Assembly: GCA_016932995.1 (NCBI GenBank)
Contig: JAFGBU010000032.1
Location: forward strand, 1 to 58,658
From: Desulfovibrionaceae bacterium
GTDB taxonomy: Bacteria > Desulfobacterota > Desulfovibrionia > Desulfovibrionales > Desulfovibrionaceae
DNA: 58,658 bases
Direction of reading: 5' to 3'
The notes below the pieces were generated by a model that saw nothing but the letters and a program-made list of their open reading frames with translations, was not told the origin of the DNA and did no database searches. A program made the translations under genes and the position numbers. Every line of letters begins with the position of its first letter. Position 1 is the stretch's first letter. Shown here piece by piece: positions 1 through 58,658 of this stretch.

Positions 1-87
1 CCAATGATTCCGGAGATTTGGCGAAACCGCGCTTTCGCCAAATCGAGTTGAAAAAGTCCAGGACGGACTTTTTCAACATTCTGCTAG
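1..87 (-). repeat. Structured intergenic repeat, copy 1 (double hairpin)
   Basis: Read on the minus strand this element begins at the TAG stop of the CobD-CobQ gene and runs to the window edge. It holds two perfect hairpins: arms GTTGAAAAAGTCC/GGACTTTTTCAAC around a 5-nt loop, and arms GATTTGGCGAAA/TTTCGCCAAATC around 6 nt. It starts a third arm, CCAATGATTCCGG, at bases 1-13. The same 87 nt occur inverted at 58296-58382 with only three differences. Two of these (bases 17 and 42) pair with each other in the second stem, so the change is compensatory. It may act as an mRNA 3-prime end or terminator-like structure; that role is inferred. Confidence 0.85.
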
Positions 88-2774
88 AGCTTGAAGAAGG
101 TCGCCTGGCGCGTGGTCCTGAAGCCCGCGGCCCGGTAGACCGCGGCCATGTCCAGGCTGTCCCGGACCACGCTGGCCAAATGGTCCAGGGCCGGCTCGAT
201 GTCGAACGCGGTCTGGGCCCGGCCGAGCGGGGCGAGCCCCTTGCGCGTCCTCAGGTCGTCCACGAACCAGCGCCTGAAGGCGTCGTCGTCGAAGATGCCG
301 TGCAGATACGTGCCCCAGACCCGGCCGCCCTTGAGCCCGAAGCCCAGGGGCTGGCCGTCGTGGTCCGCGACCGCGACCTCGATGTCCTGGCCCAGGGCCG
401 TGGTCCGGCCGTGGTGGATCTCGTAGCCGCTGACCGCCAGCCCGCTCTCCAGGTGCCTGCCCAGGCTGCGCTTGAGGGTCTTCTCGGCCATGAGCGTGGT
501 GGCCACGGGCAGGATGCCGAAGGCCCCGATGCGCTTCCTGAACCTGGACTCCAGGCCCAGGGGGTCGTCGATCTCCTGGCCGAGCATCTGGAACCCGGCG
601 CAGATCCCGACCACCCTCACGGACTCGGGCAGCGAGCGGATGGCCGCGGCCATGCCCGCGCCCCGCAGCAGGCGCATGTCGGCCACGGTGTTCTTGCTGC
701 CCGGGATGATGACCGCGTCCGGAAGGCCCAGGTCCAGGGCCGAGTCCACCAGGCGCAGACCGACGTCCGGCTCGGCCTCCAGGGGGTCCAGGTCGTTGAA
801 GTTGGCCAGGTGCGGCAGGGCGACGCAGGCGATGTCCACGCGGCCGGCAATGTCCGGGGACGCGTCCGCGGACCCGTCCCCGACCCTGGGCGCGTAGCGC
901 TGCCTGAAGGACAAAGAGTCCTCCTCGGGCAGGCCCAGGGACCGGATGTAGGGCACCACGCCGAGCACCGGCCTGCCGGTCTGCTCGAACACGTAGCTCA
1001 GGCCCCGGTCCAGAAGGCCCGGGTCGCCCCTGAACTTGTTGATCACGAACCCGGCCACGCGCTCGCGCTCCTTGACCGTGAGCAGGGACATGGTCCCGAC
1101 CAGGGCGGCGAAGACCCCGCCCCGGTCGATGTCCCCGGCCAGAAGCACCCCGGCCCCGGCGTGCTCGGCCATGGCCATGTTCACGATGTCGTGCTCGCGC
1201 AGGTTGATCTCGGCCGGGCTCCCCGCGCCCTCGAGCACGATGACCTCGTGGTCCCGGCTCAGGCTGTCGTAGGCCCTCTTCACGGTCTCGAAGGCCTCGG
1301 CCTTGAAGCGCACGTACTGGTTCACGGACATGTTGCCCACGGGCCGGCCCATGACCACGACCTGGGCCCCGGTCTCGGAGTTGGGCTTGAGCAGCACCGG
1401 GTTCATGCGCGCCTCTGGGTCCAGGCGGCAGGCCGCGGCCTGGGTGGCCTGGGCCCGGCCGATCTCGCCGCCGTCGCGGCCGACAAAGGAGTTCAGGGAC
1501 ATGTTCTGGGCCTTGAACGGGGCCACGCTCAGCCCGTCCTGGAGAAAGACGCGGCACAGGGCCGCAACCAGGACGCTCTTGCCCGCGCCCGAGCCCGTGC
1601 CCTGGATCATGAGCGCCCTGGCCCGGCGCGCGGGGGGCGCGGGCCGCGGCCTGTCCACCCCGGCCACCCGGCGCATGGCCCCGACCAGCCGGGCGTTGTC
1701 CTCGTCGTTTCTGACCGCGACCCGGAAGTAGCTCTCGTCCAGGCCCTTGAAGTTGCCGCACAGCCTGATGGCCAGCCTGTCTGCGAGCAGCCGCTCGAAC
1801 AGCTCCCGGCCGCTCAGCCCGACCCGGCTGATCTGGCAGAGCAGGAAGTTGGCCTGGGAGGGAAAGACCCTGATGCCCGGGACCTCGGACAGCTCGGCCG
1901 CGAGCCCGGCCCTCAGCCTGGCCGTCTCCCGGACGGTCTTCTCGGCGTACTCCAGGTCCTTGAGGCAGCGCTCGCCGACCTTCTGGGCCACGGCGTTGAC
2001 CGACCAGGCCGCAAGCCTCTTCTTGAGCCCGGCGGCCAGGTCCGGGGCGGCAAAGGCCAGGCCCAGGCGCAGGCCCGGGATGGCGAAGAACTTGGTCATG
2101 GACAGGATGACCAGGACGTTGTCCGGCCGCTCGCGCACCAGGCGGTCCAGGCCGGGCGCGAAGTCGGCAAAGGACTCGTCGACCACGAACAGGCAGTCCG
2201 GCCTTGAGCGGGCCAGGTCGCGCAGGGCCTGGGAGTCGAAGGCCAGGCCCGTGGGGTTGTTGGGCTGGCAGGCCAGGACCAGGGACGGCCGGTCCAGGAG
2301 CGGGGCCAGCCTCTCGACCCTGAGCCCGAAGCCCTCCTCGGGCGCAAGGGCCAGGTCGCGCACCGGCAGCCCGGCCAGGTCGCAGGACCGGGCGTAGTCC
2401 ACGTACGCGGGCACGGGCATGACCGCCTGGGCCGGCCCGGCCAGCCGGGCCGCGGCCCAGAGCAGTTCCGAGGCCCCGTTCCCGGCCAGGACCTGGCCGG
2501 GCCAGACCTTGTAGCGCTCGCAGGCGGCCAGGGTCAGGTCCGTGCTCTCCGGGTCCGGGTAGCTGGCCACGAGGCCCACGGCCCGGCCGACCTCCCGGCC
2601 CAGCCAGGGCGGCGGGCCGATGGGGTTGACGCTGGCCGAGAAGTCCACGATCTCGCCGGGCCGGCACCCGGCCAGCTCGGCCAGCCGGCGCAGGTTCCCG
2701 CCGTGGGCGTGCCTGTACTCGGGCAGGTTCGGGCCGAAGACCCCGGGCAGGCTGCTGAAAAGAGACGCCTTCAA
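84..2774 (-). CDS. cobD-cobQ: Fused threonine-phosphate decarboxylase / cobyric acid synthase
   Basis: An 896-residue two-domain protein of cobalamin synthesis. Residues 1 to about 370 are a PLP-dependent fold-type I decarboxylase of the CobD/CobC family, with the N-terminal HGGN motif, DFSASVNPIGPP, and the Schiff-base lysine in SMTKFFAIPG (about K228). It makes aminopropanol phosphate from threonine phosphate. From about residue 386 the protein is CobQ, an amidotransferase adding glutamine-derived amides to adenosylcobyrinate. It shows a P-loop-like GTGSGAGKS, FKAQNMSLNS, and the class I glutaminase nucleophile in GICAGFQMLG. Each half is near normal length and the join has no stop, so this is a true fusion of steps that both feed nucleotide-loop assembly. 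No other cob gene is in the window. The TAG stop lies inside the terminal repeat. Confidence 0.93.
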   Translation of the reverse strand: MKASLFSSLPGVFGPNLPEYRHAHGGNLRRLAELAGCRPGEIVDFSASVNPIGPPPWLGREVGRAVGLVASYPDPESTDLTLAACERYKVWPGQVLAGNGASELLWAAARLAGPAQAVMPVPAYVDYARSCDLAGLPVRDLALAPEEGFGLRVERLAPLLDRPSLVLACQPNNPTGLAFDSQALRDLARSRPDCLFVVDESFADFAPGLDRLVRERPDNVLVILSMTKFFAIPGLRLGLAFAAPDLAAGLKKRLAAWSVNAVAQKVGERCLKDLEYAEKTVRETARLRAGLAAELSEVPGIRVFPSQANFLLCQISRVGLSGRELFERLLADRLAIRLCGNFKGLDESYFRVAVRNDEDNARLVGAMRRVAGVDRPRPAPPARRARALMIQGTGSGAGKSVLVAALCRVFLQDGLSVAPFKAQNMSLNSFVGRDGGEIGRAQATQAAACRLDPEARMNPVLLKPNSETGAQVVVMGRPVGNMSVNQYVRFKAEAFETVKRAYDSLSRDHEVIVLEGAGSPAEINLREHDIVNMAMAEHAGAGVLLAGDIDRGGVFAALVGTMSLLTVKERERVAGFVINKFRGDPGLLDRGLSYVFEQTGRPVLGVVPYIRSLGLPEEDSLSFRQRYAPRVGDGSADASPDIAGRVDIACVALPHLANFNDLDPLEAEPDVGLRLVDSALDLGLPDAVIIPGSKNTVADMRLLRGAGMAAAIRSLPESVRVVGICAGFQMLGQEIDDPLGLESRFRKRIGAFGILPVATTLMAEKTLKRSLGRHLESGLAVSGYEIHHGRTTALGQDIEVAVADHDGQPLGFGLKGGRVWGTYLHGIFDDDAFRRWFVDDLRTRKGLAPLGRAQTAFDIEPALDHLASVVRDSLDMAAVYRAAGFRTTRQATFFKL

Positions 2775-2926
2775 TATCCGACACCTTCCGGTCTTGGAGA
2801 TGGGCCGCGGCCCGCGGCCCTAACCTGCCACGGCGGGCGCGAAAAAGCTACCGCCCGGGTCCTGCGCGCTCAAGGCCCCTGGCCGAGCGGCCCCGGATTT
2901 CGCGCCCGCCGATCCTGTTCAGCGCC

Positions 2927-3667
2927 CTACCACAGCTTGTCCGCGTAGACCCCGGGCAGGCCGAGCTCGATTATCAGATCCGCGGTCCTCTTTATGTCGT
3001 AGGCCACGAAGCGGACCTCCAACACCCGCGCCTCCGGGTCCCAGAGCACATACTTGGCCCGGTTGTCGCCGTCCCGGGGCTGGCCCACGCTGCCCGCGTT
3101 GACCAGGTGACGCCGCGAGGCGTCCAGGCGGCGCGCGCCGCGGCCCAGGGGCCCGCGCTCCAGCCTGCTCCCGTCAAAGGAGATCAGCGCGAGCTCGTGG
3201 GTGTGGCCCACGAAGCAGATGTCCTCGGGATACTCTAAGAACGCGGCCATGATCTCGGCCCGGCCCTTGTCGTGAAGATAGATGCGCAGCGAATCCGGCG
3301 GAAAGCCGTGCACGAAGCGGCAGCCGCGGCGGACCAGAAACCTCGGCAGGCCCGAGAGGTAGTCTATGGTCTGGGGCCTGAGCATGGTCCGGGTCTTGAT
3401 CAGCGCGGCCCGGGCCAGGGGGTTGAACCAGTCCAGGCAGCGGGGGTCAGACAGGGCCTGCTCGTGGTTGCCCATGACCATGGGCACGCCCCGCTCGCGC
3501 AGAAGCCCCACCGAGGCCTCGGGCTCGGGGCCGTAGCCTATGGCGTCGCCCAGGCAGACCGCCTCGGCCACGCCCAGGTGGTCCATGTCCGCGAGGACTT
3601 GGCGCAGGGCCTCGGCATTGCCGTGCACGTCCGAGACGACCGCCAGGCGAAAGGCCTTTTCACCCAT
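2927..3667 (-). CDS. Calcineurin-like metallophosphoesterase
   Basis: A 246-residue cytoplasmic protein of the YfcE/MJ0936-like phosphodiesterase group. The di-metal site is complete: SDVHGN (residues 12-17), GDAIGYGPEP (40-49), GNHE (66-69), the FVHG histidine, and GHTH near residue 155, followed by NAGSVGQPRDG. The YGPEP signature is typical of small phosphoesterases near stand-alone regulatory loci, but the substrate cannot be read from the sequence. The start at 3667 has a GGAG box 7 nt upstream. It is transcribed away from the LytTR gene across a 110-nt divergent gap. Confident on family, not on substrate. Confidence 0.88.
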   Translation of the reverse strand: MGEKAFRLAVVSDVHGNAEALRQVLADMDHLGVAEAVCLGDAIGYGPEPEASVGLLRERGVPMVMGNHEQALSDPRCLDWFNPLARAALIKTRTMLRPQTIDYLSGLPRFLVRRGCRFVHGFPPDSLRIYLHDKGRAEIMAAFLEYPEDICFVGHTHELALISFDGSRLERGPLGRGARRLDASRRHLVNAGSVGQPRDGDNRAKYVLWDPEARVLEVRFVAYDIKRTADLIIELGLPGVYADKLW

Positions 3668-3777
3668 ATTGCGCTCCTACACCATGGCCCGGCCCGGGGC
3701 AACGCGGCCGGGCCTTGCGGCCGCGGCGCTTTTCAGGCTAGTTTACGCGAAATCCTGTTTCTTTTCGGAAAGACCAG

Positions 3778-4647
3778 ATGGCCAAGCTCAAGACCCTGCT
3801 CCTGCACCCCGATCCCGAGGTCCGCTCCGGCCTGCGCAAGGCCCTGGCCGGCGTGGGCTTCATGCAGGTCCTGGGCGAGGCGGTGAGCGCCTTCGAGGCC
3901 CTCGAAATGCTCGAGGCCATCCGCTACGGCGCGTTCTTCCTGGGCGTGGACCTGGAGGGCGAGGTCAGCGGCTTCGAGCTGGCCCAGATGCTCGCCGGCC
4001 GCAAGGACAGGCCGGCCCTGGTGTTCATCGCCGCGGACGAGTCCAGGGCCTACTCGGCCATAGAGCTCGGGGCCACGGACTATCTGCTCTGGCCCCCGGC
4101 CGGGGGCAGGCTGGACAAGACCGTGGACCGGCTAAGGGAGTTCAAGTCCAGGTTCCGGGAGATCCCCGAGCCCTCGGACTGGTCCTCCCCGGAGTCCGGG
4201 GAGCAGGCCCGGGAGGAGACCCTCCAGCTGCCCCTGGGCGACGAGGAGCAGGACGTGTTCCTGTCCGCCCTGAAGCAGGCCTGGGACGTCAGCCGGACCC
4301 GCTCGCCCAAGATCGAGAAGCTGGCCGTGAACCAGGACGGCCGGATGATGCTCGTGCCCTACAACCAGATCGTGTTTGTCGAGGCCTTTGAGGATTACTC
4401 CTACGTGCACACGGCCAACCAGAAGTTTCTGACCTCGTACCGGCTCAAGCACCTGGAGGAGCGGCTCAAGCCGCACCGCTTCTTCAGGGTCCACCGCAAG
4501 TACCTGGTCAACCTGGACATGGTCACGGAGATCGCCAGCCTGCCGGGCAGCAACTTCATGCTCCGCACGGCCGGCCGGACGCGCATAGAGCTGCCCATAG
4601 GCAGACGGCGGATAGTCGAACTGAAGCAAATTCTGGGGCTCAAGTGA
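3778..4647 (+). CDS. LytTR-type DNA-binding regulator with degenerate receiver domain
   Basis: A 289-residue regulator. Residues 1-125 fold-match a CheY-like receiver, but key residues are missing. The expected FLD phospho-acceptor reads FLG (FFLGVDLEGE, G56). The Thr of the FxTA motif is Ala (FIAADES). The conserved Lys of DYLLKP is Trp (DYLLWPP). An acidic linker follows, then a LytTR DNA-binding domain (about 180-289) with VEAFEDYSYVHT, FFRVHRKYLVNL and LPIGRRR. It is therefore likely a phosphorylation-independent or protein-partner-controlled regulator; that is inference. No kinase gene is adjacent. It lies 124 nt upstream of acs and could regulate it. Confidence 0.85.
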   Translation: MAKLKTLLLHPDPEVRSGLRKALAGVGFMQVLGEAVSAFEALEMLEAIRYGAFFLGVDLEGEVSGFELAQMLAGRKDRPALVFIAADESRAYSAIELGATDYLLWPPAGGRLDKTVDRLREFKSRFREIPEPSDWSSPESGEQAREETLQLPLGDEEQDVFLSALKQAWDVSRTRSPKIEKLAVNQDGRMMLVPYNQIVFVEAFEDYSYVHTANQKFLTSYRLKHLEERLKPHRFFRVHRKYLVNLDMVTEIASLPGSNFMLRTAGRTRIELPIGRRRIVELKQILGLK

Positions 4648-4771
4648 CCGTTCGCTGGTCACAGCCCGCCTTTGGTCGAATATCAGGCGCAGGATGACTC
4701 GGGCCTGTGTCAGGGGTCAGGATGAACATCCCGGCCCGGCCCGGGCCGACGCCTCTTTTTAGGGAGGGCAT

Positions 4772-6691
4772 ATGGATCAGTCAGGCACCTTGGACAGCCT
4801 TCTGCAGGAAGAACGCGTGTTCCGGCCCCTGCCCCAGTTGGTCATAGAGGCCAACGTCAACCCGCAGGAGCTCGAGGCCGCCCGGCGCCAGGCCGAGACC
4901 GACCCCCTGGGCTACTGGGAGGAGGCCGCGGACGAGCTGGACTGGTTCAAGAAGTGGGACCAGGTCCTGGACGACTCCAACCCGCCGTTCTACCGCTGGT
5001 TCGCCGGGGCGCGCTGCAACGTGGTCTACAACGCCCTGGACCGGCACATCGAGACCGGCAACAAGAACAAGCTGGCCCTGATCTGGGAGGGCGAGCCCGG
5101 GGACTCGCGCAAGTACACCTACTACGAGCTCTACCGGGAGGTGAACCGCTTCTCCAACGCCCTGCGCTCCCTGGGCCTGGGCAAGGGCGACCGGGTGGTC
5201 GTGTACATGCCGCCCCTGCCCGAGACCCTGATCGCCATGCTGGCCATAGTCAAGCTGGGCGCGGTGCACAGCGTGGTCTACGCCGGGTTCTCGGCCAAGG
5301 CCCTGCGCAGCAGGATCCGCGACGCCGAGGCCAAGATGGTCGTCACCGCGGACGGGTTCTACCGCAACGGCCGGGTCATCAAGCTCAAGAACACCGTGGA
5401 CGAGGCCCTGGTCGGGGCCTGCTCCGACTGCGTGGACTCCATGGTCGTGGTCCACAGGGCCAAGGTCGAGGTGGACATGGTCGAGGGCCGGGACTTCTGG
5501 TACGAGGACCTGATCCGCCAGGAGCGCTCCGAGTCGCCGACCGAGGTCATGGACGCCCAGGACCCCCTGTTCATGCTCTACACCTCCGGGACCACGGGCC
5601 AGCCCAAGGGCGTGATCCACGCCCACGGCGGGTACATGGTCGGGGTCCACCGGACCCTGGGCCAGGTCTTCGACATCAAGCCCACGGACATCTTCTGGTG
5701 CACCGCGGACCCGGGCTGGATCACCGGGCACAGCAGCGTGGTCTACGGTCCGCTCATGGCCGGCACGACCACGGTCATGTACGAGGGCCACCCCCTGTAC
5801 CCCCAGGCCGACCGCATGTGGAACATCGTGGCCAAGCACGGGGTGACCGTGTTCTACACCACGCCCACGCTCATCCGCATGCTCATGCGCTTCGGCACCC
5901 AGTATCCCAAGCGCTTCGACCTGACCAGCCTGAGGCTTCTGGGCACCGTGGGCGAGTCCATCAGCCCAGAGGCCTGGCTCTGGTTCTACAAGAACATCGG
6001 CCGCAGCGAGTGCCCGCTCCTGGACACCTGGTGGCAGACCGAGACCGGCATGTTCATGATCAGCCCGCTGCCCATCTCCCTGCTCAAGCCCGGCTCGGTG
6101 ACCAGGCCCCTGCCCGGGATCGAGGCCGCGGTGGTGGACAAGGACGGCAAACCCGCGCCCCCGGGCAAGGGCGGGCTGCTGGTCCTGACCAGGCCCTGGC
6201 CGGCCATGATGACCGGCCTATTCAAGGACGAGGACCGCTACAAGGAGTACTGGCAGCAGGTCCCGGGCGGGGTCTACTTCGCCGGGGACGTGGCCAAGAA
6301 GGACGAGGACGGCTACTACTGGATACAGGGCCGGGCCGACGACGTGCTCAACATCGCCGGCCACCGCATCGGCACGGCCGAGCTGGAGAACGCCTTCGGC
6401 GCGCACCGGGCCGTGTCCGAGGCCGCGGTCATAGGCGTGCCCGACAGGATCAAGGGCGAGGTGGCCAAGGCCTTCATCCTGCTCAACCCCGGGATCGAGC
6501 CCAGCGACGACCTGAACAAGGAGCTCAAGCGGCACATCAAGAACGAGCTCGGGCCCGTGGCCGTGGTCAAGAGCATCGAGTTCAGGGACTCCCTGCCCAG
6601 GACCCGCTCGGGCAAGATCATGCGCCGGGTGCTCAAGGCCCAGGAGCTGGGCCAGGACGTGGGCGATCTGACGACCCTTGAGGCGGACTGA
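4772..6691 (+). CDS. acs: Acetyl-CoA synthetase (AMP-forming)
   Basis: A 639-residue cytosolic enzyme that activates acetate to acetyl-AMP and then acetyl-CoA. The ANL-family core motifs are present: YTSGTTGQPKG (about residues 269-279), the acetate-pocket tryptophan region LLDTWWQTETG, GRADDVLNIAGHRIG, and the C-terminal PRTRSGKIMRR whose lysine (K615) is the usual acetylation/catalytic residue. Length and the N-terminal YWEEAADELDWFKKWD region match Acs rather than longer-chain ligases. A GGGAGGG ribosome-binding site lies 5 nt before the ATG. The LytTR regulator lies directly upstream on the same strand. In an anaerobe it would serve acetate assimilation or reverse flux from acetyl-CoA. 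Confidence 0.93.
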   Translation: MDQSGTLDSLLQEERVFRPLPQLVIEANVNPQELEAARRQAETDPLGYWEEAADELDWFKKWDQVLDDSNPPFYRWFAGARCNVVYNALDRHIETGNKNKLALIWEGEPGDSRKYTYYELYREVNRFSNALRSLGLGKGDRVVVYMPPLPETLIAMLAIVKLGAVHSVVYAGFSAKALRSRIRDAEAKMVVTADGFYRNGRVIKLKNTVDEALVGACSDCVDSMVVVHRAKVEVDMVEGRDFWYEDLIRQERSESPTEVMDAQDPLFMLYTSGTTGQPKGVIHAHGGYMVGVHRTLGQVFDIKPTDIFWCTADPGWITGHSSVVYGPLMAGTTTVMYEGHPLYPQADRMWNIVAKHGVTVFYTTPTLIRMLMRFGTQYPKRFDLTSLRLLGTVGESISPEAWLWFYKNIGRSECPLLDTWWQTETGMFMISPLPISLLKPGSVTRPLPGIEAAVVDKDGKPAPPGKGGLLVLTRPWPAMMTGLFKDEDRYKEYWQQVPGGVYFAGDVAKKDEDGYYWIQGRADDVLNIAGHRIGTAELENAFGAHRAVSEAAVIGVPDRIKGEVAKAFILLNPGIEPSDDLNKELKRHIKNELGPVAVVKSIEFRDSLPRTRSGKIMRRVLKAQELGQDVGDLTTLEAD

Positions 6692-6698
6692 GCCCGGG

Positions 6699-7316
6699 CT
6701 ATTCGAAAAAGATCGAGGCCAGGGCCAGGAGCCCGAAGCCGCCGATGACCAGGCCGGCCAGCCTGTTCATGCGCTCCAGGTGCACGGCGATGCGCGAGCG
6801 CAGCCGTGCCGCGGCCAGGGTCAGAAAAATCCACCACAGGCAGGACCCGGCAAAGACCCCGAGGATCAAGACCGCGGTGGCCGCGTAGTCGCCCTTGAGC
6901 CCGCCCAGGCCGAAGCCCGCGAAGATGGCCATGAAGGCGAACACGGTCAGGGGATTGGTCAGGGTCAGGGCGAGGCAGGAGCCGAACTGCCCGGCCAGGC
7001 CCCTGATGCGCCGCGGCCTGGGCCTGGCCACGGGCCTGGAAAGGAACATGCGCCGGCCCATGAAGCACAGAAAAACTCCGCCCGCGAGCTTGAGCCAGAA
7101 CACGTGGCCCATGACGAACAGGGACACGAAGCTCAGCCCGAACCCGGCCACGCAGCCGTAGAACGTGTCGGCCACGGCCGCGCCCAGGCCGCTGGCCAGG
7201 CCGCTGCGCCTGCCCCCGGCCAGGGTGCGCTGGATGCAGAGCAGCCCGATGGGCCCGACCGGGGCCGAGATGGACAGCCCGATGGCCAGGCCCTTGAGGA
7301 AATAGATCGGATACAT
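6699..7316 (-). CDS. LysE/RhtB-family amino-acid exporter
   Basis: A 205-residue inner-membrane protein with about six hydrophobic segments. The N-terminal signature is FLKGLAIGLSISAPVGPIG, and a second LysE-type signature, LTNPLTVFAFMAIFAG, lies mid-protein. The start at 7316 (MYPIYFLKG) is preferred over an upstream in-frame extension, because the extension is Arg/Pro/Gly-rich and unlike any LysE protein. It converges on acs with only 7 nt between the stop codons. LysE proteins export amino acids or small metabolites; the substrate here is unknown. Confidence 0.87.
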   Translation of the reverse strand: MYPIYFLKGLAIGLSISAPVGPIGLLCIQRTLAGGRRSGLASGLGAAVADTFYGCVAGFGLSFVSLFVMGHVFWLKLAGGVFLCFMGRRMFLSRPVARPRPRRIRGLAGQFGSCLALTLTNPLTVFAFMAIFAGFGLGGLKGDYAATAVLILGVFAGSCLWWIFLTLAAARLRSRIAVHLERMNRLAGLVIGGFGLLALASIFFE

Positions 7317-7448
7317 GCGCTCACACTGTCCCGGCCGTCCGACGCCCGTCCCGCGGCCCCCAGGCGGACGAGGTTGCCTGCCCGGCCCCTTTCGTGAGAT
7401 ATACCTGGGTACTCTATCGGACCCAAAGGACAAAAACAAGGCGGCTTA

Positions 7449-7958
7449 ATGGCTTACGACCAACGCAAGGTCGGCAGGGACACCGTAAGAAACATCGTCC
7501 TGGTGCTCCTGGCCCTGGCCATGCTGGCGATCTTCTTCAGCAGCGACCCGTTCAAACGCGGCAGCGGCGGGCTGGGCTCGTTCTTCGGCCGCTCGCCGAG
7601 CAAGATGGTCTACACCGGGGCCCTTTCCGAAGGCGAGCTCAAGCTCGACCGGGCCGAGAACGCGCGCATCAAGGCCTTTGTCAAGGACAACGACGCCGTG
7701 CTCAAGAGGGTCCAGGTAAAGGCCTCCAAGCAGGACTCCTACAAGGACCTGGGCCCGGACTCCCAGATACTGTTCGAGATGGAGATCGAGACCGCCGGCG
7801 GCGCCGTGGTCAAGACCCCGGTGCTCAGGGCCTCGCGCAAGGACCTGGTGGAGCGCATGCTCAGGAAATTGGAAAAGGACCTGTCCACCTACAGGGACCT
7901 GCGGCCCGGCCAGGACCCGGGCGTCAGGACCAAGGACCGGCTCATGAACGTCATGTGA
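7449..7958 (+). CDS. Membrane-anchored conserved hypothetical protein
   Basis: A 169-residue protein with one N-terminal membrane helix ([15 protein letters not shown], about residues 16-30) after a basic start, so the rest is likely periplasmic. The remainder is charged and helical, with a [11 protein letters not shown] segment and an [16 protein letters not shown] beta-rich stretch. I do not recognise a named family. An AAGGCGG box precedes the ATG by 5 nt. It lies upstream of lepA-lepB on the same strand, 151 nt away, so a shared transcript is possible but not shown. Confidence 0.65.
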
Positions 7959-8109
7959 GCCGGCCGCCCCGGACCAATCCATTAGACAGGGCGCGGCAAA
8001 TGCCGTAGAAGGGCTGACCCCGGCGGCCGGGTTTCGCTGCCGGGCCGCGGCCCGGGCCGCGCGCCGCGCGCCGATCATGGACCCCGGCCCTGGGACGGAC
8101 ACAAGCCCT

Positions 8110-9915
8110 ATGGACAACGCATACATCAGAAACTTCAGCATAATCGCCCATATAGACCACGGAAAGTCGACCCTGGCCGACCGCATCCTGGAGCTGACCG
8201 GGCTGGTCGGGGAGAGGGACAAAAAAAACCAGTACCTGGACAAGATGGACCTGGAGCGCGAGCGGGGCATAACCATCAAGGCCCAGACCGTGCGCATCCC
8301 CTACCGTTCCGAGGACGGAGGGGACTATGTCCTGAACCTCATCGACACGCCCGGCCACGTGGACTTCAGCTACGAGGTCTCGCGCAGCCTGGCCGCCTGC
8401 GAGGGCGCGCTCCTGGTCGTGGACTCGACCCAGGGCGTGGAGGCCCAGACCCTGGCCAACGTCTACCTGGCCCTGGACCACAACCTGGAGGTCATCCCGG
8501 TCCTGAACAAGATCGACCTGCCCAGCGCCGACCCCGAGCGCGTGGCCCGGGAGATCGAGGAGGTCATCGGCCTGGACTGCGCCGAGGCCCTCGCGGTCAG
8601 CGCCAAGACCGGCCAGGGCGTGGACCGGGTCCTGGAGGCGGTCGTCCGGCGCCTGCCCGCGCCGGGCGGGGACCCCGACGCGCCGCTCAAGGCCCTGATC
8701 TTCGACTCCTGGTACGACTCCTACCAGGGCGTGGTGGTCCTGTTCCGCATCCTGGAGGGCCGGCTCAAAAATGGCGAGCGCATCCGCATCTTTTCCTCGG
8801 GCCGGAGCTTCGAGGTCACCAAGCTCGGCGCGTTCTCGCCCGAGGCCAAGGAGTTCAGGTCCATGGGCCCGGGCGAGGTGGGCTTTTTGTGCGCGGCCAT
8901 GAGGGATATCGGAGACGCGCCCGTGGGCGACACGATCACCAAGCCGGAGCGGCCCTGCGCCTCGCCGTTCCCGGGGTTCAAGAAGATCAAGCCCATGGTC
9001 TTTTCCGGGCTCTATCCGGTGGAGCCCGGGGAGTACGAGAACCTCAAGACGGCCCTGGAAAAGCTCCAGCTCAACGACGCGGCCTTTGTCTACGAGCCCG
9101 AGACCTCCAAGGCCCTGGGCTTCGGGTTCCGCTGCGGATTCCTGGGCCTTCTGCACATCGACATCGTACAGGAAAGGCTGGAGCGGGAGTTCCAGGCCAG
9201 GCTCATCACCACCGCCCCGTCCGTGGCCTACCGCGTGGACACCACCTCGGGCCAGACCCTCAACATAGACAACCCCAGCCGTCTGCCCGACCAGCAGGAG
9301 GTCGCGGCCGTGTACGAGCCCTTCGTGCGCCTGGAGGTCCACGTGCCCCACGAGTACGTGGGCGGGGTCCTGGCCCTGTGCGAGGAAAAGCGGGGCCTGC
9401 AGAAGAACATCGCCTACCTGACCTCGACCCGGGTGGTCATCACCTACGAGATGCCCTTTGCCGAGATCATGTACGACTTCTTCGACAAGCTCAAATCCCA
9501 GACCAAGGGCTACGCCTCCCTGGACTACGAGATCATCGACTACCGCCGGGCCGACCTGGTCAAGCTGGACATCCTCATAAACGGCGAACCGGTTGACGCC
9601 TTCTCCGCGATAGTGCACCGGGAAAGGGCGCCCAGGTTCGGCCGCAGCCTGGCCCTGAAGCTCAAGAGAAGCATCCCCCGGCAGCTCTTCGAGGTGGTCA
9701 TCCAGGCGGCCATCGGCCGCAAGGTGGTGGCCAAGGAGCGGGTCGCGCCGTTCCGCAAGGACGTGACCGCCAAGTGCTACGGGGGCGACGTGACCCGCAA
9801 GCGCAAGCTCCTGGAGAAGCAGAAGGAAGGCAAGCGGCGCATGCGCCGCATGGGCAACGTGGAGATACCCCAGGAGGCCTTTCTGGCCGTGCTCAAGGCG
9901 GGCGAGGAAACATAA
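8110..9915 (+). CDS. lepA: Elongation factor 4 (LepA), ribosome back-translocating GTPase
   Basis: A 601-residue translation GTPase. G-domain motifs are AHIDHGKST, the switch [23 protein letters not shown] and SAKTGQG. The LepA-specific C-terminal domain follows, with RPRFGRS-like and [15 protein letters not shown] segments. The start at 8110 ([19 protein letters not shown]) gives the normal family length; an in-frame ATG 33 nt upstream would add a Gly/Pro-rich tail and is less likely. LepA remobilises stalled ribosomes under stress. lepB follows after 10 nt, the common lepA-lepB pair. Confidence 0.95.
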
Positions 9916-9925
9916 GGAACACGAC

Positions 9926-10594
9926 ATGGAATCAAGGTGGCTCAAGCAGGTCAAGGAATACGCCGAGGCGCTGTTCATCGCGCTGCTTTTGGCCCTGTTC
10001 ATCCGCACGTTCATCGTCCAGGCGTTCAAGATCCCCTCGGGGTCCATGCTCGAGACCCTGCTCATCGGCGACCACCTGCTGGTCAACAAGTTCGGCTACG
10101 GGGTCAGGGCCCCGTTCACGGACAAGATCGTCATCCCCGTGGGCGAGCCGAAGCGCGGCGACATCGTCGTCTTCGAGTACCCCGAGGACCCGTCCAAGGA
10201 CTTCATCAAGCGGGTGGTGGCCGTCCCGGGCGACAGCGTCGAGATCAGGGCCAAGCAGGTCTTTCTCAACAATCAGCTGCTCAACGAGCCGTTCATCCGG
10301 CACACCGACCCCCACGTCTACCCCAGGCCGGACTGCCTGCCCGAGGTCAACGCGGACCCGGACCGGTACTTCGACGGGATCAACCACAACTTCAAGCGCG
10401 ACAACATGCCCCTGACCAGGGTGCCCGAGGGCAAGTACTTCGTCATGGGCGACAACCGCGACGAGTCCCACGACTCCAGGTTCTGGGGCTTTGTGGACCG
10501 CGGCGCGATCCTGGGCAAGGCCCTGATCATCTACTGGTCCTGGGAGGGGTTGACCGACATCCGCTGGGAGCGGATCGGCAAGCTCGTGGACTAG
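9926..10594 (+). CDS. lepB: Signal peptidase I
   Basis: A 222-residue membrane-bound serine protease that cleaves Sec/Tat signal peptides. One N-terminal membrane helix (ALFIALLLALFIRTFIV) is followed by the catalytic serine box IPSGSMLETLLIGD, the general-base lysine box DFIKRVVAVPGD, and the conserved MGDNRDESHDSRFWGFV near the C-terminus. Length fits the Gram-negative short form. It follows lepA by 10 nt and is almost certainly co-transcribed. It would process the exported cytochrome, rhodanese and amidase encoded in this window. Confidence 0.95.
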   Translation: MESRWLKQVKEYAEALFIALLLALFIRTFIVQAFKIPSGSMLETLLIGDHLLVNKFGYGVRAPFTDKIVIPVGEPKRGDIVVFEYPEDPSKDFIKRVVAVPGDSVEIRAKQVFLNNQLLNEPFIRHTDPHVYPRPDCLPEVNADPDRYFDGINHNFKRDNMPLTRVPEGKYFVMGDNRDESHDSRFWGFVDRGAILGKALIIYWSWEGLTDIRWERIGKLVD

Positions 10595-10661
10595 GCCTTG
10601 CCAGGCCGGCCGGAAGGGGCTAGATTCCCTTGCTTATGCGCTCGGCTATATTCGGGGTTTC

Positions 10662-12188
10662 ATGCTCTCCAGGGTGAGCTCCGCGGCCCTCCAAGGGGTC
10701 GACGCCCTGCGCGTGGACCTGGAGGTGGACCTGTCCCGCTCGGGCCTGCCCGCCTACACCATGGTCGGCCTGGCCGAGGGCGCGGTGCGCGAGTCCAAGG
10801 AGCGGGTCCTCTCGGCCCTCAAGAACTCCGGCTTCAAGCTGCCGCCCTCGCGCATCACCGTGAACCTGGCCCCGGCCGACGTGCGCAAGGAGGGCTCGTC
10901 CTTTGACCTGCCCCTGGCCCTGGCCCTGCTGGCCGCGGCCGGGATAATCGACCAGGCCAGGCTGGACGGGCTGTTCATGGCCGGGGAGATGTCCCTGACC
11001 GGCAGGATCAAGCCCGTGCCCGGGGTCCTGCCCCTGGCCATCGCGGCCCGGGACGCCGGGGCCAGGGCCCTGGTCGTGCCCCGGGACAACGCGGCCGAGG
11101 CCGCGGTGGTCAAGGGCCTGGCCGTGTACGCCCCGGCCGACCTGGCCCAGGCCGTGCGCTTTGTCCTGGGCGAGGAGGACCTGGACGCGGTGGCGATCGA
11201 CCTGGACGCCCTGTGGGCCGAGCGCGGCTCTCCGGGCCCGGACTTCTCCGAGGTCAAGGGCCAGGAGCACGCCAAGCGGGCCATTGAGATCGCCGCGTCC
11301 GGGGGCCACAACCTGCTGTTCATGGGCCCGCCCGGCTCGGGCAAGACCATGCTCGCCTGCCGCATCCCCTCGGTCCTGCCGCCCCTCGGGTTCGAGGAGG
11401 CCCTGGAGGTCACCAAGGTTTACTCCGTGGCCGGTCTCCTGCCCCGGGGCCGGGCCCTGATGGCCGCGCGGCCCTTCCGCTCGCCGCACCACCCCATCTC
11501 GGACGCCGGGCTCATCGGCGGCGGGCACCTGCCCAGGCCGGGCGAGGTCTCCCTGGCCCACCGGGGGGTGCTCTTCCTGGACGAGCTGCCCGAGTTCAAG
11601 AAGCACGTGCTCGAGGTCCTGCGCCAGCCCCTGGAGGACGGCCGGGTGACCATCTCCAGGGCCGCGGTGTCCCTGACCTATCCCTCGGACTTCATGCTCG
11701 TGGGGGCCATGAACCCCTGCCCCTGCGGGTTCCTCTCGGACGAGCGCCACGCCTGCACCTGCGCGCCCGCGGCCGTGCAGCGCTACCGCTCGCGCATCTC
11801 CGGGCCGCTCATGGACCGCATCGACCTGCACGTCGAGGTCCCGGCCGTGCCCTACGAGGACCTGAAAAGGGTCCGGGGCAGCCTGGACTCCTCAAACATG
11901 CGCGAGAACATCCTCAGGGCCAGGAGGGTCCAGACCGAAAGGTACGCGGCCGCGGGCCTGAACGCCGATCTCTCGGGCCGGGAGTTGGAGGAGTTCTGCG
12001 CCCTGGACGCCGAGGGCCACGCCTTTCTGCGCCGGGCCGTGGAGGCCCTGGGCCTGTCGGCCCGGGCCTACACCAGGGTGCTCAGGATCGCCCGGACCAT
12101 CGCGGACCTGGCCGGGGACCAAGGCCTGGCCGCGCCGCATCTGGCCGAGGCGGTCAGCTACCGGGGCATGGACAGGGGCGCGGTCTAG
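10662..12188 (+). CDS. YifB/ComM-family AAA+ ATPase (Mg-chelatase-like)
   Basis: A 508-residue protein. The N-terminal Lon-substrate-binding-like region (residues 1-170) includes YTMVGLAEGAVRESKERV. An AAA+ module follows, with Walker A GPPGSGKTML and Walker B VLFLDELPEF. A C-terminal Mg-chelatase domain ends with RAYTRVLRIARTIADL. A four-cysteine cluster (CPCGFL...CTC) sits after the AAA core, as is usual for the family. In naturally competent bacteria ComM is a branch-migration helicase; whether this organism takes up DNA is unknown. Its stop overlaps that of the convergent kinase gene by 4 nt. Confidence 0.92.
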   Translation: MLSRVSSAALQGVDALRVDLEVDLSRSGLPAYTMVGLAEGAVRESKERVLSALKNSGFKLPPSRITVNLAPADVRKEGSSFDLPLALALLAAAGIIDQARLDGLFMAGEMSLTGRIKPVPGVLPLAIAARDAGARALVVPRDNAAEAAVVKGLAVYAPADLAQAVRFVLGEEDLDAVAIDLDALWAERGSPGPDFSEVKGQEHAKRAIEIAASGGHNLLFMGPPGSGKTMLACRIPSVLPPLGFEEALEVTKVYSVAGLLPRGRALMAARPFRSPHHPISDAGLIGGGHLPRPGEVSLAHRGVLFLDELPEFKKHVLEVLRQPLEDGRVTISRAAVSLTYPSDFMLVGAMNPCPCGFLSDERHACTCAPAAVQRYRSRISGPLMDRIDLHVEVPAVPYEDLKRVRGSLDSSNMRENILRARRVQTERYAAAGLNADLSGRELEEFCALDAEGHAFLRRAVEALGLSARAYTRVLRIARTIADLAGDQGLAAPHLAEAVSYRGMDRGAV

Positions 12189-14107
12189 ACCTTGCCCCCG
12201 AACTTGTCGACCACCTCGCGCAGGCGGTCCTTTTCCAGGGGCTTGGCCAGAAAGTCGTTCATGCCCGCGGACAAAAACGAGTCCTTCTCCTCGGGCCTGA
12301 CATGGGCGCTCAGGCCGATGATCGGCACGTCCGAGGCGCACCGGCCGGAGCTTCCGGACCTGATGAGCCTGGTGGCCTCGACCCCGTCCATGTCCGGCAT
12401 CTGCACGTCCATTATGACCAGGTCGAAGCGGTCTTGGGCCATGGCCTCAAGGGCCTCGACCCCGTCCCGGGCCGTGGTCACCGAGTGCCCCAAGCCGTGC
12501 AGCAGCCTCTCGACCAGCACCCGGTTGACCTCGCTGTCCTCGGCCACCAGGACGCTCAGGCCCCGGTTGCCGGCCAAGGCCCGGGCCGAGGCCACCAGAT
12601 CAGAGGCCGAGGCGGCCTCGACCAGGCCGACCTCCACAGTGACGAAGACCCTGGTCCCCCGGCCGGGCTCGCTGTCCACGGCAATGGCGCCGTTCATGCG
12701 CGAGACCAGGCCGCGGACAATGGACAGGCCCAGGCCCGCGCCCTGAAAGCGCCTGGAGTATGAGCCGTCGGCCTGGGCAAAGGCGTTGAACACGTCCTTG
12801 AGCTCCTGGTCCGCGATCCCGATGCCGGTGTCCGAGACCACGAACAGCAGCCGGGCCCGGCCGGGCCCGGGCCGGACCGGCAAGAGCGAGGCCTGCATGC
12901 CCACGGAGCCCTTTTCCGTGAACTTGACGGCGTTGCCCACCAGGTTGAAGAGTATCTGCCTGACCCGGCCGCTGTCGCCCAGGACAACGTCCGGCACGGA
13001 GCGGTCCAGGCCCAGGTCCAGGCCCAGGCCCCGGTCCTTGACCTGGGGCCTGAAGGTGTCGGCTATGGTCCTGACGACCTGCTCGACGCTGAACTCGTGC
13101 TCGATGATCGGCATGGTCTCGGCCTCGATCCTGGACAGGTCCAGGAGGTCGCTTATGAGCACCAGCAGGCCCCGGCCCGAGGCCAGGGCGGTGTCCACGA
13201 AAAAGGCCTGCTCCTGGTCAAGCTCGGACAGCTCCAGGAGCTGGAGCATGCCGAGCACGCCGTTCAGCGGGGTGCGCATCTCGTGGCTCAGGTTGGCCAG
13301 AAAGTGGTTCTTGGCCCGATTCGCGGCCTCGGCCGCCTCCTTGGCCTGGATCAGGTCCCACTCCTGGCGCTTGCGCACCGAGATGTCCCTGAACATGCCC
13401 AACAGACCCCTGGGCACGCCGTTTTCGTTCATGCGCAGCCAGAGCCTGGCGGACACGGGCAGGCTCCCGCCCCCGGCCCGGAGCATCTCCTTCTCGTAGA
13501 CGTCCGAGTAGCCCCTGACCATGACCTGATCGGCCAGCAGGGCCGACTCCGCCTCCCGCCAGGGCCCAAGGGTCAGGTCGGTCAAGGGCCGGCCCACGAC
13601 CTGATCCAGGCCCAGGCCGGTCATCTCCAAAAAGGCCGGATTGGCGGTCAAAACGCTCTGCTCCAGGTCGCAGAACACCAGGCCGTCGCGGCTGGTCTCG
13701 AACAGCTTGCGGAAGCGGCCCGCGCTGTCGTCGCGCTCCCGGCGGGCGGCCTCGAAGCGGTCCAGCAGGGCGTTGATGTTCTCGGCCAGGGCCTTGGGCC
13801 AGGTCAGGCCCGGGAGGTCCAGGCGGCTGGACAGGTCCGCCTTGTCGGCCAGGTCCCCGACCCTGTCGACCACGGCCTTGACCCGGGCGAACGAGCGCCT
13901 GGCCAGCCAAAGGGCCACGGCGCCGGCCAGGACGATCCCGGCCAGGAGGCCGGCCACGGGCCCGCCCCAGGCCGGGGCCAGGTCCAGGACGGCCCGGGCC
14001 GGGGCCTGCGCGGCCCACAGGGGCCCGGGGGCCAGGAGCGCGGCGGCCGCGAAAAAGAACGCGCCGGGACCATGTCTCGCGACCCACCTATCTATCAAGC
14101 CGAACAT
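12185..14107 (-). CDS. Membrane hybrid histidine kinase (PAS-HisKA-HATPase-REC)
   Basis: A 640-residue sensor kinase. Two hydrophobic segments (about 15-33 and 49-68) flank a short loop without a recognisable periplasmic sensor. A HAMP-like linker and one PAS domain (about 130-250) follow. The HisKA box is HFLANLSHEMRTPLNG with His275. The ATPase lobe has NLVGNAVKFTEKG, DTGIGI and FQGAGLGLSIV. The C-terminal receiver has the acceptor Asp567 in VIMDVQMPDMDG and the Lys in FLAKPLE. Phosphate would move His to Asp within the protein and then to an unlinked HPt protein. The signal is probably sensed by the PAS or within the membrane. No partner regulator is adjacent. Confidence 0.92.
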   Translation of the reverse strand: MFGLIDRWVARHGPGAFFFAAAALLAPGPLWAAQAPARAVLDLAPAWGGPVAGLLAGIVLAGAVALWLARRSFARVKAVVDRVGDLADKADLSSRLDLPGLTWPKALAENINALLDRFEAARRERDDSAGRFRKLFETSRDGLVFCDLEQSVLTANPAFLEMTGLGLDQVVGRPLTDLTLGPWREAESALLADQVMVRGYSDVYEKEMLRAGGGSLPVSARLWLRMNENGVPRGLLGMFRDISVRKRQEWDLIQAKEAAEAANRAKNHFLANLSHEMRTPLNGVLGMLQLLELSELDQEQAFFVDTALASGRGLLVLISDLLDLSRIEAETMPIIEHEFSVEQVVRTIADTFRPQVKDRGLGLDLGLDRSVPDVVLGDSGRVRQILFNLVGNAVKFTEKGSVGMQASLLPVRPGPGRARLLFVVSDTGIGIADQELKDVFNAFAQADGSYSRRFQGAGLGLSIVRGLVSRMNGAIAVDSEPGRGTRVFVTVEVGLVEAASASDLVASARALAGNRGLSVLVAEDSEVNRVLVERLLHGLGHSVTTARDGVEALEAMAQDRFDLVIMDVQMPDMDGVEATRLIRSGSSGRCASDVPIIGLSAHVRPEEKDSFLSAGMNDFLAKPLEKDRLREVVDKFGGKV

Positions 14108-14211
14108 TTTGCGCCTCTATGATTATTTTTATCGATATCTAACCAGCTTCTTTTTTTTATTACAAAAAAAACCTCCTATTTATCAGTGCATCACGGACTC
14201 TGGTTTGTCAA
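14108..14211 (-). promoter_or_regulatory. A+T-rich promoter/leader of the hybrid kinase gene
   Basis: On the minus strand a perfect -35 hexamer TTGACA (14211-14206) is followed 20-21 nt later by TGATAA/GATAAA, a plausible but widely spaced -10. The leader then contains a perfect Shine-Dalgarno sequence AGGAGGT (14177-14171) with no open frame behind it: the next TTG is followed at once by TAA. Long A and T runs continue to the real start, which has its own GAGG box. The orphan ribosome site could be a remnant or a regulatory standby site; this is inference. Confidence 0.45.
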
Positions 14212-14216
14212 CAGTG

Positions 14217-14242
14217 AAAATTTTCGGGCCCTGCCGGGCCCG
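14217..14242 (-). terminator. Hairpin downstream of the HyuA-like gene
   Basis: On the minus strand, 30 nt after the HyuA stop, arms CGGGCCC and GGGCCCG (14242-14236 and 14231-14225) close a GGCA loop and are followed by GAAAATTTTC. The stem is strong, but the U-run is short and interrupted, so efficiency is uncertain. It separates the HyuA unit from the kinase promoter. Confidence 0.5.
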
Positions 14243-14272
14243 GGGGGAGGTGGGGACCAGGCCCGGAGGGGG

Positions 14273-15922
14273 TCAGCTGCGGGACTCAAGGGCCAGGAGT
14301 ATGGCCCCGACCGCGTTTCCGACCTCGTGGTGCTCGGGAAACACGACCTTGGCCCCGAGGCGCTCGGCCACGCCGGGCAGAAACTGGGTCGCGGCCGCGC
14401 CGATGCCCACCAGCGGGGCGTTGAGGGTAAAGCGCACCTTGAGCCGCGAAAGCCTGCGCCGGTCCGCGACAAGCCCTTCAAGGCCCAACCCGGTCTCCTT
14501 GCGCAGGGTCCTGGCCAGAATGGCCTCCTCGATCCTGTCCTCGGCCATGGACAGGACCTTGAGGCACAGGGGCTCCGGCTTGAGGTCAAAGGCCGGGGCC
14601 AGGGCCCGGGCCCCGCGCAGGGCGGCCTCGCGGTCCCCGAAGTCGAGCCTGCCCAGGGCGTGCAGGGCGTCGGTGGGCGTGAACCCGGCCTTGACCGCCA
14701 GCTGGCGGCGGCAGAGGTCGTCGATCCGGCCGGCCAGGCCAAAGGCGCTGGTGCGCAGGGCCCGGGCCAGGGCCTCCGGGGTCGACGGCCCGTTGTCGAG
14801 CAGCCGCCGCAGGATCGGGTCCTCGTCCTCCCGGCCCCGGGCCGCGGGCGAGGCCAGGACGCACATGGCCGCGGCCTCGCCCCCGAGCCAGGCCCCGGGG
14901 TCGGGCAGGCCCCGGGTCAGGGCCAGGGGCGCGGCCCGGGCCGGGCCGAGAAGCATCCTCCCGGACAGGGGGCCGTGGACGTGACTGTCCCCGCCGACCC
15001 CGACGGTGAGCATCTCCAGGGCCCGGACATGGGTCTGCCACTCGCCGATGACGCTGCCCTCGTCGTCGATGCACGGCCGGCCGGCCTCGAGCAGGATGAT
15101 GTCCGTGGTCGTGCCCCCGACGTCGACCAGCACGGCGTCCGGCCGGGGCGCGGCCCGGCCGCCGAACACGGCCGTGGCCGCCGGGCCGCTGCCCACGGTG
15201 TCCGCTGCCCGCTGCCCGGCCTGGTCAAGGGACATGGTCGTGGCGTCGCCCCGGACCACGACCATGTCGCAGGCAAAGCCCATGTTCGAGAGGGTGTCTT
15301 TGACCTTGGAAAGGAACTGGCCCATGATCGGCATGAGCCGGGCGTGGAGCACGGCCGTGGCCGCCCGCTCCCTGATTCCGGCCTGCGAGCTGGCCTGGTG
15401 CGAGCAGAACACGGGCCTGGGGTCGGTGAGCGAGATGGCCTTGGCCGCCACCAGCTCGTGGGCCGGGTTCACGAAGCTCATGGCCGAGGCCACGGCATAG
15501 GCCTCGACCCGGCCCGTAAACTCGGAGACGCCCTGGATCAGGCCGTCGAGGTCCAGGGGCTCGACCTCCTCGCCGTCAAGGGTGTGCCCGCCCCTGAGGT
15601 GCACGGTCGAGACCACCGGGAGGTCGAGGGCCTTGTTGTGGCCGATCAGGAACAGGCCGACCCTGGAGCCCCGGCCCTCGACCACGGAGTTGGTCGCCAG
15701 GGTGCTGGACACGGCCACCAGCTCGGCCCGGGCCGGGTCCAGCCCGGCCGAGGCCAGGACGTCCCCCACGGCCCGGGACATGCCCAGGCTCAGGTCGTGA
15801 TGCGTGGTCGGTTGCTTGGCCTTGGCCAGGACCCGGCCGCTTGCGGGGTCCACGGCCACGGCGTCGGTGAACGTGCCCCCGGTGTCTATCCCCAGGCCGT
15901 ACCCGGCCGCGGCGCGGCTCAT
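14273..15922 (-). CDS. Hydantoinase A / 5-oxoprolinase-family protein
   Basis: A 549-residue actin-fold ATPase of the HyuA family. The phosphate-1 motif is GLGIDTGGTFTDAVAVD near the N-terminus; SSTLATNSVVEGRGSRVGL, the second phosphate motif LVDVGGTTTDIILL, and VGVGGDSHV also fit. HyuA and oxoprolinase A chains hydrolyse ATP to open hydantoin or oxoproline rings, normally with a HyuB partner. No hyuB is present here, so the substrate is open. It overlaps the preceding 120-residue gene by 4 nt (ATGA), which implies translational coupling. The protein is shorter than classical HyuA (about 680), as in the stand-alone anaerobe subgroup. Confidence 0.85.
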   Translation of the reverse strand: MSRAAAGYGLGIDTGGTFTDAVAVDPASGRVLAKAKQPTTHHDLSLGMSRAVGDVLASAGLDPARAELVAVSSTLATNSVVEGRGSRVGLFLIGHNKALDLPVVSTVHLRGGHTLDGEEVEPLDLDGLIQGVSEFTGRVEAYAVASAMSFVNPAHELVAAKAISLTDPRPVFCSHQASSQAGIRERAATAVLHARLMPIMGQFLSKVKDTLSNMGFACDMVVVRGDATTMSLDQAGQRAADTVGSGPAATAVFGGRAAPRPDAVLVDVGGTTTDIILLEAGRPCIDDEGSVIGEWQTHVRALEMLTVGVGGDSHVHGPLSGRMLLGPARAAPLALTRGLPDPGAWLGGEAAAMCVLASPAARGREDEDPILRRLLDNGPSTPEALARALRTSAFGLAGRIDDLCRRQLAVKAGFTPTDALHALGRLDFGDREAALRGARALAPAFDLKPEPLCLKVLSMAEDRIEEAILARTLRKETGLGLEGLVADRRRLSRLKVRFTLNAPLVGIGAAATQFLPGVAERLGAKVVFPEHHEVGNAVGAILLALESRS

Positions 15923-16281
15923 GTCCCGAGGCTCTCCAAGGGGTCGGCGGCCGAGGTCTCGGCGAAGAACAGCCCCTTGTCGAACGGCCCCAGGTGGCCC
16001 TGTTCGCCGACCAGGGTGAAGTATTCGAGCCTGGAGTAGCGCCTGAGGCGCGCCTCCTCGATCCCCAGATCCCGGTAGTAGTCCTCCCTGTCCAGGGGCT
16101 CCCGGCCCTCGGTGAAGTCCAGGACCGCGTCCGGGGTCTCGGCAAAGGCCCTGACCGCCCAGGCCCCGTCCTGGCGCACCCAGGCAAAGACCACGTCCAC
16201 GTCGTAATTCTCGCTCGCCGCCTCCAGCGCGGCCTCGTAGCTCTTGACCGTCTGGCTTCTCTTTCCAGGGCCTTCGGCCAT
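15919..16281 (-). CDS. Conserved hypothetical protein coupled to HyuA-like gene
   Basis: A 120-residue, acidic, aromatic-rich soluble protein with no signal peptide or membrane helix. I recognise no family. A GGAGG box lies 5 nt before the ATG, and the stop overlaps the HyuA start by 4 nt, so the two are made together. Segments such as DVDVVFAWVRQDGAWAVRAF suggest a small alpha/beta fold. Its job is probably linked to the HyuA-like enzyme. Confidence 0.65.
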   Translation of the reverse strand: MAEGPGKRSQTVKSYEAALEAASENYDVDVVFAWVRQDGAWAVRAFAETPDAVLDFTEGREPLDREDYYRDLGIEEARLRRYSRLEYFTLVGEQGHLGPFDKGLFFAETSAADPLESLGT

Positions 16282-16459
16282 CTCAACCTCCCGGGCCGCG
16301 GCGTATTGCGCCGCGAGGCCCGAATATGCTACCCCGCCAGCGGCCTGTCAACACGGCCGAACGATCGGGCCGTTGCCCTCGCCCCCCGGTCCGGTTATGG
16401 TCTACTCGGGACCGCAAGGGCCCGGGCCTGTCGGACGCGGCCTAAACAAGGAGACGCGC

Positions 16460-16747
16460 ATGTCCGAGACAGTGGACGAGCTGACCGTGAACTACGAGGA
16501 GGACGGCCTGCTCCTGGTCAGGGAGCTGGACAAGGCCGTGCTCTCCAAGGGCGCCTGGACGACCATCCTGTTCCGCTACCAGGAATGGGACCGGGCCAAA
16601 CAGGACTACGGCCCGGAAAAGTACTCTGTGCGCCGGTACCAGAAGCAGGCCGGGACCTACCGGCCCAAGTCCAAGTTCACCATCTCCAGCGCGGCCCAGG
16701 CCAGAAAGATGATCGACATCCTCTCGGCCTGGACCGGGGACGCCTAG
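16460..16747 (+). CDS. Small conserved protein of unknown function
   Basis: A 95-residue cytoplasmic protein that begins MSETVDELTVNYEEDG and is rich in aromatic and basic residues (WTTILFRYQEWD, YGPEKYSVRRYQKQ). The start at 16460 is fixed by AAGGAG 7 nt upstream; a longer in-frame extension to 16244 crosses the divergent promoter region and lacks a ribosome site. I cannot name the function. It is followed 11 nt later by a UPF0316-type membrane protein, so the two probably form an operon. Confidence 0.7.
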   Translation: MSETVDELTVNYEEDGLLLVRELDKAVLSKGAWTTILFRYQEWDRAKQDYGPEKYSVRRYQKQAGTYRPKSKFTISSAAQARKMIDILSAWTGDA

Positions 16748-16758
16748 CGGGCCGGGAA

Positions 16759-17346
16759 ATGGCCTTCAGCGCGGCAAGCCTGGGCCTGGATCCGGCCACC
16801 CTCCTGCTCGGAGCGCTGATCTTTCTGGCCCGGGTCGCGGACGTGACCATGGGCACCTTGAGGACCATCAGCACGGTCCAGGGCCGGGCCAAGACCGCCT
16901 TCTTCCTGGGCCTGGCCGAGATCAGCATCTGGCTGGCCGTGGTCTCCGCGGTGGTCAACGAGGTCCTGCAAAAGCCCATCCTGGGCGCGTTCTACGTCCT
17001 GGGCTTCTCCGTGGGCAACGCCGTGGGCATAGCCGTGGAAAAGAGGATCGCCCTGGGCCACGCCGTGGTCCGGGTGATCAGCGCGGACAAGGGCAGGGAG
17101 CTGGCCGACGCCCTGCGCCTGAACGGCTTCGCCGTGACCACCTTCATGGGCCAGGGCCAGGGCGGGCCGGTCATGGAGCTGTACATCGCCTGCCGCAGGC
17201 GCGACGTGGGCCCGGTCCTGAAGGTGGTCAACCAGGTCCAGCCCGGGGCCTTTTTCGTCACCGAGCTGGCCGGCGGGGTGAGCAGGGTCTACCGGCCCAC
17301 CATGCAGCAGTCCACGGGCTGGCGGGCCGTGTTCAAGAAGAAGTGA
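16759..17346 (+). CDS. UPF0316 (DUF2179/DUF5698) membrane protein
   Basis: A 195-residue protein. Three N-terminal membrane helices (LLLGALIFLARVADVTMGT, FFLGLAEISIWLAVVSAVV, FYVLGFSVGNAVGIAVE) lead into a cytoplasmic DUF2179-like ferredoxin-fold domain (about 105-195) with the typical GFAVTTFMGQGQGGPVMELY and VNQVQPGAFFV. Both parts match the UPF0316 family, whose role is unproven. The start at 16759 has a GGGA box. It is in a putative operon with the 95-residue gene upstream. Confidence 0.82.
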   Translation: MAFSAASLGLDPATLLLGALIFLARVADVTMGTLRTISTVQGRAKTAFFLGLAEISIWLAVVSAVVNEVLQKPILGAFYVLGFSVGNAVGIAVEKRIALGHAVVRVISADKGRELADALRLNGFAVTTFMGQGQGGPVMELYIACRRRDVGPVLKVVNQVQPGAFFVTELAGGVSRVYRPTMQQSTGWRAVFKKK

Positions 17347-17353
17347 GCCCGGC

Positions 17354-17827
17354 TCAAGAGCGCAGGGTCGCCGCGATCCGGCCCGGGCGCCTGAACATAT
17401 CCAGGCCGCGCAGGATGTCCGTGACCGCCACCCGGGCCGCGGCCAGGGCCTGGGTCGAGGCCCCCTCGGGCCCGATCACGGCCACGCCCAGGCCGCACTC
17501 CCCAAGCATCAGCCGGTCGTTGGCCCCGTTGCCCAGGCAGGCGCAGGACCCCGCGCCCAGGCCGCGCACGTAGTCGAGCTTGGCCCGGTCCTCGGCCCCG
17601 GGCCCCAGGATGTGCAGGGTCACGGGCAGGCCGGAGAGCGCCTCGCGGCAGCGGCCGAAGGCGTCCGCGGTCAGCACGTGGACCTCCAGGTCCCGGGCCA
17701 GGGTCCGGACGGCCTCGGCCACGCCGGGCTGAAGCCGGCCGTCCAGGGCCAGGGTGCCGTTGTAGTCCAGGACCAGGCGCTCGATCTTAAGGCGGCCGAA
17801 GCCGGGTATGTCCAGCTCGATCAACAT
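17354..17827 (-). CDS. HAD-family soluble phosphatase (P-type-ATPase-like)
   Basis: A 157-residue HAD hydrolase. The nucleophile loop is VLDYNGTLALDG, a DxxGT variant with Asn where most phosphatases carry a second Asp. The acidic motif is CLGNGANDRLML, and AVIGPEGAS follows. The cap is minimal. This resembles the stand-alone catalytic domain of P-type ATPases (COG4087-like), of unknown substrate. The start at 17827 (MLIELDIPGFG) is chosen because the upstream extension overlaps the divergent symporter promoter; a GGGGAGGG box lies very close to the ATG. It converges on the UPF0316 gene. Confidence 0.78.
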   Translation of the reverse strand: MLIELDIPGFGRLKIERLVLDYNGTLALDGRLQPGVAEAVRTLARDLEVHVLTADAFGRCREALSGLPVTLHILGPGAEDRAKLDYVRGLGAGSCACLGNGANDRLMLGECGLGVAVIGPEGASTQALAAARVAVTDILRGLDMFRRPGRIAATLRS

Positions 17828-17933
17828 CCCTCCCCGGCCGCGCGAGGCTCGATTTCCTTGACAAAAACCGCGCGCGCGGCCTATCTGTCGGCGTCCCGAT
17901 TCAGATTCAACCCGATCCATGCCGGAGGCCCGG

Positions 17934-19535
17934 ATGTTCGTCAAGATCATTGTCTCGCTCGTTTATCTCGCCGCGGTGTTCTATCTGGGCTACCGCGGCT
18001 GGAAGGAGACCTCCTCGCACGCCGACTACATGCTCGCCGGCCGCAGGATGAGCGCCTTTGTCATGGCCATGTCCTATGGGGCCACGTTCATCTCCACCAG
18101 CGCCATCATCGGGTTCGGCGGGGTCGCGGCCATGTTCGGGTTCAGCCTGCTCTGGCTGGTGTTTCTGAACATCTTCGTCGGCGTGGTCATCGCCATGCTG
18201 GTGTTCGGAAAGCGGACCAGGCGCATGGGCCTGGCCCTGAACAGCCACACCTTTCCGGAGCTTTTGGGCCGCCGCTACCAGTCCAGGTCCATCCAGGCCC
18301 TGGCCGGGGGGATCATATTCCTGTTCATCCCCCTGTACGCGGCCGCGGTGCTCATCGGTATCTGCCGGATGATCGAGGTCTCCATGGGCCTCAACTTCCA
18401 CCTGGCCCTGGCCGGGTTCACCCTGCTTTTGGCCGGGTACGTCATCTCCGGGGGGCTCAAGGGGGTCATGTACACCGAGGCCTTCCAGGGCGCGCTCATG
18501 GTCGCGATGATGCTCATCCTGGCCATGGTCGTCTCGGTCAAGCTCGGCGGCCTGGGCCAGGCCGTAGGCGCCCTGGCGGACATGGCCCCGCTCATGCCCG
18601 AAAAGCTCAGGGCCATCGGCATGCAGGGCTGGGTCCAGGGCCCGAGGTTCGGCTCCCCGGCCTGGCTCATCATCTACACGACCATTGTCTACGGCGTGGG
18701 CATCGGGGTCCTGGCCCAGCCCCAGCTCGTGGTCCGGTTCATGACCGTGCCCGGCGACCGGGAGCTCAACAGGGCCGCGGTTTACGGGTCCCTGTTCATC
18801 CTGCTCATCCCGGGCGTCGCGTACTGCGTGGGCACCCTGTCCAACGCCATCTTCTACAGGGAGTTCGGAAAGATCGCCCTGGACATGGCCGGGGGGAACG
18901 TGGACAAGATCATCCCCCTGTTCATCGAGAAGGTCATGCCCCCCTGGTTCTCGGTCCTGTTCCTGCTCGGGCTCCTGGCCGCGGCCATGTCCACCCTGGC
19001 CTCGCAGTACCACGTGGGCGGCACCTCCCTGGGCCGCGACGTGTTCGAGCAGCTGCGCAGGTGGAAGGGCCAGGCCCCGGTGGCCGCGGCCAGGATCGGG
19101 GTCGCGGCCACGGTGTTCATCACCCTGATCTGGGCCTGGATACTGCCCGGGTCGATCATCGCCAGGGCCACGGCCTTTTTCTTCGGCCTGTGCCTGGCCT
19201 CGTTTCTGCCCGCCTATCTCCTGGGCCTGTTCTGGAAGGGCGCGACCAGGATCGGGGCCCTGGCCTCCATGCTCGGGGGCTTCTGGATATCCATGTTCTG
19301 GCTGCTGTTCATCCACCAGAAGGCGCCGGCCGTGGGCCTGTGCCAAGCCCTGTTCGGGGTCCCGACCCTGGTCGCGGGCGCGGCCCGGGGCTCCTGGGTC
19401 TGGCTCTTGCAGTTCGTGGACCCCAACGTCGTGGCCCTGCCCGCGTCCTTTGCCCTGGCCGTGGTCGTGGGCCTGGCGACCAGGCGGCCGGACAACGCGC
19501 ACCTGGATTTGTGCTGGAAGAACTTCGGCAGCTAG
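17934..19535 (+). CDS. Sodium:solute symporter (SSS/SLC5 family)
   Basis: A 533-residue inner-membrane transporter with about 13 hydrophobic segments. SSS hallmarks are HADYMLAGRRMSAFVMAMSYGATFISTSA near the N-terminus, GGLKGVMYTEAFQGALM in the middle, and LAAAMSTLASQYHVGGTSLGRDVFE after helix 8, which carries the second Na+ site serines. The substrate is probably an organic anion or pantothenate-like, but cannot be set by eye. The second ATG at 17934 is preferred over 17919 because GGAGG lies 5 nt before it. Transcribed divergently from the HAD gene. Confidence 0.88.
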   Translation: MFVKIIVSLVYLAAVFYLGYRGWKETSSHADYMLAGRRMSAFVMAMSYGATFISTSAIIGFGGVAAMFGFSLLWLVFLNIFVGVVIAMLVFGKRTRRMGLALNSHTFPELLGRRYQSRSIQALAGGIIFLFIPLYAAAVLIGICRMIEVSMGLNFHLALAGFTLLLAGYVISGGLKGVMYTEAFQGALMVAMMLILAMVVSVKLGGLGQAVGALADMAPLMPEKLRAIGMQGWVQGPRFGSPAWLIIYTTIVYGVGIGVLAQPQLVVRFMTVPGDRELNRAAVYGSLFILLIPGVAYCVGTLSNAIFYREFGKIALDMAGGNVDKIIPLFIEKVMPPWFSVLFLLGLLAAAMSTLASQYHVGGTSLGRDVFEQLRRWKGQAPVAAARIGVAATVFITLIWAWILPGSIIARATAFFFGLCLASFLPAYLLGLFWKGATRIGALASMLGGFWISMFWLLFIHQKAPAVGLCQALFGVPTLVAGAARGSWVWLLQFVDPNVVALPASFALAVVVGLATRRPDNAHLDLCWKNFGS

Positions 19536-19544
19536 GCCCGGGGC

Positions 19545-21164
19545 TCAGCCCAGGTCCAGGCCGAGGTTGTCCAGCCCGGCCAGGTCCTCGACGTGGGCAA
19601 AGTGCTTGAACTGGAACTTGATGTCGTTGCCCACGCAGTTGCCCGTGCGGTCGTAGTCGAACCCGCTCAGGGCCGAGTGCCCGGACCTCTGGTGGTGCAC
19701 GCAGGTCACCAGCCCGCAGTAGACCACGCTGTGGCCCTTTAGGCAGAGCTCCAGGTCGTGGTCTATGTCGTCGATCTGGGTGGGGCTGAACCGGATGTCG
19801 AAGCGCGGCGCGTCCCTCAGGGCTCCGGTGCGCAGCAGGTGCTGGCAGCCCATGACGTTTCTGGTCCGGCGCACGAAGTCGTAGAGCCCGTTGTCGAACT
19901 GCCTGACCGGCACGTCCAGGCTGAGCTTGATCATGTCCGGCCGGGCTATGGACACGTAGCGGAACAGGTACTGGTACATGGCCGGCCGGCCCGGGAAGAC
20001 CACCTTGCAGCCCACGACCGCGACCTTGGGGTCGGACTCGGCCACGGTCAGAAAATGGCCCAGCCAGTCGGCTTGCAGGTCCACGTCGTCGTCCACAAAG
20101 GCCACATAGTCGCCCTTCCAGGTGTCCGGGTGGCTGATGAGCCAGTTCCTGGCCGCGGGCGCGCCCACGTTCACGGGCAGCTCGATTATCTCGAAGTCGT
20201 TGTCCGGAAAGCGGGCCCTGGCCGCCTCGGCCACCGCGCGGCTGTGGTCCGTGCAGCCGTTCAGCAGGACCTTGATCCGCGCCGGGCCGATCTCGCTGCG
20301 GCCGAGGCTCTCAAGGGTCCGGCCCAGGCTGTCGGCCTTGTTGTATGAGTAGAGATAGACGCACACGCCCTTTTCGCACACCAGCTCCGGCCTGGGCCGG
20401 GTCGGGGACTCGAGCTCCCCGAGCCTCAGGCGCACCGGGACCTGGGCCGGGTCCAGGGCCAGGGACTCCCGGTACAGGGCCCTGGCCCGCTCGACGTCCC
20501 CGGCCCGGCGAAAGACCTCGGCGGCCAGGTTCAGGCTGGTCTCCGAGGGCCGGCCGGCCGACAGCCGGGGCCAGAGGTCAAGGGCCCGCTCGAGGTCCCC
20601 GACCGCGGCCAAATGGTTGAACAGCCGCGCGTCCCAGTCTTTGGCTATGGCCCTGGGGCACTTGAACAGCCCGAGCCAGTCGCCCGGGGATCGGCCCTCG
20701 AAGAAGTCTATGTCCAGGAGCTTGTTGGCCGCCAGGACGTGGCTCGGGAAATACTTGAGGAGACGGACGCAGAACTCCCTGGCCTCGGCGGCGTCGTTTT
20801 TAAGGTCCAGCCCGTCTATGAGCCCGAAGGTCTCGGGCTCCGGGTTGGTCTTGTCCAAGACCTCGATGCGCAGGGCCAGGTCCTGGTCCGGCCGGTTGGC
20901 GTTCGCGGTCCTTAGCGCGCCCAGGGAAAAGGGCGCGAGCTGCAGGTGCTTGGCCAAGAGGTAAAAGGCCAGGGCCCCGGCCTCCCGGTCCTTGGCCAGG
21001 TCCTGGTCCTTGAAGAACCTGTCCAGATAGCAGCCGCTTACCGCGTCATCCAGAAGATAGTTGGCCAGGTGGTTCTTCAGGTGCCTGACCGTCTCGGCCA
21101 GGCTGAGCTGGCCGAGCTCGCCCTCCATGCCCGCCTCGATGATCCGAAAATAGTCTCTGTTCAT
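19545..21164 (-). CDS. GT2-family glycosyltransferase with helical N-terminal region
   Basis: A 539-residue protein. Residues 1-260 are helical and TPR-like (LERALDLWPRLSAGRPSETS, VERARALYRESLALDPA). From about residue 267 comes a GT-A glycosyltransferase domain: CVYLYSYNKADSLGRTLESL, NVGAPAARNWLISHPD and the metal-binding FVDDDVDLQADW (D358-D360). Cys- and His-rich segments near the end (CLKGHSVVYCGLVTCVHHQ) are family-typical. The start has AAGGA 9 nt upstream and overlaps the upstream CgeB-like gene by 4 nt. Such pairs glycosylate flagellin or surface polysaccharide in many Desulfobacterota; the acceptor here is unknown. Confidence 0.82.
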   Translation of the reverse strand: MNRDYFRIIEAGMEGELGQLSLAETVRHLKNHLANYLLDDAVSGCYLDRFFKDQDLAKDREAGALAFYLLAKHLQLAPFSLGALRTANANRPDQDLALRIEVLDKTNPEPETFGLIDGLDLKNDAAEAREFCVRLLKYFPSHVLAANKLLDIDFFEGRSPGDWLGLFKCPRAIAKDWDARLFNHLAAVGDLERALDLWPRLSAGRPSETSLNLAAEVFRRAGDVERARALYRESLALDPAQVPVRLRLGELESPTRPRPELVCEKGVCVYLYSYNKADSLGRTLESLGRSEIGPARIKVLLNGCTDHSRAVAEAARARFPDNDFEIIELPVNVGAPAARNWLISHPDTWKGDYVAFVDDDVDLQADWLGHFLTVAESDPKVAVVGCKVVFPGRPAMYQYLFRYVSIARPDMIKLSLDVPVRQFDNGLYDFVRRTRNVMGCQHLLRTGALRDAPRFDIRFSPTQIDDIDHDLELCLKGHSVVYCGLVTCVHHQRSGHSALSGFDYDRTGNCVGNDIKFQFKHFAHVEDLAGLDNLGLDLG

Positions 21165-22855
21165 GCCCCAATCCTTGCGTCTCGGTCCGCTGTTGCCGGT
21201 CCTTGGGTCCCCGGGCCGCGCAGCGCGGCCGAGAGCAGGCCGGCCTTGTCCCGGGCCTTCAAGGCCCTTAAAAAGGCCCTTTCCTCGGCCTGGTCCGCGG
21301 CCGTCTCCTGGGCCAGGAGCAGCTCGGCCAGGCCCTCGCGCAGCCGAAAGGCCTCGAGGCTGGTCAGGGCCAGGTCCAGGCCCAGCCGCCAGTCGCCCGG
21401 AGCGCGCAGGCAGAGGGTTGAGAGAAAGCCCAGCCGCGCGGGCTCGGCCCCGGGCACCCCGGAGCTCAGCGCGCTCAGCAGGCGATGGGTGTCCGCATCC
21501 CCGGGGTCCAGGTTTAGGCCGAGCATGAGGCACTCCAGGGCGCTGACCGGGACGTGGCGCTCGGCGTCGAACGCGAACCCCGGCCTGAGCAGGCGGCCCT
21601 GGTCCGCGAGCTCCCGGGCCCAGAGTCGGCACAAGTCCGGCCCGCCCTGCGGCCTGGCCACCCGGCCCCGGCTGTGGGCCCGGGCAAAGGCGTACCAGAA
21701 CTGCCTGGCCAGGCCCCAGTGGCCCAATTTGAGCGCGGCCATGGAGCAGGTCGCGGCCAGGAGCGGGTCCTGGCCGCACTCGGCCGGGGCGGCCGGGCCC
21801 AGGAGCGCGGACAAGACCTCGGAATCCCGGCCCATGACCGCCCAAAGCCGGATCAGGGCGCAGAGCCTCTCGCCGCCCTCGGGCAGGGACAAGAGCAGGC
21901 CCTCCGCGGCCCGGCCGGACAAGGGCGAGCGGCCCGCCTCCCAGAGCGCGAACAGGGTCAGGGCCAGGGCCGCGTCCGCGTCCGGGCCGCGCGCCGCGCG
22001 CGCGGTCCAGGAATCGGCCAGGCACAGGGCCTGCTCGGCCCGGTGGATCGGGAGGTGCCCGGCCAGGACCCTGGCCCTGGCGGCCAGGCCCAGGGCCTCG
22101 GCCTTGTCCTTGTGGCGCAGGTAGAAGTCGAGCTTGGACTTGAGCTCCAGGACGTGGCCGAAGGTCTCGATCTCCCGGCCCGGGACGAACAGCTCGGCCA
22201 GCTCCGGGGAGACCAGCTGGTTGAGCACCAGGCAGCCGCAGGACGCGGCCTCGAACAGCCGAAAGTTGACCTCCCCGCAGATGGACTCGTTCGGGGCCAG
22301 CCTGGTTTGCCGGTATATCTCGACCAGGTCCGCGAAGCCCACGTCCCGGGCCAGCTTGGGGGAGTAGTCGGCCTTGAGGAACTCCACGAACCACTGCCTG
22401 GAGGGCCGCTGCGCCGAGACCCGGCCCACAAAGGCCAGGTCGTTTTCCCGGCCGGACCAGGGCAGGCGCTCGGCCTCGAACCCGAACCAGGGCAGCCAGC
22501 CGACCTGGCTGAGCCCGGCGGCCCGAAGCTCGGGCAAGAGCCTTTTTTGGGTGCTCAGCAGGCCGTCGAACAGCCGGCCGTAGTGGGCGTGCCAAAAGGA
22601 GTTCAGGTGGGTGTCCAGGGACCAGAAGACCTTGCGGCAGGACAACCCGTCAAGGCCCCTGAGCAGGACCCGGTCCCGGAGCAGCTCGGTCTGGATCAGG
22701 ACATCCGGCTCAAATCCGGCCTCGGCCAGGGCCTCGCGGATGTCGAAGACCGGCTCCGAGGGCTCCAGGGCCAGGACCCGGTGGCCCAACTCCTCGAAGG
22801 CCCGGACCATCCCGAGGTGGCAGTTGACCAGGCACAGGCTGCGGCCCTTGCTCAT
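21161..22855 (-). CDS. CgeB-like glycosyltransferase
   Basis: A 564-residue protein. Residues 1-310 match GT-B-fold CgeB-type transferases: CRKVFWSLDTHLNSFWHAHY, VGWLPWFGFEAERLPW, NDLAFVGRVSAQRPSRQWF, and the donor-side CGEVNFRLFEAASCGCLVLNQ with ELFVPGREIETF. The remaining 250 residues are alanine/leucine-rich helices, possibly a TPR-like platform. The start at 22855 (MSKGRSLCLVNCHLG) is chosen over an Arg/Pro-rich extension. It is translationally coupled by ATGA to the GT2 gene, so the two enzymes probably act on the same glycan. It is a distant relative of the gene at 49306. Confidence 0.8.
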   Translation of the reverse strand: MSKGRSLCLVNCHLGMVRAFEELGHRVLALEPSEPVFDIREALAEAGFEPDVLIQTELLRDRVLLRGLDGLSCRKVFWSLDTHLNSFWHAHYGRLFDGLLSTQKRLLPELRAAGLSQVGWLPWFGFEAERLPWSGRENDLAFVGRVSAQRPSRQWFVEFLKADYSPKLARDVGFADLVEIYRQTRLAPNESICGEVNFRLFEAASCGCLVLNQLVSPELAELFVPGREIETFGHVLELKSKLDFYLRHKDKAEALGLAARARVLAGHLPIHRAEQALCLADSWTARAARGPDADAALALTLFALWEAGRSPLSGRAAEGLLLSLPEGGERLCALIRLWAVMGRDSEVLSALLGPAAPAECGQDPLLAATCSMAALKLGHWGLARQFWYAFARAHSRGRVARPQGGPDLCRLWARELADQGRLLRPGFAFDAERHVPVSALECLMLGLNLDPGDADTHRLLSALSSGVPGAEPARLGFLSTLCLRAPGDWRLGLDLALTSLEAFRLREGLAELLLAQETAADQAEERAFLRALKARDKAGLLSAALRGPGTQGPATADRDARIGA

Positions 22856-23031
22856 GCGCTCTCCGAACCCCGGTCCCGGCCAAAAAAATGACACGGGCCG
22901 CGGTTTCGGGTTTGAGTACAAGGGCCGTGCCAATGCCCAGGCCGGCAAGGCGCAGGGAGGTTAAAAAAACACCGCGGGCCCCCGGGTTTCAAGCCCTGAA
23001 GCTGCGGGACGCGGTTCGGGATTGAAACGGC

Positions 23032-23958
23032 CTAGGACAGTGCCCGGGGCCAGTCCTCCGCGGCCCGCCGGCCGATGTCCACGGCCTCGGCGCAGCGGTG
23101 GAAGTCGAGGAACCCGATGTGCGAGAGGTCCGGGGCGAGCAGGGCCTCGGGCGGGTCCTGGACCAGGCGCACGCCCTTGACCGTGCGCTGGGCGATGCTC
23201 ATGGCGTTCAGGATGGCCTCGAAGATGTTGAGGTCCTCGGACCTGTTCCCGGCCTCCAGCCACTTGGCCGCCAGCTGGGCCATGACCGCCTGCTTGGGCC
23301 CGAGCCTGGGGCCCAGGGCGGAGACGATGTTTACGGCGTGGGTCTTGAAGAACTCCGCGGCCGTTGAGGAGCGCCCCGGGGCCCGCCTGCGGCGGCCCAG
23401 GACCAGGTTCTGGCTCACGTCCACGGCGAACACGGTCTTGGCCCCGATGACCCGGCAGGCCGTGACCGGCAGGGGGTTGACCAGGGCCCCGTCCAGCATG
23501 GGCGTCCTGCCCAGGGTCTTGGGCGTGAGGATGCCCGGCAGGGAGATGGCCGCGCGCACGGCGTCCAAAAGCGGGCCGCGCCGGATGAGCGCCTCCTTGC
23601 CGGTCCTGGCCTCGGCGGCCACGATGACCAGGGGCGGCCGGCAGTCCTCGACCCGCTCCGCCCTGAGGAACTCCTTGATCCGGGCCATTATCCTGGCCCC
23701 CTCCAGGAGCCCGCTCCGGGGAAAGACCGGATCGACCAGGGCCAGGGCCCCCCTCTTGGTCAGGCCGCAGGCCCAGGACACGAAGCCCTCCAGGTCGCCC
23801 CCGCAGTAGAGCGCGCCGATGACCGCGCCGATGCTGGTCCCGGCCACCCAGCCCGGGGCCAGGCCCCGGGCGGCCAGGGCGCGCAGGACCCCGGCGTGGG
23901 CCAGGCCCCTTGCCCCGCCCGAGCCCATGGCCAGGCCGAATGCCTGTTTGGCGTCCAA
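23032..23958 (-). CDS. Patatin-like phospholipase
   Basis: A 308-residue acyl hydrolase with the Ser-Asp dyad complete: oxyanion loop GSGGARG (12-18), nucleophile GTSIGA (Ser42), and catalytic Asp156 in MLDGALVNPLPV. It resembles the RssA/NTE-type bacterial patatins that deacylate phospholipids at the inner membrane. No signal peptide is present. It follows the amidase gene in the same direction with 13 nt between, suggesting one envelope-maintenance operon. A T-run on the minus strand at 22964-22971 may end the transcript. Confidence 0.9.
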   Translation of the reverse strand: MDAKQAFGLAMGSGGARGLAHAGVLRALAARGLAPGWVAGTSIGAVIGALYCGGDLEGFVSWACGLTKRGALALVDPVFPRSGLLEGARIMARIKEFLRAERVEDCRPPLVIVAAEARTGKEALIRRGPLLDAVRAAISLPGILTPKTLGRTPMLDGALVNPLPVTACRVIGAKTVFAVDVSQNLVLGRRRRAPGRSSTAAEFFKTHAVNIVSALGPRLGPKQAVMAQLAAKWLEAGNRSEDLNIFEAILNAMSIAQRTVKGVRLVQDPPEALLAPDLSHIGFLDFHRCAEAVDIGRRAAEDWPRALS

Positions 23959-23971
23959 CGAGCCCCCCGGC

Positions 23972-25729
23972 CTAGCCGCCGATGTAGCGTTCTATCTGGC
24001 CCTTGTAGCTCATGACCCCGTTGACCACGCCCCGGGCCAGATGCTTGAGGTAGACCTCCTGACCCAGGCGCCTGGCCTCGGTCTTGTTGGTCAGATACCC
24101 GAGCTCGACCAGGACCGAGGGCATCTTGGCCCCCATGAGCACGTAGAACGGGGCCTCGCGCACGCCGTGGTCCCTGACCTCCCAGCGGGCGCTCACGGAC
24201 CTGAGGGTCTGGTCCTGGATGTCCCGGGCCAGGTCGTTGGACTCCCTGAGCTTGGAGCTGCGCACCAGGTCCGAGAGGATGAACTGCAGATCGCTGATGC
24301 TCTTGGGGTCCACCGCGTTCTCCCGCGCCGCCACCCGCTTGGCGTCCTCGTCGCTGGTCAGGTTCAGGGTGTAGGTCTCCAGGCCGCTGATCCTGGAGGA
24401 TCGGTTGGCGTTGCAGTGCACGGACACGAACAGGTCGGCCTTTTTCACGTTGGCCATGGCCGTGCGCTGCTCCAGGCGCACGAAACGGTCGGTCTCCCTG
24501 GTGTACAGGACCCTGAAGCCCTTGTCCTCCAAAATCCGGCCCAAAACCTTGGCAAAGGCCAGGTTGACGTCCTTCTCCTTGAGCCCGTTAGCCGTGCAGC
24601 CCGGGTCGTGCCCGCCGTGCCCGGGGTCGATCATGATCGTCCTGATGGTCAGGCCGAGCTGCTCCACCAGGTCTCCGGCCATGCCCTTGCTGCCCGTGAC
24701 CTTCTTGGCCCCCCCGGCCGGGGAGGCGGCCGCAAGCGTCGGGGTCGGCGCGGCCTTGCCGTTGGAGTACACGTCGACCACGATGCGGAAGGGGTTCTGG
24801 AGGGGAAAGACCTTGTAGTCCTGGAGCTTCTGGAAGTCCAGGACCACCCGGGTGACCTCGGTCTCCCGCCTGCCCACACGGACGCCCTTGAGGATGCCGT
24901 CCTTGATGTCCACCTCGGGCTCCAGGTCGTTGCCCATCATGGTGTTCACCAGGTCGATGTACAGCCGGTTCGGCCGGCCCATCTCCGGCAGGGGGGCCAA
25001 GAGCTGGTAGCGGTAGTTGACCTGCTCGTCCAGGTCCAGGACCACCCGGGTGTAGTCGTTGCTGCTGGTGTAGCGGACCCGGAGCAGGTGGGCCCTGTTC
25101 AGGGGATCGGCCGAGGCCGCGACCTTGGGGCCGGAGCGCGGCTCGGCCTCCTTTTGGGCCGCGGCCGGGCCGGGGCTCGGCTCGGGCTCCTTTTGGGCCG
25201 CGGCCGGGCCGGCCAGCTCGGCCAGCTCGATCCTGGCCTGGCTGAACATGTCCGAACGCGGGTAGTTCTCGACGATGGTCTCAAAGTCCTTTTGGGCCAG
25301 GCTGCGCAGGTCCAGCCGCTTGAGCCTGATCTCGGCCCGCCGGAACAGGCTGTCGTCGGTCCAGGCGTGGCGCGGAAAACGGCCGATCATCCGGCCGTAA
25401 TAGTCCTCGGCCTTGCGGAAGTCGCTATTGAGGCCGCTGCGGTTGCCCAGCTCCTCGTGGACCCGGGCCAGGTAGTACAGGGACTTGGGCGCATACGCGC
25501 CCTTGGGGTCCTGTTTGTAGACGCCCAAAAACTCCCGCTCGACCTTCTTCCACTCCGAGCGCAGCAGGGAGCGCTCCCGGTCCCCGTTGAGCTCGTGGAA
25601 CCCGGCGTGGGCGCGGTTGAAAAGCCCGGCCGGGGTTGCGCCCAGGGCCCGGGCCGCGGGCCAGGCCAGACAGGCCAGGACCAGGATGAGCGCGGCCGAA
25701 CGCCTTTTGTATCTTGCTGCTGAGTTCAC
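23972..25729 (-). CDS. amiC: N-acetylmuramoyl-L-alanine amidase with AMIN domain
   Basis: A 585-residue exported murein hydrolase. The GTG start at 25729 gives a clean signal peptide (basic start, then AALILVLACLAWPAARALG). Next come TPR-like helices (about 35-175), a low-complexity linker with a tandem GPAAAQKE unit, an AMIN domain (about 205-310), and an Amidase_3 catalytic domain from about 355 with MIDPGHGGHDPG, the FVSVHCNAN histidine and VLVELGYLTN glutamate for zinc. It splits daughter-cell peptidoglycan. The ATG-like start farther upstream would bury the signal peptide and is rejected. It is divergent from msbA. Confidence 0.9.
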   Translation of the reverse strand: MNSAARYKRRSAALILVLACLAWPAARALGATPAGLFNRAHAGFHELNGDRERSLLRSEWKKVEREFLGVYKQDPKGAYAPKSLYYLARVHEELGNRSGLNSDFRKAEDYYGRMIGRFPRHAWTDDSLFRRAEIRLKRLDLRSLAQKDFETIVENYPRSDMFSQARIELAELAGPAAAQKEPEPSPGPAAAQKEAEPRSGPKVAASADPLNRAHLLRVRYTSSNDYTRVVLDLDEQVNYRYQLLAPLPEMGRPNRLYIDLVNTMMGNDLEPEVDIKDGILKGVRVGRRETEVTRVVLDFQKLQDYKVFPLQNPFRIVVDVYSNGKAAPTPTLAAASPAGGAKKVTGSKGMAGDLVEQLGLTIRTIMIDPGHGGHDPGCTANGLKEKDVNLAFAKVLGRILEDKGFRVLYTRETDRFVRLEQRTAMANVKKADLFVSVHCNANRSSRISGLETYTLNLTSDEDAKRVAARENAVDPKSISDLQFILSDLVRSSKLRESNDLARDIQDQTLRSVSARWEVRDHGVREAPFYVLMGAKMPSVLVELGYLTNKTEARRLGQEVYLKHLARGVVNGVMSYKGQIERYIGG

Positions 25730-25960
25730 GTCCCTGCCATGGATCCGGATTTCGCCCGCCTTTCCCGGACACGGGCCGGCCGCGCGGCCGACAATAACCC
25801 CTTTTATGCTACCGCAGTTGGCAAAGAATCTAAAGAATGTCCAGAAAAGTTTCAACCCTGAATCGTTCCGGGCCGGGCTTGCCTATCTCCGGCTCAGCCA
25901 GTATATGCTGCTTGCGCCCAAGGGGAAACCCGGGCCGGTCCTTATTCCAAGGAGCCTTTC

Positions 25961-27730
25961 TTGCCGCCAGACGCGAAGATACACCGCCTGGGCAGCTGGC
26001 AGCTGCTCAAGAGGTGTTACGGCTACTTTCTGCCCTACAAGCTCAAGGTCGCGGCGGCCTTCGCCTGCACCCTGGTCGTGTCCCTGAGCACCGCGGGCAC
26101 GGCCTGGCTGGTCAAGCCGGCCATGGACGACATCTTCATCAACAAGGACCACGCCGCCCTGGTCCTGATCCCGCCGGCCTACGTCCTGCTCATGCTGCTC
26201 AAGGGCGCGGCCCGGTTCATCCAGACCTACTACATGAACGCCTCGGGCATGCGGGTCATGGAGGCCATCCGCAACGACCTGTACGCCAAGATCGTGCGCC
26301 TGCCCATGCGCTACTTCCACGAGAGCGAGGTGGGCATGCTCATGTCCCGGATCGTCAACGACGTGGGCCAGATCAGCGTCAGCCTGCCGTCCAGCGTCAT
26401 GTTCGTGCGCCAGATATTCACCTCCGCGGCCCTGATCGGGGTGGTCTTCTACCAGGACGCCTACCTGGCCTTCTGGTCCGTGCTGGTCCTGCCCCTGGCC
26501 GTCTACCCGTTCGTGTACTTCGGCAAGCGGCTGAGAAAGCTCGGCCGCAAGACCCAGGCCAAGGTCTCGGACGTGACCACCCTGCTCCAGGAGGGCTTCA
26601 GCGGCATCAAGGTCGTCAAGGCCTTTGCCAACGAGCCCAAGGAGGCGGCCCGGTTCCAGGTCCAGAACAGGCTGTACACGGCCATCGGCCTCAAGCAGGT
26701 GCTCGTCAGCGAGATGTCCTCCAGGGTCATGGAGCTGGTCGGGGCCTTCGGCGTGGGCCTGGTCCTCTGGTACGGCGGCCTGCAGGTCATCCAGGGCCAC
26801 TCCACCCCGGGCACCTTCTTCTCCTTCATGGCCGCCCTGATCATGCTCTACGAGCCGATCAAGGGCCTGAACAGCGCCAACGCCCAGATCCAGCAGGCCC
26901 TGGCCGGGGCCGAGCGGGTCTTCGACATCCTGGACTCCCCGGACATCCGCGTGGAGGACGACGGCGGCGTCGAGTTTACGCCCCCGTTCAGGGAGCTAGA
27001 GTTCAGGGACGCGGGCTTCACCTATCCCCGGGGCCTGCGGCCGGCGCTGGAGGACGTGAACCTGCGCATCCGCGCCGGGGAACGGGTCGCCCTGGTCGGG
27101 CCCAGCGGCTCGGGCAAGACCACCCTGGCCAACCTCATCGCCCGGTTCCAGGACGTCCAGCAGGGCGAGGTGCTGCTCAACGGCCGGCCCCTGCGCGACT
27201 ACACCTTAAAGAGCCTGCGCATGAACCTGGGCATAGTCTCCCAGGAGACCTTCCTGTTCAACCTGACGGTCCGGGAGAACATCGCCTACGCCGAGGGCCA
27301 GTTCAGCGACCAGGACGTGGTCCGCGCGGCCGAGGCCGCCTTTGCCCACGAGTTCATCATGGACCTGCCCGAGGGCTACGAAACAATCATCGGCGAGCGC
27401 GGGGTCAAGCTCTCCGGCGGCCAGAGGCAGAGGCTGACCATCGCCCGGGCCCTGCTCAAGAACCCGCCCCTGCTCATCCTGGACGAGGCCACCAGCGCCC
27501 TGGACACCGAGGCCGAGCGCGTGGTCCAGATGGCCCTGGAAAACCTGATGCGCGACCGCACCAGCGTGGTCATCGCCCACCGCCTGTCCACGGTGCTTAA
27601 CGCCGACGCCATCATTGTCATGGAAAACGGCCGCATCGCGGCCAAGGGCGCGCACCGCGAGCTCCTCGAGTCCTGCCCCCTGTACGCCAGGCTGTACAAG
27701 ATGCAGTTCGAGGACGGCGACGCGGCCTGA
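25961..27730 (+). CDS. msbA: Lipid A flippase-type ABC transporter (MsbA-like)
   Basis: A 589-residue half-transporter. Six membrane helices (about 20-310) are followed by an ABC domain with Walker A GPSGSGKTT (about residue 380), Q-loop SQETFLFN, signature LSGGQRQR (about 484), Walker B LLILDEATSALD and the IAHRLST switch histidine. MsbA flips core-lipid A across the inner membrane. The TTG start at 25961 is set by AAGGAG 8 nt upstream; there is no in-frame ATG nearby. Its place beside glycosyltransferase and heptose genes supports an LPS role. It is divergent from the amidase. Confidence 0.92.
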   Translation: MPPDAKIHRLGSWQLLKRCYGYFLPYKLKVAAAFACTLVVSLSTAGTAWLVKPAMDDIFINKDHAALVLIPPAYVLLMLLKGAARFIQTYYMNASGMRVMEAIRNDLYAKIVRLPMRYFHESEVGMLMSRIVNDVGQISVSLPSSVMFVRQIFTSAALIGVVFYQDAYLAFWSVLVLPLAVYPFVYFGKRLRKLGRKTQAKVSDVTTLLQEGFSGIKVVKAFANEPKEAARFQVQNRLYTAIGLKQVLVSEMSSRVMELVGAFGVGLVLWYGGLQVIQGHSTPGTFFSFMAALIMLYEPIKGLNSANAQIQQALAGAERVFDILDSPDIRVEDDGGVEFTPPFRELEFRDAGFTYPRGLRPALEDVNLRIRAGERVALVGPSGSGKTTLANLIARFQDVQQGEVLLNGRPLRDYTLKSLRMNLGIVSQETFLFNLTVRENIAYAEGQFSDQDVVRAAEAAFAHEFIMDLPEGYETIIGERGVKLSGGQRQRLTIARALLKNPPLLILDEATSALDTEAERVVQMALENLMRDRTSVVIAHRLSTVLNADAIIVMENGRIAAKGAHRELLESCPLYARLYKMQFEDGDAA

Positions 27731-27760
27731 GGCGGACCCCAAGCCCGACGGACAAGAGCC

Positions 27761-28816
27761 ATGCCCGAGGACAAGGCGACCCTGGTCATCCCCACCCACT
27801 ACCGGCACGGGCTGCTCAGGCGCGTGCTGACCTACTACCGGGGAAGCGGGCTTGGGACCGTGGTCGTGGACTCCACAAACAAAGACTTCCCGCACCTGGC
27901 CGAGTTCGATGTCCGCTACTACAGCTTCAAGGACTGGCGCTTCATCGACAAGCTTGAAAGGCCCCTGGACGAGATCAGCACCCCGTACCTGGTCTTCTGC
28001 GCCGACGACTGCTTCATCCCGCCGAGGGCCATCGAGACCTGCGTCCGCTTCCTGGACGAGCACCCGGACCACGCCACGGCCCAGGGAATGCAGGTCGCGA
28101 TCCAGGCCCAAGGCGGGGAGATCGAGCTCTCGGCCTGCTACGAGTCGGACGCGGCCGTGAAAATAGACTCTGACCGGCCCGAGGAGCGCCTCATCCAGCT
28201 CTTTGCGCCCTACAGCCCGACCTTCTACAGCGTGCTGCGCACCGAGAACGCCCGGGACTTCGTGCGCCTGGGCCGGGCCGCACGGGTCAACGAGGTCATG
28301 CTCGAGCTGGTCAGCGCCATGGCCTACGCCGTGTGCGGCAAGCACCGGGTCCTGCCGATCTTCTACTGCGCAAACGAGATCGTCCCCAGCATCCTGGACA
28401 AGAAGGGCCGGCGCCAGGCCGGGGCGGACGACGTCTGCACCGGGCCCGAGCACGCCCCGGAGTTCTCGCGCTTCTGCTCGACCATGGCCGGGTACCTGGC
28501 CCAAAAGACCGGAATGGACCCCAAAAAGGCCCAGGGGCACATCGCAAGATCGGTGGACGCCTTTCTCGGCCACGCCCGCGACTGCCCGGCCAAGAAGACC
28601 TTTTTCCAGAAGCTGCCCAAGTACGCGAGACAGGCCATGCAGGGCGCGGCCCTGCGCGTGGACAAATCGAGCCTCGAACGGGTCTGGGAGATGGAGAAGC
28701 TCAGGGACCAAGAGCGGGTCACGCGCTTCGAGGACTACTTCTCGCGCTTTGATGCGCGCTCCAGGGCCGAGCTGGAGCGCATCCTGGAGCTGGTCGGAAG
28801 GATGCCCGCGGGCTAG
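27761..28816 (+). CDS. TIGR00180-type glycosyltransferase
   Basis: A 351-residue GT-A transferase. It starts ATLVIPTHYRHGLLRRVLTYY and carries the domain hallmark VFCADDCFIPPRAIETC, with the Asp-Asp metal site, and LFAPYSPTFYSVLRTEN. The C-terminal 90 residues are basic and helical. Family members sit in LPS and flagellin glycan clusters. It follows msbA by 30 nt on the same strand and is probably in its operon; it converges with the 3-prime end of the heptose operon, 3 nt away. Confidence 0.82.
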   Translation: MPEDKATLVIPTHYRHGLLRRVLTYYRGSGLGTVVVDSTNKDFPHLAEFDVRYYSFKDWRFIDKLERPLDEISTPYLVFCADDCFIPPRAIETCVRFLDEHPDHATAQGMQVAIQAQGGEIELSACYESDAAVKIDSDRPEERLIQLFAPYSPTFYSVLRTENARDFVRLGRAARVNEVMLELVSAMAYAVCGKHRVLPIFYCANEIVPSILDKKGRRQAGADDVCTGPEHAPEFSRFCSTMAGYLAQKTGMDPKKAQGHIARSVDAFLGHARDCPAKKTFFQKLPKYARQAMQGAALRVDKSSLERVWEMEKLRDQERVTRFEDYFSRFDARSRAELERILELVGRMPAG

Positions 28817-28819
28817 GCC

Positions 28820-29752
28820 TCAGGACAAAACGCGCAGCACGTCGCCCACCTCGACCTCAAAGACCTCGGGGGCCGGGCGCAGGTCCTGGTCCGTGAACGA
28901 CCTCTCGCGCACAAGGACCTTTTTCACCGCCCCGGACTGGTGCGCGGCCAGGGCCAGCCTGTGGCCCGAACGGTTGGCGCTCTTGCTGTCGTCCAGGACC
29001 ACCAGGCCGCCGGTCCTGCGCGCGTCGTCCAGGACCGGGTCCCAGGTCGAGGGCAGGACCGCGTTCACCGAGAACAGCGAGGCCGAGAGCCCCTCGGCCT
29101 CCAGGCCTCGGCACAGGGCCAGGCCCTGGGGCAGGGAGAAGTTGCAGCAGGCCACGGTGGCCCGGTCCCCGGCCCGGTAGCGAAAAAACTCGCCGCCCAG
29201 ACAGGCCTCGGCCCCGGCCTCGAAGTCCAGGACCTCGGTGCGGAACAGGCGCTGGCTCACCCCGATGATCCTAAAGCCCGGCTCCTTGAACAGCCGGGGT
29301 ATGAGCAGCTCGGAGTCCTGCCTGTTGGTCAGGCAATAGCCCTGGACCCGGGCGAACGAGCAGAAGTCGTGGAAGTTGTTCAGGCTGGACTGGATGCCCT
29401 CGTAGCCCGAGTCCACGACCACGGTCACGATGCTGTAGGAGGCCGTGGGCCTTGACTGGCGCACATAGTTGTAGGTGTTGACTATCTGGTCCAGGCCGAG
29501 GAGCAGGAAGTCCTGCTGCTTGAGGAAGTAGGCCGAGGACACGCCCCCGAGCATGAGCCCGAAGCCCACGCCGACCAGGGTGTTCTCCGCGTTTGGCGTA
29601 TTCAGGGCGACCTGGTCCAGGCCCGCGGCCACGCCCCGGGTCAGGCCGGAGACGCAGGACCCGGCGGCGATGTTCTGGCCGTAGGCCACAAAGGGCTTGC
29701 GGGCCGCGGCCGCGGACCGGAAGCAGGCGTTCAGGTGCTGGACGTAGTTCAT
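28820..29752 (-). CDS. Thiamine-diphosphate dehydrogenase E1 beta-like / transketolase C-type subunit
   Basis: A 310-residue protein with the E1-beta pattern: LNTPNAENTLVGVGFGLML carries the conserved Glu56 that activates thiamine diphosphate, followed by FLLLGLDQIVNTYNYVRQ. A transketolase C-like domain ends the chain (VACCNFSLPQGLALCRGL). It pairs with the E1-alpha-like gene upstream (4-nt overlap). No E2 or E3 gene is near, so it is unlikely to be part of a 2-oxoacid dehydrogenase. As the last genes of a heptose operon, the pair may transfer a two-carbon unit to a keto-sugar; AviB1/AviB2 of avilamycin synthesis are a proposed precedent. That role is inference. Confidence 0.75.
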   Translation of the reverse strand: MNYVQHLNACFRSAAAARKPFVAYGQNIAAGSCVSGLTRGVAAGLDQVALNTPNAENTLVGVGFGLMLGGVSSAYFLKQQDFLLLGLDQIVNTYNYVRQSRPTASYSIVTVVVDSGYEGIQSSLNNFHDFCSFARVQGYCLTNRQDSELLIPRLFKEPGFRIIGVSQRLFRTEVLDFEAGAEACLGGEFFRYRAGDRATVACCNFSLPQGLALCRGLEAEGLSASLFSVNAVLPSTWDPVLDDARRTGGLVVLDDSKSANRSGHRLALAAHQSGAVKKVLVRERSFTDQDLRPAPEVFEVEVGDVLRVLS

Positions 29753-30669
29753 GCCGCCTCCCCCTCCAGGTCCCGGCGCAGGGCCAGGGCCATGTCCCGG
29801 ACCATCTGCTCGCCGAGCAGGCCGCAGAGCACGTGCAGCGGGTCGGACTCGTCCGCGCGGATCAGGGGCCAGTCGCTCAGCTCCACGGTCGGCGCGGGCC
29901 CGGCGTGGTAGTTGATGAACTTGCCCTCGGGAAAGTCCTCGGTCTTGAGCCGCCAGTCGCCCAGGGTGAGCATCCTGGCCTCGACCAGCACCGGCCCGGG
30001 CCCGGCCAGGGCCAGGTCCCTGGCCGAGCGCAGCTCGGCCAGGTAGGCGTAGGGGTCGTTGCCCTCCAGGAGCAGGTAGGGGGCGTCAAAGGCCCGGGCG
30101 AAGAGGTCCAGGTGGATGTGGCAGCGCCGCTCGTGGATCCTGGTCGCCAGGGACCAGCCGTTGTTCTCCACCAGGACCAGGCAGGGCAAATCGTAGCTGG
30201 CCATGAACTCCAGGGACTCGTAGAACGCGCCCTCCTCCATGGCCCCGTCGCCGGTGACCACCAGGACCGCGCCGGGCTCGGCCTTGACCTTCTTGGCCAG
30301 GGCCAGGCCCGCGGCCACGCAGAGGTTGTTGCCCAGGATGCTCGAGGAGTAGACCAGGCCCCGGGCCGGGTTGGCCAGGTTCATGGACCCCAGCCTGCCC
30401 TGGGCCAGGCCCTGGTCCTTGAGCAGGAACTCGTCGATCTCGCTCTTGAGCGACGGGTTGCGGGCCAGGTTGTAGTGGATGTTGCGGTGCGAGCAGACCA
30501 GGACGTCGTCCGGGTCCATGAGCGCGGACACGGCCACGGCCAGGGCCTCGTGGCCCATGGCCAGGTGGATGGGCACCTTGAAGGCCTTGGCCTTGTACAT
30601 CTCGTTTATGATCATCATGCCCAGGCGCAGGCGCAGCACCTCGCGGGCCAGACCAAGGTCCAGGGCCAT
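29749..30669 (-). CDS. Thiamine-diphosphate dehydrogenase E1 alpha-like subunit
   Basis: A 306-residue protein with the thiamine-diphosphate fold of E1-alpha subunits: IHLAMGHEALAVAVSALM, CSHRNIHYNLA, and the Mg/TPP-binding motif starting GDGAMEEGAFYESL (from residue 140) and ending LVENN (166-170). It lacks the usual regulatory phosphorylation-loop serine block of PDH. It is translationally coupled to the E1-beta-like gene by a 4-nt overlap and lies 15 nt after an SDR gene. Together they form an alpha2beta2 carboligase or decarboxylase, used here for sugar tailoring rather than central metabolism (inferred from context). Confidence 0.78.
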   Translation of the reverse strand: MALDLGLAREVLRLRLGMMIINEMYKAKAFKVPIHLAMGHEALAVAVSALMDPDDVLVCSHRNIHYNLARNPSLKSEIDEFLLKDQGLAQGRLGSMNLANPARGLVYSSSILGNNLCVAAGLALAKKVKAEPGAVLVVTGDGAMEEGAFYESLEFMASYDLPCLVLVENNGWSLATRIHERRCHIHLDLFARAFDAPYLLLEGNDPYAYLAELRSARDLALAGPGPVLVEARMLTLGDWRLKTEDFPEGKFINYHAGPAPTVELSDWPLIRADESDPLHVLCGLLGEQMVRDMALALRRDLEGEAA

Positions 30670-30684
30670 GTCCCCTCCTCGCCC

Positions 30685-31560
30685 CTAGAGTCCCAAAAAT
30701 TCCTTGACCGACAACAGCCCCTGCTCCAGGCCGACCTTGGGGGCCCAGGAAAGCAGCCTCTTGATCTTCTCGTTGGACACGAAGCGGACGCTCGGCCGGG
30801 CCGGGTCGAGCTCCACGACCCCGGGGTCCTTGCCGGTCAGCCGCTTGGCCGTGTCGATGATCTCGCCCAGGGTGATCAGCCGGTCGCCCTGGACGTTCAA
30901 TATCTCGAAGCCCTCAAGGCCCACCGAGGCCAGAATGGCCGAGACGATGTCCGAGACGTGGATGAACTGCCGCCCGGTGGCCAGCGAGCCCACCGAGACC
31001 TCGTCCTTGGTGGCCACGGCGTGCAGCAGGGACTCCACGGCCGACCAGTTGGCGGCCCTGGGCGCGTAGATGATGCCCAGGCGCAGGACGGTCACCGGGC
31101 AGAACCCGCGGCCGTGCTGCTGGCGCAGGTTGGCCTCCCCGACCAGCTTGGACAGGGCGTACTCCGAGCTGAGCCGGGCGATGTCGATGACCGCGTCCTC
31201 GGTCTTGGGCGTCTGGGGGTCGAAGCTGTCGTAGACCCACTCGCTGGAGGCGAAGATGAACTGCTTGGCGTTCCTCCTCCGGGCCGCCTCCATGACCTTC
31301 AGGGTCCCGAGCACGTTCACCCTGAAGGTCTGAACGGCGTTGTCCCGGCAGTCCTGGTCCCTGGACAGGGCGGCCAGGTGCACGACCGCGTCCGGGGCCT
31401 CGGGCATGACCTCGGCCAGGTCGTCCGAGACGATGTCCGCCCGGACCCAGTCCCGGCCCTCGGCCGAGTCCAGGCCCAGGACCTCGACGCCCTGCCGTTG
31501 GCAGCTCTTCGCCAGCTCCTGGCCGAGAAAACCCCCGGCCCCGGTGACCACAAGCTTCAT
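30685..31560 (-). CDS. NAD-dependent epimerase/dehydratase (extended SDR)
   Basis: A 291-residue Rossmann enzyme. Cofactor motif VVTGAGGFLGQEL lies at the N-terminus; VVHLAALSRDQDC follows, and the catalytic site has SSEWVYD and the Tyr-Lys pair in SSEYALSKLVGE. RQFIHVSDIVSAIL and the C-terminal substrate lobe fit nucleotide-sugar epimerases. It is one of three SDRs in this operon; which step it catalyses on the GDP-heptose cannot be told from the sequence. Confidence 0.85.
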   Translation of the reverse strand: MKLVVTGAGGFLGQELAKSCQRQGVEVLGLDSAEGRDWVRADIVSDDLAEVMPEAPDAVVHLAALSRDQDCRDNAVQTFRVNVLGTLKVMEAARRRNAKQFIFASSEWVYDSFDPQTPKTEDAVIDIARLSSEYALSKLVGEANLRQQHGRGFCPVTVLRLGIIYAPRAANWSAVESLLHAVATKDEVSVGSLATGRQFIHVSDIVSAILASVGLEGFEILNVQGDRLITLGEIIDTAKRLTGKDPGVVELDPARPSVRFVSNEKIKRLLSWAPKVGLEQGLLSVKEFLGL

Positions 31561-31570
31561 GTTCGGCCCC

Positions 31571-32290
31571 CTATGTCTTCTTGCGCAAAAAGCCCCTGGG
31601 ATTGGAGGTCACCAGGAGCCGGGTGAAGTGCTCGTCGATCTCGAACTCGTGGTTTTGGGCCATGAACTCCTCGATGGCCGCCAGGGGGTTGTCCTCGCGC
31701 CACTCCGGCCTGCCCGAGGGCATGTCCCAGACCAGGGCCTGGGCCCCGTCCATGGCCACCAGGTACGAGCCCGGGCTGACCAGGTCCTTGTAGATCATGA
31801 GCTCCTTTAAGACGTGGTCCTTGGAGTGGTTGGAGTCCAGGGTGACCAGGACCCGGTCCCCGGGCCGGATCAGGGACCTGACCCGGGCCACGGTCTCCGG
31901 GTCCACGGAGCTGCCCTCGATCATGGTCACCCGCTGGGACATGGGGTGGTTCTGGACCGCTATCCGGTTGTAGTGCCTTATCTCCACGTCCACGCCGATG
32001 ACCCTGCCCTTGCCCATGAGCTCCAGGAACGAGGCGTAGAACAGGGCCGAGCCGCCGTGGGCGAAGCCGCACTCCACGATCACGTCCGGCCGGACCTTCC
32101 AGATGAGCTCCTGCATCATCATGATGTCTTCGGGGAACTGGATTATGGGCACGCCCATCCAGGTGATGTCGTGGGTGAACCGGTACTGGGCGTAGAGCTT
32201 GACCCACAGCCCGGCGACCAGCTCCAGGCCCTGCCGGGAAAACAGGTCCACGCTGGTGGTCCGGCCGTGGGCCTCCAAGGTGAGTTTCAT
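31571..32290 (-). CDS. CmcI-family (cephalosporin hydroxylase-like) methyltransferase
   Basis: A 239-residue protein with the CmcI/rhamnosyl O-methyltransferase fold. It has WMGVPIIQFPEDIMMMQELI, the SAM-binding VIVECGFAHGGSALFYAS, VIGVDVEIRHYN, GSSVDPETV, and the metal/substrate region VTLDSNHSKDHVLKEL and LVAMDG. Homologues O-methylate sugars of surface glycans. In this operon it probably caps a hydroxyl of the modified heptose. Spacing to neighbours is 10-15 nt. Confidence 0.85.
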   Translation of the reverse strand: MKLTLEAHGRTTSVDLFSRQGLELVAGLWVKLYAQYRFTHDITWMGVPIIQFPEDIMMMQELIWKVRPDVIVECGFAHGGSALFYASFLELMGKGRVIGVDVEIRHYNRIAVQNHPMSQRVTMIEGSSVDPETVARVRSLIRPGDRVLVTLDSNHSKDHVLKELMIYKDLVSPGSYLVAMDGAQALVWDMPSGRPEWREDNPLAAIEEFMAQNHEFEIDEHFTRLLVTSNPRGFLRKKT

Positions 32291-32304
32291 GCCTTCCTCC
32301 GCAA

Positions 32305-33285
32305 TCAGTCGCTGACGTAGATGATCTTGCTGCCCTGGGGCTCGAAGCCGAAGGGGGTCTCCTTGAGCCCGGCCAGCTCCCGGCGCACCGCCTCCCGGCG
32401 CTCGGGCTCGCAGTAGAGCAGCAGGAACCCGCCGCCCCCGGCGCCCAGTATCTTGCCGCCCGCGGCCCCGGCCCGGCGCGCCCGGCCGTACATCTCGTCT
32501 ATGGCCGGGTTGCTCACCCCGCTGGCCAGGGCCCTCTTGAGCTCCCAGCCCTGGTGCAGCAGCCCGCCCACCGCGGGGTAGTCCCGGTTGCGGATGGCCG
32601 CGCGCATGTCCCTGGACATGGCGACCATCCGGTCCAGATAGGCGCGGTTGGCCTCTATGTTGCCCTCCTGCTCGGCCAGTATCCCGGAGGATATCCTCTC
32701 CACCCCGGTGTAGAACATCAGCAGCCGGCTGTTCAGCTCGTCCTTGCCCTGGCGGGCGCAGATGACCGGATCCACGAACACGGACCCGTCCGCGTTGAAC
32801 TGCATGAAGTTCATGCCCCCGTAGGCCGCGGCGTACTGGTCCTGCTTGCCCATGGGGTGGCCGAGGGTGTCTATCTCGATGCGGCAGGCCTCGCGGGCCA
32901 GGGTCTCGGCCCCGGCGTGCCTGCCGGTGTAGGCGTACAGGGCGTTGAGCACGCCCACGGCCAGGCTGCTCGACGAGCCCAGGCCGATGCCCGCCGAGCC
33001 CAGGGGGATGTCGCCCATGTAGACGATCTCCACGCCCCGGTCCACGCCCACGGTCTTCAGGGCCTCGCGGATGATGTTGTGCTCGACCTTGTCCACGCGG
33101 TCCACGACCTCGGTCTTGGAGTAGCTGACCCGGATCAGGTCGTCGAACTTCTTGTTCACGGTGATGTAGATGTAGCGGTCGATGGCCGTGCTGACCACGG
33201 AACCCGGGGCCGTGCGGTAGTACACGGCCAAGTCCGAGCCGCCCCCCATGAAGCTGAGGCGCATGGGCGTGCGGGAGATGATCAC
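32305..33285 (-). CDS. hddA: D-glycero-D-manno-heptose 7-phosphate kinase (GHMP family)
   Basis: A 326-residue GHMP kinase. The N-terminal ISRTPMRLSFMGGGSDL motif and the ATP loop PLGSAGIGLGSSSSLAVG are intact, as are DQYAAAYGGMNFMQF and the C-terminal GKILGAGGGGFLLLYC. This matches HddA, which phosphorylates heptose-7-phosphate at C1 in the GDP-heptose route. The GTG start at 33285 (VIISRTP) is chosen because farther upstream the frame overlaps the preceding gene. gmhA, hddC and gmhB functions lie in the same operon, so the pathway is complete. Confidence 0.88.
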   Translation of the reverse strand: MIISRTPMRLSFMGGGSDLAVYYRTAPGSVVSTAIDRYIYITVNKKFDDLIRVSYSKTEVVDRVDKVEHNIIREALKTVGVDRGVEIVYMGDIPLGSAGIGLGSSSSLAVGVLNALYAYTGRHAGAETLAREACRIEIDTLGHPMGKQDQYAAAYGGMNFMQFNADGSVFVDPVICARQGKDELNSRLLMFYTGVERISSGILAEQEGNIEANRAYLDRMVAMSRDMRAAIRNRDYPAVGGLLHQGWELKRALASGVSNPAIDEMYGRARRAGAAGGKILGAGGGGFLLLYCEPERREAVRRELAGLKETPFGFEPQGSKIIYVSD

Positions 33286-33289
33286 CTTG

Positions 33290-34177
33290 TCACCCGTTGT
33301 CCTGTGTTGCGGTTTCGGCCAGGCCCCGGGCGAGGTCAAAGGCCGGGACGAACCCGAGGTCCCGTCGGGCCAGAGCCGTGTCCGCCCAGAAGTCCTCGCT
33401 GGCCTCGGCCTCGGGCCAGGGCTCCCAGTCGCAGTCCGCGCCCATGGCCCGGCAGGCCATCCTGGCGACCTCGGCCACGCTCTCGGCCCGGCCCGAGCCC
33501 ACGTTGTACACCGGCCCGGCCGGGGCCTTTTCCAGGGCCAGGACCAGGGCCAGGGCCGCGTCCTGTACGTAGATGAAGTCGTTCCTGTTGCCCGGGGACT
33601 TGAGCTCCGGCCTGCGGCCCCGCCTGACCGCGTCCATGACCAGGGGCACGAGCGAGGTCCGGCGCTGGCCCGGGCCGTAGACGAAAAAGAGCCTCAGCCA
33701 GCAGAACCCCAGGCCCCTGTGCCGGGCCGCGGCCTCGCCCATGAAGCGCAGGGCGTTCTTGGCCGCGGGGAACGGGGACGCGCCCAGAAGCGCGTCGCCC
33801 TCGGCCAGGCAGCCCCGCCTGGAGGCGTACTCCCAGCAGGTCCCGGCCGAGACGATGCTCCGGCAGCCCGCGTCCGCGGCCAGGTCGAAGACCCCGAGGC
33901 CCAGGGTCAGGTTGCGGGCGCTCGCGGCCGGGGAGTAGTCCGGCAGCCCATCCCAGGCCAGGTGCAGCAGGGCCTCGGGTCTGAACCCGCGCATGGCCCG
34001 GGCCGTGGAATCCATGTCCCCGAGGTCGCCCTGGACCAACTGGGCCGCGTCGCCCAGCCTCTGCCGGGCCCGGTCCAAAGAGCGCGTGAGCGCCAGGGCC
34101 TCGTGGCCGCGGCCGGCCAGGAGCCTGACCGCGGCCGCGCCGATGAACCCGGAGCCTCCGGTAACGAATACCCTCAC
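33290..34177 (-). CDS. NAD-dependent epimerase/reductase-like SDR lacking the catalytic Tyr
   Basis: A 295-residue extended SDR with an intact cofactor loop VFVTGGSGFIGAAAVRLL, SAGTCWEY and the NDFIYVQDAALALVLAL region. The active-site YxxxK motif reads FPAAK (ASPFPAAKNALRF), so Phe stands where the proton-relay Tyr is expected; the codon is TTC. It may use another base, act after the chemical step, or play a structural role. It sits 4 nt before hddA and 3 nt after the RfbC-like gene. The fold is certain, the reaction is not. Confidence 0.83.
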   Translation of the reverse strand: MRVFVTGGSGFIGAAAVRLLAGRGHEALALTRSLDRARQRLGDAAQLVQGDLGDMDSTARAMRGFRPEALLHLAWDGLPDYSPAASARNLTLGLGVFDLAADAGCRSIVSAGTCWEYASRRGCLAEGDALLGASPFPAAKNALRFMGEAAARHRGLGFCWLRLFFVYGPGQRRTSLVPLVMDAVRRGRRPELKSPGNRNDFIYVQDAALALVLALEKAPAGPVYNVGSGRAESVAEVARMACRAMGADCDWEPWPEAEASEDFWADTALARRDLGFVPAFDLARGLAETATQDNG

Positions 34178-34180
34178 CGC

Positions 34181-34648
34181 CTAAAAGTCCTTGCGCGCCC
34201 AGTCATAGGGTATCTCCCCGTTGTGGGGGTCGATCCGTTTGTACCTGATGGACGGGTCGTGGGGCTCGGAGGCCACGTTGCACATGAGCGCGAACGGGCT
34301 GCTCAGGCCCTTGACCCCGTTGGCCACGCCCGGCGGGACGTGCGCCAGGCAGTAGTTGTCGTCCCCGAAGAATATCTCCTGGAGCGCGCCCCTGGTGGGC
34401 GAGTCCGGCCGCAGGTCGTAGAGCACCAGCTTGATCATGCCCTGCACGCAGATGTAGTTCAGAAACAGGGTCTCGTGCACGTGCCAGCCGTTGACCACCC
34501 CGAAGTAGAGCTTCTTGAAGTAGACCTCGCCGAACGGGCTCAGGCTGTTGTCGCTGCGCACCCCGTGCATGATGGTCCCGCGCTCGTCCGGGATCCTCCC
34601 AAGCGGCCTTATGACCACCCCAATTATCGGGCCCGAGTGTTCAGCCAC
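34181..34648 (-). CDS. RfbC-like sugar 3,5-epimerase (cupin)
   Basis: A 155-residue cupin related to dTDP-4-dehydrorhamnose 3,5-epimerase. Core features are RIPDERGTIMHGVRSDN, GEVYFKKLYFGVVNGWHVHE, VQGMIKLVLYDLRPDSPTRG and VPPGVANGVKGLS. It would invert C3 and/or C5 of a 4-keto sugar, fitting a 4-keto-heptose intermediate in this operon. It is somewhat shorter than RfbC (about 185), as in the FdtA/WbmF-like side branches. Its start overlaps the methyltransferase gene by 8 nt. Confidence 0.82.
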   Translation of the reverse strand: MAEHSGPIIGVVIRPLGRIPDERGTIMHGVRSDNSLSPFGEVYFKKLYFGVVNGWHVHETLFLNYICVQGMIKLVLYDLRPDSPTRGALQEIFFGDDNYCLAHVPPGVANGVKGLSSPFALMCNVASEPHDPSIRYKRIDPHNGEIPYDWARKDF

Positions 34649-35891
34649 CTCTCACCTCCCGGATGTCCGTTTTCCTGGGCGGGAACGGGAGCGGCGCGAT
34701 GATCCCGCCCCTGAACCCGAAGCGGTCCCAAAGCAAATCGCCTATCTCGTCCATGAAGTTCCAGGCCAGCACGACCACGGTGTCCGGGCCCTGGGCCATG
34801 ACCTGTTCCGGGGCCAGGATCGGGATGTGCGTGCCGGGCGTGAAAAAACCCTGCTTGAGCCGGTTCTGGTCGGCCACGGCCGCGATCCTGTCCGGGCCCA
34901 GGCCGCAGAAGTTGAGCATGGTCGAGCTGCGCGCCGAGGCCCCGTAGCCCACGACCCTGCGTCCGGCCTCGGCCTCCTGCTCCAGCAGACCCACGAGCAG
35001 CTCCCTGTGGCGCAGGGCCTTGTCCGCGAACTCCCGCCAGCGCGCCAGGTCGTTGACCGCCTCGGCGCGCTCCGCGGATTCGAGCCCCGCAAGGACCGGG
35101 CCCTTCTCGGCCCGGACGCCCCGGGCGAACAGGACCACCGAGCCGCCGCTTATCGGGCTGATCATGGCCTCGAACGCGAACAGGCCGTGGGCCTCGAGCA
35201 GCCGCTCCAGGCTCTGCAGGGTGAAGTAGCACAGATGCTCGTGGTAGATGGAGTCGTAGTGCAGCTCGTCCAGGATGGCCTTGGCGTAGTGGACCTCTAT
35301 GATCGCCAGGCCGCGCTCGCCCGCGCAGAGCCTGAGGCCCTCGACAAAGTCGTGGGGGTCGGCCACGTGCGGCAGGACGTTGCGGGCAAAGACCACGGCC
35401 GGCAGGCCGTGCTCGGAAACGATCCGTTCCGCGGACTTGCGGCCGAAAAAGGCGTTCTCGGTCGGCACGCCGTCGGCCACGGCCAGGTCCGCGATGTTCC
35501 TGGCCGGGTCCACGCCGAGCACGCGCAGGCCCCGGGCCTGGAAGGGCTTGAGAAAGGTCCCGTCGTTGCTGGCCGCCTCCAGGACGTAGCCCCCCCGGAC
35601 CGCGTCCCCGGCCAGGTCCAGGACCCGGTCGCAGAACCTCTCGGCATAGGCCTTGGCCGTGCTCGAGGAGGCGGTCACCCAGACATACTCGCTGAACAAT
35701 TCGCCCGGGTCGGCCGTGTGGTTGAGCTGGACCAGGCCGCAGTCCGGGCACCAGGACAGGGACAGGGGGTGGACCGGGTCCGCGGCCGCCCGGTCGCGGG
35801 CCAGGGCGTTGGCCAGGGGCTGCATCCCGAGGTCGAAGAAGGGCTCGATGCCCTTGCCCGAGCATCCCCGGCAGCGATCTATGGCCCGCAT
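34641..35891 (-). CDS. Zinc-containing sugar C-methyltransferase (TylCIII/NovU type)
   Basis: A 416-residue enzyme in three parts. A zinc-binding head has C-x2-C (CRGC) and C-x2-C (CPDC). A SAM-binding core has LEAASNDGTFLKPF and the catalytic EVHYAKAIL...YDSIYHEHLCYFTL. A C-terminal Methyltransf_14 lobe has VVGYGASARSSTMLN and LAPEQVMAQGPDT. This set is that of SAM-dependent C-methyltransferases acting on 4-keto sugars. It implies a branched (C-methyl) heptose product. The start is ATG 35891, 5 nt after the upstream SDR stop. Confidence 0.88.
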   Translation of the reverse strand: MRAIDRCRGCSGKGIEPFFDLGMQPLANALARDRAAADPVHPLSLSWCPDCGLVQLNHTADPGELFSEYVWVTASSSTAKAYAERFCDRVLDLAGDAVRGGYVLEAASNDGTFLKPFQARGLRVLGVDPARNIADLAVADGVPTENAFFGRKSAERIVSEHGLPAVVFARNVLPHVADPHDFVEGLRLCAGERGLAIIEVHYAKAILDELHYDSIYHEHLCYFTLQSLERLLEAHGLFAFEAMISPISGGSVVLFARGVRAEKGPVLAGLESAERAEAVNDLARWREFADKALRHRELLVGLLEQEAEAGRRVVGYGASARSSTMLNFCGLGPDRIAAVADQNRLKQGFFTPGTHIPILAPEQVMAQGPDTVVVLAWNFMDEIGDLLWDRFGFRGGIIAPLPFPPRKTDIREVRGG

Positions 35892-35896
35892 GCCGC

Positions 35897-36961
35897 CTAC
35901 GCCCTCCACCTGAGCCTGTCGTCCAGGTCGCCCGCGGCCATGAGCGCCTTGAGCCTGGGCAGGCGGTTGCACCTCTGGCCCCGGAAGTCGTCCTCGGTCA
36001 GGCCGACCTGTTGAAAGAACCCGACCAGCTCCCGGCCGCCCGAGGCCAGGTCCCATTCGGGCCGGAAGTGGTCCTTGAGCCTGGTCAATATCTTGTTGAA
36101 CCCGACCCGGTAGGTGCGCGAGTCCGGGCCGTGCTCGCCGGTGAACACCAGCGTGCTGCCGGGCACGGCGCGCTGCGCGGCCTCGGCTATCCGGCGCACG
36201 GTGTAGTTGCCGTCCTTGATCCCGATGTTGAAGGCCTGGCGGTCCAGGAGGTCCCTGTCCGCGGTGAGCCCGGCGATGAACGCCGAGCACACGTCCTTGA
36301 TGTGGATGACCGGCCGCCAGGGCGTGCCGTCGCTCTTGATCTCGATGCCGCCGGTGGTGAAGGCGCAGGCCAGAAGGTTGTTGTACACGATGTCGCAGCG
36401 CAGCCTGGGGCTCGGCCCGAAGACCGTGGACGGCCGAAAATGGGTGACCATGAAGCCCGGGCCCGAGAGCCCGTTCAGGTCGCACTCGGCCCGCCACTTG
36501 GTCTTGGCGTAGGCGGTCACCGGGTTCTTCTCGGAGTCGTCCTCGTCCAGCTCGCGGCTGGTGTCCGAGACCCCGTACATGCTCTGGGACGAGGCGTAGA
36601 CAAAACGCCTGACCCCGGCCTTCTTGGCCGCCTCGGCCAGGCGCATGGTCGCCTGGTAGTTGATCTCCTCGGTCATCTCCGGGGCCAGCTCGCCCAAGGG
36701 GTCGTTGGACAGGGCGGCCAGGTGGATGACCGCGTCCGCGCCCTCGAAGTCCGCGGGCGCGGCCTCGCGGGTGTCCTTCATGATCTGGCGCTCGACCCGG
36801 GGGTCGAACTCGCAGACCTGGCACTCCGGGCCGAAGAACCCGGTGTCGTAGCCGATCACCCGGCAGCCGCGGGCGGCCAGCTCCGGGGTCAGCACGCAGC
36901 CTATGTAGCCCATGTTGCCCGTGACCAGGACGTTCTTTATGCTCTCTTTGGCCCGAGTCAT
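35897..36961 (-). CDS. Nucleotide-sugar epimerase/dehydratase (extended SDR)
   Basis: A 354-residue SDR with NVLVTGNMGYIGCVLTPEL, VIHLAALSNDPLGELAPEM, active-site YASSQSMYG and the Tyr-Lys pair in TAYAKTKWRAE, then FRPSTVFGPSPRLR and VIHIKDVCSAFI. It is the most upstream of three SDRs in the operon and is a candidate for the first step on GDP-heptose (4,6-dehydratase or 4-epimerase). The start at 36961 (MTRAKESIKNVLVTG) has an AAGGAAACG box. Confidence 0.87.
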   Translation of the reverse strand: MTRAKESIKNVLVTGNMGYIGCVLTPELAARGCRVIGYDTGFFGPECQVCEFDPRVERQIMKDTREAAPADFEGADAVIHLAALSNDPLGELAPEMTEEINYQATMRLAEAAKKAGVRRFVYASSQSMYGVSDTSRELDEDDSEKNPVTAYAKTKWRAECDLNGLSGPGFMVTHFRPSTVFGPSPRLRCDIVYNNLLACAFTTGGIEIKSDGTPWRPVIHIKDVCSAFIAGLTADRDLLDRQAFNIGIKDGNYTVRRIAEAAQRAVPGSTLVFTGEHGPDSRTYRVGFNKILTRLKDHFRPEWDLASGGRELVGFFQQVGLTEDDFRGQRCNRLPRLKALMAAGDLDDRLRWRA

Positions 36962-36983
36962 TGGTTTTCGTTTCCTTATGATC

Positions 36984-38216
36984 TTATAATGATGATCGCC
37001 CGGCCGACCCGGCGTCCGGGCCCAGGATGTCGCTGCGGACCACGTCGATAAGCCTTTTTCCGCCGCCGACCAGATAGGTCGGGCAGCCCGCGCTCCGGCC
37101 CGCCTGCACGTCGCGCTCGTCGTCCCCGACAAAGGGCGTGCGGCTCAAATCCAGGCAGAACTCCCGCTGGGCCTGGAAGAGCATGCCGGGCTTGGGCTTG
37201 CGGCACTCGCAGCCCTCGTCCCAGCCGTGCGGGCAGACGTAGATCGCGTCCACGTCCGCGTCCTGGGCCCTGAGATCCGCGCGCATGGCTCGGTGCACGG
37301 CCTCCAGGTCCTGGCCGGTCATCTCGCCCCGGGCGATCCCGGCCTGGTTCGAGACCACCAGGACCAAATACCCGGCCCGCTTGAGCAGCCGGACCGCCTC
37401 CAGGGCGCCCGGCAGCCAGACGAACTCATCGGGCCTGGTCACGTAGCGGGCTTTGGCAGGCTTTACGTTCAAAACCCCGTCCCGGTCAAGGATGACCGCG
37501 GGCCTGCGCCTCAGGAACTCCTCGGTCAGGCCGAGCCTGGCCTGGTCGCCCACCGAGTAGTAGCGGTGCTCGGTCAGGTAGGCGGCCAGGCCCCTGTCGG
37601 CCACCAGCCGGGGGTAGACCGCGGCCTCGAAGTTGACGTCGGCCTCGGGTATGAGCCCGAGCAGGTCCCGGTCCATGATCACGAACCCGATGTCCACGCC
37701 ATTTAGGCCCTCGGCGGTCCTGGTCTTGTCGTAGACCTCGACCAGGTTGTCCGGGCCGACCCTGAGGTTGTCCCTGGTGTAGCCGTCCTTGTTGGCGTAG
37801 ACCACGACCTGGGCCGGGACGCCCATGTCCAGGTATCCGGCCCACATCCTGTCGAAGTCCATGGGCCAGTAGTTGTCGCAGTACATGAGCAGGAAGCGCT
37901 CGTCCACGAGGTCCCTGGCCAGCCTGAGCCTGGTCCCGGTGTCGTTGTCCACCGCGGTCACCGAGTAGTCCACGCGCAGGCCGAACCCGGAGCCGTCCCC
38001 GAAGTGCTCCCGAATCTTTTCCGGCAGGTAGCCCAGAAGCATCAGCACGCGCTCAAAGCCCTGATTCTTGAGCTGCTCGACCAGGTACTCCAGGAACGGG
38101 CGGCCGTGGAAGGGGATCATGGGCTTGGGCAGGGAGTCGGTCAGGGGTCTGAGCCTGGTCCCCCTGCCCCCGGCCAGGATCACGGCCTGGCGGGGCCTGT
38201 GTTCTCGGGGGCGCAT
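36984..38216 (-). CDS. hddC-gmhB: Fused heptose-1-P guanylyltransferase (HddC) and heptose-1,7-bisphosphatase (GmhB)
   Basis: A 410-residue bifunctional enzyme. Residues 1-235 are a sugar-1-phosphate nucleotidyltransferase: AVILAGGRGTRLRPLTDSLP with the lysine in PKPMIPFHGRP, MYCDNYWPM and NGVDIGFVIMD. Residues 240-410 are a HAD phosphatase of the GmhB type: DRDGVLN (Asp244/Asp246), VVSNQAGIARG, the zinc-binding CPHGWDEGCECRKPKPGM and FVGDDERDVQAG. It would remove the 7-phosphate and load GMP. The ATG shares one base with the gmhA stop (TGATG), so translation is coupled. Confidence 0.92.
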   Translation of the reverse strand: MRPREHRPRQAVILAGGRGTRLRPLTDSLPKPMIPFHGRPFLEYLVEQLKNQGFERVLMLLGYLPEKIREHFGDGSGFGLRVDYSVTAVDNDTGTRLRLARDLVDERFLLMYCDNYWPMDFDRMWAGYLDMGVPAQVVVYANKDGYTRDNLRVGPDNLVEVYDKTRTAEGLNGVDIGFVIMDRDLLGLIPEADVNFEAAVYPRLVADRGLAAYLTEHRYYSVGDQARLGLTEEFLRRRPAVILDRDGVLNVKPAKARYVTRPDEFVWLPGALEAVRLLKRAGYLVLVVSNQAGIARGEMTGQDLEAVHRAMRADLRAQDADVDAIYVCPHGWDEGCECRKPKPGMLFQAQREFCLDLSRTPFVGDDERDVQAGRSAGCPTYLVGGGKRLIDVVRSDILGPDAGSAGRSSL

Positions 38217-38791
38217 CAACTCTCGTCCGAGGCCAAAATCTCCATGAACCTGCGCATGATCATGTGCGTGACCACCAGGTGCAGGTCCTCGACGATCTGC
38301 ATGTCCTGGGCCGGCACGACCAGGGCCGTGGCGGCCAATTTGGCCAGCCTGCCGCCGTCGAACCCGGTCAGGGCCACGGTCGCGGCCCCGGCCCGGGCGG
38401 CGAAGTCCACGGCCCGGAGCACGTTCTCGGAGTTGCCGCTGCCGGATATGCCCATGACCAGGTCCCCGGGGCTCAAAAAATTCTTGAGCTGCTCCACGAA
38501 GATGTCCTCGTAGCAGCAGTCGTTGGCATAGGCCAACATGGTGGGCACGTTGTCGTTCAGGCTGATGACCCTGAAGCGCTTGTCCCGGCCGAAGCTCACG
38601 CCCTTGTTCAGGTCGCAGGCCAGGTGCGAGGCGCAGGACGCGCTGCCGCCGTTGCCCATGACGAATATCCGGGCCCCGGCCCTGTAGGCCTCGGCCAGGG
38701 CGTTGACCACGGCCTCGAACTCGGCGAGCGAAAGCCGGTCGCAGGTCCGCTTCAGGGCCTCGAGATAGCCTTGCGCGAATGATCGGCTCAT
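38216..38791 (-). CDS. gmhA: Sedoheptulose-7-phosphate isomerase
   Basis: A 191-residue SIS-domain isomerase that makes D-glycero-D-manno-heptose 7-phosphate. Motifs are FVMGNGGSASCASHLACDL, ISLNDNVPTMLAYANDC, GISGSGNSENVLRA, and the catalytic glutamate/histidine region near the end, QIVEDLHLVVTHMI. It is the first gene of the ten-step minus-strand operon and is divergent from the heptosyltransferase-type gene, so the 169-nt gap at 38792-38960 should hold both promoters. Confidence 0.92.
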   Translation of the reverse strand: MSRSFAQGYLEALKRTCDRLSLAEFEAVVNALAEAYRAGARIFVMGNGGSASCASHLACDLNKGVSFGRDKRFRVISLNDNVPTMLAYANDCCYEDIFVEQLKNFLSPGDLVMGISGSGNSENVLRAVDFAARAGAATVALTGFDGGRLAKLAATALVVPAQDMQIVEDLHLVVTHMIMRRFMEILASDES

Positions 38792-38960
38792 CCAGTCCTT
38801 CCTGTGTCGCTGATTCGCCGCGGCCGAACGCCAGCCGGCCGCGACGCCGAATATCTACCACCACCTCCGGCCAAAGACAATCGCGGCCAAGGGGCTTGCC
38901 TAACCCGGGTTCTGCAATTACTGAAGGCGTACCCGGCAAACGGCCCAAAAGGAACACTCC

Positions 38961-40004
38961 ATGGACCTGTCCAGGCTCAAGGGCTTCGAGCCCGAACGCA
39001 TCCTGCTCTGCCAGCTTCGGCAGATCGGCGACGTGGTCCTGCTGACCCCGGCCATCGGCATGCTCAAGGCCAGGTACCCCAAGGCCTCGATCCACGTGTA
39101 CACCGAGAAGAAGTGCGCGCCGGTGCTCGAAAACAACCCCGACGTGGCCGGGGTCTTCGAGGTCGACAAGTCCCTGGGCCTTTGGGACAGCCTCGCGTTC
39201 TACAAAAGGGTCGGCCGGGCCGGGTTCGATCTGATCATCGACTTCCAGCAGCTCCCCCGCTGCCGCTGGATGCTCATGTTCAGCAAGGCCAAGGTCAAGC
39301 TGACCTTTGAGCCGCCGTGGTACAACCGCTGGCTGTACACCCACTGGGCCCCGCACGGCGGGCCATACGCGGCCCAGTGCAAGGCCGGGGTCCTGTCCGC
39401 CCTGGGGCTTGAGTGGCAGGGCCAGAGGCCGCGCATGTACCTGAGCCAGGCCGAGGCGGCCTGGGCCGACAAGTACCTGGCCGAGCGCGGCCTTGGGCCC
39501 GGAGAGGTCCTGGTGACCGTGGACCCGACCCACCGCAGGCCCACGCGCCGCTGGCCGGCCACTCATTTCGCCCGGGTCCTGGACCTGGCCGTGGAGGCCG
39601 AGCCGAGGCTCAGGTTCCTGCTGCTCTACGGCCCGGGCGAGCGGGGCACGGCTGAAAGGGTCCTTAACGCGAGCGCGCGGCCCGGGCGCATGATCCTGCC
39701 CCAGGAGGTGGTCGGCCTGCGCCAGATGGCCGCGCTCATCCAGCGGGCCGGGCTGCAGTTCGGCAACTGCTCCGCGCCCAGGCACTTCGCCGTGGCCCTG
39801 GACACCCCGTCCCTGACCGTGCGCGGCGCGACCAGCGACGCCTGGACCTACCCCGGCCCAAACCACGAGGACGTGTCCCTGGGCCTGGACTGCCAGCCCT
39901 GCAACCTGAACGCCTGCCCCCTGGGCGACCCGCCGCCCTGCCTTGCGGACCTGGGCCCGGAAGCGGTCCTGCCCAGGCTCCTGGCCATGCTGCCCCGCAG
40001 CTAG
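38961..40004 (+). CDS. GT9-family heptosyltransferase-like glycosyltransferase
   Basis: A 347-residue GT-B enzyme of the ADP-heptose:LPS heptosyltransferase family. Family signatures are ILLCQLRQIGDVVLLTPAIGML at the N-terminus, DLIIDFQQL, VTVDPTHRRPTRRWPATHF at the start of the C-lobe, and GLQFGNCSAPRHFAVALDTPSL, where the usual GNDSG donor loop is altered to GNCSA. Cysteines near the end (CQPCNLNACPLG) are common in the family. A GGAACACTCC box precedes the ATG. It probably adds a heptose to core LPS. Confidence 0.85.
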   Translation: MDLSRLKGFEPERILLCQLRQIGDVVLLTPAIGMLKARYPKASIHVYTEKKCAPVLENNPDVAGVFEVDKSLGLWDSLAFYKRVGRAGFDLIIDFQQLPRCRWMLMFSKAKVKLTFEPPWYNRWLYTHWAPHGGPYAAQCKAGVLSALGLEWQGQRPRMYLSQAEAAWADKYLAERGLGPGEVLVTVDPTHRRPTRRWPATHFARVLDLAVEAEPRLRFLLLYGPGERGTAERVLNASARPGRMILPQEVVGLRQMAALIQRAGLQFGNCSAPRHFAVALDTPSLTVRGATSDAWTYPGPNHEDVSLGLDCQPCNLNACPLGDPPPCLADLGPEAVLPRLLAMLPRS

Positions 40005-40016
40005 GGGGCTGCGGCC

Positions 40017-40976
40017 ATGGCCGACCGGATCACCGTGGCCCTCTACCCGCACCGGCCCGAGGCCCTGGACCGGGCCGCGCGGCTCATGCAGGGCCACGAC
40101 GCGGTCATCCTGGAGGAGCCCGAGACCCCGGGCTTCGCGGACATGCTCTCCGGCCGCCTGGAGGTGGACGAGTACCTGCTCGGCGTGGACTTCGAGTACC
40201 CGGTCCTGGCCAGGCGAACCTGCGACCTGGCCAGGCGGCTGTTCGGCCAGGGCAAGGCCGTGCTCCAGGTCGACCCGTTCATGGACCGGCTCATGGCCGT
40301 GCATGAACTCCTGGGCAGCGGCGCGGGCCCCGGGGACGTGCTGGCCGACCCGGACCTGGCCCCGGTGTACCGGGCCGAGCGGGCCTGGACCCGGACCCTC
40401 GTGGACTTCTACAAGAAATCCATCGGCCCCTCGTTCTCCGAGGCCGTGGCCGCGGTCATCGAGTTCGCCGGGGCCGACGCGGCCCGGGGCAGGCTCAGGG
40501 ACGCGATGCGCGCAAGCTCGCTCGCGCGCCTGGCAAGGGGTATGGGCGCGGCCTTTGTGGAGGCCGGCTACATCCACATCTACCTGCTCCGGGAACTCAA
40601 GCGCTTGTTGGGGCCCAAAATCAAACTGGCCTGCGCCCTGCCCCTTGGTCCGGTGTTCAGGGCCCTGTGCGGCCGGGCCCAGGCCCTTGGCCCGGGCGAC
40701 GTGCTCACCCTGCTTCTGACCTTCAGGCCCGGACACAGGGGCCAAAGGCTCGGCCTGCTGGCCGCGCGCAGCCTGATCCACAGCAAGATCGCGTTGAAGG
40801 AGGAAATCCCGGCCGCCCGGGGCGAGTTCCCCCACGCCCGCGACCAGGTCTACGCCAACTCCGTCACCCGCCGGCTGTCCATGGCCGACTGCCAGGGGCT
40901 GCACCGGGACCTGCGCGGCCTGGGCACCCGGGAGTCCAGGAACAAGGTCGAAGGGTTTCTGGCCGGCCGCGGCTAG
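40017..40976 (+). CDS. Conserved hypothetical protein, co-transcribed with heptosyltransferase
   Basis: A 319-residue soluble protein that I do not recognise. It opens with DRITVALYPHRPEALDRAAR, then VILEEPETPGFADML and YLLGVDFEYPVLARRTCDL, a helical middle (SSLARLARGMGAAFVEAGY) and a basic C-terminus. The ILEEP glutamates and the alpha/beta pattern suggest an enzyme. It follows the GT9 gene by 12 nt with a GGGGG box, so the two share a transcript. Its TAG stop lies in a CTAG shared with the stop of the convergent permease gene. Confidence 0.7.
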   Translation: MADRITVALYPHRPEALDRAARLMQGHDAVILEEPETPGFADMLSGRLEVDEYLLGVDFEYPVLARRTCDLARRLFGQGKAVLQVDPFMDRLMAVHELLGSGAGPGDVLADPDLAPVYRAERAWTRTLVDFYKKSIGPSFSEAVAAVIEFAGADAARGRLRDAMRASSLARLARGMGAAFVEAGYIHIYLLRELKRLLGPKIKLACALPLGPVFRALCGRAQALGPGDVLTLLLTFRPGHRGQRLGLLAARSLIHSKIALKEEIPAARGEFPHARDQVYANSVTRRLSMADCQGLHRDLRGLGTRESRNKVEGFLAGRG

Positions 40977-41476
40977 GCCCCGGCCGCCCGGTCCCAGAGC
41001 AGCTGGCCGACCAGGCCGATCAGGATCGGGAACACCAGGCTCGCGGCCAGGCGGCAGAGGGTGAAGCGCCAGCCCATGATGGGCACCTCGAAGATCAATG
41101 TCCGGTGCGCGGCCATGAGCGCCCAGGAGCTCAAAAAGGCCATGACCGCGCCTGCCGAGGCCCCGGCCTTGAGCAGGACCGCCAGGATGGGGAAGAGCAC
41201 GAACGGGCCGCCCGGGGCCAGGGCCCCGGCCAAGGTGCCGGTGAGCAGGCCGCGCAGTCCGGACTCCTGACCCAGCCACCTGCCCAGCAGGTCCGGGGGC
41301 ACGACCTTGGTCATCATGCCGGCCAGGATGAAGGCCGGTATGAGGATGGGCAGGATGTCGAGGAGCATGCCCCCGCCGTCCTTGAGGCCCTCCAGGGCCA
41401 GGTCCGGGCCCTTTCTGAAGGCCAGAAAGCTCGCCAAAAGGGCCAGGGCCAGCATTATCCAGAAGGTGGACTTCAC
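40973..41476 (-). CDS. Small permease (ArsP/DUF318-like half-protein)
   Basis: A 167-residue membrane protein with four to five helices: an N-terminal anchor, LLDILPILIPAFILAGMMTKVV, TGTLAGALAPGGPFVLFPILAVLLKAG, and ASAGAVMAFLSSWALMA. The glycine/proline loop GALAPGGPFV resembles the core repeat of DUF318 permeases, but the protein is half their length. The GTG start at 41476 is fixed by GAGGTGA 6 nt upstream. Any longer frame runs through non-coding sequence. The substrate is unknown; possibly arsenic or metal-organic compounds. Confidence 0.78.
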   Translation of the reverse strand: MKSTFWIMLALALLASFLAFRKGPDLALEGLKDGGGMLLDILPILIPAFILAGMMTKVVPPDLLGRWLGQESGLRGLLTGTLAGALAPGGPFVLFPILAVLLKAGASAGAVMAFLSSWALMAAHRTLIFEVPIMGWRFTLCRLAASLVFPILIGLVGQLLWDRAAGA

Positions 41477-41914
41477 GAAAATCACCTCGCGGCTCTGATG
41501 AACGGGACCAGGCCCGCCGGGGCCAGCATAAGGGCTGTCAGGCCCGGAGAAAAGGGGAAATGTCCAGGGGCGGGGAAAAGCTCCGGCGGGCTCAAGGACT
41601 TGGGCCTCAAGGGCGACGATCAAATCCACAGGGCCTGAACTTCCTCTTTGCAAGGGCTCGGCTGGAGCGGCAAAGGTCTTGTCCGGGTCATGGCCCTTGG
41701 TTTCCAAGTGCTTCGCAACCGAATCAAGGCGCCCCCATCCCCAGGTCCGAAGGCGGGCGCGACCGGCCCTGCGGCCCGGCCCCAAACCAAGCCCTTTCTT
41801 GCCGCGCCGGGGAACGAAAGCCCCTTTGAGCGCAGCCCAGGGCGAGATGCACGACCGAGCTTGACCTTGTTCCGCCTCCGACCCGCCCAAACAACAGAGG
41901 GCCCTTGTGGCCGA
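41477..41914. other. Gene-free stretch, 438 nt
   Basis: No convincing coding frame on either strand; the open frames here are Arg/Pro/Gly-rich and lack ribosome sites. Bases 41800-41850 (around CGGGGAACGAA and CGCAGCCCAGG) resemble 42762-42812 beyond the NYN gene at roughly 70 percent by eye, which hints at a diverged repeat bracketing that gene. Otherwise I see nothing definite. Confidence 0.5.
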
Positions 41915-42532
41915 TCAGGCCCAAGAAGCAGGTTTCATCAGTTGGCTGCCCTTCTGCTCATCAATTACCAGCGGATTTGGGAACTGGCTCCTGGCCAAGT
42001 GTTTCCTTTTGATCCTCGCCGCGGAATCACAGTGTTTTTTCAAATCTTCGGCTGATCTATTATAAGGTATTATAACTTGAATATGCTTCTGAGGCGCTAC
42101 TTGGCGTACAGCTTTCACCGCTGGAACCAGGTCACTATCACAGCTAAATATAATAGCTTTATCATATTCATCGAGCATGGCTAATTTTAATAAGTAGATA
42201 GCTATATTAACATCAGTTTCTTTTTCCTCAAAGGTTGAATATTCCCGCTTGCAAAGAGCCCTACATCTTTTTGTTACCTTTTTAAATTTTCCAAGTACAA
42301 TATCTACACCTGAAAACTCTAGGGCTCTAATATAATTTTGATGCCTAGAAACCTTGTCGGAATTCCATTTTGCCAGGGCAGAAAAATAATATATCTTGCG
42401 TAACCGCTCTTTACTTTTCGCAATAAAAGCATTTGCAAGCGCAGAGTAGTTTAGCCACTTATATTCGTCACAAACACCATCCAAGGAATGGTATACGTTA
42501 AATCCATCTACGAAGGCTATCACTCTATCCAT
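41915..42532 (-). CDS. NYN/PIN-like domain RNase (LabA/DUF88 type)
   Basis: A 205-residue predicted endoribonuclease. Metal-binding acids are visible in VIAFVDGFNVYHSL (N-terminus), EKETDVNIAIYLLKLAML and IIFSCDSDLVPAVKAVRQ, the standard NYN order. A Cys-rich patch (CRALCKREYS) and a basic tail are present. The DNA is strikingly A+T-rich beside its neighbours and uses different codons, so recent transfer is likely. Start ATG 42532 has a GAGA box; a TTG two codons upstream is possible. Just upstream is a terminator-containing structured leader. Likely roles are RNA decay, defence or toxin-like; this is inference. Confidence 0.83.
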   Translation of the reverse strand: MDRVIAFVDGFNVYHSLDGVCDEYKWLNYSALANAFIAKSKERLRKIYYFSALAKWNSDKVSRHQNYIRALEFSGVDIVLGKFKKVTKRCRALCKREYSTFEEKETDVNIAIYLLKLAMLDEYDKAIIFSCDSDLVPAVKAVRQVAPQKHIQVIIPYNRSAEDLKKHCDSAARIKRKHLARSQFPNPLVIDEQKGSQLMKPASWA

Positions 42533-42970
42533 AATCAATCTCGTTTTAAAAAGAAAAGCCCGCTGTCTGGCGGGCCGTTTCTTTCAAGTCCGGCTCCACC
42601 GGGAGCCGGGGTCTGGCGGGCACAGGCCCGACCAGAGGGGTTACTGTTCAGTTAATCCCCTCCTTGGGCCATGTCAACAAATTTTTAACACTATCCCTTC
42701 GTGTTTCATAAGCATAGCCGGGCAGCGGCACTCTGGCCCTCAACATCCCTGGGCGACAGGACCCCGTTGTCGCCACCCGGGGACGAATGTCCATTTGGCC
42801 GCAGCCCTGGACCACGGATCGTGCTTCACTCCTCGAACTCGGCCCCGTCTTTTCATGCCCTTGGCGGCAAAGGCCAACTTGGGCCGGCAGGTATAACCTG
42901 GCGCGGCTGCCCCCCAATGGCTTGGCCGCTGTTTTCAGCGCTCGGCGCTTCGGACCGCCGAGGCCCGGCC
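42533..42970. other. Gene-free stretch, 438 nt, holding the NYN leader
   Basis: The part nearest the NYN gene (42548-42677) is a promoter and hairpin leader, described separately. The part from 42678 to 42970, behind the sigma-54 activator stop, has no believable gene or terminator. It includes the 42762-42812 segment that resembles 41800-41850. Confidence 0.5.
42548..42677 (-). promoter_or_regulatory. Structured leader with terminator/anti-terminator arrangement before the NYN gene
   Basis: On the minus strand a -35 TTGACA (42677-42672) after an A+T-rich stretch is followed 17 nt later by a weak -10 (TAACTG). The leader then folds into hairpin H1 (42636-42612), hairpin H2 (arms CCGGCTCC/GGAGCCGG, 42609-42590), and a Rho-independent terminator: arms GCCCGC/GCGGGC (42575-42558) and TTTTCTTTTT. 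It ends 16 nt before the NYN ATG. The 11-mer GCCCGCCAGAC occurs both in the H1 3-prime arm and in the terminator 5-prime arm, so the H1 5-prime arm can pair with either. This permits anti-termination or a separate small RNA of about 90 nt. Confidence 0.6.
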
Positions 42971-44317
<1,347 letters not shown>

Positions 44318-44504
44318 GAGGCCCCCTTGGCCCGCCCGATGGACAGGGCCGCTCGCAGGACCGGCCTCACCCGCAGGGATGCCGGTCATTGGCCTATATG
44401 CCACCTTCAAGGACACGCGTAAAGGCCAAGGACCCTTTTTTGGATAAAAAAGGTGCGGATTGTTCCCCGGCATTGTGTCAACCGGGGCATATCGTTCCCT
44501 GATT

Positions 44505-44537
44505 CGATCGCCGCCCGAGGCCCTTGGGCGGCGATCG
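44505..44537. promoter_or_regulatory. Perfect palindrome, candidate upstream activator site
   Basis: Arms CGATCGCCGCCC (44505-44516) and GGGCGGCGATCG (44526-44537) are perfect inverted repeats with a 9-nt spacer. The centre lies about 100 nt upstream of the predicted sigma-54 start, the usual distance for an enhancer-binding protein site. Two weaker palindromes are nearby: CCCCGG/CCGGGG at 44465-44487 and CCTTTTTT/AAAAAAGG at 44434-44453. Binding by the neighbouring activator is inference. Confidence 0.6.
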
Positions 44538-44596
44538 AGGCCAAACATCGAGCTATCCTTCCGGGTTGGAATCAATCCCTTGGCCGGGCCGATTTG

Positions 44597-44612
44597 TGGC
44601 CCGCGATTTGCT
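44597..44612 (+). promoter_or_regulatory. Sigma-54 (-24/-12) promoter of the cytochrome operon
   Basis: TGGCCCGCGATTTGCT matches the RpoN consensus TGGCACG-N4-TTGCW with one mismatch; the invariant GG and GC are at the correct spacing. Initiation is expected near 44623, about 80 nt before the ATG at 44704. The divergent sigma-54 activator gene and the palindrome at 44505 support it. Confidence 0.85.
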
Positions 44613-44703
44613 GTTGCCTGGTTGAGCCGCGGACCAGGCCGCGCCCGGCCGCAAGTCAGGACCCGGGGCAGCGGCCTTTGAACCACGGCCAAGGGAGGGG
44701 GAG

Positions 44704-46047
44704 ATGAAACAACCAGGGCTAACAGGGGTCTTTGTTCTGGCGGCGCTCGGCTGTGTGCTCGTGTTCGGCCGGATCGAGCCGGCCCGGGCCGCGGGCCCGG
44801 AGACCAGCGAGTGCTTCAAGTGCCACACCAGCGCCCGCAAGCTGATAGACATCTGCCGGGACGTGGCCAGGCAAGACAAGGGCACGCCGGGCAAGTCGGC
44901 TGAAACCGAGGGCGAGGGCTGAGGCGGAGAGGTGGAGCAGTTGGCTCCGCACGAAAAGATATTTGTGGACAGCGCCCTGGCCGAGGACGAGAACCACGGC
45001 CCCATCGGCTGCCATGAATGCCACGGCGGCAATCCCGCGGACCCGGACTGGAAGACCGCGCACAAGGGCGTGGTCAAGGACCCGACCTATCCGGACCCGA
45101 CAAAGGCCTGCGGGGACTGCCATCCGGAGATCTGCGCCGCGTCCGGGACCAGCCTGCACGTCGGCCTGGCCCCGTTCAAGACGGTCATCGACAGGCGCGC
45201 CGGTCCGGACGAGCCCGGCCGGACCAAGGTGGACAAGGCCAGGCAGGCCCATTGCCAATCCTGCCACAGCAGCTGCGGCCAATGCCACGTCAGCCGGCCC
45301 GAGGCCGTGGAGGGCGGCCTGCTGGAGGGCCACCTGTTCCTCAAGCGGGCGCCCGAGGCCCTGACCTGCACCGCCTGCCACGGCAGCCGGATGCAAAAGG
45401 AGTATTACGGCAAGAACCCGGGCCTGCCCCCGGACGTGCACAAGACAAAGTACTTCAAGTGCACCAAGTGCCACCAGGCGGCCGAGATGCACGGCGACGG
45501 GAAAAAGTACGCCGACCGCTTCAGTGTGGCCAACAGGCCCAGGTGCCTCGACTGCCACCAGGAGATACTCAAGGATCAGGCGCCCAACGCCGAGCAGCAC
45601 CAGACCCACAAGGACCTGGTCAGCTGCCAGGTCTGCCACTCCGTGGCCTACAAGAACTGCTACAACTGCCACTTCGGCAAGGACAAGCAGGGCTACAAGT
45701 ACTTCAAGTGCGAGAAATCCGACCTGGACTTCAAGATCGGGTTCAATCCCCTGCCCAGCGAGGACAGGCCCCAGAAGTACGTCACCCTGAGGCACATCCC
45801 CATAGACCAGCAGTCCTTCAAGTTCTACGTGGACTCCGGCCTGCCCGGCTTCGACTCCGTGCCGACCTGGAAGCTGGCCGCGCCGCACAACATCCAGCGC
45901 AAGACCCCGCAGAACAAGACCTGCAACGCGTGCCACGGCAACAAGGCGCTGTTTTTGCGCCAGGAGGACGTCTGGCCCAGGTATGTCCAGGCCAACAAGG
46001 AGGTGATCGTTCCGGCCAAGGCCATACCCGAGCCGGTCAAGCCCTAG
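44704..46047 (+). CDS. Exported 11-haem c-type cytochrome with in-frame TGA (probable selenocysteine, residue 73)
   Basis: One continuous frame of 447 residues plus stop, interrupted only by TGA at 44920-44922. Residues 1-30 are a signal peptide (VFVLAALGCVLVFGRIEPARA) and the first CxxCH is CFKCH (37-41). After the TGA, in the same frame, come ten more CxxCH motifs (CHECH, CGDCH, CQSCH, CGQCH, CTACH, CTKCH, CLDCH, CQVCH, CYNCH, CNACH). Alone, the downstream part has no signal peptide and could not receive haem. A hairpin at 44932-44950 fits bacterial SECIS rules. Alternatives are a recent nonsense mutation, a sequencing error, or separate translation from GTG 44932. A GGAGGGGGAG box precedes the ATG. 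It is predicted periplasmic or outer-surface, with electron-transfer or reductase function. Confidence 0.82.
44932..44950 (+). promoter_or_regulatory. Candidate SECIS hairpin after the in-frame TGA
   Basis: Arms GTGGAGC (44932-44938) and GCTCCGC (44944-44950) form seven pairs, one of them G-U, around the loop AGTTG. The loop starts 16 nt after the TGA and has G at its second position. Both meet the bacterial SECIS pattern, and the geometry is close to that of E. coli fdhF (17 nt, loop beginning AGG). Pairing was judged by eye, not by energy calculation. Confidence 0.7.
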
Positions 46048-46125
46048 GCGACGAACACGGGTCGGACCCCTGGAGCGGCCTTTGGTCCGGCCCGGGAAAC
46101 AGACCATCAACATGAGGGGGGTATT

Positions 46126-46554
46126 ATGAGACGCATTCCATTGGTGTCGGCCCTTGTTTTAGGGCTCGTTCTCGGCCTCGGCCTAGCGGTCCAGGCCAAG
46201 GACATGACCGCGGACGACCTGGTCAAGGAGGCCAAGTCCCAGATAACGGAGATCAGCCCTGAGCAGGCCAAGAAATGCCTGGACCAGGGCGGCTACCTCT
46301 GCCTGGACTGCCGGGAGGACAAGGAGTACAAGATGGGCCACGTGCCCGGGGCCATCAACCTGCCCCGCGGCCTGGTCGAGTTCAAGATCGACAAGAAGAT
46401 TCCGAACAAGGAAGCCAACATCCTGGTCATGTGCAAGACCGGGGGCCGGGCCTGCCTGACCTGCCGGGCCCTGAACCGCATGGGCTACAAAAAGGCGGTC
46501 AACATCGCCGGGGGCTGGCAGGCCTGGGAAAAGGCCGGCTACCCGATCGAATAG
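46126..46554 (+). CDS. Exported rhodanese-like protein
   Basis: A 142-residue single-domain rhodanese with an N-terminal signal peptide (LVSALVLGLVLGLGLAVQA), so it acts outside the cytoplasm. The active-site loop is VMCKTGGRACL, with the persulfide-forming Cys first; CLDCRED, MGHVPGAINLP and NIAGGWQAWEKAGYPIE are typical. A second Cys pair (CLTC) follows directly. It lies 78 nt after the cytochrome with a GAGGGGGG box and before a strong terminator, so it closes the sigma-54 operon. It may handle sulfane sulfur or selenium for the cytochrome. Geobacter ext gene clusters also pair a rhodanese with multihaem cytochromes. Confidence 0.9.
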   Translation: MRRIPLVSALVLGLVLGLGLAVQAKDMTADDLVKEAKSQITEISPEQAKKCLDQGGYLCLDCREDKEYKMGHVPGAINLPRGLVEFKIDKKIPNKEANILVMCKTGGRACLTCRALNRMGYKKAVNIAGGWQAWEKAGYPIE

Positions 46555-46579
46555 GGTCCATTCCAACATGGGACATAAA

Positions 46580-46612
46580 AACAGGCCCGGGCGATCTGCC
46601 CGGGCCTGTTTC
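46580..46612 (+). terminator. Rho-independent terminator of the cytochrome-rhodanese operon
   Basis: Arms AACAGGCCCGGGC (46580-46592) and GCCCGGGCCTGTT (46598-46610) form 13 perfect pairs around GATCT, 25 nt after the rhodanese stop. The stem carries its own A and T ends, so it may work in both directions. Confidence 0.85.
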
Positions 46613-46800
46613 GCATCCCCTGGGCCCAAGGGGCGGAAAAAAAGAACGCGCCTATTGTCTTCCTTCCCGTCTTGATATAGCGGCAGAATAACAGGGCTGC
46701 CGCGCGGGGGGTTGATTGTTCCCGAAAGGCGGATGCAGGCTTTAAAGTTGGCGCCCCGGCCGGCGTCGGGCAAGGCCGGGCAAGGCTTAAGGAGACGCCC

Positions 46801-47895
46801 ATGCGCGCATGGCTGCTTGTTCTCGGGCTGGCGTTTTTGGCCGGGGCCTGCGCCCCGCGCACGCTGAGGCCGAGCATAGACCCCGCCCTGACGGCCAAGG
46901 AGGCCGCCCGGCAGCGCGTGCTCGCCGTTCAGGACGAAGACGAGAAGCTGGACCGCATTGAAGAGGTCTTTGGCCGGATCATCGTCTGCAACGCAGGGCT
47001 GTGCGAAAAGAAAAAGGGCTACCTCGGCCTGACCCTGTTCCACCCTCGGTTCGTGGACGACAAGGCCTGGGTCCAGGCCTACCGGGAGGTGTACGGCCTG
47101 AACGACGACTATCTGACCGTGGTCCGGATAGCCCCAAAAAGCCCCGCGGACCTGGCCGGACTGCAGGAAGGCGATCTGGTGCTCTCGATCAACGGCCAGC
47201 GGCCGGACACGTCCTCCAAGCAGGGCCTGGCCGAGTTCCTGGAGTCCTATAGGGCCTGGACCGGGCAGGGCCCGTTGAGCTTCCGGGTCCTGCGCGGGAT
47301 CGAGGTGGCCTATGCGACCGAGGAGCCCAGGCCGGCCTGCGACTGCGTGGCCCTGCTGGTCAGCTCAAGCCAGGTCAACGCCTTGGCCGACGGCCAAAAC
47401 ATCTACGTGTTCCAGGGCCTGCTCAGGTTCTGCGCCAAGGACGAGGAGTTGGCCCTGGTCCTGTGCCACGAGCTGGCCCACAACGGCATGGGACACATCA
47501 AGGCCCAGCAGGGCAACCGGCTGATAGGGGCGATATTCGACGGTCTCGTGGCCGGGCTGCTCGGGGTGAACACGGGCGGGGCCTTTGCCCGGGCCGGGGG
47601 GCAGATGTTCTCCCAAGAGTTCGAGGAGGAAGCCGACTATGTGGGCCTGTACTACATGGCCCGGGCCGGCTACGACATCCAGAACGCGCCCGATCTCTGG
47701 CGGCGCATGGCTTCGGAGAACCCTGAGTCCATCGGCCGCAGCACAACGCACCCGTCCACCAGCCGGCGCTTCGTGGCCCTGGAGGCGACCCGGGAGGAGA
47801 TATTCGCCAAGCAGGGGCAGGGCCTGGCCCTGGAGCCGGAGACAAAGCCGGACAGGGACCGGAGCGGGGCCCCGCGGCCCGGCGGAGCGGAGTAA
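46801..47895 (+). CDS. M48-family metallopeptidase with PDZ domain (lipoprotein)
   Basis: A 364-residue envelope protease. The signal peptide ends in LAGAC, a lipobox-like site, predicting lipidation at Cys17. A PDZ-like region (about 75-170) has VVRIAPKSPADLAGLQEGDLVLSING. The gluzincin core is LCHELAHNGMGHI with the third zinc ligand in EFEEEADYVGLYYMARAGY, and the usual HPSTSRRFVAL. It resembles BepA/LoiP-type peptidases that control outer-membrane protein quality. It follows the terminator at 46612; an AAGGAG box lies 6 nt before the ATG. Confidence 0.88.
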   Translation: MRAWLLVLGLAFLAGACAPRTLRPSIDPALTAKEAARQRVLAVQDEDEKLDRIEEVFGRIIVCNAGLCEKKKGYLGLTLFHPRFVDDKAWVQAYREVYGLNDDYLTVVRIAPKSPADLAGLQEGDLVLSINGQRPDTSSKQGLAEFLESYRAWTGQGPLSFRVLRGIEVAYATEEPRPACDCVALLVSSSQVNALADGQNIYVFQGLLRFCAKDEELALVLCHELAHNGMGHIKAQQGNRLIGAIFDGLVAGLLGVNTGGAFARAGGQMFSQEFEEEADYVGLYYMARAGYDIQNAPDLWRRMASENPESIGRSTTHPSTSRRFVALEATREEIFAKQGQGLALEPETKPDRDRSGAPRPGGAE

Positions 47896-48033
47896 GCCAT
47901 GCAAGGCGCGGCTTCATGCGGCTTGTCTTGGCCCTGCCCGCACTGAGCCTTGTCCGGGACGCAGTGCAGGCTTGGCAGGGTTTCAACCCCCGGCGCAGGC
48001 AAACAAAACTGGTCACCGCCCCATTGCTGCAAC

Positions 48034-48519
48034 CCGTTGTTTTTCTTGGTGGATATGGCCATGTTCACAGGCCTGCGCCGGGGCGAAATCTTCAAGCTCC
48101 AGGATCGGGACCTGGATTTCCATGTCGGGCTCATCACGATCCGCTCGCCCAAGGGCGGCAAGACCGTCTCGATCCCCATGAACCCCGTTGCCCGGCAGAC
48201 ACTGGAAGGCCAGATCGCCTGGCGCAACGAGCGATTCCCGGGCAGCCCGTATCTCTTCCCGGGCAGGGGCGGCGGGCTGCGCACAGACTCCAAGGCCGCA
48301 GACCGCATCAAGCAGGCGGCCGAGCTGCCGGAGCGCTTCCGTATTTTCCAGGGCTTGCGACACCATTAGGCCTTGACCCTGGCCAACTCCGGCAAGCTCA
48401 CGCTGGACAGCGAGCTGCTCACGCACAAGAGCGCGGCCATGACCACGCGCTATGGCAGTTCTTGCCGGACACGGTGAAGCAGGCGGGCGATCTGGCTGCG
48501 GAGCTTTTTCAGGCTTCGG
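48034..48519 (+). pseudogene. Broken tyrosine recombinase (integrase) C-terminal half
   Basis: The frame from about 48034 reads as the catalytic half of a phage-type integrase: MAMFTGLRRGEIFKLQ with the first Arg, SPKGGKTVSIPMN, YLFPGRGGGLRTD, and FQGLRHH with the second Arg. A TAG at 48367-48369 then interrupts it. The same frame resumes with ALTLANSGKLTLDSELLTHK and SAAMTTRY, which has the nucleophile Tyr, and a frameshift near 48450 moves the tail (QFLPDTVKQAGDLAAELFQ) to another frame. The N-terminal half is missing. It lies 620 nt from a tRNA gene, a normal integration target. Confidence 0.8.
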
Positions 48520-48661
48520 CCTTGGCCGGGTTGATCTTCAGCTCCCGGTAGACCATTATGGCCTTGTCGAGGAGCCCGGCTGCCAGAGAATCCCTGAACC
48601 TCTTCTCCGTGCTCAGGGGATTGGGCAAAGCGGGGGCGTTGTTTGCCAACTCCCCGGGCAT
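48509..48661 (-). CDS. Possible small gene or remnant
   Basis: A minus-strand frame of about 50 residues from ATG 48661 ends RFRDSLAAGLLDKAIMVYRELKINPAKAEA, unlike the Arg/Pro shadows of G+C-rich DNA, so it looks genuinely coding. Protein-like sequence continues upstream of the ATG (KKKLLTKAGAVNPV) without a start codon. No ribosome site is seen. It is probably a fragment of the element that brought the integrase. Confidence 0.35.
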   Translation of the reverse strand: MPGELANNAPALPNPLSTEKRFRDSLAAGLLDKAIMVYRELKINPAKAEA

Positions 48662-48762
48662 GACGGGATTAACAGCGCCGGCCTTGGTGAGTAGTTTTTT
48701 CTTGCTGGCTCGTTTCCAGGGCCTTGGGCAACTGGAGCCCCCCGCATGGGTCCTCCCTGCCC

Positions 48763-48909
48763 TCAATTCGGTGTCCAGGAAAACTCTACACCGCCCCAGG
48801 CGAGGCGACGGGTCTTGTCAAATTGGTCCTTCAGCACCAGTTCGTGCCGGGCCTCGGCCGGGTCAACCCGTTCCGGGGCCCAGTTGGCTCCATGCTTCGC
48901 CTGGTCTAT
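48763..48909 (-). pseudogene. Protein-coding remnant
   Basis: A minus-strand frame of about 48 residues between a TAA and a TGA reads ANWAPERVDPAEARHELVLK, then DQFDKTRRLAWGGVEFSWTP. Composition and codon use look coding, yet there is no start codon. I do not recognise the family. With the neighbouring frame at 48509 and the integrase it marks a decayed insertion at tRNA-Ala. Confidence 0.35.
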
Positions 48910-49098
48910 ATTTTATTTAATCGCGCTGCTTGCCCCCCGGGACAAAACGTCGTCAGGCGGCCGGGTTGAGGCTCCCGGGCCGGTATCCGCGAGACCTTCA
49001 GAACTGGTCTGGCGGGACGCAAGCAGGGCGGCTCTTTTTGGATCGAGCTTCGAGCAACAGCCACAACAAGACCGCTGTCTCAATGCCTCAACAATCAG

Positions 49099-49131
49099 AA
49101 AGGGGTTATGGATGTTGCCCATAACCCCTTG
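49099..49131. terminator. Strong hairpin next to tRNA-Ala
   Basis: Arms AAGGGGTTATGG and CCATAACCCCTT form 12 perfect pairs. On the plus strand a T-rich GTTTTTC follows, so it ends transcription coming from the integrase side. On the minus strand it lies 7 nt after the tRNA 3-prime end and can also terminate the tRNA. Confidence 0.8.
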
Positions 49132-49137
49132 TTTTTC

Positions 49138-49213
49138 TGGTGGAGACGATGGGATTTGAACCCACGACCTATGCGTTGCGAACGCATCGCTCTCCCAGCT
49201 GAGCTACGTCCCC
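49138..49213 (-). tRNA. tRNA-Ala (anticodon CGC)
   Basis: A 76-nt cloverleaf on the minus strand. The acceptor pairs GGGGACG with CGTCTCC and keeps the G3-U70 alanine identity pair. The D arm is GCTCAGCTGGGAGAGC. The anticodon arm ATGCG/CGCAT has loop TTCGCAA, anticodon CGC. The T arm holds GGTTCAAATCC. The 3-prime CCA is encoded. The neighbouring integrase remnant suggests use as an attachment site. Confidence 0.95.
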
Positions 49214-49305
49214 GATCGAGCGCAAGACCGGACTTGTAACCGTTTTCCAGACCCGCGACAAGCCCATTGTGGGGCCAAAACCGGCGCGGGTCAAGGCCCG
49301 GGCCG

Positions 49306-50805
49306 TCAGCGCTGAGGGCCCGCGGCCGACAGGACCCGCGCCGCCCGGTGCGCGTAGGTGTGCCCCCTGAGCACCAAGGCCCGCCAGGCCGCGCCGATCT
49401 CCAGGCGGCGGGCCGGGTCTCTGAGCAGCGCCCGGGCCAGGTTCGGGATGTCCGCCGGGGTCCGGAACACGACCTCGCGGACCAGGTCCGCGGGAAAAAG
49501 GCCCAGGCCCGGGGTCTGGTCGGTGATCAGGAACCCGCCCGCGGCCCAGACGTCGAAATGGCGCTGGGTCAGGCCAGAGGGCAGAAGCGGGCTGGTCATG
49601 TTCAGGCACAGGGACGCGGCCCGGTACACCCCGGGCAGGTCCCGCTCGTAGTCCACGGGCGGCCGCAGGTCCGCGGCCGGGCCGAGGTCCTCCAGCCAGC
49701 CCGGGTCCCCGAAGACCACAAGCCCCGGGCCAGCGGCCCGCAGGCACATTCCCCGCCAGAGCCTGCCGGTCTCCTCGGCGCAGAACCCGGCCCGCCTGGC
49801 CTGGTCTCCCGGCCAGAGGGCCTCGGACCTGAGGCCCAGGCGCTGCGCCCACCAGCCGAAGTCCGGCCTGGACCCGGCCAGGAGCAGGTCCCGGGCCTGG
49901 GCAAAGGCCTGGGGCGGCAGGGAGCAGCCCGCGAAAAAGGCCTCCTTGCCCGGAAAGCGCGAGCGGCCGACAAAGACCAGCCTGCCCTCCAGGTCCGCCG
50001 GCCCGGCCCGGACATCGGGACCTGCAAAGGCCGCGCCCGCGGCCAGGGGCAGGGGAAAGACCCGCCGGGCCCCGAGCCCGGCCAAGGGGCCCAGAAACCA
50101 GTCGTCGGTGACGAAGAGGTCCAGGTCGCGCCAGAACCCGGACCTTATGCCGCTCAGCAGGTGAAAGGGGTTGTCCACGCACCACGCGGCCACGCGCGAG
50201 CCCGCCTCCCTGAGCAGGTGAAAGGCCCGGCCGTAGGGGTCAAGGCCCCTGAAGTTGACGCTGAAAAAGAGCCCGGGCGCGCCGCGTTCGGCCATGAGCC
50301 CGGCCAGGCCCTCGGGCGAGAGCCCCTGGTCGATGCGCAGGGCCGTAAGGCCCGCGGCCTCGAATCCCAAGGCCAGGTCCCGGCCCAGGAGGTCGGTCCC
50401 GGTCCCGGGCAGCCAGACCCCCCCCGGATCGGAGCGCTCCAGGCCAAGGGCCAGGGCCCGGCACCTGGCCCAGACCGGGCCCCAGAAGGAGGGCAAAAGC
50501 CGCGCGTTCTGGCGGAAGAAGTAGGTCGTGGACCCGGCCAGCGCGTCCCGGTCCAGGTCCCGGGGCAGGACGCGCCTGAAACCGGCCGCGCCCGGCCCGG
50601 GCTCGAAGCCCGGCCGCTCGACGTACAGGGCCCCGGCCCGGGCCTCGGGAAACCAGCGGGCCAAGAGCTCGGGCCTCGGGCCCAGGCCCAGGAACAGGAC
50701 CTGCGGGCCAAGGCCCAGGCGTTCGAAGGCCCCGGGGCCCTCGTCCAGGGTCACGGACCTTCCGGCCTCGTCCAGGACCCTGATCCTCTGCGGTCGTTCG
50801 GCCAT
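49306..50805 (-). CDS. CgeB-like glycosyltransferase
   Basis: A 499-residue GT-B-type protein. The N-terminal half carries [20 protein letters not shown] and [14 protein letters not shown]; the C-terminal half carries [37 protein letters not shown] and [20 protein letters not shown], the CgeB/DUF3880 pattern of donor binding. Very high Gly/Ala/Arg content fits the genome. It stands alone between tRNA-Ala and rlmE, on the opposite strand to rlmE. Glycosylation of a surface protein such as flagellin is a reasonable guess, not shown. Confidence 0.82.
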
Positions 50806-50876
50806 GGAATGCGCTTGTTGGCTTGGGCCCGGGTTTCGTCTATCATCCCGGCCGAAACCCGGACGGCTTAAACAAG

Positions 50877-51476
50877 GTGAAACAATACCGAGACCACTAT
50901 TTCAAGCGCGCCAAGCAGGAGAACTACCCGGCCCGCTCGGTGTACAAGCTCATGGAGCTCAACAAGCGCTTCAAGCTCTTGAGGCCCGGGCTCAAGGTCC
51001 TGGACCTGGGCGCGGTCCCGGGCTCCTGGACCCTGTACGCGGCCAAGAAGGTCGGGCCCTCGGGCCGGGTCCTGGCCGTGGACCTTCAGGACCTGGACAC
51101 GGCCCTGCCGGACAACGCGGAGTTCGTGCGCGCCGACGCCCTGGCAGACGATCCAAAGCTCGAACGGGCCCTGGACGGCCTGGGCCCCTTGGACCTCGTC
51201 CTCAGTGATATGGCCCCCAAAACAACCGGGGTCAAGTTCGCGGACCAGGCGCGCTCCCTGGAGCTCTGCGAGCGGGCCAGGGACCTGGCCGCAAGGCGCC
51301 TGGCCAAGGGCGGCGGCCTGGTGGTCAAGATGTTCGAGGGCCCGGACACCAAGGCGTTCACCGATTCGCTCAGGGGGCTGTTCGCCACGGTCAAGGCCTT
51401 CAAGCCCAAGAGCTCGCGCTCCGAAAGCAAGGAAACCTTCATAGCCGGCCTTGGCTTTCTGAACCGGGACGGGTAG
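50877..51476 (+). CDS. rlmE: 23S rRNA (uridine-2552-2'-O)-methyltransferase
   Basis: A 199-residue FtsJ/RlmE enzyme. SAM motif I is [20 protein letters not shown], and the K-D-K-E tetrad is visible in [32 protein letters not shown] and SRSESKETF. It methylates the A-loop of 23S rRNA in the 50S subunit. The GTG start at 50877 ([16 protein letters not shown] follows) matches the family; an extension to 50823 has no supporting site. It begins the rlmE-yebC-ruvCAB run, 46 nt before yebC. Confidence 0.9.
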
Positions 51477-51522
51477 ATTATCCGATCCCGATCAGGCGAC
51501 AACTCCCAATTTTGGAGGATAT

Positions 51523-52272
51523 ATGGCCGGACACAGCAAATGGGCGAACATCCAACACCGCAAGGGCCGTCAGGACGCCAAGCGGGCAAAGCTATTCACC
51601 AAGGCGGCCAAGGACATCATCCTCGCGGCCAGGTCCGGGGGCGGGGTCCCGGAGGACAACGCGGGCCTGCGCCTGGCCATCCTGAAGGCCAAGGCCGTGA
51701 ACATGCCGAACGACAAGATCGACAACGCCATCAAGAAGGGCACCGGCGAGCTGGCCGGGGGCGACCTCTACGAGACCGTGTACGAGGGCTACGCCCCGGG
51801 CGGGGTGGCCATGCTCATCGAGGTGGCCACGGACAACAAGAACCGCACCGTGGCCGAGGTGCGCCACATCCTGAGCAAGAACGGCGGCAGCATGGGCGAG
51901 GCCGGGAGCGTGGCCTGGATGTTCGACAAGAAGGGCGTGCTTATCTTCGACAAGAAGACCTGCACCGAGGACCAGCTCCTGGAGACGGGCCTGGAGGCCG
52001 GGGCCGAGGACGTCATCGACGAGGACGAGTCCCTGACCGTGCACACCGCGCCCGGCGACTTCATGGCCGCGCAGCAGGCCTTTGAGCGGGCCGGGCTGAA
52101 GTGCGAGTCCGCGGAGCTCTCCCAGGTGCCCAAGAGCCTGACGCCCGTGGACAAGGCCGCCGCGGCCAGGGTGGTCAGGCTCGTGGACGCCCTGGAGGAC
52201 AACGAGGACGTGCAGAACGTCTACATCAACGCCGACTTCCCGGACGAGTTCCTGGACGAGCTGGAAGGCTAG
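51523..52272 (+). CDS. yebC: YebC/PmpR-family protein
   Basis: A 249-residue protein with the invariant start MAGHSKWANIQHRKGRQDAK, then MPNDKIDNAIKKGTGE, YEGYAPGGVAMLIE, LSKNGGSMGEAGSVAWMF and the C-terminal VYINADFPDE. YebC proteins were named as DNA-binding regulators and some act on ribosomes stalled at proline-rich stretches. A GGAGG box lies 7 nt before the ATG. As in many bacteria it sits directly before ruvC, with one base between stop and start. Confidence 0.95.
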   Translation: MAGHSKWANIQHRKGRQDAKRAKLFTKAAKDIILAARSGGGVPEDNAGLRLAILKAKAVNMPNDKIDNAIKKGTGELAGGDLYETVYEGYAPGGVAMLIEVATDNKNRTVAEVRHILSKNGGSMGEAGSVAWMFDKKGVLIFDKKTCTEDQLLETGLEAGAEDVIDEDESLTVHTAPGDFMAAQQAFERAGLKCESAELSQVPKSLTPVDKAAAARVVRLVDALEDNEDVQNVYINADFPDEFLDELEG

Positions 52273-52273
52273 G

Positions 52274-52780
52274 GTGGGCTCGGACCGGGTCGTGGTCCTG
52301 GGTCTGGACCCGGGCACCCAGGTGACCGGCTTCGGCGTGGTCAGCGAGACGTCCGGCCGGGCCGGGCTGGTGGCCGCCGGGACCATCAGGACCAAGACCG
52401 GCCGGGACATGGCCGAGCGCCTGGGCGAGATATACCGGAAGGTGGCCGAGGTCATAGCCCGCTACGGCCCGACCGAGGCCGCGGTGGAGAACGTGTTCGT
52501 GTCCCGGAACACGGCCTCGGCCCTCAAGCTGGGCCAGGCCAGGGGCGCGGTCCTGGCGGCCTGCGCCGTGGCCGGGCTCCCGGTGGCCGGGTACGAGCCG
52601 ACCAAGGTCAAGAAGGGCCTGGCCGGGACCGGCCGCGCGGACAAGGGCCAGGTCGCGTTCATGGTCGCCAGGGTCCTGGGGGTCAAGGACCCGGGCTGGG
52701 CCAAGGACGCGAGCGACGCCCTGGCCGTGGCCGTGTGCCACCTGAACGAACGCCGCTTCCGCAGGCTGGCGGGGGTCTGA
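52274..52780 (+). CDS. ruvC: Holliday-junction resolvase RuvC
   Basis: A 168-residue RNase-H-fold nuclease. The four catalytic acids are in place: Asp12 in LGLDPGTQVTG, Glu72 in AVENVFVSRN, and Asp145 and Asp148 in WAKDASDALAVAVCH. It cuts four-way junctions in concert with RuvAB. It starts with GTG at 52274, two bases past the yebC stop, with the GGAAGG box inside yebC. Its TGA shares one base with the ruvA ATG. Confidence 0.95.
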   Translation: MGSDRVVVLGLDPGTQVTGFGVVSETSGRAGLVAAGTIRTKTGRDMAERLGEIYRKVAEVIARYGPTEAAVENVFVSRNTASALKLGQARGAVLAACAVAGLPVAGYEPTKVKKGLAGTGRADKGQVAFMVARVLGVKDPGWAKDASDALAVAVCHLNERRFRRLAGV

Positions 52781-53391
52781 TGATCGCCTACCTCAAGGGG
52801 ACGCTGCTCGCGGCCACGGACAAGGCCATGATCGTGCTCACCAAGGGCGGGGTGGGCTACGAGGTCTTTGCCTCGACCCCTGTGCTGGCCTCGCTTCCGG
52901 CCAAGGGCGGGGAGCTGGCCGTGTACGTGCACACCAGGGTCCTGGAGGGCGGCCTGGAGCTTTACGGCTTCGGGACCCTGGACGAGCTCAACTTCTTCCG
53001 GACCCTGATATCCATCGAGAAGCTCGGGCCCAAGAAGGCCCTGGCCATCCTCTCGCGCTTCAACCCCGGGGACCTGCGCGAGATCGCCTGGCGAGAGGAC
53101 GCCGCTGCCCTGGCCTCGGTGCCGGGCATCGGCCCCAAGTCCTCGCGCCAGATACTCTGGTTCCTCAAGGAAAAGGTCCACGGCCCGGCCGGGCCCGAGG
53201 CGGCCCCGCCCCCGGCCGGGGGCGGGGCCCAGGGCGAGTTCATGGACGCCCTTGCCGGGCTCGCCAACCTGGGATACTCCGATGACGAGGTCCGGCCCCT
53301 GCTCAGGGAGGTCATGGAGCCCGAGCCGGACCTGGACGCGGCCTCGGCCATCCGCATGGTGCTCAAGAAGATCGCGGCGGCCCGCAAATGA
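52780..53391 (+). CDS. ruvA: Holliday-junction DNA helicase subunit RuvA
   Basis: A 203-residue junction-binding protein. The OB-fold N-terminus is [20 protein letters not shown], the two helix-hairpin-helix motifs are [16 protein letters not shown] and [17 protein letters not shown], and the C-terminal RuvB-contact domain is [19 protein letters not shown]. It loads RuvB on junctions. The start at 52780 is coupled (TGATG) to ruvC, and the stop overlaps ruvB by 4 nt. Confidence 0.95.
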
Positions 53392-54368
53392 AGGATCGAG
53401 GAGTGGACGAATCCATCCGCCCCGGCAGGCTGGCCGAGTTCATCGGCCATAACGACCTGCGCGCCAACCTGGAGGTGTTCATCGCCGCGGCCAGGGAGCG
53501 CGGCCGGGCCCTGGACCACACCCTGTTCTACGGCAACCCCGGCCTGGGCAAGACGACCCTGGCCCGGATCATGGCCTCGGAACTGGGCGTGAACCTGATC
53601 TCTTCCTCGGGCCCGGTGCTCGAACGCGGCGGGGACCTGGCGGCCATTTTGACCAACCTCGGCCGCGACGACATCCTGTTCATCGACGAGATCCACCGCA
53701 TGCCGGCCAGCGTCGAGGAGATCCTCTACCCGGCCATGGAGGACTTCAAGATCGACCTGATCATCGGCCAGGGCCCGGGCGCGCGCAGCGTGAAGATAGA
53801 CCTGGAGCCGTTCACCCTGGTCGGCGCGACCACCCGGCTCGGGCTTTTGACCTCGCCCCTGCGGGACCGCTTCGGCTGCGTGTTCAGGCTGGACTTCTAC
53901 TCGCCCGAGGAGATATCGCGCATCGTCAGGCGCGCGGCGCGCATCCTGGACATCGAGCTGAGCGAGGAGGGGGCCGCGGTCATCGGCAGGCGCAGCCGGG
54001 GCACGCCGCGCATCGCCAACCGGCTCCTGCGCCGGGTGCGCGACTTCGCCGTGGTCCACGGCCGGGACCTGGTGGATCAAGACATGGCCGAAATGGCCCT
54101 GGAGCGCCTGGACGTGGACCCCTTCGGCCTGGACCAGATGGACCGCAAGATACTGTCCCTGGTCATCAACCAGTTCGGCGGCGGCCCGGTGGGGGTCAAG
54201 ACCCTGGCCGTGGCCTGCTCCGAGGAGGTCCGGACCATAGAGGACATCTACGAGCCCTTCCTGATCCAATGCGGCCTGCTCAAGCGCACCCCGCGCGGCC
54301 GGGTGGCCACGGCCAAGGCCTACCAGCACCTGAAGAACGCCAGCGAGTCCGGGGACTCCCTGCTCTAA
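53388..54368 (+). CDS. ruvB: Holliday-junction branch-migration ATPase RuvB
   Basis: A 326-residue AAA+ motor. Walker A is GNPGLGKTT (49-57), Walker [11 protein letters not shown] (Asp100-Glu101), sensor 1 [19 protein letters not shown] carries the arginine finger, and sensor 2 is [18 protein letters not shown] winged-helix DNA domain ends the protein ([15 protein letters not shown]). It completes the yebC-ruvCAB order and overlaps ruvA by 4 nt. Its stop overlaps that of the convergent DUF169 gene. Confidence 0.96.
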
Positions 54369-55234
54369 TCGGCCCGCTCCGGGCCGGGGTCCTTTTTAAA
54401 GACCATCAGCGGGCAGTTCTTGCACACGTCCGCGCCCGGGAACGGGTCCCCGGGGCGGGTCAGGGACGGGCCGCCGTGCTCCTCGATGCGCTCGGCGAGC
54501 CTGCGGGCCACGGCCCGAATCTGCCCGCCCGGGATGATCACGTTGACCTCCCCGCGCTCGGTCTTGCCCGCGTTGTACGAACCCCCGCAGCTCGGGAGCA
54601 TGTTCGCGGTCTTTTCCAGATAGGCGAGCACGTTGCCCGCGCAGGCCGAGGAGTTGACCAGGACGCTGGCCCGCAGGGGGTGGGTGTCCATGGCCGTCAT
54701 CCAGTCCGCCAGCAAATGGTAGGCCTGGATGTTGTCGCAAAAAAAATGCACGCTGTCCGGGTCAAAGAAGGCCGCGGCCAGGGGCGAGACCACCACGGCC
54801 CTGAGCGCGCCCTCGGGCAGCCTGGGCTTGGAGAGCGCGAAGCGCTCGGCCTGGGCCTTGTCCCGGGCGAACTTGAGGTGGCCCTTCAAGACCCGCTCGC
54901 CCATGGGCTCCCAGCCCAGGACAAAGCGCGAGTTCAGGCAGCCCAGGTCCTCTTTAAGGCCCAGAACGGTCTGGCCCTTCATGCGCGCCGCGACCTCCCA
55001 CTGGCAGAAGGTCATGGGCTTGGCCGGCCGGTAATACCCGGGCGCCTCGCGCCTGAAGTCCTCGACCTCGCGCTCCGAGAACAGAAACTTGACCGCCACC
55101 GGGAAGTGATAGAGCCTCAACTGGTCCCAGAAGAGCCTCTGGACCTCGGGCCAGCCCGAATCCATCCCGTCCGGATCGGACCCGTCCGGGTTGGGATCAA
55201 CGGCCGGGTCTTTGGGTTTTTTTTCACATGTCAT
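54365..55234 (-). CDS. DUF169-family protein
   Basis: A 289-residue soluble protein of the DUF169 family, seen in [54 protein letters not shown] and [29 protein letters not shown]. Several conserved cysteines (C77, C99, C199, C216) and a C-terminal VCKNCPLM suggest metal or Fe-S binding. The function is unknown; it is common in anaerobes. It converges on ruvB with a 4-nt overlap. Confidence 0.82.
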
Positions 55235-55338
55235 GGCTGAGCAATATACCCCGGCCGGCAGGCGGACAAGGACAAAAACATCCTGACATTTCCATGTGTT
55301 GCCTCAAAAGTCCGGCAAGGGGCGAACGGCCGGGGCGG

Positions 55339-55761
55339 CTAGGCGCAGGCCGGGCCGAGCGCGGCCGGGGCTATCCTGTCCGCGCCCTCCGCGGCCCTGA
55401 GCACGCCAGCGCCGCGCTCCAGGACGACCATGTAGTGACGCTCGGGCGCAAACAGCTCGACCAGTATGTCGTAGGCCAGCCTGGGGTCCGCGGTGTCCCC
55501 GCAGGTGAAGATGTCCACGGCCGCGTAGTTGTTCTCCGGCCAGGTGTGGATCGAGATGTGCGACTCGGCCAGAAGCCCGAGCGCGGTCACGCCCTGGGGC
55601 TCGAAGCGGTGGCTGGAAAGCTTGAGCAGCGTGGCCAGGGCCCTTTCAGAGGCCAGGACCACGGCCTGCCTGACGTGGTCCTCGTCGTTCAGGAGCTTAA
55701 ACGGGCAATTGTGCAGCTCTATGAGGCAGTGCGTACCCACCGGGTCCTGGATCAAACCCAC
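55339..55761 (-). CDS. speD: S-adenosylmethionine decarboxylase proenzyme
   Basis: A 140-residue class 1b prokaryotic AdoMetDC. The self-cleavage site is ESHISIHTWPE, between Glu66 and Ser67; Ser67 becomes the pyruvoyl group. The catalytic Cys87 (DIFTCGDT) and His72 are present. It makes decarboxylated AdoMet, the aminopropyl donor for spermidine. It is transcribed divergently from the membrane spermidine-synthase-like gene, which supports a polyamine unit. Confidence 0.93.
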   Translation of the reverse strand: MGLIQDPVGTHCLIELHNCPFKLLNDEDHVRQAVVLASERALATLLKLSSHRFEPQGVTALGLLAESHISIHTWPENNYAAVDIFTCGDTADPRLAYDILVELFAPERHYMVVLERGAGVLRAAEGADRIAPAALGPACA

Positions 55762-55949
55762 TCCCCCGCGCCGGGCCGGATTTTGCCCGCGGCGCTGTTT
55801 GTGAAATTTTTCTCATACGCTACCTGCTCAAGGACCCGGGGTCAAGGCCGAATCCGGCCCCTGGGCCGGATGGGTAAAACTTTTTTCGCCCCGGCCGGTT
55901 AGGCCCTGCGGTCCTGGACTTGGCGGGCCAAGTGTGGCAGCAAGTGCCC

Positions 55950-57809
55950 ATGTGCGCGCAGGGACAAAGGCCCCGCCTCGGGGAACGCGGCGAGGCGGCC
56001 GCGACCTTTGCCATCACCCTGATGGTCGCCTATTGCAGCATCGTCTACGAGCTGCTCATGGCCCAGACCCTGTCGGCCATCATGGGCAACACGGTCCTGC
56101 GCTACAGCGTGACCATCGGCGTGTACCTGGCCTCCCTGGGCCTGGGCGCGTTCATGTGCGGGGATTCGAACAACAATCCGGCCCAAAGGCTGATGCGCGT
56201 GGAAATCGCGCTCAGCCTGACCGGCGGGGCATCGGTCATCGCCATACACCTGCTGGCCTCGGCCCGGCACCTGGCCGCGAACAGCTTCGAGGCCCTGGGC
56301 CGGGCCCCGGGCGACTCGGTCCTGGCCGTGTCTTTCTTTGTCCTCAGCCACCTTATCATCGTGGTCATCGGAATTTTGTCCGGGTTCGAGGTGCCCCTGC
56401 TCATCGGCATGCGCAACGCCGAGCTCAGGGCCCGGGGCCTGGCCCGAAGGGCCGGGACCGCGGTCAACGTGGTCCTGGGGGTGGACTATCTGGGCTCGCT
56501 TCTGGGCGCGGTGCTCTTTCCCCTGCTGCTTTTGCCCTGGCTGGGCATATTTCCGATCTCCTACCTCACGGCCCTGATCAACGTGGCCGCCTGCCTGATG
56601 ATCCTGGGCCTCAAGCCGGTCCGGGTCCGGACCGGCCAGGCCGCGCTCGTGGCCGGGCTGGGGCTTTTGCTCCTCGGGCTCATGGCCGTGCAGGACAAGA
56701 CCGAGCAGTTCTTCCTGAAGAAGTTCTACTACTCCGAAAAGATCACCTCCCTGGCCGCGCTCCTGGACCCGTTTTCGGACCGGCCCGAGATACGCGTCTT
56801 CCGCTCGCCCTACCAGCGCATCCACTTCGTGAACCGGCCGGACAACCCGCTGGCCGACTCGATCCTGGAGGCCCTGTCCGGCAAGTTCGCCGCGGACCCC
56901 GGCTTTCCCCGCGACACCTGGCTGTTCATGGAGCACCAGTACCAGTTCTTCTCCAATGTCGAGGAGTTCTACCACGAGTTCTTCGTGCACGCGCCGATCC
57001 AGATGGCCGAACCCCCGCAGCGCGTCCTGGTGCTCGGCGCGGGCGACGGCCTGGCGGTCAGGGAGCTCTTGAAATACCCCCGGGTCAGGTCCGTGACCCT
57101 GGTGGACCTGGACCCGGTGATCCTGGCCCTGGCCCGGGACATGCCCCTTTTGCGGCGCATGAACAAGGGCTCGCTGCTCGATCCCAGGGTGCGCACGGTC
57201 GCGGCCGACGCCTTTGCCTGGCTGGGCAGCTGCCGCGAGCGCTACGACGCGATCTACTGCGACTTTCCAAGGCCCACCAACTTCGATCTGTCGCGGCTCT
57301 TTTCCAGGGAGTTCTACACCCTGGTCAGGCTGCGCCTGGCCCCGGGCGGCTTTGCCGCGGCCGACCTGCCGGGCGACGGCCTGTGGACCAGGTACTCGAG
57401 CACCCTGAGGGCCGCGGGTTTCGGGACCGTGCTGCCCTTTGAGGTCGCCTTGGACCCGAACGACCCGGCCCTGGACGCGGCCGAGAACGAGTTCGCGACC
57501 ATGGGCGGGCTGGTCCGCGGGGATGAGGCCCGGGCCATGCGCGCCCTGTTCCGGGAGACCGTGGCGCCCCGGGTCTTGAACAACGTGCGCCAGCGCTTCG
57601 TGTTTCTGAGGGCCGAAAAGTCCCGGCCCCCGGCCGCGTTCAGGGACCCGGGCGTGGCCCTGCGCGCCCTTGACGCCGGGCGCTTCGCCCTGGCCGTGGA
57701 CACCAATCTCAAGGACGCGCGCGACCCCGGACTGGTGAACTCGGTTCTTCGGCCGACCATCCCGGCCCTGGACTTCGAGTCCGTGTTCGAGCTCAAGAGA
57801 CCGGGCTAG
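55950..57809 (+). CDS. Membrane spermidine synthase-like protein
   Basis: A protein of about 619 residues. Residues 1-230 have six to seven membrane helices (FAITLMVAYCSIVYELLMAQ, VYLASLGLGAFMCG, FFVLSHLIIVVIGILSG, YLGSLLGAVLFPLLLLPWLG). The cytosolic C-terminal half is a SAM-fold aminopropyltransferase: RVLVLGAGDGLAVREL, TLVDLDPVILALA, and IYCDFPRPTNFDLSRLFS in place of the classical D-S-x-D polyamine loop. That loop form is usual for membrane members, whose substrate is unproven. The start is uncertain: ATG 55950 is chosen, with TTG 55920 possible. Confidence 0.82.
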   Translation: MCAQGQRPRLGERGEAAATFAITLMVAYCSIVYELLMAQTLSAIMGNTVLRYSVTIGVYLASLGLGAFMCGDSNNNPAQRLMRVEIALSLTGGASVIAIHLLASARHLAANSFEALGRAPGDSVLAVSFFVLSHLIIVVIGILSGFEVPLLIGMRNAELRARGLARRAGTAVNVVLGVDYLGSLLGAVLFPLLLLPWLGIFPISYLTALINVAACLMILGLKPVRVRTGQAALVAGLGLLLLGLMAVQDKTEQFFLKKFYYSEKITSLAALLDPFSDRPEIRVFRSPYQRIHFVNRPDNPLADSILEALSGKFAADPGFPRDTWLFMEHQYQFFSNVEEFYHEFFVHAPIQMAEPPQRVLVLGAGDGLAVRELLKYPRVRSVTLVDLDPVILALARDMPLLRRMNKGSLLDPRVRTVAADAFAWLGSCRERYDAIYCDFPRPTNFDLSRLFSREFYTLVRLRLAPGGFAAADLPGDGLWTRYSSTLRAAGFGTVLPFEVALDPNDPALDAAENEFATMGGLVRGDEARAMRALFRETVAPRVLNNVRQRFVFLRAEKSRPPAAFRDPGVALRALDAGRFALAVDTNLKDARDPGLVNSVLRPTIPALDFESVFELKRPG

Positions 57810-57894
57810 CCCGGCAAAGCGCTTTCGGGTCTAAAGCCCTGGGCCCGGCCGGCCGATAAAAAGCCAAGGGAAGCCTCTTGCCTTGGAGTCGACC

Positions 57895-58299
57895 ATGAAC
57901 ATAAGCGCAACGACTTACGCGGATTACACGAAGCTCGAGCTGAACCTCGGCCAGCAGGACCGCTCCGGGTCCGGGCAGGCCGCGGCCCGGGCCGGGGATC
58001 GGGTCAGCCTGTCCCTGGAGGGCAAAAACCTGGCCTACGCCACGGACCAAACCCAGGGCACCGACAGCGTCGAGCAGGCCATAGAGCGCATCGAGGAGCG
58101 CATCAAAGAGATCGAGAAGGAGATCCAGGAGCTCTCCAAGGGCAACCTCCCGGAAGAGGAAAAAGAGGCCCGGATCCAGGTCCTGGAGCAGGAGCTCGCC
58201 CAGCTCAACGCGGAAAAGGCCGAGCTTTTGACCGAGCAGGCCGGGGGCCTGAGCGCCGGAGGCACACCGTGCCGGGGCCTTGCCAACAGCCTGAGCTAG
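57895..58299 (+). CDS. Coiled-coil protein (FlxA-like)
   Basis: A 134-residue soluble protein. Residues 60-120 are a continuous charged coiled coil (QAIERIEERIKEIEKEIQEL, then ARIQVLEQELAQLNAEKAEL), preceded by a Ser/Gly-rich flexible part. It resembles FlxA-type flagellum-associated proteins, but no flagellar gene is near. GGAG lies 7 nt before the ATG at 57895; a second start 12 nt upstream is less likely. Its TAG stop is the first base triplet shared with the terminal repeat. Confidence 0.75.
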   Translation: MNISATTYADYTKLELNLGQQDRSGSGQAAARAGDRVSLSLEGKNLAYATDQTQGTDSVEQAIERIEERIKEIEKEIQELSKGNLPEEEKEARIQVLEQELAQLNAEKAELLTEQAGGLSAGGTPCRGLANSLS

Positions 58300-58382
58300 C
58301 AGAATGTTGAAAAAGTCCGTCCTGGACTTTTTCAACTCGAGTTGGCGAAAGCGCGGTTTCGCCAACTCTCCGTAATCATTGG
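58296..58382 (+). repeat. Structured intergenic repeat, copy 2
   Basis: It starts at the TAG stop of the coiled-coil gene. It matches copy 1 (1-87, inverted) at 84 of 87 positions. Hairpin 1: GTTGAAAAAGTCC (58306-58318), loop GTCCT, GGACTTTTTCAAC (58324-58336). Hairpin 2: GAGTTGGCGAAA (58339-58350) and TTTCGCCAACTC (58357-58368). In hairpin 2 a T-A pair of copy 1 is G-C here (58366 with 58341). The element then forms the first arm of a third hairpin, completed outside the repeat. Confidence 0.88.
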
Positions 58383-58438
58383 AAGCCAATGATTACGGGC
58401 GCGCCGTCCTGGCGCGCGGGGGTTGTTTGTCAACAACC
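58370..58438 (+). repeat. Row of three further perfect hairpins
   Basis: Hairpin 3: CCGTAATCATTGG (58370-58382), AAG, CCAATGATTACGG (58386-58398). Hairpin 4: GCGCGCC (58399-58405), loop GTCCT, GGCGCGC (58411-58417). Hairpin 5: GGTTGTT (58421-58427), TGTC, AACAACC (58432-58438). All stems are perfect. Hairpins 1 and 4 share the loop GTCCT. No coding frame overlaps them convincingly. Confidence 0.8.
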
Positions 58439-58474
58439 TCCTGGGGCCCACTGGGCCACGAACCCGCCCCATCC

Positions 58475-58505
58475 GGGCCTGCGTTTGCCGCAGGCCCGTT
58501 TTTTT
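58475..58505 (+). terminator. Rho-independent terminator
   Basis: Stem GGGCCTGC (58475-58482) with GCAGGCCC (58490-58497), followed by G and seven T. It ends the transcript of the coiled-coil gene after the hairpin row. The 153 nt from 58506 to the window end hold nothing I can support. Confidence 0.85.
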
Positions 58506-58658
58506 CAGCACCTCCGAGCGCGCGGACCAGGGGCCAAAAATCCCTGGCCAGTGATTGAGCCCGCGGCCGCGCCGGGGCCCTTGCCGTGCCCTGGGGAGCG
58601 ACAGGACCGGCCCGGACAGGGTCGGCCGGCAACAGCCCCTCGGCCGCGGTTGCCCGGC

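Follow-up and report, generated by a model that had tools for sequence, protein, structure and literature searches.

Among the described multihaem cytochromes, OTR (TIGR04315, structure 1sp3) and ExtKL (NF040886) come closest to the locus studied here. OTR reduces nitrite, hydroxylamine and tetrathionate, and haem II is its catalytic haem, according to the accessible part of the study that describes it (PMC4484225). For the Geobacter ext system, the accessible part of the published work reports that selenite and tellurite are reduced less when extI is lost (PMC5877670). A 2026 review of prokaryotic selenoproteins, available to us in part, tabulates 119 families, of which ExtKL, GSU2204 and OTR are the ones whose names indicate haem motifs; the selenocysteine (Sec) member of OTR is listed as GenBank-annotated (PMC13188914). 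None of the families that the available part of this table credits to Haft and Tolstoy (2025) is a multihaem cytochrome, and a search of the main text of the deep-Sep paper (PMC5029168) for the words cytochrome and heme found neither.

A family of 11-haem Sec cytochromes is absent from Pfam, from NCBIfam (June 2026, no specific model) and, as far as the accessible part of the review goes, from its 119-family table. The genome paper of Desulfobacterium autotrophicum, likewise accessible in part, puts the number of Sec proteins at 31 or more, part of them in its Table S3, and the cytochrome may already be listed there. The selenoprotein family described below is not listed in the sources searched and has its own architecture; it adds a widespread family whose gene would be split at the TGA codon by standard gene calling.

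The cytochrome frame, its TGA codon and the hairpin

The window, by which we mean the whole stretch of DNA analysed, comprises 58,658 nt of contig JAFGBU010000032.1 from a Desulfovibrionaceae bacterium (assembly GCA_016932995.1, genome G000 below). On its forward strand, positions 44704-46047 form a frame for an 11-haem c-type cytochrome of 447 residues, whose single internal stop is the TGA at codon 73 (44920-44922, forward strand), between haem 1 and haem 2. A preliminary description, made from the sequence alone, had reported such an interrupted multihaem frame, and its layout is as described: of the 11 CxxCH motifs, motif 1 (44812-44826, forward strand) lies before the TGA and motifs 2-11 (45010-45936, forward strand; residues 103-411), which are invariant in alignment A1, lie after it. 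The frame opens with a probable signal peptide of about 30 residues (44704-44793, forward strand), recognized by a hydrophobic N-terminus with a modelled helix at residues 6-22; its cleavage site is inferred. The product is most likely an exported 11-haem cytochrome, export being inferred from this peptide. The piece after the TGA, already thought to lack an export signal, would on its own start at GTG 44932 and exclude the signal peptide. The peptide context of Sec73 is GEG-U-GGE without a nearby Cys, as had also been noted; none lies within 20 residues.

In bacterial SECIS elements, a hairpin stands 3' of the UGA and carries a G in the first two loop positions. A SECIS-like hairpin of seven pairs is predicted at 44932-44950 (forward strand), with the loop AGTTG at 44939-44943. 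In the fold predicted for the 42 nt that begin at the TGA (-12.2 kcal/mol), offsets 12-18 pair with 24-30 and offsets 19-23 form the loop; the hairpin begins 9 nt past the TGA, and the spacing from TGA to loop is 16 nt. This reproduces, as a predicted fold, the hairpin of the preliminary description. The folding-energy check proposed with it gave no support: 64% of 200 synonymous recodings are equally stable (z +0.36), and among the remaining 42-nt segments of this gene, 34% fold equally well. Per clade, the mean z was about -0.9 to -1.1, and 22 of 87 sequences were at or below the 5% level. Because these z values are weak, folding energy was rejected as proof of a SECIS, and we therefore compared pairing with that expected under synonymous recoding.

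For this comparison, each codon was redrawn from the gene's own synonymous codons (1000 draws); the null assumes that the sequences are independent, and seven of the 87 TGA-carrying relatives were omitted for their different spacing. The 48 distinct sequences of clade A have 288 stem cells, of which 272 are paired (169.2 +/- 6.1 expected); the stem is complete in 36 of the 48, where 0.9 would be expected. Clade B (23 sequences) has 127 of 138 cells paired, with 69.4 +/- 4.2 expected, and clade C (five sequences) shows a weak excess (27 of 35 against 21.9 +/- 2.3). The loop carries G at position 1 or 2 in all three clades. Moreover, three stem pairs of clade A each occur in two complementary states (33 G-C and 11 C-G; 20 A-T and 25 C-G; 23 G-C and 23 T-A), and the peptide alters along with them, EPLAP being exchanged for APLEP. 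The codon in the 5' stem arm changes at least seven times on a rough tree from which the Sec region was left out, where the stem-codon label took in three clade-C rows as well as synonymous and unpaired variants. Judged from these alignments, the putative RNA stem is conserved in clade A while the protein swaps residues, and the predicted hairpin is more than chance, with support that is comparative and does not come from the window sequence's own energy. A search of Rfam yielded only one sub-threshold chance match.

Relatives and Sec machinery

Duplicates were merged before TGA codons, stems and neighbours were counted, which left 90 distinct relatives. TGA stands at the equivalent column in 87 of them (85 found through the spacing filter, plus L022 and L130), and the remaining three are L027, which ends at a contig edge, L026, which has Tyr, and a small five-haem frame without TGA beside the Sec gene of L064. 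Alignment A1 holds 63 of the 69 loci L010-L078 (L022, L027, L046, L051, L053 and L063 were excluded as truncated, partly masked or near-duplicate), A2 contains all but one of the 12 fetched OTR loci, and A3 holds 27 sequences picked from A1.

In 395 sampled genomes of the phylum, the protein with exactly one TGA occurs, among the matches listed, at 51 sites in 46 genomes; the listing is incomplete only for weak matches. A search of 251 genomes from the phylum to which G396 (titled Anaerolineae) belongs gave matches in 11, and ten of these have TGA between haems 1 and 2; one of these ten, G502, has an extra TAA in its second piece, and the match in G425 begins too late to show the TGA column. 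A scan of GTDB genomes gave 40 named loci, Desulfonema magnum included, and the MAG titles include Chloroflexi, Calditrichaeota, Gemmatimonadetes and Eisenbacteria, the last three as single records. No Cys homologue at the Sec column occurs among the 90 relatives, no relative with TGG at this column was seen, and 72,556 plasmid records contained no relative.

The preliminary description had looked to homologues either for a TGA that alternates with Cys or for one that stays TGA with a conserved hairpin. The second pattern was found, with a hairpin that covaries; alternation with Cys was not, the only full-length relative without Sec having Tyr. Scattered stops and frameshifts, which would have spoken for a pseudogene, were seen only in a decayed copy in G324 and in the TAA of G502.

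Some further copies were observed alongside these. G000 has a second Sec cytochrome of the same family (L080, G000:C3:64098-65357), 48% identical. In the window's own family (f1), the 16 other genomes sampled have no match among those listed, so that the cytochrome gene appears patchy there, by loss or horizontal transfer. The extra copy in G324 (L091, G324:C28:17421-18439) is frameshifted and decayed, and the same genome also has a Sec copy. In L064, a five-haem paralogue without Sec, the frame from 4332, lies upstream of the Sec gene. L026 / L090 (G339:C82) has Tyr at the Sec column; Arg229 and Glu233 are changed as well, H364 is replaced by Glu, and a rhodanese part forms the C-terminal end.

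The search for Sec machinery that had been called for found selA, selB, selD and tRNA-Sec, all in G000. The tRNA-Sec match scores 85.7 bits (gathering score 47); a second, weaker match (51.6 bits), a score that five of 14 control genomes also pass, is probably another tRNA. The selA and selB genes lie 1.5 kb apart on contig 32. The selD gene (G000:C44:48036-48968) carries one in-frame TGA, and the selenophosphate synthetase of G000 is probably also a selenoprotein. Among the matches listed, selB is present in 43 of the 46 carriers of the phylum (not found in G033, G266 and G286), which hardly discriminates, since 353 of the 395 phylum genomes have selB. All 13 genomes that were checked singly also have selB: 12 are carriers from outside the sample, and the other is G339, in which the cytochrome copy is without Sec.

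The TGA kept in relatives, the covarying hairpin and the complete set of Sec genes bear out the initial proposal of a probable selenoprotein. On this comparative evidence, we are almost certain that the frame 44704-46047 encodes a selenoprotein with Sec inserted at codon 73; selenium in the protein has not been shown. UGA codon 73 would be decoded as Sec by SelB and tRNA-Sec via the hairpin 9 nt downstream.

Predicted fold and the possible site of Sec action

The AF2 model of the window protein (pLDDT 89.6, pTM 0.83) has OTR 1sp3 as its nearest solved structure, with Z 9.2 over 269 residues (model residues 95-447); the next row is HAO with Z 3.5. When a clear match is lacking, the best Z is usually 7 to 8, only a little below the 9.2 obtained here. 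Foldseek compares the model with 1sp3 at E 1.2e-3. The weaker model of a clade-B protein (pLDDT 74.3) is again nearest to 1sp3, with a Z of 8.1 that is little above the typical best value, and Foldseek gave no significant match for it. In the profile comparison, residues 131-318 align with OTR 26-274 at E 3.2e-14, a value inflated because CxxCH motifs are shared. Following this alignment, OTR haem I corresponds to haem 3 here and the catalytic haem II of OTR to haem 4, and Sec73 with haems 1 and 2 sits N-terminal of the OTR-aligned stretch. The larger C-terminal part of the cytochrome is probably related to OTR.

The one full-length relative without Sec bears on where Sec73 may act. We call a column near-invariant if it is kept in at least 61 of the 62 Sec proteins of the alignment, and there are 59 such columns. 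L026, which is 34% identical to the window protein, retains 56 of them and differs solely at Sec73, Arg229 and Glu233, and it keeps all 33 C/H columns of the CxxCH motifs together with eight invariant His. The codons for Arg229 to Glu233 occupy 45388-45402 (forward strand), and the loop is aligned with the loop of OTR K153, the Lys ligand of haem II. An Arg-x3-Glu/Asp motif occurs in the 87 relatives with Sec and in L027, 88 of the 90 in all; the two that lack Sec do not have it. Nine of ten further loci from the phylum of G396 fit this pattern; L151 has the Arg and the Glu, with a changed neighbour. These data favour a tie between Sec73 and a substrate pocket at the OTR-like haem, an inference that depends on a single long-branch sequence without Sec and in which the Sec-haem distance is unmeasured.

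Alternatively, Sec could be inserted and serve only as a structural axial haem ligand in a pure electron-transfer cytochrome, without Sec catalysis. The protein is predicted to bind 11 haems, and outside the CxxCH motifs alignment A1 has eight invariant His columns and two frequent ones (H299 in 59 of 63, H364 in 52 of 63). H364 is absent from all eight clade-B rows of A1; therefore, at least one haem has no family-wide His ligand. Because at most ten frequent His serve eleven haems, and nine in clade B, Sec as a haem ligand stays possible, and the Tyr of L026 is itself a possible ligand. Sec as exactly the eleventh, missing ligand can be rejected, because clade B lacks H364 and so does not reach ten His. 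What speaks against a merely structural role is that Arg229 and Glu233 differ along with Sec in L026 while the CxxCH columns and the eight His are unchanged; for this reason we favour the pocket role over the ligand role, the two possibilities for Sec that the preliminary description had named without choosing between them. Moreover, the nearest solved structure, OTR, is that of an enzyme. We therefore consider the purely structural role unlikely, at roughly one chance in five, and the best surviving alternative to catalysis by Sec73.

Neighbouring genes, proposed function and known systems

A conserved partner gene follows the cytochrome gene after a gap of 78 nt. It encodes a single-domain rhodanese with a signal-like N-terminus (46126-46554, forward strand; PF00581, E 8.9e-21). 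Of 82 loci, 65 have a rhodanese gene downstream on their own strand, no more than 1 kb away, 13 have none there and four offer no room for one; in nine loci a rhodanese gene is found upstream or on the opposite strand (flanks up to 8 kb). The rhodanese profiles were built from these same neighbours, and four of the 65 hits are under 50 bits. None of the six Chloroflexota-titled loci L066-L071 has a rhodanese downstream, though one of them has no room for it; in three of the six it lies upstream. The single-domain rhodaneses have an invariant Cys (33 of 33), and in the double-domain rhodaneses no one Cys column is kept at 90%. A crude score finds hydrophobic N-termini in 32 of 33 single-domain and 28 of 31 double-domain proteins. 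L026 runs on into a rhodanese part, and one member of A1 matches PF00581 at 1.8e-32. In the clade-B loci L116, L121, L123 and L133, the operon continues with a cytochrome of seven to eight haems, another rhodanese-like gene and a nine-haem cytochrome; in L116 the C-terminal part of this nine-haem protein is hydrophobic. This neighbourhood fits a periplasmic or membrane-linked sulfane-sulfur module, although no substrate has been shown.

On the other side, a divergent gene for a PAS/sigma-54 activator, identified with Pfam, occupies 42971-44317 on the reverse strand; its reading frame is open to 44692, and the start at ATG 44317 is inferred from the PAS position. A match to a sigma-54 type -24/-12 promoter lies at 44597-44612 (forward strand), 91 nt before the ATG of the cytochrome gene, and is the only one in the window (0.04 expected). 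Downstream of the rhodanese gene, a gene for an M48 metallopeptidase with a PDZ domain was also observed (46801-47895).

In the mechanism we propose, Sec73 would act in a substrate pocket with Arg229 and Glu233, beside the haem that matches the catalytic haem II of OTR, and would attack or bind a sulfane-sulfur compound (thiosulfate, polythionate, polysulfide or persulfide). The product of the adjacent rhodanese gene would donate or accept sulfane sulfur, and the haems would carry electrons, with reduction as the likelier direction. By inference, the sigma-54 activator with its PAS sensor probably switches the cytochrome gene on. We give an even chance to the inference that the protein is a periplasmic Sec/haem oxidoreductase for sulfane sulfur with a rhodanese partner, an activity that is untested. 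More tentatively, and with the odds somewhat against it, we hypothesize that Sec73, Arg229 and Glu233 form a new type of catalytic site, in which Sec beside or bound to a c-type haem makes or breaks S-S bonds within a multi-phylum respiratory module of Sec cytochrome and rhodanese. The rhodanese linkage points to a concrete substrate class; if Sec does sit at a haem, this would be an unusual Sec/haem active site, and the Sec trait would support sulfur redox chemistry in uncultured lineages.

Two other substrate classes compete with sulfane sulfur. The cytochrome might be a selenium or tellurium oxyanion reductase akin to the Geobacter ext system, whose gene cluster, in the accessible part of its description, includes the rhodanese-like ExtH and the predicted Sec cytochrome ExtKL (PMC5877670). 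Weak matches to the ExtM profile occur in 51 of the 63 members of A1, but that of the window protein is short and far under the cut-off (23.6 of 800 bits), and neither the five haems of ExtKL nor the position of its Sec nor the lack of an NF040886 match in G000 agrees with this reading, which we regard as improbable. An enzyme for nitrite, hydroxylamine or another nitrogen compound, as relatives of OTR and HAO can be, seems less probable still: OTR reduces the first two besides tetrathionate (in the accessible part of PMC4484225), and HAO and NrfA appear in the structure comparison at Z 2.5-3.5, but the rhodanese neighbour in 65 of 82 loci points to sulfur. So do the many record titles that name families known for sulfate reduction. 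Finally, a pseudogene, a sequencing error or a TGA reassigned or read as another residue can be dismissed almost entirely, for although the TGA breaks the frame and G324 has a decayed extra copy, 87 of 90 relatives in several phyla share the TGA with conserved flanks, the hairpin covaries, the Sec machinery is complete and no TGG relative was seen.

The proposed Sec/haem oxidoreductase can be set against the known families in turn. Pfam and NCBIfam gave the window protein only generic haem-repeat matches or matches under curated cut-offs; Cytochrome_C7 matches all 63 members of A1 and Cytochrom_c3_2 matches 60, and these repeats cover 68 and 79 of the 447 residues, respectively. The resemblance in fold to HAO and NrfA is weak, below the Z treated as meaningful, and both differ in haem number from the 11-haem cytochrome.

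ExtKL resembles the cytochrome in being a multihaem protein with one predicted Sec and a rhodanese-like protein in its cluster. It has five haems, however, and its Sec sits in the C-terminal third, in the motif GHx(I/L)PDGU (open-frame position 296-342 in six Sec examples). NF040886 matches one of 63 A1 members (E 0.0045) and nothing in G000 at E 0.001; the missing match, the haem count and the position and motif of Sec exclude membership in ExtKL. Among ExtKL relatives without Sec, we observed Cys in L083, L085, L086 and the second L084 copy; the first L084 copy has a different residue, and L085 additionally contains an in-frame TAA.

The likeness to OTR is closer, OTR being the nearest solved fold for both models and matched by profile. 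TIGR04315 recognizes five of 63 A1 members (best E 1.1e-9) and had no match in G000 at E 0.001. This absence, the 11 haems here against eight in OTR, and the lack of a fixed residue at the K153 column (column 231), where Q, E, G, Y, A, K and others occur, exclude membership in OTR proper. OTR itself has Sec or Cys at the Cys64 column of 1sp3; in the 12 fetched loci we observed Sec in L140, L144 and L145 and Cys in L138, L139, L141-L143 and L146-L149. Sec73 is not at this column, and its equivalence to Cys64 is rejected, since in the profile alignment OTR haem I falls on haem 3. Compared with both systems, the locus therefore encodes a predicted Sec multihaem cytochrome in which Sec is placed unlike that of ExtKL or OTR.
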